Shown here: piece after piece, positions 1 through 64,000 of the stretch
How the letters are laid out: each line of letters begins with the position of its first letter
Numbering within the stretch: position 1 is the first letter of the stretch
NCBI RefSeq assembly: GCF_003967175.1
Contig: NZ_AP018553.1
Span: 1,785,982-1,849,981 of the forward strand
Direction of reading: 5' to 3'
Source of the DNA: Sulfodiicoccus acidiphilus
GTDB lineage: Archaea; Thermoproteota; Thermoprotei_A; Sulfolobales; Sulfolobaceae
Length of the DNA stretch: 64,000 nt
Translations under genes and position numbers: made by a program
Notes under the pieces: model-generated
Told to the model about the DNA's origin: nothing
What the model saw: the letters and a program-made list of their open reading frames with translations, nothing else
The model's database searches: none

Positions 1-287
1 ACTTCCGCTCTACGACAGATTCACCTTCGGGCCATATACAGACTATAGGAACCCTAGGATGGTTCAAGGTATCTAACGGAACTGTCGTAACGGCCTCAAC
101 GATCTGCGAGTCACCAGTCCGGGATACCCAGAGTTTATTAGAAGAGTGGGATAGAGAGATTTCGGAGTTCAACTCGCCCAGGGACCAGGCCTCGCTTCAC
201 TCAGGAACGACGAAGTCTAGTCTGAGAACCGGGGTGGAGTTGCCTCTAACCGGGAGTCCTTCACGGGGAGCGTGAGGGGAGAACGCG

Positions 288-1487
288 ATGTCGAGCTCCT
301 ACAGGTGGGTGGTGTTGGGGTGCTACATGGTCGTTGCGGCTGTGTCGCAGCTGCTTTGGCTCAACTTCGCCTCCATAACTACCCCCATAGTGACGGACAT
401 TTTCGGCGTCTCGGAACAGCTGGTGGGGCTACTGTCCGCCACGTGGCCCCTCATTTTCATACCGTTCTCGGTGCCCGCCGGCCTCCTCACCGACGCGCGT
501 GGATTCAAGGCGGCAGTGACTCTGGGCGCTAGTGTGATGGCTTTCTTCTCGGTCCTGAGGATCCTAGCTGGGAGGGACTTCTTCCTCCTCCTGGCGTTCC
601 AGTCAGCAGCGGGAGTGGGTCAGCCCTTCGTGTACGCCGTGATCTCCAAACTCGTCACCCAGTGGTTCCCTCAGGGCGAGAGGGGGCTGGCCACGGGACT
701 GGCCACAATAGGACAGTTCGCGGGGCTCATTGCGGCTCTCGTAGTCACTCCTCTCCTAGTCCCCACCGCGAACTTCGTCGAGTTCCAGAGAATGCTAGCA
801 CTTTACGGCGCCGTGGCGGTAGCGGGAGCCGTCCTCTTCGTACTCCTGGCCAAGGAGAGGCCTTCCCCTGAGGAGGAGGAGAGCGTCGATCTGGCGGAGT
901 TGAGGAAGCTCCTAGGCTCCAGGAGTTTCCTCAAGTTGGGGGCCCTATTCTTCATAGGGGTTGGGTTCTTCACAGGACTCCTCACTTGGATAGAGAGCGC
1001 CCTAGTTCCTAGGGGTATTCCCGTCACCGAGAGCGGGACAGTGGCGGCCGCAATTTTGGTGGGAGGAATTGTGGGCTCCGTCGTGATCCCTTCCCTCTCC
1101 GACAAGGTGAGGAGGAGGAAACCCTTCTTCCTGATCAACTTCGGAGTGTCGGCGGTGGCTCTAACTGTGATCTCCCTGAGCTACAGTCTCCCCGTCCTGC
1201 TGGCCTCGTCTTTAGTACTAGGCTTCTTCCTAATCTCCTCGCTACCGATAGGGTTGGACTATTCGAGTCAAATAGTGGGGGAGAGGTTGACGGGGACGGC
1301 CCAGAGCGTTATGTGGCTCCTAGCTCAGGTGGGGGCGGTGGTACTAATAGTCGCCATGGGAGCCCTGGCCAACCCCTCCCTCTTCCCCAAGAACCCATTC
1401 CTTCCCTCCCTAGTCATGGTAACTCTCCTCGACGTCTCGGCCCTGGGGATCTCTTTCACGTTGAGCGAGGTGGGGCGAGTTAACTGA
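288..1487 (+). CDS. MFS-type transporter
   Basis: This 399-residue protein is built of alternating hydrophobic stretches, consistent with a 12-helix major facilitator superfamily carrier in the cytoplasmic membrane. A conserved cytoplasmic-loop motif is visible mid-protein (LSDKVRRRKPFF, about residues 267-278), matching the motif A repeat between helices 8 and 9. The ATG at 288 follows a GTGAGGGGA purine-rich stretch that can serve as ribosome binding site. The stop codon lies only a few bases before the sugar kinase reading frame, so the two are probably co-transcribed and the substrate may be a sugar or polyol. The substrate cannot be read from sequence; the closest general class is the sugar/organic-acid MFS permeases. 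Confidence 0.85.
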   Translation: MSSSYRWVVLGCYMVVAAVSQLLWLNFASITTPIVTDIFGVSEQLVGLLSATWPLIFIPFSVPAGLLTDARGFKAAVTLGASVMAFFSVLRILAGRDFFLLLAFQSAAGVGQPFVYAVISKLVTQWFPQGERGLATGLATIGQFAGLIAALVVTPLLVPTANFVEFQRMLALYGAVAVAGAVLFVLLAKERPSPEEEESVDLAELRKLLGSRSFLKLGALFFIGVGFFTGLLTWIESALVPRGIPVTESGTVAAAILVGGIVGSVVIPSLSDKVRRRKPFFLINFGVSAVALTVISLSYSLPVLLASSLVLGFFLISSLPIGLDYSSQIVGERLTGTAQSVMWLLAQVGAVVLIVAMGALANPSLFPKNPFLPSLVMVTLLDVSALGISFTLSEVGRVN

Positions 1488-1497
1488 GGGGGTAGTA

Positions 1498-3003
1498 CTG
1501 GCCTTCGACGTAGGTACGACTTCGATTAAATGCGCCGCTCTCTCTCTGAAGGACTTCGAGCCGGTGGCGCAGTCGTCGATCAGGTCCACCGTCGCTTACC
1601 CGAGGCCCGGTTGGGCTGAACAGGACCTCGAGAGGCTCTGGGAAGAACTCCTCACACTTGGTAGAAAGGTAACGGAGGAGAGGGTGGGTGAGGAAGTGAG
1701 GGGGTTGACCTTCGATGCTCACATGGCGGGGGTAGTCCCAGTGGACGAGGAGGGACTGCCATTGAGGCCAGCCATAATATGGCTCGACGAGAGGGCCGCT
1801 GGCCTTCCGAGGGAATTGTGGAGTGGCCCCCTGAAACTGCAAGGGTATTCCATCCCCAGACTAATCAAGTTCCTCAGAGTCACGGGAGGAGCTCCCAGCA
1901 GGACGGGGAAGGACGTTATATCCAAGGTCGTCTGGTTGGCTGAGAACGAGCCCCAAGTCCTCTCAAGGGCCAGGAAGCTCCTAGACGTTAAGGGGTTCCT
2001 CCTGAGCAGGAGCACCGGGGCGTTCGTGACTGGACACGACGAGGCCAGCTTGACCTGGATGGCGGACACCAGGAGGAACAGGGCCGCGTGGTCTAGGGAG
2101 ATCCTGAGGAAGTACGGAGTGAGGGAAGACCTCCTCCCAGAGATCAGGAACTCAACCGATGTCGCAGGGAAGTTGAGGGCCGAAGTGGCGTCTCGCCTCG
2201 GGGTGCGGGAGGTACCGGTCTTCGTCGGTGCGGGCGACCTCACCGCAGCCGCAGTGGGCTCAGGGGCCGTCAGGGAAGGGGAGGTGCACGTCTACCTGGG
2301 GACGAGCGATTGGGTGGCGGCCCACTCCTCGAAGAGGAGGGTTGACGTGTTCCACTACGTCGGGAGCATCCTGAGTGCGATACCTGGGAGGTACCTCACC
2401 GTGGCGGAGCAGGAAGTCGCAGCGGGTGCGCTGGAGTGGGTGATGAGGACGCTCGGGGTGGAGGACTACGGCGAGGTGGAGAGGATGGTCTCTTCAGTGG
2501 ATCGCACTGCCCTCCTCTTCCTCCCGTGGCTTTACGGGGAGAGGTCCCCCGTGGACGATCCCAACGTCAGGGGAGGGCTCATAAACCTCACCCTCGACAC
2601 GGAGAGGGGGGAAGTACTCAGGGCCGTGATGGAGGGAGTCGCGTTGAACGTGAAGTGGGTCTTCCCCTACGTTGAGAGGTTGGTGGGGAGGGTGAGAGAG
2701 GTGAACGTAATAGGAGGAGGGGCACTCTTCGACACGTGGTGTCAGCTCCTCTCCAGTGCCCTGAAACTACGAGTGAAGAGGCTCTCGGACCCACAGCTGG
2801 CGGGTGTGAGGGGACTCGCCGCAATTGCCTCAGTGGGAATGGGAGTTTACCCTAGTTTCGAGGACGCCGTGGCTAAGTTCAAGGTGGACAGGAAGTTCGA
2901 GCCGGGCCGAGAGGCGGCCGAACTCGAGGCCAAGTTCGTTCTGTTCAGGGAGGCCTATAGGAAGCTCAGGGGGACGTTCAGGGCCCTGAACTTGGGGGTT
3001 TGA
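1498..3003 (+). CDS. FGGY-family carbohydrate kinase (start codon unclear)
   Basis: An ATP-dependent sugar or polyol kinase of the FGGY family, about 501 residues, the usual family length. The N-terminal phosphate-1 motif reads LAFDVGTTSIKCA, a GAGDLTAAAVG segment carries the probable catalytic aspartate near residue 245, and NVIGGGALFDTWCQLLSSAL near residue 402 is the adenosine-binding stretch. The conserved N-terminus needs translation from about 1492-1498, but the frame there offers only GTA, GTA and CTG; the first canonical start is GTG 1564, which would remove the phosphate-1 motif. GAGGGGG lies just upstream and could act as ribosome binding site for CTG. It follows the MFS gene directly, so uptake and phosphorylation of one substrate is a reasonable inference. 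The 3' end overlaps the convergent decarboxylase by 26 bases. Confidence 0.85.
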   Translation: MAFDVGTTSIKCAALSLKDFEPVAQSSIRSTVAYPRPGWAEQDLERLWEELLTLGRKVTEERVGEEVRGLTFDAHMAGVVPVDEEGLPLRPAIIWLDERAAGLPRELWSGPLKLQGYSIPRLIKFLRVTGGAPSRTGKDVISKVVWLAENEPQVLSRARKLLDVKGFLLSRSTGAFVTGHDEASLTWMADTRRNRAAWSREILRKYGVREDLLPEIRNSTDVAGKLRAEVASRLGVREVPVFVGAGDLTAAAVGSGAVREGEVHVYLGTSDWVAAHSSKRRVDVFHYVGSILSAIPGRYLTVAEQEVAAGALEWVMRTLGVEDYGEVERMVSSVDRTALLFLPWLYGERSPVDDPNVRGGLINLTLDTERGEVLRAVMEGVALNVKWVFPYVERLVGRVREVNVIGGGALFDTWCQLLSSALKLRVKRLSDPQLAGVRGLAAIASVGMGVYPSFEDAVAKFKVDRKFEPGREAAELEAKFVLFREAYRKLRGTFRALNLGV

Positions 3004-4365
3004 AGAGGTACCTATTCACAGCAGTCTTGAGCACTTCCTCCACGAGGTCGGGCGGAGCCTCGTGCATGAGCCTGTTTATCACCGTGAAATCCTCTGGGAG
3101 CTTCCCCTCCTCTATCCCCAAAGCCCGTACGAGATCCCCCTCGGGGAGTCTGATTTCCTCTTCCACCGTGAGACTAACGGAAGAGAGGTCCTTTAGGAAC
3201 TGATCCACCAAGACGTCGTGTCCAGGGGCCACGGTTAAGTGGATGCTCTTGGGGAACCCCATCTCTCTGGACCCGGGCTGATACTGAACGAACCAGTTGA
3301 GCTTCCTCATCTCCCGCGGCAGAGCGGCCAGATCGCGCTCGTCGGAGGTGAAGGCCAATATGCCCGACTTGGGCTCGCCCAGCACCTTGTAGCCTAGATT
3401 CCTCAATCCGGTCTCCATCCTCCTCCTGGCGTCCAACACTCTCTTGGCCAGTTCCCTATAACCTTCCCTTCCCAAGTAAATAAGTATGCCCCACGAGGCC
3501 GCCAGGGTACCAGCAGACCTCGTCGAGAGCACGGCCGTGTTAACTACCGGGTAACCCGGCCACTTGGACGCGGCGAAGACAGTGCCCTCCCTGAGCTCGG
3601 CGTTCCTGAAGAGGACGATAGAGGCGCCGCGGGGGCGTAGCCGTACTTGTGCAGGTCAGCCGACACGGAGCTCACTCCCTCCAAGGAGAAGTCGAAGGGA
3701 GGTACGTCCTCTCCCAACTCCCTCAGGAAGGGGAGAAGGAAACCTCCCACACACGCGTCCACGTGGAACCACACCCCGCGATCCAGCGCCAGCTCTGCCA
3801 TGGCCTGTACGTCGTCCACGGTGCCGAAGGGATAGTTGGGAGCCGAAGCGATCAGCGCTACGGTGTTACCTCCCAACTTCCCCTTCACGTCCTCCAGGTC
3901 TGCCCTAAATTGCCCGTCTACCTTGACGGTGACCACCCTCATCCCCAAGTATTCGGCGGCCTTCCTGAACGCCGGGTGGGCCGTCGCCGGTAGTACTATT
4001 TCCGGTGTCCCAGAACTGCTTCTCTCGAATCGCTCCCTGGCCGCCTTCATCGCCAGAATTATGCTCTCGGTGCCACCGTAGGTGAAGTTCCCCACCACTT
4101 CGTCGTCGCCGTGAAGGAGAGAAGAGACCATTCCCACTAGCTCGTTCTCCATCCTGAGTACGCTCGGGTACACAGTGAAGTCCAGCATAGTCTTATCCAT
4201 GAACTTGAGGTAGAGGGCCTTCCCCAGCTCGATCACGTCAGGGGCCCCCAACACGTACACGTGGCCCCACATCCTACCACTCAGCGGGTCCATGTCCCTG
4301 GAAACGTACTCCTCCGCCCTCCTCAACACCTCCTCTTTCGAAGTTCGACTTTCCTTGAACTCCAC
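2978..4365 (-). pseudogene. PLP-dependent decarboxylase/lyase (GAD or S1P-lyase-like), frameshifted
   Basis: Two frames on the minus strand make up one group II PLP-dependent decarboxylase of about 462 residues. The N-terminal part (4365 to about 3635) has GNFTYGGTESI, VDACVGGFLLPF and the cofactor lysine motif SADLHKYGYAP; the C-terminal part continues with GASIVLFRN, WPGYPVVNTAVLSTRSAGTLAASW and a small C-terminal domain. The frame changes exactly at a run of five C (minus strand; G at 3631-3635); six would restore AP-RGAS. The pattern is closest to sphingosine-1-phosphate lyase-like and tyrosine/glutamate decarboxylase families; the substrate is unknown. The GTG start at 4365 has a TATA-like element about 27 bases upstream (CTATTTTACC in minus orientation), as in leaderless archaeal genes. 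It could be a real pseudogene or a consensus error. Confidence 0.8.
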
Positions 4366-5184
4366 TCAACTAACTCTAAGGGGTGAGGTAAAATAGTTTG
4401 TTTCGAGTTCGGTGGAACAGACCTCGAGGCCCGAACAACTCCACCTACGCCCTTCCCCCGAGATAGCCTGCGACGTCGAATAGCTCAACTCGTTCGATAC
4501 ATCAAGACTGGCGAACTCACCCTCGCGGAGGGGACTGCCTCACCCGTAGTGTGGGAGGCGAAGCCCCCACCGAGGACCTTCCCAGCCCCGATCTCCTCGG
4601 GACGTTTAAGGGGGCGTCGTAGTCAAGCTCTGATGTCGTACAGCGCTGGGGACGGGAGAAGACACGACTGGGTCGTCCTCGACGTACCTGCTGTCGGCGA
4701 ACGTCTTCTCCTCTCACACGAGCAAACGAACGCGAAAGGACGCTGGAGAATAGGAGCTTTTAGCGAACTAATGTAGATCTGTGGGGAGACTTCGAGGCGA
4801 CCGTCCTTCTCTTGGACGAAAGGCCCCTCACTTCAGTTAGCCGTGAGCGATACCCCTGAAGGACGGAGCTTCCCTTTCCACCACTCAACCTTGCCCCAGG
4901 GAGGGAGCTCCACCGAAGTGGCTCCCACCCCGCGACGGGAACGGACTCCGTTACCTTACGTACTCGGCTGGGGAAGCGGGCGTACGTCGCGAACTCGCGC
5001 TCCGACCTAGGTGCCTCGGTGGTGCTCGACGAGTAGGCGACCGTCGTAAGAGTAGTTTCTCGAAACGATATCTAAGCCCGCACGAAGGAGGTCTCCGAGT
5101 CCGCTCGAGAGGCGAGGCTTCACCTCCGAACCCCATTTTCGTGAAGGAGGCTCCGAAACCGATGTACCGCAGTCGTACGGTGTT
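4366..5184. other. Intergenic stretch without recognisable gene
   Basis: About 820 bases between the decarboxylase start and the DUF72 gene. Short open frames occur on both strands but their residue composition is arginine/proline/serine-rich, as expected of chance frames in GC-rich DNA. Apart from the decarboxylase promoter at the left edge I see no motif, repeat or RNA here. Confidence 0.5.
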
Positions 5185-5920
5185 TCAGGCTCGAACAGGT
5201 GGACTCCCTTTGTGCCTCCTCTCCAAGTACTCCTTGAACTCCAGAGCGTTCCTAATCATGTGGACGTTGTTGAACATGACGTAGTTCAGGTCCTCTCCCA
5301 GGGCGTTGACCAGGACCTCGAAGTCTTGCTCCGTGTACCTGTACCTGTAGTTGACCTCCTTGTCCCCTATTCCGTGGAGCCTGTAGTACTTCAGTGACGA
5401 TAGGGACCTCCTCCTGAAGGGATCGACCGCGTGGAGGAAACCGGTTTCGGAGAGAACTCTACTCACCAACTCGTCGCTCCACCCTTCCCCTCGATGTTCC
5501 CACGCGTAAAGGAAGCTCCTGTCGAGAAGGGTTGAGAACTCCTTCATCGACCTGAGGTTCTCCTCCGTCGGGTGAAAGGAAGGCGGAGTCTGGAAGACTA
5601 CTACACTCGCGTTGAGGACCTTGGCTACCTTCAAGGTGTACTCTAGGGCCCTCTCCGTGTCCCGATTAACCTTGAACCTCCCGTAGTTCTCTGGCCTCCC
5701 TACGAACTTCTTCGTCCTCCTGTAGGTGGGACTCGTGATCTCGTGAGTGATCACCTGCGAGGCCTTCACCGTGAACTCGAAGGGGAACTCCCTCCTCATC
5801 CTAGTTGCTGTCGACTCGGACACCAAGTCGTAAAACGTCTGTTGAACCTCCATTACGTCGACGCCCACGCCCTTCCTGAAGGCGCAGATCCCCGTCTTGA
5901 CCTCCGTCAGGGTTAACCAC
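5185..5920 (-). CDS. DUF72 domain protein (N-terminus irregular)
   Basis: A DUF72 (PF01904) protein with a TIM-barrel-like fold, of unknown biochemical function, about 244 residues when complete. Recognisable are VKTGICAF at the N-terminus, MEVQQTFYD, FEFTVKASQVITHE and, near the C-terminus, YVMFNNVHM. The frame from ATG 5868 lacks the first conserved strand; that strand (EVKTGICAFRKG) lies upstream in the same frame but has no ATG, GTG or TTG before a stop. A GTG at 5918-5920 is out of frame by one base at a run of three C; removing one C would give a start VVNLTEVKTGICAF. An alternative is initiation at CTG a few codons before EVKTG. The function of DUF72 is not known. Confidence 0.8.
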
Positions 5921-6460
5921 CCCTAGTCGACCGACACCGCTCCCACCTCTCCACCAAAGGAAGAGTTTCCAAGTCCCCAGAAGGGATTAGGGAGAGCCCG
6001 GCACGTCCTGCCTCTCCCCTTACCTCGAGTTCGACCGAACTTGTTGGTGACCCCAGCTTCGAGTTGACCACCTCCACCACTTCCCTGTGTTCTCCCTGTG
6101 GAACTTAAGCGAGTTTTCGTTGAAGTTATCGAAGGGAAAAAGCGACACCTCGTCCTCACGGGGAGCCTCGCGGTGAGTCCCACTCCTCGGAGTAACCTCG
6201 ATCCCCTTCCGTAGCGGAGGTTCAGTGGAACCGTCCTGTGAACAGCGTGGAAGGGAGGTCACGGAGGCTTCCTATCGACAGGCGCGAGTTCCCCAGCCCC
6301 GAGAATGTCTGGCTTTTACAGCCGAGATGAGAAGATTATTATTGTTTTCTTGCATAAAAACCCTTCTATAAGGGGGGTATCAGTCCTCACGGAAGGGCTC
6401 TTCCGCCTCCTCAACCCACGTTAAGATAAAAATTTCGTGTCTTTCAGTACGACGAATGTG
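5921..6460. other. Intergenic stretch without recognisable gene
   Basis: About 540 bases. Chance frames on the minus strand exist but show no family pattern. Near 6402-6425 there is a TTCCGCC..CCTCAACC stretch that resembles the outer end of the inverted repeat found at 33280 and 56350; the match is short and may be accidental. Confidence 0.4.
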
Positions 6461-6528
6461 TGTAGAGAGATATTTCCTAGATTCACAACGTTTAATTTCC
6501 AGTGCAGCAACCCTAACTCATGATACAG
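6461..6528 (+). promoter_or_regulatory. Relic copy of the promoter and start of the 15687 ATPase gene
   Basis: Bases 6484-6528 align without gaps to 15651-15695, the TATA region and first codons of the second AAA ATPase gene, with roughly 80% identity. Both contain GTTTAATTTCCA followed 28 bases after the TATA-like element by ATGATA. Weaker similarity continues upstream (TGTAG-GAGA in both). Here the ATG at 6520 opens only a 22-codon frame ending in TAG, so this is either a vestigial start region or a short leaderless leader gene for the AAA gene at 6625. Confidence 0.6.
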
Positions 6529-6595
6529 GTACCCGTATACGAACTAGGAGACTCCGAACACGGGAACGCAGCGACCTCACACTACTAGAGAAGGG

Positions 6596-6605
6596 ATTTA
6601 TACTT
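6596..6605 (+). promoter_or_regulatory. TATA box of the 6625 AAA gene
   Basis: ATTTATACTT is centred about 26 bases before the ATG at 6625. This spacing is what a leaderless archaeal transcript needs, and it supports that start. Confidence 0.6.
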
Positions 6606-6624
6606 TCTAGGAGCTGCTTTCCTT

Positions 6625-8058
6625 ATGAATTTGGTTGTGTATTGTGGGGAAGTTTACAGCTGGGTCAACATGTGCGAAAAGGTCGACCGTAAGGACTTCA
6701 CCCTGCTAAATTACGATACCGTGGAGAAGTGGCTGAAAGAGAACGGTGAGGGGGCCTACCTCATATTTGGCACTGACGTCATCCCAGTCACCGCGTTCAA
6801 CTATCCGGAGGTGCCGTTATCGGACACCCCTCTCTTCCAATTCATGAAAAGAGGCGGGACGGTAATTTGGGCGGGGGACGTCCCCTTCTATTATTCTGAA
6901 AACGGCGGAAAGAAGGTTGAGAGCAAACTCAATCCATTTCCATTCGATACACTTAACTTCGCAGATAAGGTGATGTTCGAGGACCCCCAGAACAGCCTCG
7001 TGGGCGAACTGATGGAGTACAGACCTGTCGAATCCTGGAGGCCGGTGCAGGGCCACCCGTCTCTCATACCAGTCAGTTACAAGCTAAACCCCCAAGGTTC
7101 CATCACTCTCTACTACTCCACCTGGATCTATAGGTACGGGAAGGGATCCTTCGTCAGACTCTACGATTCTAAATACGTCGATTTCAAATATCTTCTCTCC
7201 CTACCTGAAAGGATGGCGAAGTTGAACGAGGGGATCAGGATAAGGAACTTCAGGAAGCTCCGTAACCTCCTACTCAAGTTCCCTAAATTCAAGGTGATGG
7301 TGTTGATAGGGGACAACAACGTAGGCAAGACCAGCGTCTTGGAGGCACTAGCCACACTGTCAGATAGACTCTTTGAAGAGAACGCTAAGAGGATCGCCAC
7401 CTATAGAGGTTTAACCCAACCCGCGTTGCCGTCCCCCACATTGCCGTTCCCAGAGTTAGTTGAGGCCTACGTGGACGGGGATTACTCGCTCAGGGTAGTC
7501 CCACCTATACTTAGGAACCCCCTGGAATCCTTAATCGTCTTCTCCACGGTTATAGAGACCGGGGGACCCACCCAGGAAGTCCTCAACGAAGTCTCGAAGG
7601 TCCTCTCTAATTTCGATCCAAACGTTTTCTACCTCTACCTTGGAGCCGGGGGAATAAGGGTCTTGTCGCTCGACAGGACGGACCGGAGGCTTTTGGATCA
7701 AGGTCAAGGTTATAGGAGCATAATGAGAGTCCTGCTGGACTACGCGATGTTCAAGCCGAAGGTCCTCCTCCTGGACGACGTTGAGGGATTCGCTCTCCAC
7801 CCGAACATGCTGGAGAAGATGTTCCACCACCTCCTCGAGATCGAATCTAGAACGATCCTGACGACTCAGAGTATGGACGTCGTATACTACTTGGCCAAGG
7901 TTTCCCTCGAAAGGGATTTCAGAGACCCCGTGATATATGTGATCCTCAAAGGGGACGACCAGGAGGTTATGACAGCCCAGGAGGTGTGGGATAGGTTGCC
8001 TTTCGAGGACCCCAGGTTCACTGCCCTGGCGAAGAGAAGAGGGAGATCGAGTGTGTGA
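6625..8058 (+). CDS. AAA (AAA_21/OLD-like) ATPase with an N-terminal GATase/ThuA-like domain
   Basis: This 477-residue protein has two parts. Residues 1 to about 200 resemble a Rossmann-type class I glutamine amidotransferase or ThuA-like domain (LIFGTDVIPVTAF, FMKRGGTVIWAGDVPFYY), without an obvious catalytic cysteine triad. From about residue 205 it is an ABC-type AAA ATPase: GIRIRNFRKLRNLL strand, Walker A GDNNVGKTS near 229-237, signature-like DQGQGYRSIMRVLLDYA, Walker B KVLLLDDVEGFALHP near 375-390 and a TTQSMDVVYY switch region. The DD in Walker B replaces the usual DE. The gene starts leaderless and is followed after 12 bases by a Toprim-like partner, an arrangement known from OLD, Gabija, PARIS and related defence systems. 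A role in anti-viral defence is inference; the N-terminal fusion is unusual. Confidence 0.75.
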   Translation: MNLVVYCGEVYSWVNMCEKVDRKDFTLLNYDTVEKWLKENGEGAYLIFGTDVIPVTAFNYPEVPLSDTPLFQFMKRGGTVIWAGDVPFYYSENGGKKVESKLNPFPFDTLNFADKVMFEDPQNSLVGELMEYRPVESWRPVQGHPSLIPVSYKLNPQGSITLYYSTWIYRYGKGSFVRLYDSKYVDFKYLLSLPERMAKLNEGIRIRNFRKLRNLLLKFPKFKVMVLIGDNNVGKTSVLEALATLSDRLFEENAKRIATYRGLTQPALPSPTLPFPELVEAYVDGDYSLRVVPPILRNPLESLIVFSTVIETGGPTQEVLNEVSKVLSNFDPNVFYLYLGAGGIRVLSLDRTDRRLLDQGQGYRSIMRVLLDYAMFKPKVLLLDDVEGFALHPNMLEKMFHHLLEIESRTILTTQSMDVVYYLAKVSLERDFRDPVIYVILKGDDQEVMTAQEVWDRLPFEDPRFTALAKRRGRSSV

Positions 8059-8070
8059 AGTCGATCGTAG

Positions 8071-8691
8071 GTGAGTGGCGTGGAGTTGACCCCTGAGGAC
8101 TATCACGCTAAGCTCGTTTTCGCTGACGGTAAGATGGACAGGGAGTTCATCAGGTCCGTCCTGAAAAGGAACCTCGGCCGACACTGCAGCGTCAGGCTCT
8201 TCGTCCCTGATCCCAACTTCGACGCTCACGTAGTAAGTGGAGGTAAGGGGCTGGAAGGAGTCATCCGATTCGTCAAGAGCGACCTGGACAGAGGTGAGAG
8301 AACGTTCATCGTCTTCGTCGATAAGGAGCACCTGACTTCCACTGTCGAGGCCAGCGTGGGATCTATGATGAGGAAATACGGCATGGAGCCTGTATCGAGT
8401 GAAAGGATTAGAGACTCGGTACTGGGAATTAAGGGGCGTGTAGGGAACAAAGAGTTCTCCATGTACGTAGTGGTCACCGGCTTGTGGTGCTGCATCGAGG
8501 ACGAAATACTATCCGTTCTAGTGGACGGAGTTGAGGGGAAGAGCGGTGAGGGCTGTTGTGATTACTACAAAGAAAAGAGTAGAGAGAATGGAATGGATCC
8601 GAAGAGGTCGTGGAGCAACGCCCGCGTCTCGGAGCACTTCTTTAACAAGATCGCCTCAATATTGGAGCGACTCACCGCGAACACACCCTGA
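8071..8691 (+). CDS. Toprim/DUF3226-DUF4435-like partner of the AAA ATPase
   Basis: A 206-residue protein starting with GTG 12 bases after the AAA gene, so the two form one transcription unit. The pattern fits a Toprim-like fold: an N-terminal FADGKMDREFIRSVLKR (usual consensus V-E-G-x-x-D-x-x-F), a central FIVFVDKEH strand with an acidic residue, and a late CCIEDEILSVL helix similar to the I-E-D-x-I-L segment of DUF3226. The first acidic residue is D rather than the usual E. Such proteins act as nucleases or as sensors/effectors next to AAA ATPases. The last codons and the stop lie inside a perfect 22-base tandem duplication, so the C-terminus LTANTP is repeated in the DNA downstream. Family placement is by motif only. 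Confidence 0.65.
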   Translation: MSGVELTPEDYHAKLVFADGKMDREFIRSVLKRNLGRHCSVRLFVPDPNFDAHVVSGGKGLEGVIRFVKSDLDRGERTFIVFVDKEHLTSTVEASVGSMMRKYGMEPVSSERIRDSVLGIKGRVGNKEFSMYVVVTGLWCCIEDEILSVLVDGVEGKSGEGCCDYYKEKSRENGMDPKRSWSNARVSEHFFNKIASILERLTANTP

Positions 8692-8714
8692 CCTCACCGC
8701 GAACACACCCTGAC
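8671..8714 (+). repeat. 22-base perfect tandem duplication across a stop codon
   Basis: Two identical 22-base units beginning CTCACCGCGAACACACC lie at 8671-8692 and 8693-8714. The first contains the stop codon of the Toprim-like gene, the second is downstream and untranslated. Confidence 0.9.
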
Positions 8715-9126
8715 ACTGGCCCGTCGAGTTCCCCGTGGTTCGAGTCCAATTCCCTATGCTCACCTGTGGATAGGAAGGGAGAGGCGTCGAGGAGAGCAGG
8801 CAACGTAGTTTGGCCTGCGCCTCGAGGGCATCGCGGGCTTCTAAACTGGACTCCCGACCAGGGTCTCCACCACAAGGACGTGACGAACAACTTCACGCAC
8901 ACCTCTCTGCCTTGTCAAGGTAACTCGACTTCTTTCTTCGCCCCAGACAGACTCTCGGAGGGAAACCCCTGTTAACCTTTGAGGTGAGTTTAGGGCAGTT
9001 TACCTTCCCAAGGCCTGAGGTTGGGGTACAGCTCATCCGATGTGCTTTCCCCGACGTTCGAAACCTCGTTCGTCCCGGTAGAGGCGAACTTAATGTCTCG
9101 TCGAGGAGCTACCTCTGAGCTTATAA
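8715..9126. other. Intergenic stretch without recognisable gene
   Basis: About 410 bases with no coding pattern. At 8736 there is a GGTTCGAGTCC string that recalls a tRNA T-loop, but the flanking stem does not pair. TTATAACTT at 9121-9129 is the likely TATA box of the next gene. Confidence 0.4.
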
Positions 9127-9164
9127 CTTAGGAGGGGGTAAGTAACTTAGGAGGGGGTAAGTAA
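9127..9164 (+). repeat. 19-base perfect tandem duplication carrying a ribosome-binding-site-like motif
   Basis: Units at 9127-9145 and 9146-9164 are identical and each contains TTAGGAGGGGGT. It lies between the TATA-like TTATAA at 9121 and the start region of the downstream ATPase. With one unit removed, the TATA box would stand about 26 bases before the TTA-TTC-GAT codons where translation of the family normally begins. Confidence 0.9.
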
Positions 9165-9168
9165 CACG

Positions 9169-10269
9169 TTATTCGATCCCAGACCTAAAGGGACGTTGAA
9201 GGACGTTTTCGACAGGGAAAAGGAGGTCGAGCTACTTAAAGGCTCGCTGAGCTCTCCGCTGGTGGTAATCTCTGGCCTGAGGAGGACGGGTAAGACTTCC
9301 CTCGTGAGGTCGATCCTCAACGACGCGAAGGCCACCCACCTCTTCTTGGACATGAGGAGGTTCGAGAACAGGGAGTACATAGTCTACAAAGACTTCCTCG
9401 GTGTGTTGGAGAGGGAGGTCAATTCCCTGACGAAGAAATGGAAGGGGGCCTTGGACCACTTCAGGGCCGTCAAGGGAGTTAAAGTCGCGGGCCTGTCGAT
9501 AACCTTCGGGTGGGGGAGGGAGAGGACGGATTTCTCTGACGTCCTTTCCTCTTTGAACGACTGGGCGAAGGACAACGGGGAGACAGTTACCGTGGTCGTA
9601 GACGAGGCACAGGAGCTGGTTAAATTGAAGGGGTACGACGTCCTCCCCTCCATGGCCTACGCCTTCGACAACCTAAGGAACGTGAACTTCATCGTCACGG
9701 GCTCCGAGGTTAGGGTGAAGACCAGGTTCCTCAAGTTGGAGGACGCAGACTCCCCTCTCTACGGTAGGGCCCACGTGGAGGTAGACGTAAGTCCTTTCGA
9801 TAGAGAGACGTCGGTCGAGTTCCTCGAAAGGGGGTTCGAGGAACACGGGATCGAGTTCGATAGAGGCGAGGAGGTATACGAGGAGCTGGGCGGCAATCCG
9901 GGCTGGTTGACCTTCTACGGTTACGTGTACGTGAAGGGATTGGGTGTGCGTGCCATGGAGGAGACGAAGAAGTACGCCAAGAGCCTCCTATCTAAGGAGC
10001 TGTGCAACTTCCTAATGGAGGGAGGCAGGCTGGGGTCAAAGGAGAGGTACCTCAGGGTGTTGGAGGCCTGCAGGTCTGGGTGTTCGTGGAAAGACGTCAA
10101 GAACTCGCTGGAGGCGCTCGAGGGTAGGGAAGTGAACGACTACACCGTTCACACGATACTGCGGAACCTACTGGAGTACTCCTTCTTGGTGGGTGAGGGG
10201 GACAGAAGGTACTTCCTCGCCGATCCCTTGATGAGGGAGTTGGGCAACGTGAGGTGCTCCGGGCCGTGA
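9169..10269 (+). CDS. Archaeal P-loop ATPase of the PF01637 (ATPase_2) type
   Basis: A STAND-like archaeal ATPase of about 366 residues. Walker A GLRRTGKTSLVRS and Walker B VTVVVDEAQEL are clear, followed by FIVTGSEV, YGRAHVEVDVSPFDRETSVEFLERGF and a C-terminal winged-helix-like region (YLRVLEACRSGCSWKDVKNSLEALEGREVNDYTVHTILRNLLEYSFLV). Family members begin with a conserved L-F-D-x-R-P-K-x-x-x-x-x-x-F-D-R-E-x-E; here the codons for LFDPRPKGTLKDVFDREKEVE are all present, but the only canonical start is TTG 9196, after that motif. The upstream frame is open only from 9151 and offers ACG or TTA near 9166-9169. These ATPases occur in many copies in Sulfolobales, often in variable regions; their targets are unknown. 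Confidence 0.85.
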   Translation, partial: LFDPRPKGTLKDVFDREKEVELLKGSLSSPLVVISGLRRTGKTSLVRSILNDAKATHLFLDMRRFENREYIVYKDFLGVLEREVNSLTKKWKGALDHFRAVKGVKVAGLSITFGWGRERTDFSDVLSSLNDWAKDNGETVTVVVDEAQELVKLKGYDVLPSMAYAFDNLRNVNFIVTGSEVRVKTRFLKLEDADSPLYGRAHVEVDVSPFDRETSVEFLERGFEEHGIEFDRGEEVYEELGGNPGWLTFYGYVYVKGLGVRAMEETKKYAKSLLSKELCNFLMEGGRLGSKERYLRVLEACRSGCSWKDVKNSLEALEGREVNDYTVHTILRNLLEYSFLVGEGDRRYFLADPLMRELGNVRCSGP

Positions 10270-10897
10270 AACCTACCTTCGCTGGAGACTGACCGGCGCG
10301 TCCCTGGGGGAGGTCCTCCGCGATCGGGGAAACGGAGTTCGTAGCCCCCCTAGGAGAGTCCCCTGCCCCGCCACCTCTAGCTCGTCGAGTCCCCACGAGC
10401 GTCGCCGCGACGTAGGCGGATCGACCGGACTACGGTGTTGAGGAAAGCGTTAGCCCGCGGCTCAACTAGCCGTCATTACGACCGTAGCCCGTGGGGTCCT
10501 TCGCTTAGCTCGGCCTCTTTCCAGAAGTCGCCGAGGCCGGACGAGGAAATAGGGGGAACTCGTCGACCCGGTGGTCGGCCAGTTCCCCGCGAGCGTAGAG
10601 TCGTTTAGGTCGAGCCGTGGAGGTCGAGGAGACAGCTAGGAGATCGGTGTGAGGAAGACGGGATCATGGAACCGATCTGGCGAGGTGAATGGGTCGACCA
10701 AGCATCGACGTTCATTAGGTGGAGGGAAAACGAGATCTCGTCTCCTCCCAACCGACGGGTCGCACCGTCGTGGGACCTCTTCCCTTTCACGCGAGCGAGG
10801 AGGTACCTACTTAACGGTGGCCACGAGGTGGCAGATTAAAGCGGTCGAGGAGTCACGGTGGGGACGTGGGCGCAGTTGAGGCTCCCCTCGTCGCTCG
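10270..10897. other. Intergenic stretch without recognisable gene
   Basis: About 630 bases between the ATPase and the 3' end of the alcohol dehydrogenase. Only chance frames with arginine/serine-rich composition; no RNA, repeat or promoter recognised. Confidence 0.45.
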
Positions 10898-11926
10898 TCA
10901 GGGTAGCTCGGGCACCAGCACGGCCCTCCCCTCCACTTCTCCCTTGGCCAGTCTCTCGAACGTCTCGTTCACCTGTTCGAACCCTATCCTCTCCACTCTC
11001 GCCTTAATGACGCCCCTCCTAGCCAGGGCCAGGACCTCGCTAAGTTCGAGCTGAGTTCCCCAGTTGCTCGTAGTCACGGAGACTTCGTTTACCGTACCTG
11101 CGCTGAACTTCAGCGTGCCGCCTGCGAGTCCGACTATCACCACCGTTCCCTGTCTCCCAGCCATGGCGTATGCCTGATTCATAGTGACGTCGGAACCTAC
11201 AAAGTCTACGACTCCTTGAGCGCCCTCACCCCCTGTCAGTTCCTTCACCTCCTTTACTGGGTCCTTTTCAGTGCTATCTACGACGTAGTCGGATCCAAGC
11301 TCCCTCGCTATCTCCAACTTCCTCCGGTTAACGTCCACCGTGACCACGTTGACCTCCGGTGTGAGGAGCTTTGCGTACCTCACGCCGAACTGACCGAGTC
11401 CACCCGCCCCTATTATTACTACTGTGCTATCGGGATAGAGGTGTGGGAGTAACTTTTTGATCGCTCTGTAAGGGGTCAGGCCCGCGTCAGTTAATGGTGC
11501 CGCCTCTACTGGATCGAGGTTCCCCAGCGGCAGTAGGTAGCGATAGGAGGGAACGAGTAGGTACTCCGCATACCCTCCGGGCTTTCCTATGCCGACCCAC
11601 TTAGTTACGTCAGACAGGTTCTCCTCACCCTTCAAAACAAACCTGTCGACCTTCTCGCTCCACCCTCCATAAACGGCGACCTTGTCTCCGACGTTGAAGC
11701 CCTTCACGTTGGGTCCCACCTTCTCGACGTACCCGGCGTTCTCGTGTCCCAGGGTAAACGGGAGGTACGGAAGGATCGGGATCTTTCCCTCCATGATATG
11801 AAGGTCGCTGTGGCAAAGTCCAGCTCCACCTATCCTCACCAACACGTTCTCTCCTACGGGTTCAGGAGTCGGGACTTCCCTTATTTCCAGGGGCTTCCCG
11901 TACGCCACAAGTTGAACGGCCTTCAC
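10898..11926 (-). CDS. adh: Zinc-dependent, NAD(P)-binding alcohol dehydrogenase (MDR family)
   Basis: A 342-residue medium-chain dehydrogenase/reductase that oxidises alcohols or reduces aldehydes with NAD(P). The catalytic-zinc set is visible: AGLCHSDLHIMEGK with the first cysteine near residue 37, TLGHENAGYVEKVGPNVKGFNVGDKVAVYGGW, and the Rossmann motif VVIIGAGGLGQFGVRYAKLL followed by TVDVNRRKLE, whose aspartate favours NAD. The loop that normally holds a second, structural zinc through four cysteines (after VAVYGGW) contains none, so only the catalytic zinc is expected. The GTG at 11926 has TTTAAATAG-type sequence 26 bases upstream (minus strand, 11946-11955), consistent with a leaderless transcript. 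It stands alone; physiological substrate unknown. Confidence 0.92.
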   Translation of the reverse strand: MKAVQLVAYGKPLEIREVPTPEPVGENVLVRIGGAGLCHSDLHIMEGKIPILPYLPFTLGHENAGYVEKVGPNVKGFNVGDKVAVYGGWSEKVDRFVLKGEENLSDVTKWVGIGKPGGYAEYLLVPSYRYLLPLGNLDPVEAAPLTDAGLTPYRAIKKLLPHLYPDSTVVIIGAGGLGQFGVRYAKLLTPEVNVVTVDVNRRKLEIARELGSDYVVDSTEKDPVKEVKELTGGEGAQGVVDFVGSDVTMNQAYAMAGRQGTVVIVGLAGGTLKFSAGTVNEVSVTTSNWGTQLELSEVLALARRGVIKARVERIGFEQVNETFERLAKGEVEGRAVLVPELP

Positions 11927-12320
11927 GGTCTCATTTCGTTAACAGCTCTATTTAAGTGAATAACCGTGCCTACGCGGACGTGGCTCCCCCCTCAAGGCCC
12001 CACCTCGCTCAAAGTGGAGGACCTCAGGAGAGTACCCAAGGATGGAACACTTTACAGACTCGTAATAAAGGACAGACTGGTAGCAAAGGGTTTTGCCTGT
12101 CGTGGGAAAGGTCCTTGAGGGACGCGGGAAACCTTTCGATTTTCTCCAAAGGCCACTCGAGGGCTCTCAAGGACCTTGCGCCGGGAACATTGAACGACTT
12201 CTCCACGTCTACGGAAGTTCGTGTACACCTCTAGCCCCCTTTAGGGAAATTCTCCCACTTCGGCTCGCTTCGTTGAGGCTTAACTTATCGGCACTTCCCT
12301 GCTTCGGCTTCCGTGTTGCC
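11927..12320. other. Intergenic stretch without recognisable gene
   Basis: About 390 bases holding the adh promoter at its left end. The frames on either strand show no family pattern. Confidence 0.45.
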
Positions 12321-12692
12321 CTACCTGTGTCCGCTCAAGGGAAGTTGTATGAACTTGAAGTTGCACTTGTTGCGGAAGTCCCTTTCTCTGGAGAGCGGAA
12401 AGAACGTTACGATCACTACGTCCCCGCTACCCTCACTCACGACTAGGAGACGCAGAGTGGGGGAGAGAGCGAAGCAATGATGTCTCCTACCTCTAGCCTC
12501 CAGGAGGGAGTAATCCCCTGAATGGTGACAAACGTAGTTCAGCGCCTCGCACACAGTGTTGCCCTTTAAGTCGCCGAGCAACGCCTTCAGTTCCTCCATC
12601 CTCTGCTCCAACAATTTCCTCTTATCTACGCTCCCTGGGAACGAGCAGCTCACTTCACATTGGTCAATAGTATCCATGAGACGTTCACGCAA
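12321..12692 (-). CDS. Small protein, third gene of the DUF2283 operon; possible RelE/HigB-like toxin
   Basis: 123 residues from TTG 12692, or 118 from ATG 12677 (MDTIDQCEVSC). The first half is helical (KRKLLEQRMEELKALLGDL), the second is strand-rich (GDYSLLEARGRRHHCFALSPTLRLLVVSEGSGDVVIVTFFPLSRE), a layout and size that recall RelE/HigB-type mRNA interferases, though no family signature can be confirmed by eye. Its start overlaps the 3' end of the preceding gene by about 27-42 bases, so translation is probably coupled. Position downstream of a DUF2283 protein, a family often found as antitoxin-like partner, gives the toxin idea some support; it remains inference. Confidence 0.5.
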   Translation of the reverse strand: MRERLMDTIDQCEVSCSFPGSVDKRKLLEQRMEELKALLGDLKGNTVCEALNYVCHHSGDYSLLEARGRRHHCFALSPTLRLLVVSEGSGDVVIVTFFPLSRERDFRNKCNFKFIQLPLSGHR

Positions 12693-13054
12693 GGGTTACC
12701 TATACCGTCCCGGAGCTCTGGGTACACGTTCAAGTTGGTCACCTCCACCCTGAGCCTGACTTCCACGTCGTTCGAGGAGAGGACCGTCCATCCCTCTTGA
12801 ACCTCCAGGCCCATTGGAGAGACCGCTCTGTGGGAGCCGAACTTCGTCGGATCGCACATCTCTCCCATCCTCGGCTTGTCGGTATCAACAGCGATCACTA
12901 CGCTGACCAGAGGTGTGAAGCTGCTCTTCGAAGAGAAGAGGGCGACAGGGACGGCGAAGAGCCTGAGCGTTACGTTCTCCTCCTCTGCCCTGAACTTCAC
13001 CGTGGTGGGCTCTACTCTCTCGACCGTGTACGCTTTCCTCTCAACTTGGCTCAT
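12650..13054 (-). CDS. Conserved-looking hypothetical protein, middle gene of the DUF2283 operon
   Basis: A 134-residue protein starting with ATG 13054 (MSQVERKAYTVERVEPTTVKF). It is predicted to be mostly beta strand (VTLRLFAVPVALF, SFTPLVSVVIAVDT, EVRLRVEVTNLNVYPEL) with no membrane segment or signal peptide. I do not recognise a family. The ATG lies inside the last codons of the DUF2283 gene (stop at 13041-13043), and the gene runs into the start of the 12321-12692 gene, so the three are translated from one message. An upstream ATG at 13081 in the same frame would lengthen it by nine residues but lies deeper in the preceding gene. Confidence 0.6.
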   Translation of the reverse strand: MSQVERKAYTVERVEPTTVKFRAEEENVTLRLFAVPVALFSSKSSFTPLVSVVIAVDTDKPRMGEMCDPTKFGSHRAVSPMGLEVQEGWTVLSSNDVEVRLRVEVTNLNVYPELRDGIGNPCVNVSWILLTNVK

Positions 13055-13301
13055 CTTCCTCATACTCCACGTCCAGTGCAACTATCCTCCTTTTCTCGTC
13101 CCTGTAGATACTCACCATGGCTTCCCTCGTCTCCACGGTGTGGGGTTTCGACTGTGAGAAACGGACGAAGAGTCCAGCCTCGTTGTCCACAACGACCTCG
13201 TAGGCGAGTACAGGATGGACGTTGAAGAGCTCGTTGGAGGAGGGCTTGGTGTTAGTTGAGGTCTGAATAGCAGAGATCGTAATGTTCGACGTCACATGCA
13301 T
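13041..13301 (-). CDS. DUF2283 family protein, antitoxin-like
   Basis: 86 residues from ATG 13301. Residues 33-82 fit DUF2283: YEVVVDNEAGLFVRFSQSKPHTVETREAMVSIYRDEKRRIVALDVE, with the typical pattern of a strand, V-x-T-x-E, a D-rich turn and a final I-V-A-L-x-V. In other prokaryotes DUF2283 proteins are commonly adjacent to small toxin-like genes. It is the first of three overlapping genes on the minus strand. A TTTATAAAG sequence at 13318-13326 lies about 20-25 bases upstream and can serve as TATA box. The first 30 residues are less typical and a later start is possible. Confidence 0.65.
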   Translation of the reverse strand: MHVTSNITISAIQTSTNTKPSSNELFNVHPVLAYEVVVDNEAGLFVRFSQSKPHTVETREAMVSIYRDEKRRIVALDVEYEEDEPS

Positions 13302-13462
13302 GACTACGTCGGGATGTTTATAAAGTTTGAGGAGCGGAGGACCGACGATGGGGACCTCGTAGGCGCGCTTTACGAAGCGTGTCTAAGGGCGCGGAAAGCC
13401 TCTCGTGGCTGTGATGAGGTCGGTCACGGAGCTGATGGAAGATACTGAACGTGGGTGTTGAT

Positions 13463-13490
13463 TCAGATAGCTACACTCAGATAGCTACAC
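13463..13490 (+). repeat. 14-base perfect tandem duplication
   Basis: The unit TCAGATAGCTACAC occurs twice head to tail in a non-coding stretch. Confidence 0.85.
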
Positions 13491-13539
13491 CTATACAATA
13501 GGTGACCTACCCGGGAGTGTTCCTGTGCAGTTGTTTCAC

Positions 13540-14110
13540 TACAGTGAAATTACATCGGGTTCTCCCCGATCGCTCCCCTCGAGGTGGGCCTGGTTTATGG
13601 GAGTAACCTCGTGGAAGTAGAAGGGAGACCCGACGAGAGTGGCGAGGCCGTACTCTATTGTACTGCGCCTACTGTTGACCGCCCCGGTGTTCCTAGCTAG
13701 GGGCCACCTGCGCAAGGAGTGGAAGCCCTCCACGGCGCGTTAAACTCCTGCTGGGAACGTTGTTGGAGAGGACCCGATAGACCAGGTAATCGTAGGGGTA
13801 GTTCGCTCCTCCCTTGAGGTGGACTAAGGTCTCGAACTCCCCCCGAGTTGAAGAACGGGCCGTCGGCTAGGAGGGTCCACGCCCACAGGTCCCTCCTCCC
13901 GGGTTCCTGTTCACGTAAGTTGGGAACTCGTCCAGCGCCCTCGCTCGAAGGGCCTTGAGGAGGCCCCGCATTTCCGCCGGGGAGGTGGACCTCGACCCTC
14001 TAGACGAGGCTGTACACGGTGGGGGTCTCCCCTCCACCCTGGAGAGGGCCCTCATGTTCGCCCCGTTCAGGTACTCCACGACGATCCTCTCCTCCCGCGG
14101 TTAAGGCAGT
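13540..14110 (-). pseudogene. Degenerate transposase-like remnant
   Basis: In minus-strand order the fragments are EERIVVEYLNGANMRALSRVEGRP (a plausible N-terminal HTH), GEFETLVHLKGGANYPYDYLVY, and NTGAVNSRRSTIEYGLATLVG. They lie in at least three frames with internal stops. Assignment to a transposase is by general pattern only; no inverted repeats were found. Confidence 0.3.
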
Positions 14111-15628
14111 AGTGGAAGCTCCTCCCGCACGTCCTCGCACCGAACTTCCTCTCGCCCCCAGAGGAGCCGTCACGTACTACCGTGTCTGGACCGCGGGAGG
14201 AGCACCTGGGCCTCGCAGACCTCCTCACCCCCACCTTCCTCGGAGAGGCGTGCCGACCTTCGCGGCCTGGACTCCCGGGACTTACGCTGCTACGGCCTGC
14301 CCGGTTCAAGTTCCACTTCCTAGGCTCGAGGTTCGAATTCTTCAGGGTCGGGAGTGGTAGTCGTACGAGGGTCGTCCCGCACTACACCGCCACCGTACGG
14401 GAACCTTTCTATGAAACTTCCGTTTTTACGCTTGAGCCAGACAATTACGCTATGACTTATCGAATGAGACGACTGCGAGAACGCTCCCCACCTCATTTCG
14501 ATAGCTAGGGCAATGACACCTACTCCCCACGAATTCGCGGGTCCCCCAGCGAGCTTCTCGAAGGAGTCTAAGGCGGATTCACCGCATCGGAGCTCTCCTC
14601 TCGGGGGCAACTATCGAAATCGCATGCCTCACGCTCCCCCTCCGTCAGGGGGATCGGGTAGACCTCAGCGTTCTAGGAGTCGCACGGGAGGACAGGCGAG
14701 CTAGTGTCGGGATCGGCCTACCTCGAGCCGCGATCCCTCGATCGTTCCAAGTGCCGTTGTGGGAACCCCCACGTGATTTCTCGGGAAAAGCGTTAGCTAT
14801 GGGGGATCTAGGACGTGACGGAAAAGCGAGCGAGATCCCCCTTCCCTCCGTATTCACTGCTCTTCTCCCCCCAGGACACTTCGTTCAGACTAACGAATCA
14901 CTTCACAGTCTCAGCATCGATCCCTAGGCTTCCATCCCCCACTGGAGGGGACATAAATTGTGTGAACTTATGTGTCAAAATGGATCTCTCTCCGAAGGCC
15001 TTACAAATCAAGTCGACTTTAACTGGTCCCAATCTTGTTCCACACCCTCCATTTCGGAGAAAACTCGGTTGGGGCCTCTCTGTAGAGCTCGACTCCTTGT
15101 TCTGCCCCGCTTCCACTGCTCGCTGAATTCCCGCCTCCGTGGGAGGTTCGGGAGTTTCCAGCGTGATCGACCCCTCTTCCTGAGGACCTTTCGTCCCCAC
15201 TTATAGGCCCTCGCACGGAGGGAGGGCTCCCAGTGCCGGACTCGACCTCGTCTGATTTCGATGGCCGCCTACAAGAGCCGAGTAACGTTGTTAAGGCTCG
15301 AACCTCGAACGACCCTTAACTTGGCACTTCCCATCGTACTGACCTCCTCCCTGGAGGGGTTCCCTTCTGGAGAGCTCGTAGTTCCCATCGTCGATTCGGG
15401 TACATCTCTCTCGGCGGCAGCCTAGCGGATCAGAGGACCACCCCATCTGAAGACGCGGGGGACTTTCCTCCAGTCCCTTGAAGGAGACGCTTGTTGCCCC
15501 TTCCGTAGTCCAGGTAAGCTGTCGAGCTGGGGGAAGGAGCTCACCAGCATCGCTACGGATTTTTAGGAAAAGTATTTGAATTATCATCACCGCTCCTAGA
15601 AGGGGCGAGGCTTTCAATCTCATTAATA

Positions 15629-15686
15629 TGTAGGGAGACTTCACTCGCCTCACAATGTTTAATTTCCACAGCTACAATCCCAAATT
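15629..15686 (+). promoter_or_regulatory. Promoter of the second AAA ATPase unit
   Basis: TTTAATTT at 15658-15665 is centred about 26 bases before ATG 15687, with no room for a leader, so the gene is probably leaderless. The segment is shared with 6461-6528 upstream of the other AAA ATPase unit. Confidence 0.65.
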
Positions 15687-16754
15687 ATGATAAAGCGAGT
15701 GAGGCTCAAGAACTTCAAGAGCTTCGACGACGTAACGGTCGAGCTACGTAAGATCAACGTGTTCACCGGGCCTAACGGCGCCGGAAAGAGCAACTTGGTC
15801 GACGCCTTCGTCTTCTTGAAGGAGTTCCTCAGGCCGGGCTCGTTCCCTCCTTACCCCTTCATACGCTGGGGCGGCTACTCGAACCTGGTTTTCATGAAGG
15901 ACGAGAACGCCAACGTAGAGTTGGAGATCGAGGCCGAGGACTACAGCTATCGTCTGGTAGTGAACGGGAAGGACGGGCTTAGGGTATTGGAGGAGTCCCT
16001 GAAGTATAAGGAGACGGAAGTGAAAAGGAAGTACAACGAGGTGGAAATCGAGGGCAAGATACTTAACCTGGATCCGTCCATGAGCGTCTTCCACAGCGTA
16101 CAGAGGCTGGGACCTATGGTGCTCTCGAACATTCCCCTTCCCCTTCACCTGACCGACTTCATGAGCAAGTTCGGAAACGACATCGCGGTTCTGAGGCTGG
16201 AACACACCGCCTTACTACGTCCAGTCCCCTTCAACTTCCCAAACGTGCTGGGAGTAGACGGCTTCGGTCTACCCAAGGTCCTTTCCTCTCAACCGCCGAA
16301 ACCCGTTCTGGACTTCCTTTCGGAGTTCAACTTGTCCTTGAAGGTAGACGTTAGTCCGGAGGGGAACTTCGTTCTCAACCTAGTCGAGAGGGTGAACGGT
16401 GGGACGCTGGTCTTGCATCCCTCTTCCATACCCTCTGGCGTAGTGAAGATGTTGGCCATCCTTACCGCGATCTACGTGCTTAGGCCTTCTATCCTTTTAA
16501 TAGACGAGGTGGAGAACTCCCTCCACCTCAACTTCCTGGAGAGACTCGTAGACATCTTCGACTACTCAGAACCCCAGGTCGTGCTGACCACCCACTCCCC
16601 AGCCGTAATAGACTTGGTCGATCCCGCGGACGTGGTGACGATCCACAAGGAGGGAGGTAGGAGCGTCCTCCAAAGGGTTAAGGATACGACCAAACTCAAG
16701 GAGTGGCTGAGGGAGAAGGGCCTTTTGCTGAGCGAGTACTTGTACTACTCTTAG
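15687..16754 (+). CDS. AAA (AAA_21, RecF/SMC-like) ATPase, first gene of a two-gene unit
   Basis: A 355-residue ABC-type AAA ATPase. IKRVRLKNFKSFDDVTVEL is the typical N-terminal strand-loop, Walker A is TGPNGAGKSNLVDAF (residues 26-40), the middle is an insert domain, a conserved LHPSSIPSGVVKMLAILTAIY segment replaces the ABC signature, Walker B is SILLIDEVENSLHL (about 267-280) and TTHSPAVIDLV is the switch histidine region. Such proteins pair with Toprim-type or DUF4276 genes; here the partner begins seven bases after the stop. The family is widespread in mobile and defence contexts; a direct role here is inference. All key residues are present, unlike several neighbours. Confidence 0.85.
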   Translation: MIKRVRLKNFKSFDDVTVELRKINVFTGPNGAGKSNLVDAFVFLKEFLRPGSFPPYPFIRWGGYSNLVFMKDENANVELEIEAEDYSYRLVVNGKDGLRVLEESLKYKETEVKRKYNEVEIEGKILNLDPSMSVFHSVQRLGPMVLSNIPLPLHLTDFMSKFGNDIAVLRLEHTALLRPVPFNFPNVLGVDGFGLPKVLSSQPPKPVLDFLSEFNLSLKVDVSPEGNFVLNLVERVNGGTLVLHPSSIPSGVVKMLAILTAIYVLRPSILLIDEVENSLHLNFLERLVDIFDYSEPQVVLTTHSPAVIDLVDPADVVTIHKEGGRSVLQRVKDTTKLKEWLREKGLLLSEYLYYS

Positions 16755-16761
16755 CGTCCAG

Positions 16762-17259
16762 GTGGTCAGGGTGAGGATTGCGCTGCTGACGGAGGACACT
16801 CACGCGCCGTCGTTTATTGAGAAGGTGATGGAGCGATTGAAGGAAGAAGGACGTTTGAACGTCGAGGTGGTGGTCTGCAAGGGCGAGAACTCCTATAGGA
16901 AAATTCGGCCTTGTTCGGATAAGATAAGACGAATAATAAACTCGATAATAGATAAATGTGACCGAATTTTAATATTTCAAGACGCTCACGGGGAAGATCG
17001 AAGTGAAGTAGAAAGGAGAGCGCTCTCCCACCTAGAGAATTTATCTACTTATATAGGAAAAAAGATATTTATTATAATATTTGAGGAGGAAATAGAAGAG
17101 TGGATACTTCCCAACACCCCTCGTCCAGCAGACGAACTGAAAAGAAAGGAGATGTACGAGAAGTCGTCTCTCCCGTCTTACTCGAGTGAGGTGGACTTCA
17201 AGAAGCTCGATCGGGTCCGAAGTTTCAGGGATTTCCTCTACGCATTGATGGTTAGTTGA
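16762..17259 (+). CDS. DUF4276/Toprim-like partner of the second AAA ATPase
   Basis: 165 residues from GTG 16762, seven bases after the ATPase gene. The layout fits small Toprim-like proteins of the DUF4276 or DUF3226 kind: RIALLTEDTHAPSFIEKVMERLKEEG at the N-terminus with an acidic residue after the first strand, RILIFQDAHGED in the middle, and IFIIIFEEEIEEWILPNTPRP (the E-x-x-x-W-I-L segment) followed by a short C-terminal helix. Codon use in the central part (about 16920-17100) is more A/T-rich than the N- and C-terminal parts and than the ATPase gene, so the gene may have a mixed history. It likely works with the ATPase as effector; no catalytic activity is proven. Confidence 0.65.
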   Translation: MVRVRIALLTEDTHAPSFIEKVMERLKEEGRLNVEVVVCKGENSYRKIRPCSDKIRRIINSIIDKCDRILIFQDAHGEDRSEVERRALSHLENLSTYIGKKIFIIIFEEEIEEWILPNTPRPADELKRKEMYEKSSLPSYSSEVDFKKLDRVRSFRDFLYALMVS

Positions 17260-18334
17260 GGAAAGTATCGACTTCGGGCTAACGATCGAGGGTGAGGTCC
17301 TCGCCCTTCTGGAGTGGGTTCAAACTAGGGAACCTCCGTCCTGAAGCTAATCGACTTCTCAACTCTTCCCTATTTGCGTAGAAGTCGAACTCGGTTGAGG
17401 CGTCTGAACGTTGAAGGTCGTTCGAGCCGCCGGTTTACAAGGAACGTTAAAGTGGGGGTACGAGGAACTCGCGAGGAAGTCCTTCGAACGGACCACGGAA
17501 GGAGAGCGCGTAGAGTCGAGCCACGTCTACAGGTTCGCCTACAGCGACGATAACGGGCTCTACCGTACGATCCCAGTACCAGGTAGACGTGTGGCAAGAG
17601 ACGACGGAGTGTACTTAATGGAGTCCTTCGCGAAGCTCGACCTCGTTCCCGATCTTTCGTCCAGACCTTCGTTGCGTTCGCCTCTCCCACACACTCCTCG
17701 TCTGGACGGAGAACAGGAGCCCCCTGTGTGCGCGGGTCGGGGGCTCGCTCGAACGCGACCTCTACGATCCTTCCGCGCCTTCAACTCCCCGGCAGCCGGA
17801 GTTCTCCGGGACACGGGAGTGCTTGAACGATGGGAGAACACGGAAACCGACGTGCGGGTGAGGGAGAAGCACATGGGGTGCTTGAACGATGGGAGAACCG
17901 ACCACCGTTTCCTCACGTCGTCGATGTCTAGGACCGCCTGGGACTCCCCGGCTACCTCGCACCGACTTAGATCTGCTCGATTCACGAATCCCGCCTACTC
18001 CAGTTGTAAGTTCCCTCTGGCCTCAGTGATCCCCTCCCGCTACCCTGTGGCCTTCCTTTAAACGGAGGGTTGAGGAGGCCAGGTTGACTTCGACTAGGAC
18101 GGTGTGACGTTAGACGCAGCGTTGAGGTCCCAGCGCTATCGGATGCGGGGCAGCTCACCGTACATCCGTCGAGCCAATCGAGCGGGGAGAAGCTACGCCT
18201 CCCGAAGCTGGCCTACAAGAGGTTTCGTCAGTTAGTGGAGAAGGATGGACGGGGGCGACGAAGAAAGAGGTCTAAGCTTCCTAAGGTGTCCTCCACGACG
18301 CCGGCGTCCTCTGCGATCCCTCGGGTGAACTGCC
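17260..18334. other. Intergenic stretch, possible decayed coding DNA
   Basis: About 1.1 kb. The plus-strand frame 17411-18061 has a first part (KWGYEELARKSFERT, HVYRFAYSDDNGLYRTIPVPGRRV) that could be a gene fragment, then turns into arginine/serine-rich chance sequence. No family recognised. A 21-base perfect repeat at 17819-17839 and 17879-17899 is listed separately. Confidence 0.35.
17819..17899 (+). repeat. Spaced direct repeat, 21 bases, 60-base period
   Basis: GTGCTTGAACGATGGGAGAAC occurs at 17819-17839 and again at 17879-17899. The bases between the copies are not obviously repeated. Non-coding context. Confidence 0.8.
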
Positions 18335-18670
18335 TTGTTAAGTTTTTTGTCACCTAGGTCACTCATTACTGTGGTAACTAAGCACTACAAAGTCAACGTG
18401 GAGCTCAGGAGTTCGTTTTGGGACAAGGAGTACCTGAAGAAAAGCGCGGAACAAGTGTTCAACCTGGACTTAGAACCAGTGATAGTCGAGGGGAAGACGC
18501 TCTCCTTCAGGCTAAGGCACGACAGGCCGTTGAAGAACCGGGAGGTGAGGGGGTGCGGCGACATACTGTTCGCCACTTTGGAGGTGATCAGGGGACTGCC
18601 TTGGGCCACCATTCGCGTGTTGGAGACAGCCACCTACGAAGTGAAAGGGGGCATAGGCGGGGGGCTCTAG
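18335..18670 (+). CDS. Small hypothetical protein upstream of the HEPN-like gene
   Basis: 111 residues from TTG 18335, or 99 from GTG 18371 (VVTKHYKVNVELRSSFWDKEYLKKSAEQVF), which looks the better start. The sequence is soluble, alternating strand and helix, with NLDLEPVIVEGKTLSFRLRHDRPLKNREVRGCGDILFATLEVIRGLPWATIRVLETATYEV. I do not recognise it. Third positions are G/C-rich as in native genes. The next, broken gene begins at the base after its stop, so the two were probably one operon, and the protein may be a partner of the HEPN-like product. Confidence 0.6.
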   Translation: MLSFLSPRSLITVVTKHYKVNVELRSSFWDKEYLKKSAEQVFNLDLEPVIVEGKTLSFRLRHDRPLKNREVRGCGDILFATLEVIRGLPWATIRVLETATYEVKGGIGGGL

Positions 18671-19546
18671 GTGGGGGTGCGGGAGCGTCGACCAAGAGAT
18701 ACGAAGTCGCCGTAATCCTGGCCGTCCTAGGGGGAATCGTGGGGTACCTCCTCGGCGACACGGCCGAGAGGGTCGAGAGGCATCTGTGCGAGTACGAGAA
18801 CGTAGGTGGCGTTCCCAGTTTGCTCTACTCGTTGTGGGACTCGCGAGGCATCGAGGCTTTACGGGCTCGGAGGAACTGGAGTCCGCAGAGGAGTTCTTCG
18901 CTTTATACGTCAATTCCAAAGGTCATCCTTGCAGATACCTGGTCTTGCTCGCTTCCGCAGTGGAGGAACTGGCTAAATATATAATTATAAACTTATTAGA
19001 TGAGTATATTTTTCAACAACTAAAACAATACGTAAAGCAATATAATAGTTTGGAAGTTTCCAGAAAAGGTGGGTAGATTGACCTCTGTTTCGAAATACGT
19101 GAAGACAAGTATGGACAAATCCGACCGCGGTCACGCCTTCAAGTACGCTATAGTTTATTTGGATAGAGGTAGCCAATTCATCTAAGCAACCAAGGAGAGA
19201 GGACGTGGAAAAAATAGTGAACAGGGCCTTGGAAGTTGAACGCCTGAGGGGAACCTACCTGACGACCGCGTCTAGAGGTAGGGCAAGCGAGGACGAACTA
19301 AACGTTGTTTGTAAGGAATTAGAGGAGAGTAGTGAAATACACAATATACAAGCAGTAACGAAGTTGGTCCGATCCAGCACCGAAACGGTGGAGCAGTTAT
19401 ACGAACTAGCTGGAGTGGTCGACGATCGACGAGGAGACCCTCCACCGAGAGGCACGAGGGGGCCTCGGGGAACTGTCGCCTGGGGCCCTCGCGGAGGACG
19501 AGGAACAAGGCGAGTCACGCAAGGGAAACCTTACATATTCACGTAA
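18671..19546 (+). pseudogene. AbiV-like HEPN protein with N-terminal membrane segment, broken by several frameshifts
   Basis: Pieces in successive frames join into one protein. First piece: ASTKRYEVAVILAVLGGIVGYLLGDTAERVERHL, a single membrane helix, reachable from GTG 18671 if the G run at 18673-18677 had one more G. Second: FTGSEELESAEEFFALYVNSKGHPCRYLVLLASAVEELAKYIIINLL (to 19073), the helix pair typical of AbiV/HEPN abortive-infection proteins. Third: LTSVSKYVKTSMDKSDRGHAFKYAIVYLDRGSQF (19078-19182). Fourth: KQPRREDVEKIVNRALEVERLRGTYLTTA (from about 19187). Every junction can be repaired by one base, at least three of them in a short homopolymer (G, T and G runs near 18675, 18859, 19071). 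AbiV proteins block phage growth in bacteria; the archaeal role is inference. The end beyond about 19440 looks non-coding. Confidence 0.6.
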
Positions 19547-20620
19547 GTAATTAGAGGTGAAGTCGACACTGCCACCAGTGAGGTCAGTCCCCTAAGGTGG
19601 GGTTCACTGTTTAACGTGAATACCCCTGGCGTCCTCGCGACGAGCCCCGCTCTTCGGGGGAACCTCGAGCCCCCTTCCCAACGGAGATCCCGAGTAAGCG
19701 CTCCGTGATGCCTTGGAGAGTGGTTACGAAGGTAGCTCGGGCACGACACCCAGTACCTAGGGTTCACAACGCTTTCTGCCGAAGGTCCGAGAATTGTTCG
19801 TTTCTCCGCGAAGACTGCCGCGAGGGTGCTGACCACGTCGACGGAAGTGGACCCCCTCGATCTACGTCAAGTTGAAGTGTTGAGGCAGACGGCAACCCCC
19901 TTCGCGAAGTCGGGAACTAACGCATTCACGTCGCGTTCCCCCCTCAAGGTAGCACCACCAACGTAGGAGAGCCCTTCAGGGAGCGAACGGCTTGTCCACG
20001 GCGATGACGTTTGTGCTCGAGCGGAGTGGAACGCCGTGTCCAATAAGTCGTTCCGACCCAGTTGACCACCTCGTACGTCGCCTGGACGTCCTGTCTTCAC
20101 GAGTCCGAGAACGCGACCCAAGCTACGGCGTAGGACGAACCAGCGATGGCCTCAGAAACTCCCCCTCGACTTCGACCTCCTCTCCTCCCTGAACATCGAC
20201 GCGAGTTCCACAGTCAGAGAGGGGCAATACAACGCTTTACTTTCGAGGAACTCGTATTCACCCAACCTTCACTCCGAGGAAGGGTGGTAGAGAGCGTATC
20301 GGTCCCGAGGGACTTCCTAACTTCCTCTCCGACCTCCGCTACACTGAGGTCGACCTGCGTCCAGTGCCTCGAGGGCCCTCCGAGGGATCGACTCTAGCTC
20401 GTCCCCCTCCCTCCAGTTCGTGCTCTGGGGCACGTCCCTAAGGATGTACACGGCGTTCCTCTCCCCCAAAAAGTTAAGGACGCAGGTAGAGCACCAGGTG
20501 AGTGCGGCACCCTAGGCTTTAACGTTCAAGGGAAGGTATCAGTCAACGACGACGTTCTTTCCCTAATGAGGAAGGCTGAGGAGGGGTTCGAGGGATCTAA
20601 GGTATCGGTTAACCGCTCAT
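19547..20620. other. Intergenic stretch without recognisable gene
   Basis: About 1.1 kb after the HEPN-like gene. Frames on both strands are short or have chance-like composition. No repeat, RNA or IS end recognised. Confidence 0.4.
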
Positions 20621-20624
20621 CGTG

Positions 20625-20633
20625 TTTTATAAG
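20625..20633 (+). promoter_or_regulatory. TATA box of the DUF3782 gene
   Basis: TTTTATAAG centred 27 bases before ATG 20656 indicates a leaderless transcript and decides for that start over upstream ones. Confidence 0.6.
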
Positions 20634-20655
20634 TTCCCTGAAACGATTTCCATAT

Positions 20656-21408
20656 ATGGCGCTGAAAGCCGATTTCCTGAAGCTGTTGAGGGAGGACGAG
20701 GAGTTCAGGAAAGAGTTGACGCGATTGCTCGGAGAGTACGGTAGTCCAGGACTAAACGAATTGAGGGAAGTACTGAAGGAAGTTTTGGGCGCCGTAAACA
20801 AGCTGACTGAGGCCCAGCTAAAGTGGCAGGAGGAGATCGTGGAGTTAAGGAATAACACGGTGAAGTTGGAGGAGAGTGTGGCACAGCTTGCGGAGGCCCA
20901 GAGGAAGAGCGAGGAGAGCATGAGGGAGTTGGCCCAGGCCATGATCCAACTGACGACTAAGGTGGAAAACCTGAACAAGTCCGTGAGCAGTATGGGGCAG
21001 AGGTGGGGGGTGGACTACGAGGAACTGATCAGGGACTTCTTCCAGGACTTCGCCGAGCGAGAGGGTCTGGACTTCAGTTACGTGAATAAGTTCACCTACA
21101 AGGACGACTCCGACAAGTACGGCAAGAAGGGGAGGATATACGAGGTAGAGATCCTAGCCAAAGACGGCAAGGTGTACCTGATAGAGGTGAAGTCCTTCGT
21201 GGAGGAGGACGACGTCGAGTGGTTCGACGTAAAGACGGACATCCTAACGCAGGCCCTAAACATAACGAACCCGGTGAAGCTCATGCTCGGGGTCAACACC
21301 ACGGACGAGGCCGTCAAGGCGCCGGATGCGCTAGGGATAAGGTTGATCTACGGTGACGTAATAGAGGCGAAGAGAAAGGAGAAACCCGGAGTCCATCCCG
21401 AAACGTGA
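20656..21408 (+). CDS. DUF3782-type coiled-coil protein with PD-(D/E)XK nuclease-like domain
   Basis: About 250 residues from ATG 20656 (MALKADFLKLLREDEEFRKELTRLLG). Residues 35-115 form a long heptad-rich coiled coil with EAQxKxxEE repeats (LTEAQLKWQEEIVELRNNTVKLEESVAQLAEAQRKSEESMRELAQA). Residues 125-230 match a PD-(D/E)XK nuclease core: RWGVDYEELIRDFFQDF, then YEVEILAKDGKVYLIEVKSF with the E-x-K pair, and WFDVKTDILTQ. This architecture is the DUF3782 family, frequent in Sulfolobales and other thermophilic archaea; the function is unknown, a DNA-cleaving or DNA-binding role is expected from the fold. An upstream in-frame start at 20566 would add about 30 untypical residues and lies before the TATA box. 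Confidence 0.85.
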   Translation: MALKADFLKLLREDEEFRKELTRLLGEYGSPGLNELREVLKEVLGAVNKLTEAQLKWQEEIVELRNNTVKLEESVAQLAEAQRKSEESMRELAQAMIQLTTKVENLNKSVSSMGQRWGVDYEELIRDFFQDFAEREGLDFSYVNKFTYKDDSDKYGKKGRIYEVEILAKDGKVYLIEVKSFVEEDDVEWFDVKTDILTQALNITNPVKLMLGVNTTDEAVKAPDALGIRLIYGDVIEAKRKEKPGVHPET

Positions 21409-22090
21409 CAGGGCAGAACGGTCCTCCGTCGATAGGCCGATGTAGGGATGGAGGATACGCGCTTCCGGCCACTTTGGGGCTCTCACCTATGACCGGTGAC
21501 TCCACTGGGTCGTCGTTGGCCGAGGCGGAGGTCGTCGCAACTCGGAACATGGGGGAGTTAACCGCGCGCAGTCCTAGAAGGAGTTCCGTGACCCACCGTC
21601 AGTGGTTCCCCGAGGGCCGGTCCTACACTCTATCGCGATGGAACGTGAAGCGTGTGAAACGGAGGTAAACTGCTCACACCTCCAACGACAGTACTACTCG
21701 AAGGGCCCAAGTCCCTCGGGACGGATGGCTCCCTCAAAGGTTTTTACAGTAAAAGATCCACGGCAGTCAGAGCTAGGTGCTGCAACTCGACGGTGGGCGA
21801 ACCCTCCGTACTGCCCGAGGAAAGGTCCGCATCCGCTACGAAAGCGAGGTCTCCCCGAGAGGCGGGACTCGCGGACGCCCTTGAGAGGAGTTCGCTACGG
21901 ACTTGGAGGACGCAGCGACTAAGGGCTTTTCGCCGCACCCCCGTAGAGATACGGACGTCCGTCTCACCCGGCGACTCGAACGCGTCGGACGAACTCCCGT
22001 CCCGACATTCCCTTCCGAGGGGCGAGTTCTCGACCGCGCGTCACCCCGAGACACGGTACGTGAGGGACACCTCGAGTGCGGAGGCGCATC
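21409..22090. other. Intergenic stretch without recognisable gene
   Basis: About 680 bases between the DUF3782 gene and the rmlD promoter. Long plus-strand frames that enter rmlD in another frame are shadows of that gene. Nothing else recognised. Confidence 0.4.
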
Positions 22091-22094
22091 TACC

Positions 22095-22103
22095 CTTTTA
22101 TAC
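22095..22103 (+). promoter_or_regulatory. TATA box of the rmlD-rmlA operon
   Basis: CTTTTATAC lies 21-29 bases before ATG 22124, the spacing of a leaderless archaeal promoter. It supports 22124 rather than the upstream in-frame ATG at 22076. Confidence 0.65.
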
Positions 22104-22123
22104 TCGGCGATCCAGGACTCCCC

Positions 22124-22963
22124 ATGCGGGCGCTGGTCCTGGGCGGTTCAGGGCAGCTGGGCCTCGAGCTCAGGGAGGTACTCTCCAACTACGAGGTGGT
22201 CTGGACCTACTCGTCCCGCGAGGTGCCGGGCGGGGTGAAGCTGGACGTGCGGGACTTCAACTCCCTGGAGGACCTGGTGCTACGGACGAGGCCGGACGTG
22301 GTCGTGAACGCCGCCGCTTTCACCGACGTGGACGGCTGCGAGACGGACAGGGAGAGGTGCCTGAAGGTGAACGGCGAGGCAGTGAAACACCTGGTGAGGG
22401 CGGCGAGGGTGGTCGAGGCCTACGTGGTGCACGTCTCGACCGACTACGTCTTCGACGGGGAGAGGGGGAACTACGCGGAGGAGGACGTCCCGAACCCCGT
22501 GAACTACTACGGCCTGTCTAAGTTGGTGGGTGAGGCCTACGCCCTCTCCTACGACGACTCCCTCGTGGTGAGGACTTCGGGGGTCTTCAGGCACAAGGGT
22601 TACGTCCCCTACGCACTGAGGGCGCTCAGGGAGGGGAGGGAGGTGGCCGCGTTCAGGGGGTACTACTCCCCCATATCTGCGAGGAAACTCGCCCAGGCCG
22701 TCCACGAGCTGGTGGGACAGAGGAGGACGGGCGTACTTAACGTCGCCGGGGAGAGGGTGTCGAGGTACGACCTGGCGGTGAAGCTGAAGGAGATGTACGG
22801 CCTCCCGGGCAAGGTACGGGAAGTGCAGGACGTACAGGGCTGGAAGGCCAGGAGGCCATTCGACTCGTCGCTGAACTCCTCCAGGGCCAGGGGACTTATC
22901 TCCGTGGAGTTGGGGCTGGAGGAGAACCTCGAGGACCTCCTTAAGGTCGAGGAGGTGAGGTGA
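22124..22963 (+). CDS. rmlD: dTDP-4-dehydrorhamnose reductase
   Basis: 279 residues, the normal length of RmlD, the NAD(P)H-dependent last step of dTDP-L-rhamnose synthesis. The start MRALVLGGSGQLGLELREVL holds the glycine-rich nucleotide motif GGSGQLG, followed by LDVRDFNSLEDLV, VVNAAAFTDVDGCE, HVSTDYVFDGERGNYAEED and the catalytic NYYGLSKLVGE (YxxxK). The C-terminal substrate part has RTSGVFRHKGY and PISARKLAQAV. It overlaps the following rmlA by one base or four, so both are co-translated. Third positions are strongly G/C-rich, typical for this locus. Confidence 0.92.
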   Translation: MRALVLGGSGQLGLELREVLSNYEVVWTYSSREVPGGVKLDVRDFNSLEDLVLRTRPDVVVNAAAFTDVDGCETDRERCLKVNGEAVKHLVRAARVVEAYVVHVSTDYVFDGERGNYAEEDVPNPVNYYGLSKLVGEAYALSYDDSLVVRTSGVFRHKGYVPYALRALREGREVAAFRGYYSPISARKLAQAVHELVGQRRTGVLNVAGERVSRYDLAVKLKEMYGLPGKVREVQDVQGWKARRPFDSSLNSSRARGLISVELGLEENLEDLLKVEEVR

Positions 22964-23997
22964 TGGAGGCGGTCATACTCCACGGGGGACAGGGGACCAG
23001 GCTCAGGCCCCTCACCCACACGGGGCCGAAGCAGCTCATAAGGGTGGCTGGGAAGCCGGTGTCTCAATGGGTGCTCGAGCAGGTGGTGGAGGCTGGGATA
23101 ACCGACGTCGTTCTGGTCCTAGGTGACAACAACCCCACCAGGGTGGTGGAGTACTACGGGGACGGTTCCAAGTTCGGCGCCAGGATAAGGTACGTCTACC
23201 AGGGGAAGGCCAGGGGGCTGGCTGACGCCGTCTACAGGGTGAGGAAACTCGTCTCCGACCAGTTCCTCGTGTACTTAGGGGACAACGTTGTCCCATACGA
23301 CTTGAGGAGGTTGTTCCCGTTGAGGGGGGCCGCCTCCATACTCCTCGCCAGGGTACCTAACCCTGGAAGGTTCGGCGTAGTGGTGGTGAGGGACGGGAAG
23401 GTGGTGAGGCTCGTGGAGAAGCCGAAGGAGCCCGTGTCCGACCTCGCCTTGGTGGGGGTGTACGGCTTCACGAGCGAGGTGTTCGAGGTGGTGCAGAGCC
23501 TCAGGCCCAGCTGGAGGGGTGAGCTGGAGATAACCGACGCGATCCAGGGGTTGGTGGACAGGGGGAGGGAAGTGGAGTTCCAGGTTGTGGACGGTTGGTG
23601 GAAGGACACGGGAACTCCAGAGGACGTCCTGGAGGCCAACTCCTTCCTCCTGGACAGGCACGCCACCAGGTCCGTACTGGGGGAGGTGAGGAACTCGACC
23701 GTGGAGGGGAGGGTTGTAGTGGAGCAGGGAGCGGTCGTGGAGAACTCCACGATAAGGGGGCCGTCCTTCGTGGGGAGGGGGACTACGGTGAGGAACTCCT
23801 TCGTGGGTCCTTTCACTTCAATAGGGGAGGACTGCGTCGTGGAGGGAAGCGAGGTGGAGCACAGCGTGATCCTCGACCAGGTGACGCTCAGGGGGGTGTC
23901 CCTCATGGACTCACTGGTGGGGACCAGGGCAGTGGTGGAGAGGGGAGCGAAGAGGCAGAGGCTCGTGATAGGGGAGAACTCGAGGGTGTGGATGTAG
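22963..23997 (+). CDS. rmlA: Glucose-1-phosphate thymidylyltransferase with C-terminal beta-helix
   Basis: 344 residues. It joins glucose-1-phosphate to a nucleoside triphosphate, giving dTDP-glucose (or UDP-glucose). Residues 1-240 are the nucleotidyltransferase domain: MEAVILHGGQGTRLRPLTHTGPKQLIRVAGKPV, VYLGDNVVPYDLR, KGLADAV-like GKARGLADAVYR and WWKDTGTPEDVLEAN. Residues 245-344 form a left-handed beta-helix of imperfect hexapeptides (VRNSTVEGRVVVEQGAVVENSTIRGPSFVGRGTTVRNS), the archaeal long form. ATG 22963 overlaps the rmlD stop; GTG 22960 is an alternative. It shares the rmlD promoter. The protein family does not fix the nucleotide by eye, but the rml context favours dTDP. Confidence 0.9.
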   Translation: MEAVILHGGQGTRLRPLTHTGPKQLIRVAGKPVSQWVLEQVVEAGITDVVLVLGDNNPTRVVEYYGDGSKFGARIRYVYQGKARGLADAVYRVRKLVSDQFLVYLGDNVVPYDLRRLFPLRGAASILLARVPNPGRFGVVVVRDGKVVRLVEKPKEPVSDLALVGVYGFTSEVFEVVQSLRPSWRGELEITDAIQGLVDRGREVEFQVVDGWWKDTGTPEDVLEANSFLLDRHATRSVLGEVRNSTVEGRVVVEQGAVVENSTIRGPSFVGRGTTVRNSFVGPFTSIGEDCVVEGSEVEHSVILDQVTLRGVSLMDSLVGTRAVVERGAKRQRLVIGENSRVWM

Positions 23998-24366
23998 GTT
24001 CACTCGTTTGAGGAGAGCGTTTCGAAGTCCCATTAAAGGCTCCTTTGTTGTGAGATGTAGTTGATAAGAGACGCGGATCCCTACCCCTTCGGCCGCTGAG
24101 TGTTTCCAACAGAAAGGTCGGCTTTCCTTCAAGCCTAAGCGTTGATTAGGGGACTTCGCCCACCTAGCACACACCGAGCCCCACGACGAGAACTGTGGGG
24201 AACGAGTTTCCCACGGTACACTCTCAATACGGTTTTTATATTTATAGGTATAATAAAATAATAGAATTTAATATCTTTAAAACTCTTTTATAGAGAATAA
24301 TTATGTGCCACACGAGCAGGACTCCGCCGTTATCGGATGGCTGAGCGGTCGTCAGTTACTATAAAA
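23998..24366. other. Intergenic stretch with an AT-rich block
   Basis: About 370 bases. From 24232 to 24300 the sequence is almost pure A/T (TTTTTATATTTATAGG and following), in sharp contrast to the neighbouring genes; a short inverted arrangement or an old insertion boundary is possible. No gene seen. Confidence 0.45.
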
Positions 24367-24374
24367 ATTTAAAC
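24367..24374 (+). promoter_or_regulatory. TATA box of the 24397 methyltransferase gene
   Basis: ATTTAAAC is centred about 27 bases before ATG 24397. GTAGGAGGAGG lies between them and could also act as a ribosome binding site. Confidence 0.55.
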
Positions 24375-24396
24375 GTAGAGGTAGGAGGAGGCTGAC

Positions 24397-25068
24397 ATGT
24401 GTAACGTTAGTGTTATAGAGTTCTTCGTTAATCACATCGAATGCGAAGAATTTAGAGGCAAGAAGGTTATTGAAGTGGGAAGTAGATACGTAAACGGGAG
24501 CGTTAGACCTTTAATAGAGAAGTTCTGCCAGCCCGAGGAGTACACGGGAGTGGACATCGAAAGGGGAGAGTTGGTTGACGTCGTCCTTCCAGCCGAAAAA
24601 TTAGTTGAAAGGTTTGGGGAGAACTCCTTCGACGCTTTAGTCTCTACGGAAATGCTGGAGCACGTCAAAAATTGGAGAGTCGTTGTAAATAACATGAAGG
24701 CAGTCGTCAAACCGTTGGGATATATATATATAACAACGAGATCGTTGGGCTTTCCATATCACGCCTTCCCTTACGATTTCTGGCGGTATGAGGTTGAAGA
24801 TCTGAAGGAAATCTTCGACGACTTCAATGTAATAAGTATAGCGAAAGATCCTTCAGAACCCGGCGTGTTCCTCAAGGCAAGGAAACCGATCGACTTTAAG
24901 GCCAAGGACCTATCTGATGTTACCCTGTACTCTATGGTTTTAGGTAAGAGGACGAGGGATGTACCAGACCGTTTCCCCGTTTTAAGGTACTATAGAGTGA
25001 AGACCAGCTCGTTCATTCTAAGGGCAGCTTCATCGCTTTACAGGAAAATAATCTTTACAGGAAAATAA
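24397..25068 (+). CDS. SAM-dependent class I methyltransferase
   Basis: 223 residues. KKVIEVGSRYVNGSVRPL is motif I (glycine-rich SAM loop), EYTGVDIERGELVDVV carries the acidic residue after strand 2, and FDALVSTEMLEHVKNWRVVVNNMKAVVKPLGYIYITTRSLGFPYHAFPYDFWRYEVEDLKEIF holds the E-M-L-E-H motif and the HAFPxDFWRY segment seen in methyltransferases of glycan loci. The acceptor is probably a sugar of the surface glycan, by context. The last codons and stop fall inside a 17-base triple tandem repeat, which gives the C-terminus LYRKIIFTGK. Third positions are less G/C-rich than in rmlDA, suggesting a different origin. Confidence 0.82.
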   Translation: MCNVSVIEFFVNHIECEEFRGKKVIEVGSRYVNGSVRPLIEKFCQPEEYTGVDIERGELVDVVLPAEKLVERFGENSFDALVSTEMLEHVKNWRVVVNNMKAVVKPLGYIYITTRSLGFPYHAFPYDFWRYEVEDLKEIFDDFNVISIAKDPSEPGVFLKARKPIDFKAKDLSDVTLYSMVLGKRTRDVPDRFPVLRYYRVKTSSFILRAASSLYRKIIFTGK

Positions 25069-25086
25069 TCTTTACAGGAAAATAAT
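25037..25086 (+). repeat. 17-base tandem repeat, three copies, across a stop codon
   Basis: TTTACAGGAAAATAATC at 25037-25053 and 25054-25070, and its first 16 bases at 25071-25086. The methyltransferase stop codon lies in the second unit. Confidence 0.9.
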
Positions 25087-25720
25087 AACGAATAACACAT
25101 GAAAGGGGAACTGAGCAATCCATGTTCACTGACCATTAGGAACGAGTTCGGAGCATCTCACTATTTGAAGTTTTTACGTGATATAAGCGTCAAGAAGTGC
25201 TCAAAGTTAGTATATGTTGTGAGTAAATTCTAGATATAACATAACTCTAGGTAAATTCCGTCAAATCCGTAAACTGGAAACGCTCGTCGGAACCGTCTAA
25301 CTGAGAAAACGGAAGTAAGTGGTAAGTTCCTTGGGAATGCCCTGTTGTAGGAAAGGGAGAGAACTGAAAACTGAGCGTGCTGACGTAATGAGGAATCGGT
25401 CAAGTATGACAGCGAATTGAAATAATCGACCCTACTGCTTTAAAACTTTCGGCTGTTACGCTCTGACAGCCGAGACTTAATGGTATTGTTGTCCTCTCCT
25501 TACCGTCGCATCCTGAACAGTCCGGTTTCTTAGGTGAACCAGTCCCCCTCTAAGCTGGCCCCTACGTGAGAGTCCGCTAGACGATGGACGCAGTTCGGTA
25601 GAGGACACGGTGAAGTACAGAAGTAGAACCCAAAAGTGATATGGGTAGACGAGTTGGGGATCAATTGAAGGTTTCTCTCAAGCTAATTCTGTAATTCTGA
25701 GTAGAGTCAGTTACAAGAAC
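25087..25720. other. Intergenic stretch without recognisable gene
   Basis: About 630 bases of mixed composition between two methyltransferase genes. No open frame with family features, no RNA or IS end recognised. Confidence 0.4.
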
Positions 25721-25752
25721 CTTTTAATAAAGGTCCTTTAGAATAAAGGTTA

Positions 25753-26668
25753 ATGTTCGGTTTCAAGAGCGGATTGAAGGACCTTCTCCGCCTTTACTTG
25801 GATCTTCAGCGTAGGGACGTAAAGGGTGCAGAGTACAGGATAAGTAATCCCTGGGTCCTCCTCAGGAATAAGGGCGTGGTCAGGTTGAGTGATGGAACGG
25901 AGATCCCCCTTCGATGAGTCCTCTAGGAAGGACGTTCTCGGCCTTGTACTCTTCCTTCTGCAGAATGGTGTGAGGCTGGGGAAAGACGAGTACTCCTGGA
26001 AGTTGATCGATGGGAAGTTCGTTGAGACCCCGGAGGGAATAAGGTTCGGCCTGAAGGGTGTCGGTATGCTGGCTGAAACCTTCCTGAGCCAGATACACTT
26101 CGCCGGCTTAGATCTGAGGGGGAAGACCGTTGTCACCGCAGGAGCCTACATAGGGGACACTCCCCTCTACTTCTCCCATTACGGAGCTAAGGTGTACGCT
26201 TTCGAGCCGAGTCCCGTGTCTTTTAAGATCGCCGAGGAGAACCTGTCCCTAAACCCTTCACTCAGGGATAGGGTCACTTTGAGGAATTGGGCCATAGGTC
26301 TAGACGGTGAAGTTGACTTCCCACTGGAGGAGGACTCCGGTGGAACCAGCATTTTCGAAAGAACCAACTCCACGGTGAAGGTCAGGTCAGTCTCCATATC
26401 CACGATACTTAAGGAGTTCGACCTGAAGGATCCGTACCTTCTCGACTTAGACGTTAAGGGGGCTGAGTACTACGTTGTCAACGACCTGGGGATCTCTAAC
26501 TTCGAAGTGTTACGAATAGAGTACTCCCCTTACCTGGTGGAAGGGGCCACCTTAGATCATTTGATCTCCAAGGTGAGGGAAAAGGGTTTCAAAAAAGTCA
26601 GAGTGTTCAAACACAACTGCCTCAAATTCGATCTGAGGGACCACGGAACGCTCCACGCTGAGAAGTGA
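25753..26668 (+). pseudogene. FkbM family methyltransferase, one-base frameshift near the 5' end
   Basis: The gene begins at ATG 25753 (MFGFKSGLKDLLRLYLDLQRR), 27 bases after TTTTAATA. The first frame reads to LRNKGVVRLSDGTEIP and then stops at TGA; the rest follows in the next frame as FDESSRKDVLGLVLFLLQNG. The switch lies at a run of five C (25915-25919), and four would make one protein of 304 residues. Motif I reads KTVVTAGAYIGDTPLYFSHYGAKVYAFEPSPVSFKIAEENL, then LLDLDVKGAEYYVV, typical of FkbM O-methyltransferases; the usual D of V-D-V-G-A is T here. The likely substrate is a sugar hydroxyl of the glycan. If the shift is real, translation could only begin at ATG 25889, after the N-terminal helix. 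Confidence 0.8.
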
Positions 26669-27412
26669 AAGACCCATAGTAGGCAATGGACTGCAACGAT
26701 GGGCTTTCAGACACGAGCTTTCAGGGCGCACCTCTGAAAAACCGAGTGCATTACGGAGGTTAAGGACATCACGATGAACTAGGAAGTGGGTCTTAGTGAC
26801 ATTTTTAGGAGACGATCCCCTACACTAAGTCATGCATCTCTCTTCTTGGTAGAACGGGAGAGACTTCCACCCCCGAACTTCTTATTTGTGATTCCTCGAG
26901 CCGGTCTTTCAGTGAGAAGTTGACTTACTCGGGTAGATCAACTATACATTGTTCAGGTCCTCAGGTGGCTGTATCTCTCATCCACTGAGAACCCACGATC
27001 GGTGAGCCTCCTAAATAGAGTTCCAATCAAATCGAGGACGTGAGTCTATGAAATTCAACACGTTAGTCCTCCAGACCGGTGGTTAGCTTCAAATTGAAGA
27101 GTATTATTGCCGCTAGACCTACCCCCATTGAGCGTGTAAATCACCCTTTCAGCCTTAATTGAGTAACGTCTAAGTTCTTCGACGTCAGAAAACATCAACG
27201 GAGGTAGATTTTTGAGCTACACTGGCCGCTTGCGGTGAACAGGAAGTTCAAGCCGCAATCTGAGGGATATTTCCTCAACCTCACTACGTAGCAACCGATT
27301 CACGCGATGTCTTCACACTTGACGATTTAGACGTGCGTGATGTCCCTTCGCGACCGGAAGTAGGTTAGTGTGACTACACATGCAGCGAAGCCAATTCAGG
27401 TCGTCAGAACAG
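26669..27412. other. Intergenic stretch without recognisable gene
   Basis: About 740 bases. No frame longer than about 60 codons before rmlC and no repeat or IS end. The rmlC promoter lies at its right end. Confidence 0.45.
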
Positions 27413-27420
27413 CTTATTTT
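27413..27420 (+). promoter_or_regulatory. TATA box of rmlC
   Basis: CTTATTTT is centred 26 bases before ATG 27442 and decides for this start rather than the in-frame 27370. Confidence 0.55.
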
Positions 27421-27441
27421 CTTGGCCCGCATGGACTCACT

Positions 27442-27966
27442 ATGCCCTTCGACTTCGAAAGGATAGGGGGACTCACCCTGGTGAAGCCCAAGCGGTTTCC
27501 AGATAGGAGGGGTTTCTTCCAGGAAATGTACAAGAGAGGGGACATGGAGCCCTTGGGGATACCCTCACCTGTGCAGGTGAACGGGTCCTTCTCAGTGAAG
27601 GGAGTAGTGAGGGGCCTCCACTACCAACTACCTCCGAAGGAGCAGGGGAAGCTGGTTACCGCGGTGAGGGGGAGGATCCTGGACGTGGGAGTTGACGTGA
27701 GGAGGGGATCTCCGACGTTCGGCCAGTACGTCACGGTGGAGCTCAGCGGTGAGAACGGCCACATGCTCTGGGTTCCCCCCGGGTACGCCCACGGCTTCCA
27801 GGCACTCGAGGACTCGTTCGTTGTTTACTTCGTCACTAACGGGGAGTACTCTCCCCCCCACGAGAGGTGTGTCCACTACTCCCTCGTTAAGTGGCCGCTG
27901 AGTGAAGTGGTGAGCGACAAGGACGCTCAGTGTCCTCCCTTAGAGAAGGCGGAGGTGTTCCCTTGA
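27442..27966 (+). CDS. rmlC: dTDP-4-dehydrorhamnose 3,5-epimerase
   Basis: 174 residues, the usual RmlC length; a cupin-fold enzyme acting on the sugar before RmlD. Typical motifs: MPFDFERIGGLTLVKPKRFPDRRGFFQEMYKR, VQVNGSFSVKGVVRGLHYQLPP with the catalytic histidine, KLVTAVRGRILDVGVDVRRGSPTFGQYVTVELS, MLWVPPGYAHGFQALEDSFVVYFVTNGEYSPPHERCVHY. It stands alone about 4 kb after rmlDA with its own promoter. A gene for the 4,6-dehydratase RmlB, needed for the same pathway, is not in the window. Confidence 0.93.
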   Translation: MPFDFERIGGLTLVKPKRFPDRRGFFQEMYKRGDMEPLGIPSPVQVNGSFSVKGVVRGLHYQLPPKEQGKLVTAVRGRILDVGVDVRRGSPTFGQYVTVELSGENGHMLWVPPGYAHGFQALEDSFVVYFVTNGEYSPPHERCVHYSLVKWPLSEVVSDKDAQCPPLEKAEVFP

Positions 27967-28724
27967 ACGAGGTACAGGGACTCTGACGTTTACTCCGCTC
28001 AATCCCTTTCCGCTGAATCTAATCGAAGACCCATCTTCTCTTAGCAATAATTGTCAGAAGGTGGGTTAGAGATCTACGAGGACTCCCTAGGAGATTGCCA
28101 TTGGGAAAGCGATGTTAAACTTATGGATAGTACCCTCCCTCAACTCAAGAATACTTCTGGCATCACGTGAACTGCCTTTGTATTACCCTAGGGAGTATTA
28201 AGACTTGGTCAATCAGCGGGTAGTTTGTGAGATCCTCACATAAATTTAGAACCCCTTCATCGCCACGAACCCGGTTTTCATGTGGACGAGATGAGTAACT
28301 AGAAAAGGCCGACGAACACATTCGATGAACACGAGCGCTTATTTCGGGAAAAATGGCTAGATTCAACTGCTCTTGTGACGCTATCGTTTCATGTGACGTG
28401 TAGGCTGGTGATTTCGATGAGACGGTTCAGTGTCCTAGGGAAGAATATTCGGGACTTTAGGTGACTCATTACTATCGACGCAGTGAGTTACGCTCAACCT
28501 TACGGGACGTTAGAACGATGTCAAAGTCTTAACTTGAAAACGTTGTCAAAGTCTTAACTCGAGAATGAAGTTACCTCCTCTAGATCATTGGCAAACCTCC
28601 GTAGGAACAGGCGTCACCCAACGACGCTGACTATAACGAGGAGGACAAACCCAATCTAGGTCTGTTCATATAACAGGGAGAAAGTAGTTCCCTTGACACG
28701 AAGAGCTTACGGTGAAGAGAACCT
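27967..28724. other. Intergenic stretch with a 25-base near-perfect tandem repeat
   Basis: About 760 bases between the convergent rmlC and SDR genes. Near 28514-28538 and 28540-28564 the string AACG(A/T)TGTCAAAGTCTTAAC recurs with few changes. No gene seen. Confidence 0.5.
28514..28564 (+). repeat. Imperfect 26-base tandem duplication
   Basis: Copies at 28514 and 28540 share TGTCAAAGTCTTAACT; the flanks differ at a few bases. Non-coding context between convergent genes. Confidence 0.75.
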
Positions 28725-29702
28725 TCAGTCAAGGGCGTGAGGGTCCCTCTCGAGGATGGATTTGTACCACTTCACGGTGGTCCACCTCGGGTCTCCCTTC
28801 ACGTTCCCCAGGAGGAGCTCGTGGTAGATCTGCTTCACGCTGTCCTCCACCGTGAACTTCGGCTCGAAGTCAAGGAGCTCCCTCGCCTTCCTGAAACTGA
28901 CGGCGTAGGATCTCCTGTCCGGGTCACCGTACATCTCCACCTCACCTCCCACTACGTTCCTCACCACTTTGGCGACGTCCATGATAGCGTAGTTCTGGTC
29001 GTCCGCCCCCACGTTTATTACCTCTCCCCCTACACCTTCGACGGTGAGGGCAGCGTGAACTGCCCTAGCCACATCGAACACGTGCACTAGGGGCCTCCTC
29101 TGGGTCCCGTCCCTCATTACCGTGATCTTCCCTGAGGAGTACGCGTTAAAAGTCATCCCGTTCACGAGCAGGTCCAACCTCATACGTTTAGATGGCCCAT
29201 GCACCGTCGCGAGCCTCAGCGCCACCGAGGTGAAGGCACCGTCGTTGAGGGGGAGCACCTCCCTCTCCGCTAGGAGGTTGGCCCTGGCGTACGTCGTGAG
29301 TGGGTTCGGCTCGGTCGACTCGTCCGAGTACCCCTCCCTGAAGCCGTATACGCTACAGCTCGAGAGCAGGACGTACCTCTTGACGCCGGCTTCCTTGGCC
29401 ATTTTAGCGACTCTGATCCTCCCCCTGTAGTTTATGGCCAACGTGAGCTCTGGGTTGAGCTCCCCCGCGGGGTCGTTTGAGAGGGAGGCCATGTCCACGA
29501 CTCCGTCAATTCCCTTCATCACTGAGGGGTCAACGTTCCTCACGTCCCCCCTCACCACCTCCACCCTGTCGGAGAAGTGCGAGATCAGGTCCTCCCCGAA
29601 GAAGAACCGATCGAGGCACCTCACCGAGAAGCCCTCCTTCAGTAGGTAAGGCACTAAGGTCGTACCTATGTACCCTCCACACCCTGTGACCAGTACCTTC
29701 AT
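28725..29702 (-). CDS. NAD-dependent sugar epimerase/dehydratase (SDR) with YxxxN in place of YxxxK
   Basis: 325 residues of the extended short-chain dehydrogenase family. MKVLVTGCGGYIGTTLVPYLLKEG holds GxxGxxG; GDVRNVDPSVMKGIDGVVDMASLSND, LLSSCSVYGFREGYSDEST and YARANLLAEREVL follow, then the substrate part RPLVHVFDVARAVHAAL and NVGADDQNYAI. The catalytic motif normally reads YxxxK; here it is Y-A-R-A-N, so the lysine is missing. Either this subfamily works without it or the enzyme has changed function. The sequence is not RmlB: the T-D-E-V-Y-G motif is absent. The ATG at 29702 has CTTTAATCT about 27 bases upstream. Product sugar unknown. Confidence 0.85.
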   Translation of the reverse strand: MKVLVTGCGGYIGTTLVPYLLKEGFSVRCLDRFFFGEDLISHFSDRVEVVRGDVRNVDPSVMKGIDGVVDMASLSNDPAGELNPELTLAINYRGRIRVAKMAKEAGVKRYVLLSSCSVYGFREGYSDESTEPNPLTTYARANLLAEREVLPLNDGAFTSVALRLATVHGPSKRMRLDLLVNGMTFNAYSSGKITVMRDGTQRRPLVHVFDVARAVHAALTVEGVGGEVINVGADDQNYAIMDVAKVVRNVVGGEVEMYGDPDRRSYAVSFRKARELLDFEPKFTVEDSVKQIYHELLLGNVKGDPRWTTVKWYKSILERDPHALD

Positions 29703-29746
29703 GGAGGTATGTAGATCCTTAGATTAAAGAAGGTTGCTGAAATACC

Positions 29747-30676
29747 GGTCTGGGACAAAATAGTCCCAGCGGTTCCTAACATTGTAGTCTTCGTAGGTCC
29801 TTTAATCTAACGCCTTGGACCACGGGAGGTCGCGTATCACCACCCTGGCAGGACGGACAGATGTCCTCCCCGACCTCGTTCATGGTCCATCCCCTCATTA
29901 CGGTGAGGGACTCCGTCTCCTCGCGCTCGAAGTACTCGCGCAGGTATCCAGGTCCTCCACTAACCCCCGATCGCCTCCCTCCGTCCCCCCTTCACGCTGG
30001 CGTTGGACTTGGGGAGTAGACCGTGGAGTCCGGGGAGTCCTCCAAAGTGGACTTGCCGTAGTACCTGTAGGCCCTCGAGGAGGCCTGGACCCCCAACTCC
30101 CTGAGTACCTGGAGGGCCACCTCGTATCCCCTCGCTCCTGAGGGAGTGAGCCGCCGCGAGGTTGCCCTCCGGGTCGAAGAAGGAGTAGACGAAGCCCTTC
30201 ACCTCCCTCTCGGTCCTGTAGTGCCTGGTGACCACCTGGGAGTAACCGGTCCCTTCCATCACCGCGTCCACCTTGAGGCCGGAGACGGAGAGTAAGTTGT
30301 AGAGGAGCGTGAAGACGTCGGGGTCGGAGTAGGGCCTCTCCACCTCCTCCCCCACCGGGTCCGGGAGGGAGGCCTCCCGTTGGAGAGGCCCAGGAGTTCC
30401 TTCGCCGGGAGGTAGGCCTTCTCCTCAGGCGTGAGCTCTCTCCTCAGGCTCCCCTCAGCTTCACGAACTTGCCGGCCTCTCTCAAGTCCTTCCTAAGCTC
30501 CTAGCCGAACCTCCTGGAGCGGCCAGCCTCCCCCCTTCTCCTGGAACCTGCCCTCCTTGTAGAGCTTGATCGAGTCCTCAATGGCTCCCTTAATTCATGA
30601 AGTCCTTCTGAGTCAACTTCTTATTCACGGTCTCATATACAAAACGAGAGGGTATCTAAAGTTCTTGTTCCAGACC
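29747..30676 (-). mobile_element. Decayed insertion sequence, about 930 bases, with matching ends
   Basis: The left end begins GGTCTGGGACAAAATAG and the right end, read in reverse, GGTCTGGAACAAGAAC, so the termini are imperfect inverted repeats. Just inside the left end TGGGAC-AAAATA-GTCCCA forms a perfect 6-base stem. Between them lies a broken DDE-type transposase on the minus strand. The left end recurs alone at 37234-37261. Confidence 0.65.
29960..30600 (-). pseudogene. Broken DDE transposase of the 29747-30676 element
   Basis: Minus-strand fragments read IEDSIKLYKEGRFQEKG, ELTPEEKAYLPAKELLGLSNG and, in another frame, DVFTLLYNLLSVSGLKVDAVMEGTGYSQVVTRHYRTEREVKGFVYSFFDPEGNLAAAHSL. D-x-T-G-Y-S-x-V is similar to the first-aspartate region of IS4/IS5-like transposases (here MEGTGYS, E for D). 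Frames change repeatedly and no C-terminal catalytic region is left. Family not assigned. Confidence 0.5.
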
Positions 30677-30724
30677 CTTTAAATTGGATAAATTTAATAC
30701 CAACTGGGAGAGTAGCTTGCTGCT

Positions 30725-31583
30725 GTGGTCAATCTAACATCTGCCGTCAATTACTTCAGACTAACGAGGAAACACTGCACCAATTGGCCTGAAGTCCTGT
30801 ACGATTCTTCCCTTGGGAGGCCTGTTAGAGGAAAGTTGAATTCGGGAGAAGTGATAACGTTAGGTCGGTACGATTTCTATAATTTATTGATTCTACTCGA
30901 GAGCGGTTGGAGGGTTAAGGAGAACGACGAGCTAACCATGACCCTATGTAAAGATGTCTGCCTGAAAGTTAGAACCACGAGAGGACTTGACCTGGTCCAC
31001 CTTGTCGAGATATTTCGAGACAGGGTTTACGGTGACACCTTCACAGGGACGGTAATAGACGTCGGGGCGTCAAACGGCGACTCCTCGATCTACTTCGCCC
31101 TAAGGGGAGCCAGGACTGTAATAGCGTTGGAACCAATGGACGAGAGTTACAAGTTGGCGGAGGAGAACATCGAAATGAACGGTTTGAGAGGGAGGGTGCT
31201 ACTAATGAAGTCTGCCCTGGCTGGCGAAGATGGGGTAGCGGATCTCCTCGTGTCGACTAAATCCCCTAACGCAAACTCCATTTCCCCAGCAAGACATATA
31301 GCGGAGAGTACAACCTTCGACAGGAAAGAGAAGGTCGAGGCAGTGACTCTCAGACGTATCTTTGTGGAGAACGCTGTAGATAGAGTCGAACTCCTGAAGA
31401 TGGACTGCGAGGGATGTGAATACGAGGTGACTAGGAAAAGCGTTGAGGAGTTGAAAGTAATTGATAAAATTTACATGGAATACCACGATGGCCCCAGAGA
31501 TCCTGAGGTCTCTTGGGTTCGAGGTGACGGTAAGTGAACCATGGAGAAAGATGGGATACATCAGAGCAATGAGGCCGGCATGA
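30725..31583 (+). pseudogene. FkbM family methyltransferase, one-base frameshift near the 3' end
   Basis: The GTG at 30725 is 28 bases after TTTAATAC. The frame runs to YMEYHDGPRDPE and ends early at 31537; in a neighbouring frame the sequence goes on as ILRSLGFEVTVSEPWRKMGYIRAMRPA to a stop at 31581-31583. Removing one C from the run of four at 31492-31495 joins the two into a protein of 285 residues. FkbM features: TVIDVGASNGDSSIYFALRGARTVIALEPMDESYKLAEENI, VELLKMDCEGCEYEV. The methyltransferase core is intact, so the shift costs only the last strand and helix. Probable role: methylation of a glycan sugar, by context. Confidence 0.82.
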
Positions 31584-32367
31584 AAGGGGAAGACAGTAAC
31601 TGAGGTCGGTTGCCGAGCTATGTAAAAGATCTAGGCCCCGACTTTCTTCGTTAGGGTAGGTCGCCAAATCAGAATTAGGAACGAAAAGGGAGAAGTTCGT
31701 GGAGTCCGAAGAGCCAGCTGATCACTGAGGTGTAACGACCACTTCGATACGAGTTGTCGATCGAACCCTTTATCGACACCTAATGACGGTTCACCGAGAG
31801 TTGTGAACCTCTAACCGGCAGAATGCACTCAACCTATTTTATTTTCAAGATAGAAGAGAATATATTTCACTTTTTCTCGCTTATACGTCTCCCTCTACTT
31901 CAGCTCGCCCTCAAGGATCAAGACCACCAAAGCTGTATGCCTTTCGATCGAGGTATAGGGGATACCCATGACAAACGCTCAATCTCATCGATCGAGGCTT
32001 AACTGGCCCTGGCTTCACTCTGGAGTTACGGGCATAGACATTCCCCAACCCAGGGGATCAGCGAGTCTTAGTTCCACTTTGGGCGCAGTTTCGTGATCCG
32101 CTTCAGGCGCTTAAACATACGTGATTCATTCAGTCCCGTCATCCCGTCGGGATTGACCCTTGGACTTGAGGTCCTTAGTCAGGGAACTCCAGCTTCGAGG
32201 GGGGTTTCCCCACTCCTCATCCCACCTCGCAGTCCGTACTCCTATGGTGGAACTAGCGTACTGGATCGCCGACTGCGTCTGACGTCAGGTGTAGGTGCCG
32301 GCGATGGATAGTATAGGAGACCTGAGCACTGAGGAACCTTAGGGATACGTCTCTTCCTAGTGAAGTA
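31584..32367. other. Intergenic stretch without recognisable gene
   Basis: About 780 bases. An AT-rich patch near 31840-31875 and chance frames only. The promoter of the GT2 gene (TATTTTTAAAAG, about 32367-32378) lies at the right end. Confidence 0.4.
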
Positions 32368-32397
32368 TTTTTAAAAGCTATCTGTAGACAACCTTTT

Positions 32398-33205
32398 GTG
32401 TTAATCCTCGTCGTGACCCACGACCCCGACGAGAACCTGCTGAGGAGGAACGTGGAGCTAATGAGGCTGAACGAGCCTGAGGCTAAGGTGATGGTGATAG
32501 ACAACGACTCCGAGAAGGAGCCAGACGTGAGCGGGGTAGAGTTAGTCAGGTTCCCCAAGAACTTAGGCCTGGGAAAGGCTTACAACTACGCCATTAGGGA
32601 GGCCCACAAGTCTGGGGAGGAGTGGATCCTCCTGCTGGACCAAGACTCCCTCATACTGCAGGAGTTCAGGCCGTCGGTGGTAGCGAGAGAGAGCGCTGCA
32701 CTCAGGGATCCAGTCCTACTCAGCGTAATCGGACCGAAGGGTGTAGCAACAAGGAGAGTCCCGGGAACTAACTTTCACGAGTCGCGGTTCTTCGTCAACT
32801 CAGGGACGCTAGTAAACGTGAACTACGGCGTTGAGAACCCGTATATGGAGCAACTGTTCCTACGTAATAGATAACGAGTATTGCCACAGAGCTAGGAAGA
32901 GGGGAATATACGTCTACGATAAACCCATGATCCGACATCAAGTCGGAGAGGGGGTAAGGCCTCCCCGCAACGTCTGTGGCCACACGTTACTCCTACTCTC
33001 CAAACTCGTCCATCTGGGGCATCGTTCCGAAAGCGCAAGAGGCATCCTAGTTTACAACAACCCCGTGAGGTATTACCTCGTAGTTAGAAACAACCTCTAT
33101 TTGGGTTTAAGAGGAAGAGACTGGATTAGATACAGTTTATCAGAGTCTGTAGGGGGTTCCTTGGCGCTGTGCGGTGGGTGTGAAGTCGCTGAAGTTTCTA
33201 GCTAG
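32398..33205 (+). pseudogene. GT2 glycosyltransferase (rhamnosyltransferase-like), frameshifted
   Basis: From GTG 32398 the first frame reads MLILVVTHDPDENLLRRNVELM, MVIDNDSEKE, FPKNLGLGKAYNYAIREA, WILLLDQDS (D-Q-D in place of DxD) and VNSGTLVNVNYGVENPYMEQLF, then runs into a stop at 32874. The other half continues one frame over as YVIDNEYCHRARKRGIYVYDKPMIRHQVGE. Removing one C from the pair at 32859-32860 gives QLFYVIDNEYC, a 268-residue GT2 protein of the WbbL-like group. The 3' half is the inner part of a long inverted repeat whose other copy, on the minus strand near 56.5 kb, carries the same extra base. So the shift is older than the duplication. Confidence 0.78.
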
Positions 33206-33301
33206 GGCTGTATTGAGGGCAATAGACGGTCAGCTTGAAAGGGACAACGAAGAACTTCTTCAACGATGAGCGTTCTTCCGCCCCCTCAACCTAGGTTTAT
33301 T
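32848..33301 (+). repeat. Long inverted repeat, copy 1
   Basis: These 454 bases recur in reverse orientation at 56337-56796 with only scattered differences and small indels. The left boundary is inside the GT2 gene (at GAGCAACTG) and the right one is just downstream of it, ending CCTAGGTTTATT. Confidence 0.9.
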
Positions 33302-34604
33302 GCTATAGAATACGACAGATCGACTCACTGTGGGAACTCTCGTCCTCAATTCATTGTGTTCAATCTCTCGGAGCTTCGAGAAAAGGCGTCCCAATTGAGC
33401 AGCAGTTAAGTAAGAGAGGTTGTTTACGTATGGTGGGTTTTAACCCACCTCTCCTTTTGCTAACACCTGTACTTATTAGCTACGAGGAGAAATAGTAACT
33501 GTTGAACTTTCGGGTTTTTCGTCCTAAGGATGCCGGAATAAGCCTCTTCCTAAGAGAGTGTGTTGAAGAAGGACTCTATCGAATTGGGGAACGCAATTAA
33601 GCGCTACAGGCCCCCTACTCCGCAGCTGGGCGAAGACGAGGGGATCGAGTTCTAGGTGAGTAGGTTCAGGCCCAATCACTTCCCCTACAGCACAAGACAA
33701 CTAGCCGTTAACCTACAACAACTCGCGCGATCGAAACCTATCAAGGACCACGTGGGCAGGGCGTGGCGACTGTCCACGAGCTCGTTCATCTCTCGAAGAC
33801 GTATGGCCTCTCACCCTGTGAAGTGGAGGTTCAATGGGTCATACGACTTAACTGTAGGATTTTTCGTGAACTTAATAGACAATCTTTAAGTTGTATACCT
33901 CTACGAAAGGGATCTCCCCAGCAGGAAGTACGTCCTGGAGACAGTGAGGTCTGCCCAGGTCCTCTCCATGGGAGAATACTGGTTCCCTTGTTCTGTGTTT
34001 ACTACGCCCCTGATCTTCAACCACACCTACATTCGTTAAACTTCCAAGCGTCATCGAAAAGCCGTCCTTAAAAACGAAAACCCGAATCGTACGATGGCGT
34101 TTAAAAGAGAACATTGCGTCGATGAGTTAGAACACCTCCTAGTCAACATTACTTTTACCCCGGCTAAGGTTAGACCAATCGATCACTCTTAGAGAGTCTA
34201 TTGACATCTAGTCAAATCGACCGTAAGGATCTTCTATCGGGATCTCGAGCGGTCGTGAAGGTGGGCTCGGTGCAGTAAATCGAACTAGCCTCCGACTCTA
34301 GTATGACTTTCCCACCACCTGACGCTCATCACCTGTGTTGTGTAGACGTCCAGTCACTCGAGGAACGGGACGTCAATACGTTATCTTTGGGGTGAATGAC
34401 TCTGGTTCGAGTCGACGGATTTCCGGTTCATACGGTGTTCCCCTGATCCCTTGACTGTCCAATGGTGGGTGTGAGCGGAATCGACGGTGGGAAAGGTGAA
34501 CCACTGAGGACCTTCTCGGGGAAGGATTCATACATATGTATGGAATTCCTTCTTCCAACTTAATTGAAAAGGCTTCGTTTCTAATTCCTTTCACGCCACA
34601 CCTC
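33302..34604. other. Intergenic stretch without recognisable gene
   Basis: About 1.3 kb. Fragments such as ELGNAIKRYRPPTPQLGEDEGIEF near 33570-33650 and VGRAWRLSTSSFISRR near 33750 may be remains of a mobile-element gene but match no family I can name. No RNA recognised. Confidence 0.35.
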
Positions 34605-35984
34605 TCACCAGTCTAGGGCCATCGCCTCTATCACCCTCCCCAAGAAGCTTAAGGAAGGTGGGATGAAGGACCTGAGCGAGGTGAGGTCGGCCCTACTTAT
34701 GAGCCCTCCCAGTTTCGCACCTAACAGCACCAGCACGAAAGCTATCCACGGGTTCCAGAGCGACACGAAAGTGGCGCCGAAGAGGCCAATTCCGACCAGC
34801 TCCCTCCTTCCGAGGGAGAGCAACCCCTGTTCCACGGTGAAGTAGAGGTAGAGGGCAGAGGTGAGGACTGTGTTCCCCACCTGGGAGAGGGCAGCACCTA
34901 GGATTCCCATCCTCGGTATCAAGAGGAGGGAGGTGACCACGACCTCTGCTGCGCTCACCACCCCTATCAGGGCCAGCGGCCGATAGTCCCTCTTGGCCGC
35001 TATGATCACGTTGGAGAGCGCAATGAAAGGTGAGGTGGCTGTGACGAACAGGACGAGGAGCTCGAGGGAGGTGAGCCCTGGGACGTATTGGGGGAACAGC
35101 TCCCGCACCAACGGGGGAGCCAGCCCCACCCCTATCGCAGCCAACGGAAGTGAGAGGAGGAAGTAGAGCCTCAACGTGAGCGAGCTAGCCCTGCGGACGT
35201 CAACTCCCCTCGCCGTGTAGTAGGTCACCCCTGGGAGAACGACCCCCCAGAGCGAGTTCAAGAGCAAGGCCGGGACTCCGGCGAGGAGGGCCGCGAACTG
35301 GTATATCCCGAGGGAGAAGGAACCCAACAAGTAAGCCGTAGTCACCCTGTCACCCTGTCCCGACAGGAACGCCACGGCGTTGGTGATGTAAACCGGAACA
35401 CCTGTCCTGAAAACGTCCCCGAACACCTTCAAGGAAAAGGAGGGCCTTTCCAGGTGAAGCTGGTAGTACACCGTCTTTGCCGCTGCACCTGCAGTCCACA
35501 CGAGGATGAGGAGGGGAACGCTCCTTTCCACGACTGCAATGGTCGACAGTCCCCACCTACCTAGGGAGAAGGCTACGTTGCCGACGTTTGCCTCGGTGAA
35601 CAGTCCCATCCCCTGTAGTATCGAGCTCTGGTAAGTGGAGTAAAGGTACAGGACGAAGTAGGGTATCCCCATCCACAGGTAGGAAGGGAACAGGAAGAGG
35701 AAGAGGAGGACTGGAGAGACCAGAAGGGCCTGTCCCAGGGCGGTCGAGGACACGTCCTCTTTCCTGTCGAGTCCCTTCGCGTGCGCTGCCTCCCTGCTCA
35801 CCACCTGGTAGGGCATGACAGTTAGAAACGAACCCACGATGACCTCGAGGAGCTGCAGGATCGCGACCTTACCCACGAAGGCGGGAGTCTCGTACCTGGC
35901 GGCGAACAGGAAGAAGAGGAGGGCGAGGACGGCGTTGAAGGCTGTAGTACCGAGGAACTTGAGCCCTCCCGTGAAGGGGTTCAC
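34605..35984 (-). CDS. Polysaccharide flippase (Wzx/MATE-like, oligosaccharide export)
   Basis: 459 residues with 12-14 hydrophobic segments from end to end (FNAVLALLFFLFAARY, ILQLLEVIVGSFLTVMPYQVV, VSPVLLFLFLFPSYLWMGIPYFVLYLYS, LYFLLSLPLAAIGVGLAPPLVRELFPQYVPG). The pattern FLGTTAFNAVLALLFFLFAARYETPAFVGKVAILQLLEVI at the start and a second half with LVLFVTATSPFIALSNVIIAAKRDYRPLALIGVVSAAEVVVTSLLLIPRMGILGAALSQ are typical of the polysaccharide biosynthesis/Wzx group. It most likely moves lipid-linked glycan units across the cytoplasmic membrane. GTG 35984 has TTTTTTATTCC about 26 bases upstream (minus strand). It is surrounded by glycosyltransferase genes. Confidence 0.88.
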   Translation of the reverse strand: MNPFTGGLKFLGTTAFNAVLALLFFLFAARYETPAFVGKVAILQLLEVIVGSFLTVMPYQVVSREAAHAKGLDRKEDVSSTALGQALLVSPVLLFLFLFPSYLWMGIPYFVLYLYSTYQSSILQGMGLFTEANVGNVAFSLGRWGLSTIAVVERSVPLLILVWTAGAAAKTVYYQLHLERPSFSLKVFGDVFRTGVPVYITNAVAFLSGQGDRVTTAYLLGSFSLGIYQFAALLAGVPALLLNSLWGVVLPGVTYYTARGVDVRRASSLTLRLYFLLSLPLAAIGVGLAPPLVRELFPQYVPGLTSLELLVLFVTATSPFIALSNVIIAAKRDYRPLALIGVVSAAEVVVTSLLLIPRMGILGAALSQVGNTVLTSALYLYFTVEQGLLSLGRRELVGIGLFGATFVSLWNPWIAFVLVLLGAKLGGLISRADLTSLRSFIPPSLSFLGRVIEAMALDW

Positions 35985-36155
35985 ATGAAGGGAAACGAGA
36001 GGGGAATAAAAAACTAACTCCCGTTAACGTGGTCACCGACACAGACGAGACTCATTCACTCCAAAGATAACGCATTGATGTCCCGTTCCTCGAGTGACTG
36101 GATGTCTCCATCCAATTCCTTTCAATTTGGCCAGGAGAGTTGGGTTAGGTCCCTT

Positions 36156-37193
36156 TTACGGCCTGAAGCGTCTTACGAGCCACTCCTTAATCGAATCGGG
36201 GAACTTCGACACCAAATACGCTAAAAACACCTTTCTATCATAAGGCACTTTTATTTGTCTTTTATACTTTATATAGTTTAAAATATCGCTTAATCTAATC
36301 GCAGCCGGGAAATTCCTGTAGTAATTTGGAAACAGAGAACCAGTAATTATAGCATATAGATACATGACTTCTACAAATTTATCTATAAATTCGTTATATT
36401 TCCCATAAAAATATTTCTTTATAACAATAGCGGATTCATATTGCTTAATTAAATAGTCCCTTTTCCGTTGCTTGTACGTTTCGTATGATCTCGCCAGCCT
36501 GTGAAAGGAGTCGTTCTCGTCGTGGAGCCTTATGTAAGTTAGAGCCTTCCCAGAGTTATATAGATCGCCGTTCTCTGCAATCGAAACTAAAAAGAGGAAC
36601 GGGTCTATTCCAGTGCTTAATCTCTTCAGGACATCAATGTGTCCGTACAATGTGTCTCTCCTAATCGCCTGACGACTCAGATTGGTCCAGAAGGCTGTCG
36701 GCATATATTTCAATTCCAGAAGATCCGTACTCTTGATTGTGAAACTTTCCTTAAGTGGTTCTGGAGAATGTCCTAGCTGAACCTTCTTATTCTCAATTAG
36801 GTGACCTAGTCCATCTACGGGAATCGCATTATTACGGTAGTAGAGGAGCTTTTCATTTGCAGCGAAAGCGTGCAGAACGTCTGAGAGTCTTGACTCGTGG
36901 AACAAATCGTCGTCTTCAAGTACGGTGATCACTTCCCCTCGAGCTTCTTCGATGGCGGCAGCCAAACGTACCCCATATCTTTTTTCGTTCATTACGACGT
37001 TGACGTATCCTCGTTCCTCCGCGAACTTATCAATTACATCGTCTTTGAAGTTCTTAGTGACTATTACTTCCAAAGAATCCCTGTTTATTGTCTGTCTATC
37101 TATGGACTTCAGCGCATGAAGAATGTATTGTCTCCTCTCATAGGCTGGTACAATTACGGTGATCTTCGGAGGCAACTCCCATCTCTTCCTCAC
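36156..37193 (-). CDS. GT2 family glycosyltransferase
   Basis: 345 residues. The N-terminal GT-A domain reads ITVIVPAYERRQYILHALKSIDRQTINRDSLEVIVTKNFKDDVID, NVVMNEKRYGVRLAAAIEEARGEVITVLEDDDLFHESRL with the metal-binding D-D-D. The C-terminal half has the basic, hydrophobic composition of a membrane-associated tail (VPYDRKVFLAYLVSKFPDSIKEWLVRRF). It is paralogous to the gene at 54630-55622 (same T/V-x-K-N-F-x-D-D-x-I-D and L-E-D-D-D). Codon use is much richer in A/T than in rmlDA, pointing to separate acquisition. GTG 37193 with TATTTAAAT about 25 bases upstream (minus strand) suggests a leaderless transcript. The sugar donor is unknown. Confidence 0.88.
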   Translation of the reverse strand: MRKRWELPPKITVIVPAYERRQYILHALKSIDRQTINRDSLEVIVTKNFKDDVIDKFAEERGYVNVVMNEKRYGVRLAAAIEEARGEVITVLEDDDLFHESRLSDVLHAFAANEKLLYYRNNAIPVDGLGHLIENKKVQLGHSPEPLKESFTIKSTDLLELKYMPTAFWTNLSRQAIRRDTLYGHIDVLKRLSTGIDPFLFLVSIAENGDLYNSGKALTYIRLHDENDSFHRLARSYETYKQRKRDYLIKQYESAIVIKKYFYGKYNEFIDKFVEVMYLYAIITGSLFPNYYRNFPAAIRLSDILNYIKYKRQIKVPYDRKVFLAYLVSKFPDSIKEWLVRRFRP

Positions 37194-37233
37194 CTCCTCT
37201 TAGAGAAGATTTAAATAGTTTTCTGTATTTGAG

Positions 37234-37261
37234 GGTCTGGGACAAAATAGTCCCAGCGGTT
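37234..37261 (+). repeat. Lone copy of the IS end found at 29747
   Basis: 28 bases identical to 29747-29774, containing the hairpin TGGGAC-AAAATA-GTCCCA. No matching right end or transposase is nearby. Confidence 0.85.
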
Positions 37262-37267
37262 GCAGTA

Positions 37268-37424
37268 ATGTTTCACCAATTTTACTCTTGAAGAAGAAAT
37301 TTCTTAAACAGAGGTATATCTCTTGTTAAGTGAATCAAATTAGTCTAGTTTTGATGGATTGGACAAGAGAGACTGAATTGACCACGAAGTTGAGGAAAGG
37401 AGACGAGTTTCCCCGCGTAATGTA
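37268..37424 (+). repeat. Copy of the left end of the 41397 mobile element
   Basis: Similar over about 155 bases to 41397-41552, starting (A/G)TGTTTCACCAATTTTACTC. Roughly three quarters of positions match. It seems to be a solitary IS terminus or MITE. Confidence 0.75.
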
Positions 37425-37743
37425 ACATAAGTTAAGGCCTTGTCCCAGGGTTGATATTATCCCTGTGCTTTTCTATAAGTTCAGAACACGTTTCTCTCTC
37501 ATCAGTGAACCTAATACTTACATTTCCTTGTTACCTGAAGGGAAACGGAAACCCAGAAACTCACGGAAGTAGAACATCGGAAGCCTCTTCGCCTTAATAA
37601 GTCTCACCTCGGCCTTTGGAGGTTAAGGGTCCATTACCATGAGACCTGGCGCTTCTGTGGTTTGGCTGAACGAGAACTTTCGAAAATACAAAAGAACGTG
37701 ATTCAAAGCTTAAACTCTTAAATCCTCCTTCCCTTTTCCCACC

Positions 37744-38754
37744 GTGAGAGTATTAGTTTCAGCTTTTGATGCGGGCAGCTCAGGAATCTCTTCATATACT
37801 CAGGAATTAGCCAAGCTACTCTCCAAGGACGTAAAGGTCTCACTCCTTGCGTTTCAGGACCTTAACCTCCTTGGCGTTGACGTCATCGCAATCCGCCTAC
37901 GCGGTAGATCAAGGGCTCTTCCCCTCATGACCTTCCTCAGGAACGCTGAAAGGGTGAGGGAAGTGGCTAAGGAATTCGATTTGATCCACGAGACCTTATC
38001 TCCCTGGGGTAGTGTAGGTCAGCGTTTCGTAACAACGAGGTGGGGATACGTGTCCTACTTAGAACTGGCGTGGATTAGACTTACGGGTCTTTCCTCTGTA
38101 GAGAAATGGGGAGCGTTCCCCGTAACTCTCCAGCATTACCTCATGGACAGGCGATCTAGGAGGAGAGCGAAGTTCGTAATAGACGTCAGTAGGGAGACGG
38201 GGCACTTCGTCCCTCCTCCAGTAGAGCCCAGACCCCCTAAGAGCTATCAATGTAGCACCTTAAGGGTGTTATTCGTATCGAGGGATCTCGGAATGCCCAG
38301 GAAAAACTTACGTGTCGTCATGGAGGCCCTTGAGCTAGTAAAGGTCCCAGTCGAGCTCCACTTGGTAGGGAGAGGGAGGGAACCAGGTCCAAGACCCACC
38401 TTCCAGCTGATAAGACATGAAACTCTCTCTAGAGAAGATGTGATATCTCTCATGAGAGAGGTTGACCTCCTTGTGTTGCCCTCAACGTACGAGGAGCTCG
38501 GCTTCGTAGGGTTAGAAGCTTACTCTGTGGGCTTACCAGTGATCACGAGCGATATACCATCGTTCAGGGCAGTGTTCAAGGTGAGCCCCAAGTTCCATCC
38601 AAGGGATCCTAGAGCATTGGCCAACATAATTAGTTCCCTAACCTGTGAAGAGTTGGAGAAGATGGGTAGGGAGAGCAGGGAATACGTGATCAGGTCCAAT
38701 GAGGTTGCGAGGAGGAAAATACTTGAGCTATATAGGCTTGTCCTTCATAGTTGA
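37744..38754 (+). CDS. GT4 family glycosyltransferase
   Basis: 336 residues with a GT-B fold. N-terminal part: RVLVSAFDAGSSGISSYTQELAKLL, FDLIHETLSPWGS. C-terminal glycosyltransferase 4 domain: LRVLFVSRDLGMPRKNLRVVMEALELV, VELHLVGRGREPG, EVDLLVLPSTYEELGFVGLEAYSVGLPVITSDIPSFRAVF with the conserved E-x(7)-E nucleotide-sugar motif in the form EELGFVGLE. It starts with GTG 37744, about 28 bases after TTAAACTCTTAAA, so probably leaderless. It is the only gene on the plus strand between the flippase block and 46.6 kb apart from IS debris. Confidence 0.88.
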   Translation: MRVLVSAFDAGSSGISSYTQELAKLLSKDVKVSLLAFQDLNLLGVDVIAIRLRGRSRALPLMTFLRNAERVREVAKEFDLIHETLSPWGSVGQRFVTTRWGYVSYLELAWIRLTGLSSVEKWGAFPVTLQHYLMDRRSRRRAKFVIDVSRETGHFVPPPVEPRPPKSYQCSTLRVLFVSRDLGMPRKNLRVVMEALELVKVPVELHLVGRGREPGPRPTFQLIRHETLSREDVISLMREVDLLVLPSTYEELGFVGLEAYSVGLPVITSDIPSFRAVFKVSPKFHPRDPRALANIISSLTCEELEKMGRESREYVIRSNEVARRKILELYRLVLHS

Positions 38755-39075
38755 CTACTAGTCCCATTTAACTAGGTAAAAACTGGCCACTTTGTGTTAG
38801 TATAATCTCTCAAGTTCAAGAGCAGTCATGAAAATATTACATATAATAATGAAATCCCTTCTTTTCGAGAAGTGATCTGGGAAACAATTTTAGTTATACC
38901 CACCTAAATTTTTGGAGATAATGGACGTTGTTATCTCAAAGATTAAAATCAACTACTGTCAGCTATGATCTAATGGCTTCACGTTAGTAAATCTGATGAG
39001 TTCTTATCTATCCTATGAAGAGTAATTTAGGTTAAAATTATGAATTTCAAGCTAACCACATTTTCACGTTAGTGG
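38755..39075. other. AT-rich intergenic stretch
   Basis: About 320 bases between convergent glycosyltransferase genes; A/T-rich, no coding frame. Might contain transcription terminators (T-runs), none can be pinned down. Confidence 0.4.
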
Positions 39076-40004
39076 TTAAACAAGTCTCATCAGTTCCTGT
39101 GCCCTATGTAAGTAAGTGTGCCTCTCTAGGCAGTCCTCCCTCAACCCAAGAGCTATTTCCTCCCTCTCCTTATCATCCCTTAAGTAATACTCTATCTTCT
39201 CGTTCAGTTCCTCTACTCCCGAATACGTCTCGATCCTCCTGAAGAGCTTCCCGAGGCAATCCATCCTTTCCGTGAGGAGGAAGCCGCCACTCCCAGCCAC
39301 TTCGAACGTCCTCATGTTTGGAGAATCTGCTGTCAGATCCACCGGATGATGGATGTTGAGATTTACCTTAGTACTGTTTATGACACTCACGTAGTCCTCA
39401 CCGTAAACGGGAGGGTGATGGTGTCCAACCTTCAGGAACCATAGACTTCCGAACACGTGGGGTTTAACCTTCAGTTTCCTCATCGTTTTCCACCTGTTCG
39501 GATAGAACGTGCCGACGAAGGAAACATCGTAGAGCTTGGCGGACGAAATGGGCCTATGAAAATGAGGGTCACAAGCCCACCTTAATGTAATGACTTTAGA
39601 AGCGTTCATCCTAATGTAGGGCTCCACCCTCTCTGTGGTCGTTATTATCCCCGAAAGTAATGAAGTCTATTCTTCAGGAGTATGGGAAACTTGTAGGTAT
39701 CAGTGTAAAAGAGATATGTGTTTAGCTCAGAGAGTCTAGAGAGTGTATCACCGGTGAGCAGCTCACCCTTAAACACTAGGATTAAGTCAACCCTTTCAAA
39801 TCGTCTCCTATTAATTGGTAGATTGGATAAGACTAATCTATACGGTCGGAACCTAGTCGAGAGGAACCGTGTGAGGAACTTCCTGGATACTCCCTCATAC
39901 TGATCCACGAACTGTACTGAATTTCCTAAGGATCTCAAAGATTTAACAAAGAAATACTCTGCGTTATAAACCCCTCCAGCCCCTATTACAGTTATGTTCG
40001 CCAT
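39076..40004 (-). pseudogene. CgeB-like glycosyltransferase (GT4/PF13524 type), frameshifted
   Basis: Two frames on the minus strand. The N-terminal piece (40004-39645) reads MANITVIGAGGVYNAEYFFVKSLRSLGNSVQFVDQYEGVSRKFL, VDLILVFKGELLTGDTLSRL, NTYLFYTDTYKFPILLKNRLHYF. The C-terminal piece follows as SGIITTTERVEPYIRM, YDVSFVGTFYPNRWKTMRKL, VKVNLNIHHPVDLTADSPNMRTFEVAGSGGFLLTE, matching the glycosyltransferase domain of CgeB-like proteins. Adding one T to the T3 run (A at 39654-39656, plus strand) makes a 309-residue protein. The start ATG 40004 is about 28 bases after TAATTTAAAA (minus strand). Role in the glycan locus: a transferase of unknown sugar. Confidence 0.78.
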
Positions 40005-40050
40005 GTCTCTCTCCCTAAAAGGCGGAAGGTTTTAAATTAGGGGTAGATCT

Positions 40051-41180
40051 TTACCGATCCGTCAGACTTCTTAGAATGATTTCAGCGTTTTTAATGCTGA
40101 ACCTCTCCTCGGCATACCTCCTTATTTCTTGACTGGAATAGGGTGACCTACTTATTTCTCTAATTGCCCTCATGAACTCCTCTGGCGTAGGAGGCACTAT
40201 CTTCCCTACATGAGGTCCTATAGCCTCAGGGATTCCTCCCAAATTACTCCCCACAACTGGAATACCACACGCTAAGGCCTCAATTATCACTCTACCAAAT
40301 CCTTCCTCACCAGTAGAAGGCACTATTAGTACGTTGGATGCACTGAGCCAAACAGGTAGGGATAAGTTATTTACCGGTCCCACATAGTGCACATTCCTGG
40401 CCTCAAGCGAGGCTCTTGTCACATCCTCTCTTAAAGGACCGTCCCCTATGATATAGAACTCGACATCTTTCATGATTTTCGCAATTTCTAAGACTATATG
40501 AACCCCCTTCCCTTCTACAAGCCTACCTACAAAAAGAACCATGAAGACAGACTTATCTATCCCTAATCTCTCTCTCGCAGCAGTCCTTTCAATCGGTTTA
40601 AACAATTCTAGATCGACCCAATACGTGACCTTTTAACCTTCTCCCTGGGGACTCCGAACTTGAGCAGATTTTCCTTCTCAAGTTCAGAAAGGGCTAGAAT
40701 ACAGTCAGCCCTAGCTAAGCTCCATCTAACTACACTGTCCGCTATCCTGCCCCCTCTCCTGAAAGTGAAATGAACAGAAATAACACATCTCCTTCTTATG
40801 ACACTCTTAAGCAGGATACATAAAGGCGACATCAGAAGACCGTGAAGGTGGAACGCTAATACTTCATTCCTGTGTATGATGGACCAGATAAATACATATA
40901 TGGTGAGCAAGGGGAGATATATCAGACTCGCTAGTGGTTTCCATTCGTTATTTCTATAAATTAAAGATCTCAAAGGCCTAGGAAGCCTTATCACTGTGAC
41001 CCTTCCTGTCTTCTCTACGAAGGGTAGCCTCTCCTTTCTGTTTTGATACGGTTTCATTGTAATGACTACCGTATCGTAATACTTAGACAGGTAAGAGACC
41101 ACATCCCTTAAGTGGGTCTCTCCTCCGCCTATATCGGGGAGATATGTCATCGCTATTTCAACTATAACCTTCCTTTCCAC
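40051..41180 (-). pseudogene. GT4 family glycosyltransferase, frameshifted
   Basis: The first frame, from GTG 41180 (VERKVIVEIAMTYLPDIGGGETHLRDVVSYLSKYYDTVVITMKPY), ends at a stop after VPREKVKRSRIGSI. The second resumes with VTYWVDLELFKPIERTAARERLGIDKSVFMVLFVGRLVEGKGVHIVLEIAKIMKDVEFYIIGDGP and SNVLIVPSTGEEGFGRVIIEALACGIPVVGSNLGGIPEAI. Adding one A to the run of four (plus strand T at 40631-40634) restores KVKKVTYWVDLELFKP and a 376-residue GT4 protein. A start at 41213 is possible but its first residues look untranslated, and TTTTTAGT lies 26-30 bases before GTG 41180. Codon use is A/T-rich. Confidence 0.8.
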
Positions 41181-41799
41181 GGCGGGTATGTATATAACAT
41201 TACTAAAAAACATTTTTCCCTCACACCGTGAATGGTTCCCTTAATCATCTCAGGAATTACTCTAACTCTGCCATATCTAAGAGGTAGGAGAGAACAATAT
41301 AGTGTAAATACTCAGGGGCGATTCAGGGATCCTTTGCGAATTGTAATATCTCAGTTGACTCGAGCTTATTCGGCGAAGAAATTCAGTGGTGCAGTGGTGT
41401 TTCACCAATTTTACTCCTGAAGAGGGAATTTCTTAAATATGGATATATCTCTCCTAAGTCGAAGAAAATTAGTTTAATTTCAATAGATTAAAGGAGAAAG
41501 ATCGAATTAACCACGAAATTGAGGAGAGGAGACCAGTTTGCCCACCGATGTAATACTAAATGTTTAGTATTATCAAGGAAGGGTGGGGAGGGGAAAAGGT
41601 TAAAACGAGGGACCCCAGAGCCCCACTATGCAAACCATGATAAACGGAGTACAGGTTCCCGTGTACTCCCAAGAGAGGTTGGAGTCTCTCCCAAGTTACG
41701 GTGTTGGAGCAGTTTAAACTTATTAGCAGTTATGCTACTTTCCCTCGGTAGTACCGGGTTGCGGATGCTACCAAGAAAGTTTTTAGAGTCGGATCTGGC

Positions 41800-42228
41800 C
41801 CAGTGAAAGGTGCGAGTTCGAGAAGGAGCTGGACAGGATAGGGCAGAGTTCAGGAGGGCCTTCAACTCGCTGCTGGGGGTGCTGAGGTTGGAGGGGTTGA
41901 GCAGGAGGGTGGCGTTGGGTCTGGCCCTCCTGGGGTTGATAGGAGGGAGGGTCAGCGTGAGTAACGCTGTCTTGACGTTCGGGTTGAACTAAGCCAACCT
42001 GTTGAAAGCGTTGGGGAAGCTGGAGGACGCGTTGGGGAAGTACCTGGAGGCGTTGAAGAGTGTAGTGAAGGGACCAGTGGTGATAGTGGACTACACGTTC
42101 GACCACAAGTTACACTCTAGGGTCCATAGGGTGGCCAGTAGGTACGGGAACTACTTCACCTGGTGCTCGTCTCACAGGAAGCTCGAGCCCGGGGTTCAAT
42201 TGCTCGCCGTAGCCGAGAGTACCCAATA
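41800..42228 (+). pseudogene. 5' part of an IS4/ISH3-like DDE transposase, cut by an IS256-like element
   Basis: Reading FRRAFNSLLGVLRLEGLSRRVALGLALLGLIGGRVSVSNAVLTFGLN, an in-frame TAA at 41990-41992, then ANLLKALGKLEDALGKYLEALKSVVKGPVVIVDYTFDHKLHSRVHRVASRYGNYFTWCSSHRKLEPGVQLLAV. VVIVDYTFDHK carries the first catalytic aspartate. The gene goes on at 43478 after the inserted element. The nonsense codon and the insertion make it inactive. Confidence 0.75.
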
Positions 42229-43477
42229 CAAATGTGTACAATGACTTACAAACTCTCATGTTAATCGCCTCCATTGAACTGCACCTCGAAGATCTGCCTG
42301 AGCCAGTAGCTCTGCGACTTCACGGCTGAGTTAAAGTGCCTCTCCCAGCCCTCCTCCAGGTTCGAGGCCATGACGAAGAGCGTTGTGTCCAGGGACTCCT
42401 GGGAGGAGAAGTAGCTCATGAGCCTCTCGTTCCTTCAGGTGGAGAAGAAGGACTCGCAGCTGTTGTTAGTGTAGATGGAGGTCATCTCTTCCCTAGTTTA
42501 GGAAGGCCACGTAGTTCTCAACCCCCTCCGCTATTTCCCGTAACTAGGCTCCCTCCTCGAGGCGAGCTCGGACATCTCTCCCACCACTCTCCTGTCGCAC
42601 TCCACGTCCCTGCAGGACTTGAAGTTCATGCGCTCCTTCACTGCGGTAGCGTCCTCCTCGGGTAAGTTCCTGTAGAGGTCTCCAGGTGGACCAGGCAGAG
42701 CTGGTGCCTCGAGGACGGGAAGTACTTGGAGGGCCTGTGAAGTCCGCGGAAGTCGTCCGTGACGAAGAGGGAAGCGTGGGAGAGCCCTCTCCTCACGAGG
42801 TTCCGTGCCTAGTTCCATCCCTTGAGGTCCTCCGCTCCCTCACGGTGAGGTTGAGCACGGACTTGCCTCGAAGTCCACTCCCAACGCCAAGTACATCGAG
42901 TAGGTCACTATCTTGCCCTGTTCTTTCCTCACCTTTGCGTGATATGTCATGAATGTGACGAAGGTCTCCTCCCCAATCTCCCTGGTCCTGTGGTTCATGA
43001 ACTGCGCCATCCTGGAGGCCATCTCTCTTCCACCTCCTGTCATCCCAACTTCCCTGAGCACTTCCTTCACTTCCTCCTTGAAAACCCTTGGCCAAGGGCT
43101 TGATCACCGGCTCGTCGTAATCCCCCGCCCTCTACGCTTCTGGGAGAATTGAGGACCTGACCCTTCCTGTCCCTGGGGACATGTAAGTTCAAGCTCATGC
43201 CCAACACGTTGAGCTCACTCCCGTAGTACCAGTTGCCGTAGTTCCTCACCCTACCTTCCCTCTACGACCTGAGGAAGTGATCCCTCTCCGCCTTCATGAC
43301 TTCCTGGAGCGTCTCCTCAATCACCTCCTTCAGTACATTCTTCACTTCGCCCCCCTAAACTCCCTGAGCATCTCCTGAACCAACTCCTCCTTCACGGTAT
43401 CGCCCTCCTCTTTCTTACCTTTAATATTACCCACCATTTTTACCACCTTTTCCACACATTTCTGTACACCTTGTTTT
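42228..43477 (-). mobile_element. IS256-like element inserted in the DDE transposase gene
   Basis: Both sides end in similar inverted sequence: ACAAATGTGTACA on the left and, reversed, ACAAGGTGTACA on the right. Between them is a mutator-type transposase in pieces on the minus strand. The interrupted host gene resumes in the correct order on both sides, which fixes the insertion to within a few bases. No clear target-site duplication can be read. Confidence 0.7.
42261..43437 (-). pseudogene. IS256 (mutator) family transposase, broken
   Basis: From ATG 43437 (MVGNIKGKKEEGDTVKEELVQEMLREF) the gene breaks into several frames. Recognisable pieces are VLREVGMTGGGREMASRMAQFMNHRTREIGEETFVTFMTYHAKVRKEQGKIVTYSMYLALGVDFEA, which matches the segment around the first aspartate of the mutator family, ERMNFKSCRDVECDRRVVGEMSELASR and the C-terminal KSQSYWLRQIFEVQFNGGD. 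At least three frame changes and stop codons separate them. Inactive. Confidence 0.7.
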
Positions 43478-44174
43478 GGGGTACCTCCGTGGCCCTTTAC
43501 GACCAGGCCACGGGGAGGAGTTACCTGCTGGGGACGTTCCCCTACGCGACCAGGAAGATGTGGGAGATCGGGATGGTCGACGAGTTCAGGACCAAGATCC
43601 AGATGGCCGCAGGCGTGTTGGAAGTGTTGAGGAGGGAGTTCCAGGTGGTCAGGTGGTCTTCGACTCCTGGTACTTGTCCAAAGAGCTGGTGGAGGAGCAC
43701 GTAGTCTCAGAGCTCAGGTCCAACAGGAGGGTCCTCAGGGTCACGTCCTTGGAGGGACGCGGGGAGGGTCACCTCCACGTTGGGGACCTCCCTCCCGGGT
43801 CGTACCTTGTGGACCTGACCATGAAGGACCGGGTAGTTAGGGTAAAGTTATTCGGCCTGGAGTATAAAGGTAGTAGGCTGAACCTCTACACGACGGACCT
43901 CGAGCTGGACGAGGGGGAGGCCCTGGAGACCTGGAGAGTCAGGTGGGAGGTGGAGAAGTTCCACAAGGACGTCAAGGCCCTGGGGATGCAGGACTCCTCC
44001 TTCCTGAAGAGGAGCAGGCTCCAGGGCTACCTGCTCCTCTTCGTAATGGTGGTGAACGCGACCAGGGACCTGATCGCCTCCCTCAACCTGAGGAGCGTGG
44101 AGGACCTCCTCAGGTTCGTTGAAATCCGTTTAGGAGGTGTCCTGGGCCTGATGAAAACGTTTAAGCTACGTTAA
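43478..44174 (+). pseudogene. 3' part of the IS4/ISH3-like DDE transposase
   Basis: Starting GTSVALYDQATGRSYLLGTFPYATRKMWEIGMVDEFRTKIQMAAGVLEVLRREFQVVR it changes frame near 43660 and continues VVFDSWYLSKELVEEHVVSELRSNRRVLRV (second aspartate) and later WRVRWEVEKFHKDVKALGMQDSSFLKRSRLQGYLLL, which contains the R-x(2-3)-E-x(6)-K signature with the third acidic residue. Joined with 41800-42228 it forms one transposase. Third positions are G/C-rich, so the element is adapted to this genome. Confidence 0.8.
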
Positions 44175-44179
44175 AGTAG

Positions 44180-44990
44180 AACAACTGCTAAACTCGTCTC
44201 CCCTGAACCAGAGAGTCTCGCGAAGGCAGCCCCTTCCCTGACGCGGGGGAAGGACTGCCTTCCCCTCACGAGGTCGAGCTCGTGGGCGAGACCTCCCGGG
44301 ACCAGTGCGGGAAGGTGGGGAGAGCTCGGGACCGTGCTGGCCGTGGACGAGAGCGGTATCACCGTGGAAGGGGGCGTGGTATGCCTTGAGGGCGTCGGTC
44401 TCCTCCCTTGGGAGAGGGAGTGAAGGCCGGGACATCGTCCCTGTCAGGCGCTCCCTCCTGGTCCAGTTCGCCGACCTGAGGGGGAGGCCCTTCCTCTTCC
44501 ACTCCGAGGCCGAGAAGCACGCAAGCGGACTACGTTCCTGCGGACGCGGGTTTCCTGAACTTGCAGGTATTGAAGGAGGTGCCCGTGAATGTCGTGAGGG
44601 GGAAGTCCGGGTTGAGGGACTTCAGGGAGCTCTCCTCCAGGAGCGCACGGAAGGCGGGACTTACGTCCACAGGGAGCTCGACGGCCTCTACTACGCGGTC
44701 TAGGTGGAGGACGAGAGGCCGAGGCGCTTCACCTTCGTGGCTGACTTCCCGTGACCCCCACACCATAGCCGAGCCCTACAGGCCCAGGTGTACCGAGGAG
44801 GGCTCCAGTTGGGAAGGCCAGGACAGAGCTGGTAAGCTCAGGAACGAGGTCCTCTTCCTCTACTACGTGGTCCAGGACGACGTGTGGAACCTGCTCAACC
44901 GCGTCGTCTTCGGGTACACCACCTCAGGGGAGGAGTCCATCGGCTTCGACTCCTTCATCTCCTCTGAAAAAGGGGGCAGGTGACGCCACG
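44180..44990 (+). pseudogene. Degenerate DDE transposase, second element
   Basis: Plus-strand fragments in changing frames: GTVLAVDESGITVEGGVVCLEGVGLL, RTYVPADAGFLNLQ-like VPADAGFLNLQVLKEVPVNVVRGKSGLRDFREL, RRFTFVADFP, IAEPYRPRCTEEGS and KLRNEVLFLYYVVQDDVWNLLNRVVFG. The A-V-D-E-S start and the Y-R-x-R-x-x-E end are in keeping with the catalytic stretches of an IS4/IS701-like transposase. No ends of its own recognised. Confidence 0.5.
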
Positions 44991-45180
44991 CATGCCCTCG
45001 GGGACGCGTGAGAAAAATTCAGAATCTCTTGTTTATTCTTATATCTTTTAGCTAAATATGTCCAATAACGATCAAACGCGACGTGTTTCGTCGTTTTTAC
45101 TAGCATTTGTTCTGTATCAATCAACGATTAAAAGTACAAACTGTATATCATCTAGACGAACTTAATTGGTGAAACACCAC

Positions 45181-45503
45181 ATACTGTCGTCACTAAGCTA
45201 TTTATATTCGTATAACGGGTATTACTTACGGGTAGGAAGCCTGTAATTAGGCCTACCGTGTCCTCCTCGTGGTAGTCGTCGCGTTGTTGAGTGCGGTGAG
45301 CCTCTGGGTGGGCGGAGGTGCTTGTGTGGGGATCGCGGTAGGTGTCTCTCGGGTGGCGCTTCCCACCACCGTTCCAGGGAGTTGAGGGAGACGGCGTCGA
45401 GGCACGAACGGTATGAGGGCCATTTCCGGGGTTTCGAACGTTCCCTTGGGTACTCTCTTCACTTGGGTCGAGAGTGACGGTGGGAAGGAGCACGAGAAGC
45501 TAG
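45181..45503. other. Intergenic stretch beside the element
   Basis: About 320 bases. Proline/threonine-rich chance frames on the minus strand. No recognisable feature. Confidence 0.4.
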
Positions 45504-45930
45504 TTGTGGGGTGGGGGTCTAGTCGAGGGTACTGTAAATGCTGAGGTAGTCGACGAGGTGCGGACGTACTTGTACAGGAACGCTACACTTCACAGGCGGG
45601 TTTTCGCTTGTTTCGCCTACACGAGTCTCGGCCTCCACTTGGCCTATTCTGTCGGCGATGGGGACGAGAGGGCTTTTCGCGAGGTCGAGAAGTACTTGCC
45701 CGACGACGGGCGTTGGGTCGGCGACGATTACAACTCGCGCTTCTGCCCGAGGGATCACGCGGTCGTTTCTCCCGTTAACCCCGACGGGTCCTTTCCCTCC
45801 TCGCTTAGGGACGGGCTCGTTCCAAGAGGGCCGTGAACGGGAGTTCGGACAAGGTGAAACGCTCGATGGCCTCAGTTTCACGGGAGAAGTCGATCCCAGA
45901 ATTTATAGCTTAGTGACGACACTATGAAAC
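45504..45930 (+). pseudogene. IS1-family (ISC1173-like) transposase remnant
   Basis: The frame reads VVDEVRTYLYRNATLHRRVFACFAYTSLGLHLAYSVGDGDERAFREVEKYLPDDGRWVGDDYNSRFCPRDHAVVSPVNPDGSFPSSLRDGLVPRG. D-E-V-x-T-Y-L and the later D-D-Y and V-N-x-x-x-S-x-x-S-x-L-R-D pattern fit IS1-type transposases of thermophilic archaea; after that the frame changes and ends. The N-terminal zinc ribbon is not here; a separate remnant at 46186 may be from a relative. Confidence 0.55.
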
Positions 45931-46185
45931 ACTACTGTATTCGGTGAGAGATATCTCTTTCTTTGTAAGTAGGTGTAGGTAGCCTACAAATACTTTAATT
46001 GTGAAGTTTGTTTTTAAGCAAACCTAGATAGACGACGTTAAGTTCTCTGAATACAGAGCTGTTTAGTAGAACTCCACGGAAATTGAGCGGTAATCCAGGG
46101 TGAACGTTGAGGGATTACAAAACATATTAAAAATGAATTAGTTTTTACTATTGTTGCTAACCTTATTTTTATTAACGAATCAGTT
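45931..46185. other. Short AT-rich intergenic stretch
   Basis: About 250 bases with poly-A/T patches, no gene. Confidence 0.4.
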
Positions 46186-46293
46186 ATGGATAGGAAGCCG
46201 ACAATCAGGAAAGACCTGTCTGCTCACTCTTATGGTAAATCCTTAAGTAGGCAGAACTTCTGGTGTAAGAACTGTGGTAGGTACTTTGGGTGA
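46186..46293 (+). pseudogene. N-terminal remnant of a zinc-ribbon transposase
   Basis: 35 codons from ATG 46186: KPTIRKDLSAHSYGKSLSRQNFWCKNCGRYFG, then TGA. The W-C-K-N-C-G-R-Y-F end is the second half of the zinc ribbon with which IS1-type transposases begin. The rest of the gene is missing. Confidence 0.6.
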
Positions 46294-46583
46294 AGTTAAC
46301 TATCGTCGCTCGATCTCGGAGAGTTGGCCTTAAGGACTGTGCTCGAGAACACCTAGTCCCACTAGTGCCATTTTCACCGGATCTAGCCTTAAGGTGGGAA
46401 GTGAATTGTTGGACGCGTAAAGATGGACGAAAGGGTTGGTAGAGGACCCGTGGTCAGTAATGTAATCGATAAGATACGGACTTACGTCCTCAGGGATCTT
46501 GAGGGGTTGTAAGTGCTGTTATAGGAAGTCCCATGAGCTAGATTCACTACCTAACTCACAGGCCCGATAGAATAAGGCGAAAC
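46294..46583. other. Intergenic stretch before the large membrane protein gene
   Basis: About 290 bases, nothing recognised apart from the promoter at its end. Confidence 0.4.
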
Positions 46584-46592
46584 ATAAATAAA
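46584..46592 (+). promoter_or_regulatory. TATA box of the large membrane protein gene
   Basis: ATAAATAAA is centred 26 bases before ATG 46614, favouring this start over TTG 46611. Confidence 0.55.
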
Positions 46593-46613
46593 GCCAAAAA
46601 TGAGTGGTGTTTG

Positions 46614-49093
46614 ATGCCAAAAAAGGCCGAGGTAGTCGCTTTCCTTGCCGTCTTGATTGTTATCCTACTATCTGTAAGAAATACTCTCTTCACTCACATA
46701 AATGAAGGTTTTATAGCGTATTGGCCGAACGTACTTACTGGACCCGAGGTTAGATACGCTATCGAACCAATAGTAGGATACAATCCACTTTCGGGGGTGA
46801 CTGGTGGAGCAAACTGGGGGCTTTACGTCTATTGGTCCTTCCTCTACCTCCTTTACCTAGCCGGCGTGAAGGGTGTCCCGCTCCTTAACCAAGTGCAGGT
46901 GGGCCTTGTAATGGGAGCTCAACTCCTAGGGCTGTGGTACCTCGCTGAGCAGGCCCTTAGGACTTTCCACGTCGAGTTGAGCTACGTCAAAAGGATAGCG
47001 TTCAAGTCGTCGGCGTCGCTCCTGTTCTTCCTTAATCCGCTTGTGATGGTAACAAACTCGTCCTTTTTCGATTTCAACTTCGGGAACCTCCTTTTGATAT
47101 ACGTTCTACTGAAGATCTTCTCCTCAGTTGAGACTAAGCTCACCTGGAAGGATTTCACTAAAATGGGCTTGGCCCTCGGTGTATCGTTTACCATGGATCC
47201 GCGTTACGGAGTCTGGGATCCCTTAGTGATGTTACTCGTTTACCTGGGGTTAGTTGCAGTAGGTAAGCTGAAGCCTTTAACTGGGTTTAAGGACGTAATA
47301 TATCCATTGCTCGTATCAGTACCGTTTGTAGTAGTAACCTACTTCACGTATGTTTACGGCTCGTCCTCAATCTCTGCTCCCTTCCTTAGAGTATCAAACC
47401 TAGGGACGATAGGCTTCTTTTCAGCAAACGCAAGTTTCCTTTACCTGCTTATGTCGTTAGGTTCCTGGTGGCCGAGTGTCCTCTTCGCTCCCCTAAATAT
47501 ACTTTGGACCAAACAGTTCCAATATGTAGGCTACAACGGTGTACTAATATTCACGTCAACCCCGTGGAACGCGGCCCTGATCTCCCTTCTCTTCATGTTC
47601 TACGCCTTAGCGTTCGCAGCAGTCCTAACGAGGAGGTTCAGACACGTCACCGTCCCATTATGGCTGGCCAACGCCTTCTTCCTAGCTTACGAGGCCGGAA
47701 CCAACTTCCCAGTGAGGGCCTTCACTTACTGGGTAGAGGAGGCACCGAGACTGATACCAGTGATGGGAGGGATCTTCTCCACCACCTCAGCTCTACCGTA
47801 TTTCGCAGCCTACGCGGTGGGGGTTGCCCTCATAACACTGCTAACGTGGGTGACCCTCTACGAACTCCTGAAATTAGAAGGAGGGAAGTGGGTCGGGATC
47901 TTAGCGTTAGTATTGGTCGCGGCCTCGTTGGCCTCCTGGGAGTTCTTCGACGGACAGTACTTTCCAGGCAGCCCAGTGACGAGCGGCTTTACCTCACCTC
48001 CTCAGGGTATTTTTGAACCAGTTCAACCGCCACAGTACTGGCTCAACGCATACAACTACGTCGCCCAGAGGTGGAACCAGACGGTCAGCTACGCCTTGTA
48101 TAGCGGATGGTTCCATACCTGGGCCAACAGGTTCATAGGTGGAGTTGTGTGGCCAGGAGTCGCAGCTAATCCCAACACCAACTTCAGTCTCCTCTCCGAC
48201 GCATTCAGCCAGTCTAGGCTTCTCCTTCCTTTCTTCGCCGTATACGGGATAAGGTATCCGGTCGTAGACGACACCACCTTCTTCCCCAGACTGGTGGGTT
48301 GCTGGCCTTCGAGAGGTCCCACCTACCCGTCGCATATAACGGTAGTGGAGAGGTCCTAGTGTTCGATGTGCAAGGGGCCCACCTGGTGTATGGAGCACGG
48401 GAGGCCCTCAGGATAAACGGGACCCAGCTGCAGGCCCTCGACTATCTAAGCGAACTCATGCCTTTCACGAACTGGACTCCACCCGTGATAGTTCCACCAT
48501 CTTACAATGGTTCCGGTGCCCTATCAGTGACCGAGGGTGAAACAGTGAACGGGAGCGTCATCCTGATCGTTAACTCGTCCAACTCCCGCCTCGAAGTAAA
48601 TGCTACACCAGGGCGTTACTACGTGTATACAGAAAACGTCACGTCTAACACTGTAACCCCCTTAAGCTGTAGAGTGGTCTTATCGTCTGGGGGAACCCTC
48701 GATATCGATGCAGGCAATTTCACCGTCATCGTCTCCCCTGTGCCCCTAAGCGAACTTAGGTCCGTGGGGCTCAACTTCTCGTACTACCCGTTGACATCGA
48801 CCTTCGAGGTAAACGCTTCCGGAACTAAGTTCGTGACGTTCGTGCCTTTCAACTACCTGACCGTTAGGGGTGGAGAACTGCTCGGAATGAACGTTATGGG
48901 ACTACCCGTGATAGATGCCACGGGAAGCTTAACGTTAACTCCTCCTCACGCCGAGTACGTGGAGGCCTTGGTCCTGGGAGGTGTGATTTTCCTGAACTTG
49001 CTCGCCATTTACGCTTTCGTTGCCATCTTAAGGGGATTTAAAGCGATAGAGACTAAGGAGACTTCACCCCACCGCTCTTCGAACGAAGGCTGA
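46614..49093 (+). pseudogene. Large polytopic membrane protein, one-base frameshift
   Basis: The first frame (46614-48359) holds about 12 membrane segments (AEVVAFLAVLIVILLSV, GLYVYWSFLYLLYLAGV, LLLIYVLLKIF, LVMLLVYLGLVAVG, VIYPLLVSVPFVVVTYFTYVYG, FFSANASFLYLLMSLGSWWPSVLFAPLNIL, AALISLLFMFYALAFAAVL, ILALVLVAASLASW) and an extracellular part rich in W and Y. The second (about 48299-49093) continues with LAFERSHLPVAYNGSGEVLVFDVQGAHLVYG, a beta-rich domain with many N-x-S/T sites and a final helix VEALVLGGVIFLNLLAIYAFVAIL. Adding one G to the G3 run at 48296-48298 joins them to 826 residues. The architecture, helices followed by an outside domain, recalls GT-C membrane glycosyltransferases or surface-protein anchors; no motif proves either. 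Frame loss may be real or a consensus error. Confidence 0.75.
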
Positions 49094-50310
49094 AAATTCC
49101 AAACGTTGAGTTGAATATAAATAGGAAGATCAGGGACTACATGGGAGGCACTGTGTCAGATTGTAAGTGAGCAAAATACTGCAACTTGGCTAACAACTAT
49201 GTCATTATTTAGCTAAAGATTAGGTAAAACAGAGTAGTAGTCTGATCTCGTTCGAGGACGAATTCACGGAGTAGCCTAGAAGAGGAAAGTTCTTCAGTTA
49301 TTCTTGCAGAGAAAGGTGAGTACCGTTAGTTAAAGGACTCTATGGAGAACTTAGCCTTATATAGAAGGAGCATAGTCCGCCAATTGGATAGTTCCCATGA
49401 GCATGAGGGGAATAATGAGTTAGTTAGAACAAAAGTGATCGAGCTACTATAAAAATAGAGAACACACTTTTTTGGACCTTAAAAGAGAGGTCGAAGCACT
49501 GCTTATTCGAGTTATCTATTCGACCCATAAGTTCTTCTTATCTGCCCGCTACTCTAACTTTAATGTAGCGAGTAAGGGAAGCTCGAATCTTATCGTAGGC
49601 ATCTCCCCGTGAACCTAACAATGCGAATCTTTTTTAATAGATCACCCGTGAAGAGGGGAACTGCTACCACTAAGACATGTAGGGCGAAGGTACTTTCCCA
49701 CAACTATCAGGAGGTGCTAGCAAGCGGAGTTATGCTCCACCACGATCTTCTACTGAGGGGAGGAAAGGTCTTAAAGATACGTTATAGTTAGAAAGTTGTG
49801 ATCTTCAGAAAGCTCGGCCTCGCTCTCCCGCGGAATTAACTTGATAAAACTACAGGACTAGGTTTCTTGAAACGCCGGGGAAAAGAAGGGAAGTTGAAAA
49901 GCCCGTTTATGGTGCTGACGAGGTTAAGTTGATGAGATTAAGGTAACGTGAATGGCAAGCTCCATTGGCGCCTGAGTGGGTGGTAGTAGGATCGTGGGCG
50001 ACATGAGCTTCAGAACTGTTGGTGAGGTCAAGGTAATAGCTCACTTAGAGTATCGGGTTACGGTGGTCCGTTAAGAAGTTTCATAATAGTCGATGAACGT
50101 AAGCCAACCCTTTCACCTGTGTACCAACAGATGTTCTATAAAAGTATTAAGGAATTCAGCGGGCCTAGAAAGTCTGTATGTTTGAGCTAAATGGGCAGAG
50201 AGATCCTTATTTTAGTCCCCTCTAACTAAATAACTTACGTTAAATATATATTTATAGATTTTAAAAATTATAAAAATTAAATTTAAATAAATTAGTTTAA
50301 ATAGAAGTTT
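49094..50310. other. Intergenic stretch without recognisable gene
   Basis: About 1.2 kb. The 60-codon frame 49609-49791 (NRSPVKRGTATTKTCRAKVLSHNYQEVLASGVMLHHDLLLRGGKVLKIRYS) could be a gene fragment but shows no family. Composition drifts to A/T-rich at the right end, where T-rich runs (50220-50300) follow the GT4 stop and may terminate its transcript. Confidence 0.4.
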
Positions 50311-51477
50311 TTATTTGGTTATATTCGTTCCTTTTACAGTGAGAAAGTGAGGTATATAGTTATTAATTAACTGTTGAGCATTCCTTTTTACATCTACGTG
50401 TTCTGCTATCTTTTCTCTCAACTCTCTACTAACAACGTCCATGTCTTCACTTTTTGTCAAAAATCTAAGATATTTTTCCAATAATTCTATATTTTCGATG
50501 TTTAAGACCATATGGTCACACTTAACCACTTCAATTAAAGAGTTCATATAGGTGATGACGGGGGTTCCGGTAAGTAGGCTTTCTATTGGAACCATCTCGA
50601 AGGTTCCATCGAATTGTGGAGCTATTGTAATTAGATGCCTGCCATATTCTTTTCCTAATTCCTGTCTGGTCAGCTTACCCAAGTAGGTTAGAGGTACTTT
50701 TTCCTTGAGTTTCACATAGAGCTCTTCACTACCAAAAGTGTCTAAACCAAGTGAGGGATTTATGCGTTTAATTATTTCTAATACCTTAGTCAACAAAATG
50801 ATATCCGTGTCCCTTTTACTACCTAAAAATATAAGAATTCTGGAATCCTTTTTAGATGGGGGTACAAAAGGGTAGAAATCTGTATCTACAGGAGTATACA
50901 TGATCCCTCTCGTTGGGATGCCGAGAATTTTCTCTAAGACGTTCGCTGCCCAACTGGAGACGGCCAATACGTACTGCTTTCTTAAGTACCCCGCATACCA
51001 CCCGATAAAGTAGTCCATTAACTTTCTGGGTACGAAGTCTATCAAGTACCCTCTGAGATTTTCTAAAGAAAACCCTGCATTTTCCCTACGTAACTTCTTA
51101 ATTCCCTCTACCCATATCTCCTGTCCAAATAAATATATAACCCATGTTATACTAAATAACGTATTATAATTCATTCTATTTAAGATTCTCACTAGTGAGT
51201 GATCATCTGCATGGAAAATAGCGTCTGTCTCTTTATTTATATGTATAATATCACTTTTATCAATTACTTCAAATGAATAGCCCTTAAAAATTTCATCAAT
51301 ATTATTTTTTATTCCTGTATTAACTATAAATATTTTAGATTCTAAATTATTTTTCAATATCCCTTTATATATATCTTTTACATTTTGATATAATCCTGAG
51401 AACTCTGAAAGATGGGAGGGTACTATTAGGGCTATTTTCTTTGGCCCAGCGAGGCCGTTTTCGTGCCTGTAATCCAT
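50311..51477 (-). CDS. GT4-like glycosyltransferase, A/T-rich
   Basis: 388 residues. KKIALIVPSHLSEFSGLYQNVKDIYKGIL starts the first Rossmann-like domain; the second has SRILIFLGSKRDTDIILLTKVLEIIKRINPSLGLDTFGSEELYVKLKEKVPLTYLGKLTRQELGKEYGRHLITIAPQFDGTFEMVPIESLLTGTPVITYMNSLIEVV, the layout of GT4-type transferases with the F-E-M-V-P-I-E-S-L-L-T-G-T-P-V nucleotide-sugar loop. Codons end mostly in A or T, in contrast to the neighbouring genes, which indicates recent acquisition. ATG 51477 has TATTTAAAGG about 33 bases upstream (minus strand). Intact. Confidence 0.82.
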   Translation of the reverse strand: MDYRHENGLAGPKKIALIVPSHLSEFSGLYQNVKDIYKGILKNNLESKIFIVNTGIKNNIDEIFKGYSFEVIDKSDIIHINKETDAIFHADDHSLVRILNRMNYNTLFSITWVIYLFGQEIWVEGIKKLRRENAGFSLENLRGYLIDFVPRKLMDYFIGWYAGYLRKQYVLAVSSWAANVLEKILGIPTRGIMYTPVDTDFYPFVPPSKKDSRILIFLGSKRDTDIILLTKVLEIIKRINPSLGLDTFGSEELYVKLKEKVPLTYLGKLTRQELGKEYGRHLITIAPQFDGTFEMVPIESLLTGTPVITYMNSLIEVVKCDHMVLNIENIELLEKYLRFLTKSEDMDVVSRELREKIAEHVDVKRNAQQLINNYIPHFLTVKGTNITK

Positions 51478-53480
51478 TTGAGCTCCTAAAAGCTGTTCTG
51501 TTTGGTAGTTATTTAAAGGTCTCCAGCTCTAGGGCCGTATTCTAATGATACTGCTATCCTCACACGGATTAACCTTCGTAGGTTGAACCAGCAGTAGTTT
51601 GTTAGACTTATATGAGAGAGAAAAAGTTCTCTCGTAAGGTGTTTGCAGAATCATTTAAATCGTTTTAGAAGACTATAATTATGGAAAATCTTAGGAGAGG
51701 AGGACGTGTCTCCTTGGTTCCTTAATGGAATTGCCTAAATGAGGAAAATGAGACTCGCATAATCTAAGCCAGTGACTTTATTTTTAAAATAAATATTTTT
51801 AAATTATTTAAGTATTCTCTATAGATAAAAAGTATATCTGAGATTGGGGAGAATATGGTGAGAACACGATCAAGATATACGAGTTAATTTTCACGTTGTA
51901 CGCCTTCGAGTGATAATGTGACTAACTTTCAAAAAAAGGACAGGAACCCTAGAAAGAGTTTATGGAATTTCTCATGGCCTACTCGCCTTCCCTTAGGAAA
52001 TGGGAGCGTTTAGGAATCTTGTGCGAGAGGGGGTTACTCTTAACAGCTCCAATTGGTAGAAGGCATGAGAAAGAGAGTAGCAAAAAGAACGACGTCTTCT
52101 GGCCCGAATAGAAACCAGAAGGAACAGGAGTAGGCATGGAAATAATCATTATCAAGAGGGGTAAATATTTCACTAGAAAAGAGAGAAACTCAAAATCTCT
52201 CAAGCTCTAGCATGTGATCAAATAGATCGACATGAAGATTCTTAACGTTTGGTACGAAAATAGGCGTGGATAGGGCTTCAACATCTTGAAGTGTTTCCTG
52301 GACTGGAAAGTTCACCAATTTACGGCTGTTTTGCAACGCTAACGAGGTTTATGTTCGCTATTCCTTAACTCAGAATAATACTAGCTGGAGAGTTAAATGA
52401 AGCTAAGGCCAAAACTGATCGGGAGTTCGTAGAGTATTTAAGACTATATTTGAATTCTTTTAAAGAAAATTGTGTTACTCTAAACTAATTTCGGCATCGA
52501 TTCGTCGTCCTCACGCTAGGCGCCCTAGTAACCAGGCAGCTGGCCGGATGACCTGGACATAGCCCAGAACTCCAGGCTGGTCTCAGATACCTGCACAGGG
52601 AAAGTTGCTCATGAACTCTCTAAAACTCCTCTTCATGGACTAAAAAGGGGACCGCATGAATTTCCTCTCTTAACGACTAGCCACCTTGGCTTTCTGTGCT
52701 CTCCTGATCTTACGTATGGCCTCTTGTTGTGTGATTTCCCTTAGGTCCTTCTTCAAGGAGAGATTACGGCCTCCACCCCTTTCCTAACGTTATACAACCT
52801 ATTTTCCTTACTTTACCACCTCCTGGAGCTACCTCAATCTCATTCCCCCTTAACTCTTCAACAGTTGACCTTTACACCCTTCAGTTCGCCTTTTCCTTTT
52901 TTGGCCTCAACGAACCGTCCTCCATCTTTGCCCTTATTCCTTATAACTTTCACGTCTAGTTCATCCAAGGGAATGTGAAGATGGAGGCCTTCATCCTGCC
53001 TCACATGGGGTGGTCCAAGTCGTTAAGGATCGCCTTCTCTCCACGAACACCTTCACCTTTCCATTGCCCTGTAAGGCGGGAAGAGCCAGAGCACCCCTAA
53101 GAAGTTATCCAGAGCCTTGGTGTCGCGAGGGACTTCTTCTCGATGTCCTTCTACACCAACTTCAACTACTGTTCAAAGGCGTAGGAAAGCGAGTTCGTAC
53201 CTCGTTGCTATGTTCTCCTTACCTTACCCTCTGTCACTGATGTATTTCTTCATGTGTGCAAGAAACATTCTGAGAAATTAGTCAGAAATTTCGAGAGATT
53301 TTCAGAAAATCTACTAAACATATTCTTAGAAAGAATTTAAACAGAGAACTAGTCTCCATCTTTAATGTATATGATGAAACTGTTGAGTAACACGAGGCAT
53401 GAGGTGGAGTCATTAACGAATCTAGGGATTCAAAAGTTACTGACTTAGTATATTCGAAAATATTTCAGGGAGTATATTCC
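51478..53480. other. A/T-rich stretch with decayed gene fragments
   Basis: About 2 kb without an intact gene. At 52231 a short reading MKILNVWYENRR looks like the first residues of a glycosyltransferase and breaks off. On the minus strand between 53260 and 52690 there are pieces such as LDELDVKVIRNKGKDGGRFVEAKKGKGELKGVKV, probably of a mobile-element or other accessory gene, in several frames. None can be named. Confidence 0.4.
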
Positions 53481-53489
53481 ACACTATAA

Positions 53490-53874
53490 TAGAGGATTTC
53501 GCAGAGTATGGAATCGCTTCGAATACTGAGGATTTGTTAGTTACCCTAACGGGACAATATCCTTCTGAAAAGTTATACGAGGAATTTAAATATTTAAATA
53601 TATATGAATATAGAATTAAATAAAATATTTAAAAAATAGAATAGATTATCTCATATATTTTAGGATTAAATATAATGCAGCTTCTTCCTTATATTCTTTG
53701 ATCAGGCTGGTTAAACCCTTAGAACTGGTAGATACCGGTGTAGTTGATAGCGTTTCTACTTATTTCGTTTTTGAACGCCTTGAACTTAATGGACGAGGAA
53801 ATCTCTATTCGATAGATGTAAGAGATAACGTCGGAACCTCACCGCAGGAGGACAATAGAGAAAATTTCAGATAA
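53490..53874 (+). pseudogene. Methyltransf_24-like methyltransferase, broken
   Basis: First frame: EDLLVTLTGQYPSEKLYEEFKYLNIYEYRIK and stop at 53621-53623. Next frame, from 53620: NRIDYLIYFRIKYNAASSLYSLIRLVKPLELVDTGVVDSVSTYFVFERLELNGRGNLYSIDVRDNVG. The second part is the SAM-binding loop of class I methyltransferases of the Methyltransf_24 group (usual E-T-G-V-A-x-G-V-S-T; here DTGVVDSVST). The rest of the gene is missing and the frame ends at 53872-53874. A/T-rich composition. Confidence 0.6.
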
Positions 53875-54629
53875 TATCTTTCAAAGATAAATTAAATTCA
53901 AGAGTGAACTTATCAAAGTTTTCTCTTTTTGATGTTTTCATATATAACTTGAATCATGCATATTCTTAGCAATACTATGAATACACTTTAGCTAAAGAAT
54001 TTATAGGCTTAAATGGGTTTATCATAAGCGTAGATGTCAACGCTTCCTACTTCCGTTTATTTTATTAAAAAAATTATCAATAATTATAGAAAAATATTTA
54101 ATATAATAAAAATTTAGCTCATGATTTAGAGGTACATTGTAAATATATCCAAAAATGTCAGCACTAACACTGTAAGTGCGTAGATAGTTAGATGAACCAA
54201 TAACAACGTTATGTTTACAGTGAATGTGGTAAGAGTTTTAAGTACAAAATAGAGAATGTAAAGAAAGTCATCACGCAGTCTAAATCAGGAATTGGCACAG
54301 AGTTATCTTCTGTAAGAGTTTTAGTGATATCACGAGCTCTTATAGCTGAGAGTGCTAGTCTATACTATTTCTTCCGTTTCTGCTAGATCCTTTTTCTTCC
54401 TCAATGAGCTCCACGGGACTATAAATAGTGTGTTTGAGGTCTGTTCCCAACCCTACCGAAGGCAATACAGTTATGAGAGGTAGCGACTCGTAATGAATTA
54501 GACCTACGGGAGGGTTGAGGAAGAATGGAAGTACCCAGAGAATGGGGGAGTAAAGGAGCAGCTCGTTATGCCAATTGTCACATTCGAAAGGTCACTCTTT
54601 TTAAGAACGCCTGAGCTCTCATAATCTAG
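53875..54629. other. A/T-rich stretch with a zinc-ribbon transposase trace
   Basis: About 750 bases. Near 54140-54290 the plus strand reads KCQH-HCKCVDS and QRYVYSECGKSFKYKIENVKKVITQ with stops between, resembling the zinc ribbon of an IS1-like transposase. No intact gene. Confidence 0.4.
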
Positions 54630-55622
54630 CTAGATTGTGAGAGCTCGTTTCAGCTCCATTTCAATTTTCTTCCTCCAAATAGTGATCTTAATTCTTTCGG
54701 GTAAAAGGGGTAGTATAAGTAGGGCCCAATAGTTCGGAGCTCTAAATCTCCAAAACAGGTAACTCAGCCATAACAGAAGGTCAGAAAAGGTGAGTTGAGG
54801 GGGAACGGAAGAAAGGTAGGTCCGAGGAAGAGAGTTAAAGATAAGTTTTTCTCTAATTAAAAAGTACTTTGCAAAGAATCTACTTGTCTGATTTCCGTTC
54901 TCCACCATTAACAACTCGTCACTCATATTTTTCTGTGTGGCATCACTAAATTTGATCAGTGTTTCCTTAACAGAGTTCGCTAACCTAGTGTTATTTGAGT
55001 GTATTCTGTAGATGGTCAACAGCTCAGGCGAGTCCACAATTACTTCCCCTCGACAGAGCGCCTGATGGAGGAGGAACACGTCAGGCGTGATTGACACCTT
55101 CCTCAGGAGTTCCTGGTCGATAATCGTCCTTTTCAATGCAATGGAGGAGGCGTTGTACCACATTCCATTCACTATAATTTTCCGTATTTTTCTCTCGTTC
55201 ATTTCACTCGTCTTAATGAGGAGATCATGTCCTTCTCTACCTATCTCCTTCCCCTCCTCGTTAACGTTTATCCTCCCATTGTGGAAGTAGTCAACTCCTA
55301 AGGAGAACTGTTCGTGGACTCTTTGCAGTCTAGTAAACACGAACCTGTCGTCGTCCTCGAGGGGAGCAACGACGTTACCGACGGAGAGCCTGAGGCCGTC
55401 GTAGAGCTTACCCCCTACGCCCTCCTTACTCGACAACACAGACGTAACTCCCCACTCCTTTAGTTTTCCATCTATGGTATCGTCGGAGAAGTTCTTGACC
55501 ACGATCACCTCGTATTTGTTCCTGGGGAGGGTCTGATCTAGCGCAGACCTCACCGCTTCGAGGAGGTACTTCTTCCTATAGTGGGCGGTAACGAGGACCG
55601 AGATGTATGGCTCTGAGTCCAA
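54630..55622 (-). CDS. GT2 family glycosyltransferase, paralogue of 36156-37193
   Basis: 330 residues from TTG 55622 (MDSEPYISVLVTAHYRKKYLLEAVRSALDQTLPRNKYEVIVVKNFSDDTIDGKL). The GT-A core includes SKEGVGGKLYDGLRLSVGNVVAPLEDDDRFVFTRLQ with the metal-binding D-D-D and a later VDYFHNGRI. The C-terminal third has hydrophobic segments (LTFSDLLLWLSYLFWRFRAPNYWALLILPLLP), so membrane association is likely. CATTTTATAAG at 55650-55660 (minus strand) is about 28-30 bases upstream and supports the TTG start. Together with the 36156 gene it forms a pair that probably transfers related sugars. Confidence 0.87.
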   Translation of the reverse strand: MDSEPYISVLVTAHYRKKYLLEAVRSALDQTLPRNKYEVIVVKNFSDDTIDGKLKEWGVTSVLSSKEGVGGKLYDGLRLSVGNVVAPLEDDDRFVFTRLQRVHEQFSLGVDYFHNGRINVNEEGKEIGREGHDLLIKTSEMNERKIRKIIVNGMWYNASSIALKRTIIDQELLRKVSITPDVFLLHQALCRGEVIVDSPELLTIYRIHSNNTRLANSVKETLIKFSDATQKNMSDELLMVENGNQTSRFFAKYFLIREKLIFNSLPRTYLSSVPPQLTFSDLLLWLSYLFWRFRAPNYWALLILPLLPERIKITIWRKKIEMELKRALTI

Positions 55623-56336
55623 AGCTAACGTATTGATCGAAATTAGAGGTAGCTTATAAAATGCCCTGGCCTAAAAGCAAGTGTGACGTCGGTTAACCAG
55701 AGCAATGCCTTGATCCCTTTCCTGAGATTACGTAGCTTAATTGTGGACCATCGAACACCTATCAACACTTAGAGAGTTAGGACGTAACCTCTTGAACCTT
55801 TCCTTCATAGGGTGAAAGGACCCACCCGGCTTCACCGTATGATCGTACGGGCTAGCTCTATTGGTTAGCTGTTTCCTAGGACCTGCCCATTTACCTTACC
55901 CTCGACAGGTTTATTTCGATCCAAGGACGTAGGTGACTGTGGACGAATGGATAAGCCTATCTCGTGGTGTAAGTCAGCCCATTTAGCCTGAACTCGTTAG
56001 TCCTTGGCTCGTCTTCCTCAGCTAAAGTGTTAAGGTGTCTAAGGTGCTAATTCCTTTTTTGCCAGTTTCCTTCCGTCTTAAGAGTCTCGCATTCAGAAGA
56101 ATGTCCAAGCATGAATATCCTAATAAGGTTAAAAGGTCACGAACTTCTCCTACCACGACCTACAAATGTCTTTAGTAATAGTATAGGTACGTTAGGAAAG
56201 TCATTGTGTAGGCGACGTCTCCAACTTTGCGTTTGTACAACCGACTAGATCAGCTTTCGTCGAAGGCCATTAGAGATTGAACAGTGTAATACAGTTTGGG
56301 GAGTAGCCACGAACCAGCCCACCACATTAGAGATAA
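55623..56336. other. Intergenic stretch without recognisable gene
   Basis: About 710 bases between the GT2 gene and the inverted repeat. Nothing recognised. Confidence 0.4.
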
Positions 56337-56796
56337 AATAAACCTAGGTTGAGGGGGCGGAAGAACGCTCATCGTTGAAGAAGTTCTTCGTTGTCCCTTT
56401 CAAGCTGACCGTCTATTGCCCTCAATACAGCCCTAGCTAGAAACTTCAGCGACTTCACACCCACCGTATCACACAGCGCCAAGGAACCCCTTACAGACTC
56501 TGATAAACTATTTTTAATCCAGTCTCTTCCTCTTAAAGCCAAATAGAGGTTTGTTTCTAACTACGAGGTAATACCTCACGGGGTTGTTGTAAACTCGGAT
56601 GCCTCTTGCGCTTTCGGAACGATGCCCCAGATGGACGAGTTTGGAGAGTAGGAGTAACGTGTGGCCACAGACGTTGTGGGGAGGCCTTACCCCCTCTCCG
56701 ACTTGATGTCGGATCATGGGTTTATCGTAGACGTATATTCCCCTCTTCCTAGCTCTGTGGCAATACTCGTCATCTATTACGTAGGAACAGTTGCTC
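56337..56796 (-). repeat. Long inverted repeat, copy 2
   Basis: Reverse copy of 32848-33301, 460 bases, differing by a few substitutions and small indels (five extra bases in the GTGTGATACGGTG stretch and one extra A in AAACAAACC). It ends on one side at GAGCAACTG (56788-56796, reversed) and on the other at AATAAACCTAGG. Confidence 0.9.
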
Positions 56797-56951
56797 AGGC
56801 CGACCACGCCTCGTCCGCATCTCACCTTAACACCTTCTTGGTGATCCAAAGTCCTTGGAGGCACATCCAGCGTTGAATACCATAGTGCGTGTAGCTTTCT
56901 ATCAGTCGAGAAACCGTTCAGGTCGCAGTTCTCGACTCCAGGGATCTCCAT
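56514..56951 (-). pseudogene. 3' fragment of the GT2 gene (second copy)
   Basis: The minus-strand frame reads SNCSYVIDDEYCHRARKRGIYVYDKPMIRHQVGEGVRPPHNVCGHTLLLLSKLVHLGHRSESARGIRVYNNPVRYYLVVRNKPLFGFKRKRLD, almost the same as the 3' half of the gene at 32398-33205. The preceding 50 codons (to 56951) are unrelated to any glycosyltransferase, so the 5' part with the catalytic domain is missing. It carries the same extra base (TTCC) that puts the other copy out of frame. Confidence 0.85.
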
Positions 56952-57468
56952 TCAGGTACTCCCACACCTCAATTCCTTCCTTGACCAGTTTTAGGATCGA
57001 TCCCTATTGCCGTCGAGAACTTGCGTTGGGTCCGTGAAAGACGCGCTTCACCTACCATCTGTCACATTCTCCTTCTATGACCTCGTTCTTAGCCTCACAG
57101 TTTTTCCACGGAACTTGTGCCCCACGTTCAGGCAAACTTGCTTCGAAGCCATCCTTTAAGGGCAAGCGAGGTAGAGGTGAGGGAAAGGTACCCAACAGAG
57201 AGTCGAGCTGTCTAGTTTAACCTACCCCTCGACCGTTATTGATTTGGAGGAGTTTAGCACACTTCCCAGCTCTCCTACAGGAGCTGTGTGTTCCTTGAAG
57301 GTGTGTGTAGCTTCCCTTCAGTAGTGAGGGCCTTCGTATCCAGCGGCCGACCAGGACCTCAGCTATCGGGAAGTTGCCAATCCCTTCCTTCTCAACCTTC
57401 CCTATCCGGGTCCCTTAAGGGTCGAGAAAATCGATACTACTTTCGTCGCGGACTGTTCTGATCGCCCC
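56952..57468. other. Intergenic stretch without recognisable gene
   Basis: About 520 bases between the GT2 fragment and the end of galU. Nothing recognised. Confidence 0.4.
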
Positions 57469-58227
57469 TCACTTAAGGCTCTTCCTGAGGTAATCCAGGT
57501 AGCCTTCCATGTTCCCCAGGTCGTACACCTTCCCCACTTCCACCGCCCTGAACTGCACCCCCTCCCTGAGGAGGAGCCTTATGGCGTCGGTGAGTTGGAG
57601 CTCGTCCTCGGGCTCCACCCTCCTGAGGGCCCTGAAGACTTCCCTGTCGAACTCGTAATACGGTACCACGACGACGTTGGACTTGGGATTGACGGGCTTC
57701 TCCTCCAGTTCCACCACCGTTTCCTCCCTCACGACGACTACACCGTAGGGCCTTGGGTCCTCGACCCTGGTCACCAGGAAGGAGTTGACTGACATCCTCT
57801 CCAGGGGGAGCTCACCCACCACCGTGTCTGCTCCGACTACGAGGAACCGGTCCTCAACGTAGGGCTCGGCCCTCAACACGGCGTCACCGAACCCCCTCGG
57901 CTGGGGCTGGTTCACGAAGGCCACGTTAGACGACTCTACCCTACTGTAGAAGTCCCTCAGGTTTGCAGCCTGCCTCAACTTCCCCCTGGACTCTAAGTAG
58001 TCCAAGAAGTTCCCGTCGGGCGTGAAGTAGTCCTCTATCACCCTCTTCCCCCTCCCCACGACTATCAGGAAGTCCCTCACTCCGGCGTCGTGGAGTTGCT
58101 CGAAGATCACTTGGATCACGGGTTTGAGCTGACCGTCTACGGGAATGGGGAGCATCTCCTTGGGTATCTCCTTCGATGCGGGGAGCATCCTTGTGCCCAG
58201 CCCGGCCGCAGTTATCACCGCCTGCAT
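57469..58227 (-). CDS. galU: UTP-glucose-1-phosphate uridylyltransferase
   Basis: 252 residues. It makes UDP-glucose from UTP and glucose-1-phosphate. MQAVITAAGLGTRMLPASKEIPKEMLPIP is the bacterial/archaeal GalU start with the nucleotide-binding G-L-G-T-R and K-E-M-L-P; FVNQPQPRGFGDAVLRAEPYVEDRFLVVGADTV follows, then LEEKPVNPKSN, and YDLGNMEGYLDYLRKSL near the C-terminus. ATG 58227 overlaps the stop of ugd (TGATG), so the two are co-translated; a longer upstream frame in ugd is a shadow. UDP-glucose made here is the substrate of the preceding gene's product. Confidence 0.93.
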   Translation of the reverse strand: MQAVITAAGLGTRMLPASKEIPKEMLPIPVDGQLKPVIQVIFEQLHDAGVRDFLIVVGRGKRVIEDYFTPDGNFLDYLESRGKLRQAANLRDFYSRVESSNVAFVNQPQPRGFGDAVLRAEPYVEDRFLVVGADTVVGELPLERMSVNSFLVTRVEDPRPYGVVVVREETVVELEEKPVNPKSNVVVVPYYEFDREVFRALRRVEPEDELQLTDAIRLLLREGVQFRAVEVGKVYDLGNMEGYLDYLRKSLK

Positions 58228-59447
58228 CACTCCACACCCAGGCCCACTGCCCTGAAGAACCTGGGGTCCATGAGTGCAGGGTCGAGCACCCTCCTGCCGT
58301 CGAGGACGTACTTCCCCTTCAGGAGCCCCTCTATCCCCCTGAACTCGTCCCACTCCGTAGCTATAACCACCGCCTCCGCTTCGCGTACGCACTCCTCCTT
58401 GGAGGAGGTGGACAGGTCGATCCTGGCCTTGGGGTCGTAGGCCACCACGCGAGCTCCCTCCCTCAGCAACAGCTCGACAACCTTCATCGCAACGCTCTCC
58501 CTCGTGTCGTCTGTGTTAGGCTTGAAGGCCAGCCCCAGGACGCACACCTTCCTTCCCCTGAGCGGCCCCGCTAGGCGTTCGAGCGTCCTCACCGCCCTCC
58601 GAGGCCTCTCCTCGTTTCCCTCTACCGCGGCCCTGACCGTCTTGGGCTCCTCCCCGAGCTGGGCGGCGAAAGCCAGGAAGGCCCTGGTGTCCTTTGGGAA
58701 ACAGGAGCCTCCCCACCCTAGGCCGGCGTTCAGGAAGTGGGGGGAGATCCTCCTGTCAAGGCCAATTGCCCTGGCCACTCGGTTGACGTCGCACCCGGGG
58801 AGCCTCTCGCAGACGTCGGCTATCTCGTTGATGAAGGACACCTTGAGGGCGAGGAAGCTGTTGGAGGCGTACTTAACGAGCTCAGCCTCCTCCGGAGTGA
58901 GCCTGAGCACCGGTGCGCCGGTGAAGGACCAGAGGGACTCGACCAGGTCACCCGCCGACGCGCTGAAGCTCCCTATCACCACCCTGTCCGGTCGTAATGT
59001 GTCGTGGATGGCGCTCCCCTCCTTCAGGAACTCCGGGTTGGACACCACCTCCCTGTCCGCGACCGACCTCACCCTCCTGGCCGTTCCGGGGACGACCGTG
59101 CTCTTGATCGCCACTACGGCGTCCCTCCCGAGCACGGTGGAGAGGGACCTAGCGGCGGAAAGGACGTAGTCCAGTTTGATCTTGCCGTCCACGGTCGGTG
59201 TGGACACCGCTACGAACGCCAGCTCCGCGTCCCTCAAAGAGGAGTAGTCCGTGGAGAAGTGGAGCCTCTCCTCGTTCTCGGAGAGGAGGTCGTCCAACCC
59301 CGGCTCGAAGATCGGTACCCTCCCCACCTTCAGGGCCTCCACCTTCCTCCCGTCGACGTCCACCCCCACTACGTCGTGTCCCCTGTCGGCCAGCACCGCG
59401 GCAGTGACGAGGCCTACGTACCCCAGGCCCACCACGCCTATCCTCAC
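58227..59447 (-). CDS. ugd: UDP-glucose 6-dehydrogenase
   Basis: 406 residues. It oxidises UDP-glucose to UDP-glucuronate with two NAD. VRIGVVGLGYVGLVTAAVLADRGHDVVGVDVDGRKVE is the NAD-binding start; FVAVSTPTVDGKIKLDYV, ATEPASSASS-equivalent KSTVVPGTARRV, NPEFLKEGSAIHD and the catalytic GLGWGGSCFPKDTRAFLAFA (with the essential cysteine in G-G-S-C-F-P-K-D) are all present, as is VLGLAFKPNTDDTRESVAMKVVELLLREGARVVAYDP in the C-terminal domain. GTG 59447 overlaps the stop of the preceding epimerase/UXS gene (GTGA). An upstream in-frame start at 59516 would add 23 untypical residues. Confidence 0.94.
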   Translation of the reverse strand: MRIGVVGLGYVGLVTAAVLADRGHDVVGVDVDGRKVEALKVGRVPIFEPGLDDLLSENEERLHFSTDYSSLRDAELAFVAVSTPTVDGKIKLDYVLSAARSLSTVLGRDAVVAIKSTVVPGTARRVRSVADREVVSNPEFLKEGSAIHDTLRPDRVVIGSFSASAGDLVESLWSFTGAPVLRLTPEEAELVKYASNSFLALKVSFINEIADVCERLPGCDVNRVARAIGLDRRISPHFLNAGLGWGGSCFPKDTRAFLAFAAQLGEEPKTVRAAVEGNEERPRRAVRTLERLAGPLRGRKVCVLGLAFKPNTDDTRESVAMKVVELLLREGARVVAYDPKARIDLSTSSKEECVREAEAVVIATEWDEFRGIEGLLKGKYVLDGRRVLDPALMDPRFFRAVGLGVE

Positions 59448-60363
59448 TTCGTTACACCCCTGAACCAGTCCACGGTTCGCCTCAGGCCCTCCTCTAGGGG
59501 GGTTTTGGGTTCCCACCCCAACAACCTCTTAGCCCTGGAGCAGTCCGCCGCCCTCCTCGGCGGGTCGTCCTGCCTCGGGGGAGGAACTTCACGTCTGACC
59601 TACTCCCTGTGAGCTCTATCACCTTCTTTGCCAGGTCCAAGATCCTCACCTCCACGTCGGAGCCGACGTTCAACACCTGCCCCTTCGCCTCGTCGACGCG
59701 GATAGTCCTGAGGGCCGCGTCTACCCAGTCGTCGACGTAGAGGAAAGCCCTGGTCTGGGTGCCGTCGCCGAACACGGTGAGGGGCTCCCCCCTGAGGGCC
59801 TGAAACACGAACCTCGACACCACCCTCCCGTAGGTCCCGTCCTCCCTGAGCCTCGGCCCGTAGACGTTGAACGGCCTGTGGACCCTCACGTCCAGCCCGT
59901 ACTGCCTGTAGTATGCCATGACCAGGGCCTCGGAGAACCTCTTGCTCTCGTCGTAGCACGACCTCACCCCCACCGGGTTCACGTACCCCCAGTAGTCCTC
60001 CGGGGTGGGCACCACGGACGCCTTGCCGTAGACTTCGGACGTGGAGGTGTAGAAGAACACCGCGTCCGACTTCCTGGCCACCTCAAGCATCCTGTACGTT
60101 CCGAGGGAGTTGGAGAGCGCAGTGTCCACAGGGTGCTCCATGTAGTCCTCAGGCGAGGGCCTGGCGGCCAGGTGCGCTACTACATCGAACTTCTCGCTCG
60201 TCTGGAACTCCTCGGCCCTCTGCCTCACCACCTGAACTCCCTCCGGAGGAGAGAAGTACTTGGAGGTCGAGAAGTCGTCCACCACAGTGACGTCGTGTCC
60301 CTTCAGGGCGTCCACTAAGTGGGAACCCAAGAAGCCCGCCCCACCGCTTACGAGGAACTTCAC
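59444..60363 (-). pseudogene. UDP-glucuronate decarboxylase-like (UXS) SDR, one-base frameshift
   Basis: An extended SDR of 306 residues when complete. MKFLVSGGAGFLGSHLVDALKGHDVTVVDDFSTSK, VDTALSNSLGTYRMLEVARKSDAVFFYTSTSEVYGKASV, RSCYDESKRFSEALVMAYYRQYGLDVRVHRPFNVYGPRLREDGTYGRVVSRFVFQALRGEPLTVFGDGTQTRAFLYVDD match the UXS and UDP-glucose 4-epimerase group; C-Y-D-E-S-K-R is the UXS form of YxxxK. The frame changes at the C5 run (G at 59578-59582, plus strand); six would give LPPRQDDPPRRAADCSRAKRLLGWEPKTPLEEGLRRTVDWFRGVTK. It is the first gene of a three-gene operon with ugd and galU, promoter TTATATTT about 26 bases before GTG 60363. Product UDP-xylose is inferred from the operon. Confidence 0.82.
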
Positions 60364-60558
60364 AGGGTTCGTAAGGTGGGTGAAATATAACGTTTGTTGG
60401 ATGTTCCTAAGTCGCTGTAGGCCTTAGAACCTTGTCTCTTTCCGTCACGTGTTGGGGTTATGTAAGTGGGACAAGTCGACTCGATCGGCCGGACCTAGCT
60501 TAGTAGAGCGAAAGGACGTGAACTCGCGGGTTCGCTGTCCCTCCGCAGTCAGCACCTG

Positions 60559-61617
60559 TTAGACATCCCTTAGAACCTCTAAGTATCCCCTCGCAGTTCT
60601 CTCCCAGTCGTAGTTCAGCGACTCCAGGTAGCTGGTGCTCCAGAGCTTCAGTCGTTCTTCCTCGTTCGTGAGGATCTCCTCCACGACTTTCGCCGCACCC
60701 TGAACGTCCCTGTAGGGAACCGTGAAACCGTTCACTCCCTCCTTCACGACCTCAGGTAGGGAGCCAACTGCGTACGCCACTACTGGCGTACCACAGGCGT
60801 TGGCCTCCACTACGGTCATCCCCCATCCCTCTACGAAGGAGGTGGATAAGACGACCCACGCCCGCTGGTAGAGTTCGACCTTCCTCCTTCCTTGGACTCT
60901 CCCCACGTAGGTCCCTCCCACCTCCTCTACCGCCTCTCTTACCTCCCCCTCCTGATCGCCGTCCCCTGCCATAACCAACCTGACGTTTGAGCGGACGTGA
61001 GGGGAGAGGTGGCGATAGATCGCCACCGCGTCTAGGGGATTCTTGTACTTCTTCAGCCTCCCTATCCAGAGGATCAGGGGCTCCTCGCTCCTCTCCCCAG
61101 GCTTGTAGGTCTGGTGGTCTATCCCACTGAGGATCACCCTGACCGTTCCCTCGGCCACACCCAGCCGTTTAACTAAGTCCCTCTTAGTAGTTTCAGATAT
61201 CGAGACGATCGTGTGGTAACCCCTGACGAAGCGCTCCAACCTGCGGAGGAGTGCAGCTCTGAGGGGATCTAGCTCCAACCTCAAGACGTCCTGATGAACG
61301 TGATACATTACGGCCGCAGAACGCGGGTTCACGAGGTATGAGAAGAATGGGGCGGCGTGTGCTACACTGTCGAGGACGACCTCGTGCTTCTTAGCCTCGG
61401 CTGGAGCGTAGATGTGGAGGGTTCCGGCTCCGCCCTTCCTCTTTACCCTAACTTCGTCCACGAACTCCTCCTCGGACGAGCCAGGGAAACGCTCGCTCAT
61501 CCACGTCACCTCGACCCCCCACCTAGCGAGTCGTCTAAGAACCTCGAAGAGGATCGCTTCGGCTCCCCCCGCAGCTGGGTGGAGAGGGTCCCTGTGGTTA
61601 AGCACCAACAGGTCCAT
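60559..61617 (-). CDS. GT4 family glycosyltransferase
   Basis: 352 residues. N-terminal domain: MDLLVLNHRDPLHPAAGGAEAILFEVLRRLARWGVEVTWMSERFPGS, AVMYHVHQDVLRLE, TIVSISETTKRDLVKRLGV. C-terminal domain: LILWIGRLKKYKNPLDAVAIYRHL, RLVMAGDGDQEGEVREAVEEVGGTYVGRVQGRRKVELYQRAWVVLSTSFVEGWGMTVVEANACGTPVVAYAVGSLPEVV with the conserved E-G-W-G-M-T-V-V-E nucleotide-sugar motif. It begins 28 bases after the stop of the SDR gene upstream on the same strand, so the two probably form an operon. No own TATA box seen. Sugar unknown. Confidence 0.92.
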   Translation of the reverse strand: MDLLVLNHRDPLHPAAGGAEAILFEVLRRLARWGVEVTWMSERFPGSSEEEFVDEVRVKRKGGAGTLHIYAPAEAKKHEVVLDSVAHAAPFFSYLVNPRSAAVMYHVHQDVLRLELDPLRAALLRRLERFVRGYHTIVSISETTKRDLVKRLGVAEGTVRVILSGIDHQTYKPGERSEEPLILWIGRLKKYKNPLDAVAIYRHLSPHVRSNVRLVMAGDGDQEGEVREAVEEVGGTYVGRVQGRRKVELYQRAWVVLSTSFVEGWGMTVVEANACGTPVVAYAVGSLPEVVKEGVNGFTVPYRDVQGAAKVVEEILTNEEERLKLWSTSYLESLNYDWERTARGYLEVLRDV

Positions 61618-61645
61618 GAAGGAACCACTCGAGGGCTAGTGTAGC

Positions 61646-62686
61646 TCACACCTTCACCGAGGCGAGGTAGTCCTGGGCCCACTTGACTAGCCTGCTCACT
61701 CCCTCCCTCACGCCGATTTCGGGCCTCCACCCCAGCTCCCTCTCCGCCTTGGAGACGTCTGAGACGTAGACCTTCTGGTCGGCCCTCCTCCAGTCGGAGA
61801 AGCCGACCCTGGGGGACTTACCGGTGAGCTCCCTCAGGAGGGAGAGGAGCTCCAGGAGGGAGAGGGTGTTCTCCGGGCCTCCCCCCAGGTTGTAGACGCC
61901 GTGCTTCAGGCCGGAGGAAAGGAAGAGCCTGTAGGCCCTGACCATGTCGTCCACGAACAGTACGTCCCTCACCTGCTTCCCGTCCCCGTAAATGGTGATC
62001 GGCCTGTCGGTGAGCGTAGCGATGGTGAACCAGGCGACCCAGCCCTGGTCCTCCACCCCGAACTGGTGGTCTCCGTAAACGCAGCTCATCCTGAAAACGC
62101 CGGTCTTCAGGCCGTAAGTGTGGTGGTAGTCCTGAGCGTAGAGGTCGGCGAGGAGTTTCGACGTTCCGTAGGGAGTGTGGCCGGTGAGGTCGACTCCGAA
62201 GTCCTCCGGAACGCCGTTCCTGAAGCGGGAGTCGGCGAACTCGTACCTCGTGGGCTCCTCCCTCACCGGTATGGCGTTCACCCTCTCGCCGTACACCTTG
62301 TTGGTCGAGGAGAGGACGAAGGAGGAGTCGTTGAGCCTAGCCGCCTCCAATACGTTCAGTGTACCCCTGGCGTTGACCTCGAAGTCGGTGACGGGATCGG
62401 TCAGGGAAGTGGTTACTGCGACCTGTGCGGCGGTGTGGACTATTACGTCAGCCCCCTTGGTTGCCTCCAACACTGCAGACCTGTCCCTGACGTCTCCCTT
62501 AAACAGGCGAACGGAGGGGAGGTGCTCTATCCTCCTCCAGTTGTACAACGGATCCCCCAAAGACTTCCCCAGGAGGGACCCCCTGCCGAAGTTGTCGAAG
62601 ACGACAACCTCGAAGCCGTCCCTAGCGAGGGACTCGGCCACCCTAGAACCAATGAACCCGGCTCCGCCCGTTACTACTGCCTTCAT
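61646..62686 (-). CDS. NAD-dependent epimerase, CDP-paratose/tyvelose 2-epimerase-like
   Basis: 346 residues, extended SDR. MKAVVTGGAGFIGSRVAESLARDGFEVVVFDNFGRGSLLGKSLGDPLYNWRRIEHLPSVRLFKGDVRD, VIVHTAAQVAVTTSLTDPVTDFEVNARGTLNVLEAARL, SFVLSSTNKVYGERVNAIPV, HTPYGTSKLLADLYAQDYHHTYGLKTGVFRMSCVYGDHQFGVEDQGWVAWFTIATLTDRPITIYGDGKQVRDVLFVDDMVRA. The T-N-K-V-Y-G and D-Q-G-W-V-A-W-F strings are typical of the CDP-tyvelose 2-epimerase group, a sugar 2-epimerase; the nucleotide and sugar here are not fixed by this. ATG 62686 with a TATATAT box at 62710-62716. Intact catalytic Y-x-x-x-K. Confidence 0.9.
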   Translation of the reverse strand: MKAVVTGGAGFIGSRVAESLARDGFEVVVFDNFGRGSLLGKSLGDPLYNWRRIEHLPSVRLFKGDVRDRSAVLEATKGADVIVHTAAQVAVTTSLTDPVTDFEVNARGTLNVLEAARLNDSSFVLSSTNKVYGERVNAIPVREEPTRYEFADSRFRNGVPEDFGVDLTGHTPYGTSKLLADLYAQDYHHTYGLKTGVFRMSCVYGDHQFGVEDQGWVAWFTIATLTDRPITIYGDGKQVRDVLFVDDMVRAYRLFLSSGLKHGVYNLGGGPENTLSLLELLSLLRELTGKSPRVGFSDWRRADQKVYVSDVSKAERELGWRPEIGVREGVSRLVKWAQDYLASVKV

Positions 62687-63036
62687 CTGTTTAACGAGCT
62701 CTCTGAGGTATATATCCTTAGCGTGTCGCGAGAAGGCGATGTGCCTGAATGCTAAGCTGATGTCCTTCGCTAGACTCTAGACTACGTCGTTAAGGGCTCC
62801 AAGGGGGAACTCAGTACGTCACTCACTCGTAGCTCACATAATCTCCCTACTGGTGGGAGACCTTACTCAGTCCGAAGTAAAGAAGCTCTCAACGGAAGTG
62901 TTCTCACGTGGATCTACTTCGTCGTAGGTGCTGACGTTTAGTCCCAGCGTTGGATGGGGCCGAGGTCTGGTGTTGAGCTTTTCCGACCTGAAACCCGCGT
63001 TAAGCCGAACCTCCCGTAGACTAGCCCCAAGCTGTT
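62687..63036. other. Intergenic stretch with the promoter of the epimerase operon
   Basis: About 350 bases. TATATAT at 62710-62716 (minus strand) is centred about 27 bases before ATG 62686. TAGTCCCAGCG near 62939 recalls part of the IS end at 29747. Otherwise nothing. Confidence 0.5.
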
Positions 63037-63727
63037 CTACTGGTTCTGGATTACGTGGAGGGAGTAGCCGTTCATCTTGAGGTCCTCTAATACCTTCTCC
63101 CTAGAGTCGAACTTCCACTCCTCTAGCATCTCTGGTACTCCTCTGATTTGACCTCGCAGCCGTCGCAGTCCACCTTCGGGAGAAGGTCTGACCTGTACCT
63201 TTCAATTAAACTCGAGAGCGAGACGCTCCTCCCCCGTCTTCGAGGGACACTCCTCCCTCTACCACTTCGATGTTGTTCAGGCCGTTCTCCTTCAGGTTTA
63301 GCTCCATCAGCGCCACCTTCCTGCTCTTAACCTCTACGGCCACCAAGTTCTTCGCCCCCTTGAGAGAGAAGAAGAGTGCAGTCTCACCTATGGAGTCTCC
63401 CACGTCAAACACGGTTTTACCCCTGTCGTCGTAATCGTAGTCCCAGAACCCGTCTAACTAACCCAACCTCCAACCGTGGAATTTGAGGCGCTTGACGTAG
63501 TCGAACTCCAGGAGGTCGTCCTCTATGTTGGTAACCTTGAGTCTCTTCACCCTCTGGACCTCGTCCGGGGTCATGGTCCTCACGGCTCCGTTCCTGAACC
63601 TGCAGGTGATCCTAGGCCTTTCAAACAACATACCTAACATCACCGAAGGCCAGTTGGAGAAGGTCGTGGAGTACATCTTCTGAAGGGTCACCAACCTGGA
63701 CGGCGGGACGAAGTACATGAGGTGCAA
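63037..63727 (-). pseudogene. FkbM family methyltransferase, nonsense and frameshift mutations
   Basis: The first part, from ATG 63718 (MYFVPPSRLVTLQKMYSTTF) or TTG 63727, reads ITCRFRNGAVRTMTPDEVQRVKRL and FDYVKRLKFHGWRLG, then an in-frame TAG at 63458-63460. The same frame goes on: DGFWDYDYDDRGKTVFDVGDSIGETALFFSLKGAKNLVAVEVKSRKVALMELNLKENGLNNIEVVEGGV, the FkbM SAM motif. Later pieces, in other frames, read VSLSSLIERYRSDLLPKVDCDGCEVKSEE and PEMLEEWKFDSREKVLEDLKMNGYSLHVIQNQ to 63037. Since the nonsense change is a clean in-frame stop and the frame changes follow, this copy seems truly dead. TTATAAACTA about 26 bases upstream is its old promoter. Confidence 0.75.
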
Positions 63728-63802
63728 CCTAACCTGTAGTTTATAAGTACCTCGTTCGTAGATACGGACCCGCCTGGAGTTACCCCGAATAGATCTGCAA
63801 AG

Positions 63803-64000
63803 TCAGCGTGCTGACCTCAGTTCCTCCAACACCTGCAGGGCCGCCTGGTACAGGTCCCTCTCGTCCATCCCCACCGTCACCGTCCTGCAGCCGGCGGCCT
63901 CCCCGGCGAGCCTGTCGGCCTCCTGGTCCCCCACCATGAAGCAGTCCTTGGCTCCGGTGGCTGACTTCACCATCTCCAACATCAGGGGAGAGGGCTTCCT
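63803..64000 (-). CDS. HAD phosphatase (GmhB/HisB-like), C-terminal part, cut by the window edge
   Basis: 66 codons from the window end to a TGA at 63803-63805, no internal start, so the 5' part lies beyond the window. RKPSPLMLEMVKSATGAKDCFMVGDQEADRLAGEAAGCRTVTVGMDERDLYQAALQVLEELRSAR contains the HAD motif III lysine in R-K-P-x-P and the motif IV aspartates in M-V-G-D-Q-x-x-D. The spacing is that of the HAD subfamily IIIA enzymes, including D-glycero-D-manno-heptose 1,7-bisphosphate phosphatase; a heptose in the surface glycan would fit the locus. Reading is from the last 200 bases only. Confidence 0.75.
   Translation of the reverse strand, partial: RKPSPLMLEMVKSATGAKDCFMVGDQEADRLAGEAAGCRTVTVGMDERDLYQAALQVLEELRSAR

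Follow-up and report, generated by a model that had tools for sequence, protein, structure and literature searches.

The lactococcal protein AbiV (201 aa; PF18728, HEPN_AbiV) is reported to bind the phage protein SaV and to inhibit the translation of phage proteins (PMC3231927). AbiV proteins typically lack the histidine of the Rx4-6H motif; they retain the basic residue and have another conserved histidine further towards the N-terminus, between helices 2 and 3 (Anantharaman et al., PMC3710099). An alternative conserved histidine also replaces that of Rx4-6H in the HEPN-T family (AF0298, PDB 2hsb; PMC3710099). HEPN-MNT toxin-antitoxin systems are built from two small adjacent genes, one of them encoding the HEPN protein. 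Little is known of archaeal defence systems other than CRISPR and restriction (PMC12988326).

This analysis concerns a locus of Sulfodiicoccus acidiphilus HS-1, whose chromosome is a single contig of 2,353,189 bases. The stretch analysed, called the window, comprises the 64,000 nucleotides from 1785982 to 1849981. The locus very likely consists of two genes, A and an overlapping B. Gene B is similar to AbiV in size, in the order and spacing of the EExxK, HxxK and R..Y motifs, in its incomplete classical Rx4-6H with an alternative histidine and, by comparison, in its all-helical prediction. Unlike AbiV, B lies below detection by the Pfam model, is confined to Sulfolobaceae and is paired with an overlapping gene that encodes its dedicated membrane-anchored partner; no operon partner of AbiV is recorded in the HEPN survey (PMC3710099). 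The pair resembles HEPN-MNT in its gene arrangement and in having a partner proposed as the antidote, but differs in that A contains a membrane helix and matches no nucleotidyltransferase. B shares the alternative histidine with HEPN-T, but no PDB chain was matched by its sequence, and it is associated with the membrane partner A.

Gene models of the window copy

The features of the locus are collected in Table 1. Frameshift-aware alignment placed the homology of gene A between 18380 and 18828, with one shift at about 18655-18668; for gene B, the homology extends from about 18834 to about 19412 and contains two shifts, near 19054 and 19154. The onset of homology at 18380 makes the GTG at 18371 the most likely start of gene A, rather than the TTG at 18335. 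The start of gene B would be the GTG at 18834 (or the GTG at 18786), overlapping A as in the relatives. An additional shift in B near 19405 is possible, and homology gives no support to it. The read-through protein matches homologues in five other Sulfolobaceae genomes, and thus represents more than a chance arrangement of open frames.

Table 1. Features of the A/B locus (positions in the window)
Feature	Position	Strand	Basis
Gene A, broken	18371..18828	+	Frameshift-aware alignment to gene A of G022 and G002; 11-member alignment
G-rich tract (G5, G6, G5 within 18647-18677) holding the gene A frameshift	18647..18680	+	Frameshift-aware alignment; run count
Predicted transmembrane/glycine-zipper helix VAVILAVLGGIVGYLLGDT of gene A	18706..18762	+	Hydropathy 1.97 over 19 residues; same position in all members
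Gene B, broken, putative AbiV-like HEPN protein	18834..19412	+	Frameshift-aware alignment; alignment of B proteins
EELAKY motif (invariant E-E-x-x-K-Y) of B	18963..18980	+	Alignment of seven B sequences
HAFKY motif (invariant H-x-x-K-Y) of B	19132..19146	+	Alignment of seven B sequences
RGTYL motif (invariant R-x-x-Y-L) of B, C-terminal helix	19247..19261	+	Alignment of seven B sequences

A sequence-only reading of this DNA had described a single membrane-anchored HEPN gene, broken at several homopolymers and preceded by a small conserved protein at 18335-18670. The pieces that it named, in successive frames, were all found where it had put them: the membrane helix, the EELAKY helix, the D-R-G-H-A-F-K-Y segment and the C-terminal R-x-x-Y-L helix. 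Their assignment to genes has to be redrawn. The small protein and the membrane helix form one gene (A) in all ten relatives having gene A, and the anchor belongs to this partner; no segment of B reaches the transmembrane threshold in a hydropathy scan. The locus does contain multiple breaks, namely one in A and two in B, but the junction at 18859 is the natural change of frame between A and B, which is seen as an overlap in the relatives. An origin at homopolymers fits the first shift, in the G5/G6/G5 tract; only one AAAA lies near the second, and no run of at least four bases near the third. The idea of a conserved partner came out stronger than it had been claimed, with overlapping genes in both subtypes of the module.

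In the relatives from ten Sulfolobaceae genomes, gene A is a single open reading frame of 148-170 aa (152-170 aa in G004, G023, G002, G006 and G022; genomes are given here by G numbers and loci by L numbers). The 11 aligned sequences are 26-87 percent identical to the first. They share a layout of a soluble alpha/beta domain, a Gly-rich linker, the glycine-zipper transmembrane helix and a CEYEN..G.P tail. The N-terminal 95 residues or so alternate between strand and helix (E-H-E-H-E) in an AF2 model of low confidence (pLDDT 49). In every member, a stretch of 19 residues reaches a transmembrane score, always at the same site; in three of them, another stretch, within the soluble domain, does so marginally. 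The alpha/beta domain would be cytoplasmic. The GxxxG pattern of the helix gave weak Pfam glycine-zipper matches, and no nucleotidyltransferase family is present among the Pfam matches of five intact A proteins. Gene B of the relatives encodes a soluble protein of 165-188 aa in a separate frame that overlaps A.

Probable remote kinship of gene B to AbiV-type HEPN proteins

Six B sequences from relatives were aligned with the read-through copy of the window, and these seven share 11 invariant residues (L37, E42, E43, K46, Y47, H73, K76, Y77, R110, Y113 and L114). These give the AbiV site pattern EExxKY, HxxKY and RxxYL, and the classical Rx4-6H is absent. B thus has the traits by which AbiV proteins are recognised: a retained arginine (R110), loss of the Rx4-6H histidine, an alternative histidine (H73) and acidic residues (E42, E43) in what would be helix 2, the helix positions being inferred. 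By comparison with the HEPN survey (PMC3710099), the histidine of HAFKY may be the alternative active-site histidine, and the arginine of RGTYL may be that of the degenerate Rx4-6H site. Members of subtype II also have a histidine about six residues after an arginine, which is not conserved.

Curated models do not reach this protein. PF18728 matched neither the read-through protein, for which the sequence-only reading had proposed such a search, nor three intact B proteins nor the S. acidiphilus genome, and B is not filed as a member of that family. Searches of Pfam, NCBIfam, PHROGs, PADLOC and PDB sequences returned no significant match to A or B, only weak glycine-zipper hits, and the pair is named in none of the four curated libraries.

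For a comparison at profile level, 13 archaeal AbiV proteins were collected with the Pfam HEPN_AbiV model and used for hhalign and as an HMM. In hhalign, B aligned to the archaeal AbiV proteins in register at all three motifs, with a score of 28.1 and an E-value of 9e-4, at a probability of only 23 percent, which drops to 7 percent once fragments are added. The controls scored about half as high (14.2 for the best of 60 shuffles, 13.1 for the reversed sequence). With the archaeal AbiV HMM, the B proteins ranked at the top among 205 open reading frames and their reversals, together with a frame at L056. This frame (L056:1-339 of G013, minus strand, ended by the edge of the locus) was the best-scoring control and itself looks HEPN-like.

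The proposed likeness to AbiV therefore stands as remote kinship, carried by the motif layout and by a profile comparison that rises above shuffled sequences. On these grounds, B is probably a remote AbiV-type HEPN protein; it would then have a HEPN fold and might act as an RNase. The novelty that the sequence-only reading had supposed, for a membrane-anchored archaeal version, does not hold for archaeal AbiV as such: among 398 Thermoproteota genomes, 15 have a match to Pfam HEPN_AbiV above the cut-off. What varies here is the combination of an AbiV-type HEPN with a dedicated membrane-anchored partner.

Distribution, intactness and genomic neighbourhood

Profile searches covering the class (229 genomes) found gene A with confidence in ten genomes besides S. 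acidiphilus, and B in Sulfolobaceae only. A search for B across 398 genomes of the phylum gave no confident member outside this family, to which the module is limited within the genomes searched. No match to the module was present in viral contigs, plasmids or phages. Profile scans of a genome-contig collection with the A and B alignments also gave none, and near relatives may have been left out of that collection. A weak match (G002:C38, L017, E 5e-5) that the read-through protein alone produced was disregarded.

A and B are adjacent and overlapping in nine genomes, broken B copies counted, and fall into two subtypes. Wherever the two genes are adjacent, the start of B falls within A, and in several genomes A is preceded by TATA-like elements; the pair is thus probably read as one transcript with coupled translation. 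The two genes differ in how well they are kept: A is intact at 10 of 11 loci and B at 5 of 13 (Fisher p 0.011, for loci that are few and related, not independent). Intact B was found in G023, G004, G013, G030 and G009. It is broken, truncated or fragmentary at the other eight loci, which are those of G000, G002 (near the C-terminus), G006, G015 and G003 and the second sites of G004, G013 and G023. B is never intact without A; G022 and G027 retain an intact A with no B. Such a pattern would be expected from a costly toxin with a harmless antidote, although it is no proof of that reading. The intact copies are under purifying selection (dN/dS 0.09-0.30).

The neighbours of the module vary. Upstream of it in the window (15687-17259), an intact AAA_21 ATPase (AbiLi/AriA/mad3-like by PADLOC) and then a MAD4-like small protein are encoded, 7 bases apart. 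Their homologues in G004 (L062:1016-2622), with identities of 42 and 38 percent, also form a pair, near the broken second B copy, and longer AAA_21 ATPases are found near the module in G002, G006 and G004. G009 has Cas10b/Cmr2 and another gene of a type III-B CRISPR operon (L058:16-3866), and the module follows them about 2 kb downstream. A defence-gene neighbour is missing at some loci; the AAA_21 ATPase was considered as a fixed third component and rejected, being absent from several loci. In G013, G030 and G015, homologues of the window genes 6625-8058, 8071-8691, rmlD or rmlA near the module suggest a shared chromosomal region.

Proposed mechanism and competing explanations

How might such a pair work? 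Tentatively, and with slightly less than even confidence, B is proposed to act as an effector, either an RNase-type toxin or an agent of abortive infection, and A to be the cognate protein that neutralises B or serves as a sensor. A would be tethered to the membrane by its single glycine-zipper helix, would be made together with B by coupled translation and, if the two bind each other, would keep B inactive at the membrane. B would be set free if A were lost or disturbed, for example by a virus, and would then cut host or viral RNA and stop growth. By analogy with SaV binding and translation inhibition by the lactococcal AbiV, an infection-triggered HEPN effector is plausible for B, and the pair may serve in defence. 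The fully specified form of this proposal, a Sulfolobaceae-specific antiviral toxin-antitoxin whose glycine-zipper partner tethers an AbiV-type HEPN RNase to the membrane until a virus disturbs membrane or partner and so releases the RNase, is on present evidence unlikely. A coupled membrane-anchored partner gives a testable idea of what might silence an AbiV-type HEPN before infection. The Sulfolobaceae include genetically tractable species with laboratory viruses, and several members carry intact copies.

The neighbourhood also leaves room for a cellular role. A and B could form a membrane complex outside defence, such as a regulator of surface glycans or of the envelope, with B as a non-catalytic HEPN-like helical protein. 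The rmlD/rmlA/rmlB-type genes adjoining the module in G015, the glycosyltransferases near it in G004 and G015, the recurrence of homologues of 6625-8691 in three genomes and the persistence of A without B in two others would all suit such a complex. A housekeeping complex would not usually be patchy in its occurrence, lose B to decay so often or have defence-type neighbours, and the invariant H, R and E residues of B look catalytic; this explanation is regarded as improbable. The roles within an antiviral or toxin pair could also be exchanged, with A as a membrane-damaging effector acting through its glycine-zipper helix and B as the regulator. The helix does resemble oligomerising membrane segments and has weak Pfam glycine-zipper matches, but in five genomes A is intact without intact B, B having been lost, which is the opposite of what a toxic A predicts. 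This exchange of roles is very improbable.

The proposal of B as effector and A as neutraliser concerns the module as found in other species, since the copy in the window is probably dead. With one real frameshift in A and two in B it would be a relic, provided that the assembly, made from PacBio reads only, is correct at these sites. PacBio RS II was the only read source for this genome (PMC6647314) and the shift in gene A falls within G runs, so that assembly errors might have broken a module that is intact in S. acidiphilus. Such errors would have had to survive a read depth of about 650-fold (1.54 Gb of reads over 2.35 Mb; PMC6647314), and the third shift (about 19154) lies outside any homopolymer. 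The neighbouring genes of 355, 165, 280, 295 and 345 aa are all open, the sequences on both sides of the module appear decayed as well, gene B is broken in further species, and 244 pseudogenes have been published for the genome (PMC6647314). Assembly error is therefore quite unlikely, and bears on the state of this copy rather than on the mechanism. The dead relic that the sequence-only reading had considered is thus the likely state in S. acidiphilus and does not extend to other species, in which intact copies exist.

Some further features of the window were observed around the module. A high-GC stretch of about 1.5 kb at 14019-15126, with no convincing gene, lies upstream of the ATPase pair. 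The flanks of the module (17260-18335 and 19546-20560) are without a long open frame and probably hold more decayed genes. An open piece of one decayed gene (17411-17660) resembles, at 42 percent, the C-terminal part of a DUF3782/PDDEXK-like protein; the intact protein is encoded at 20566-21408, and the A/B module lies between the two.
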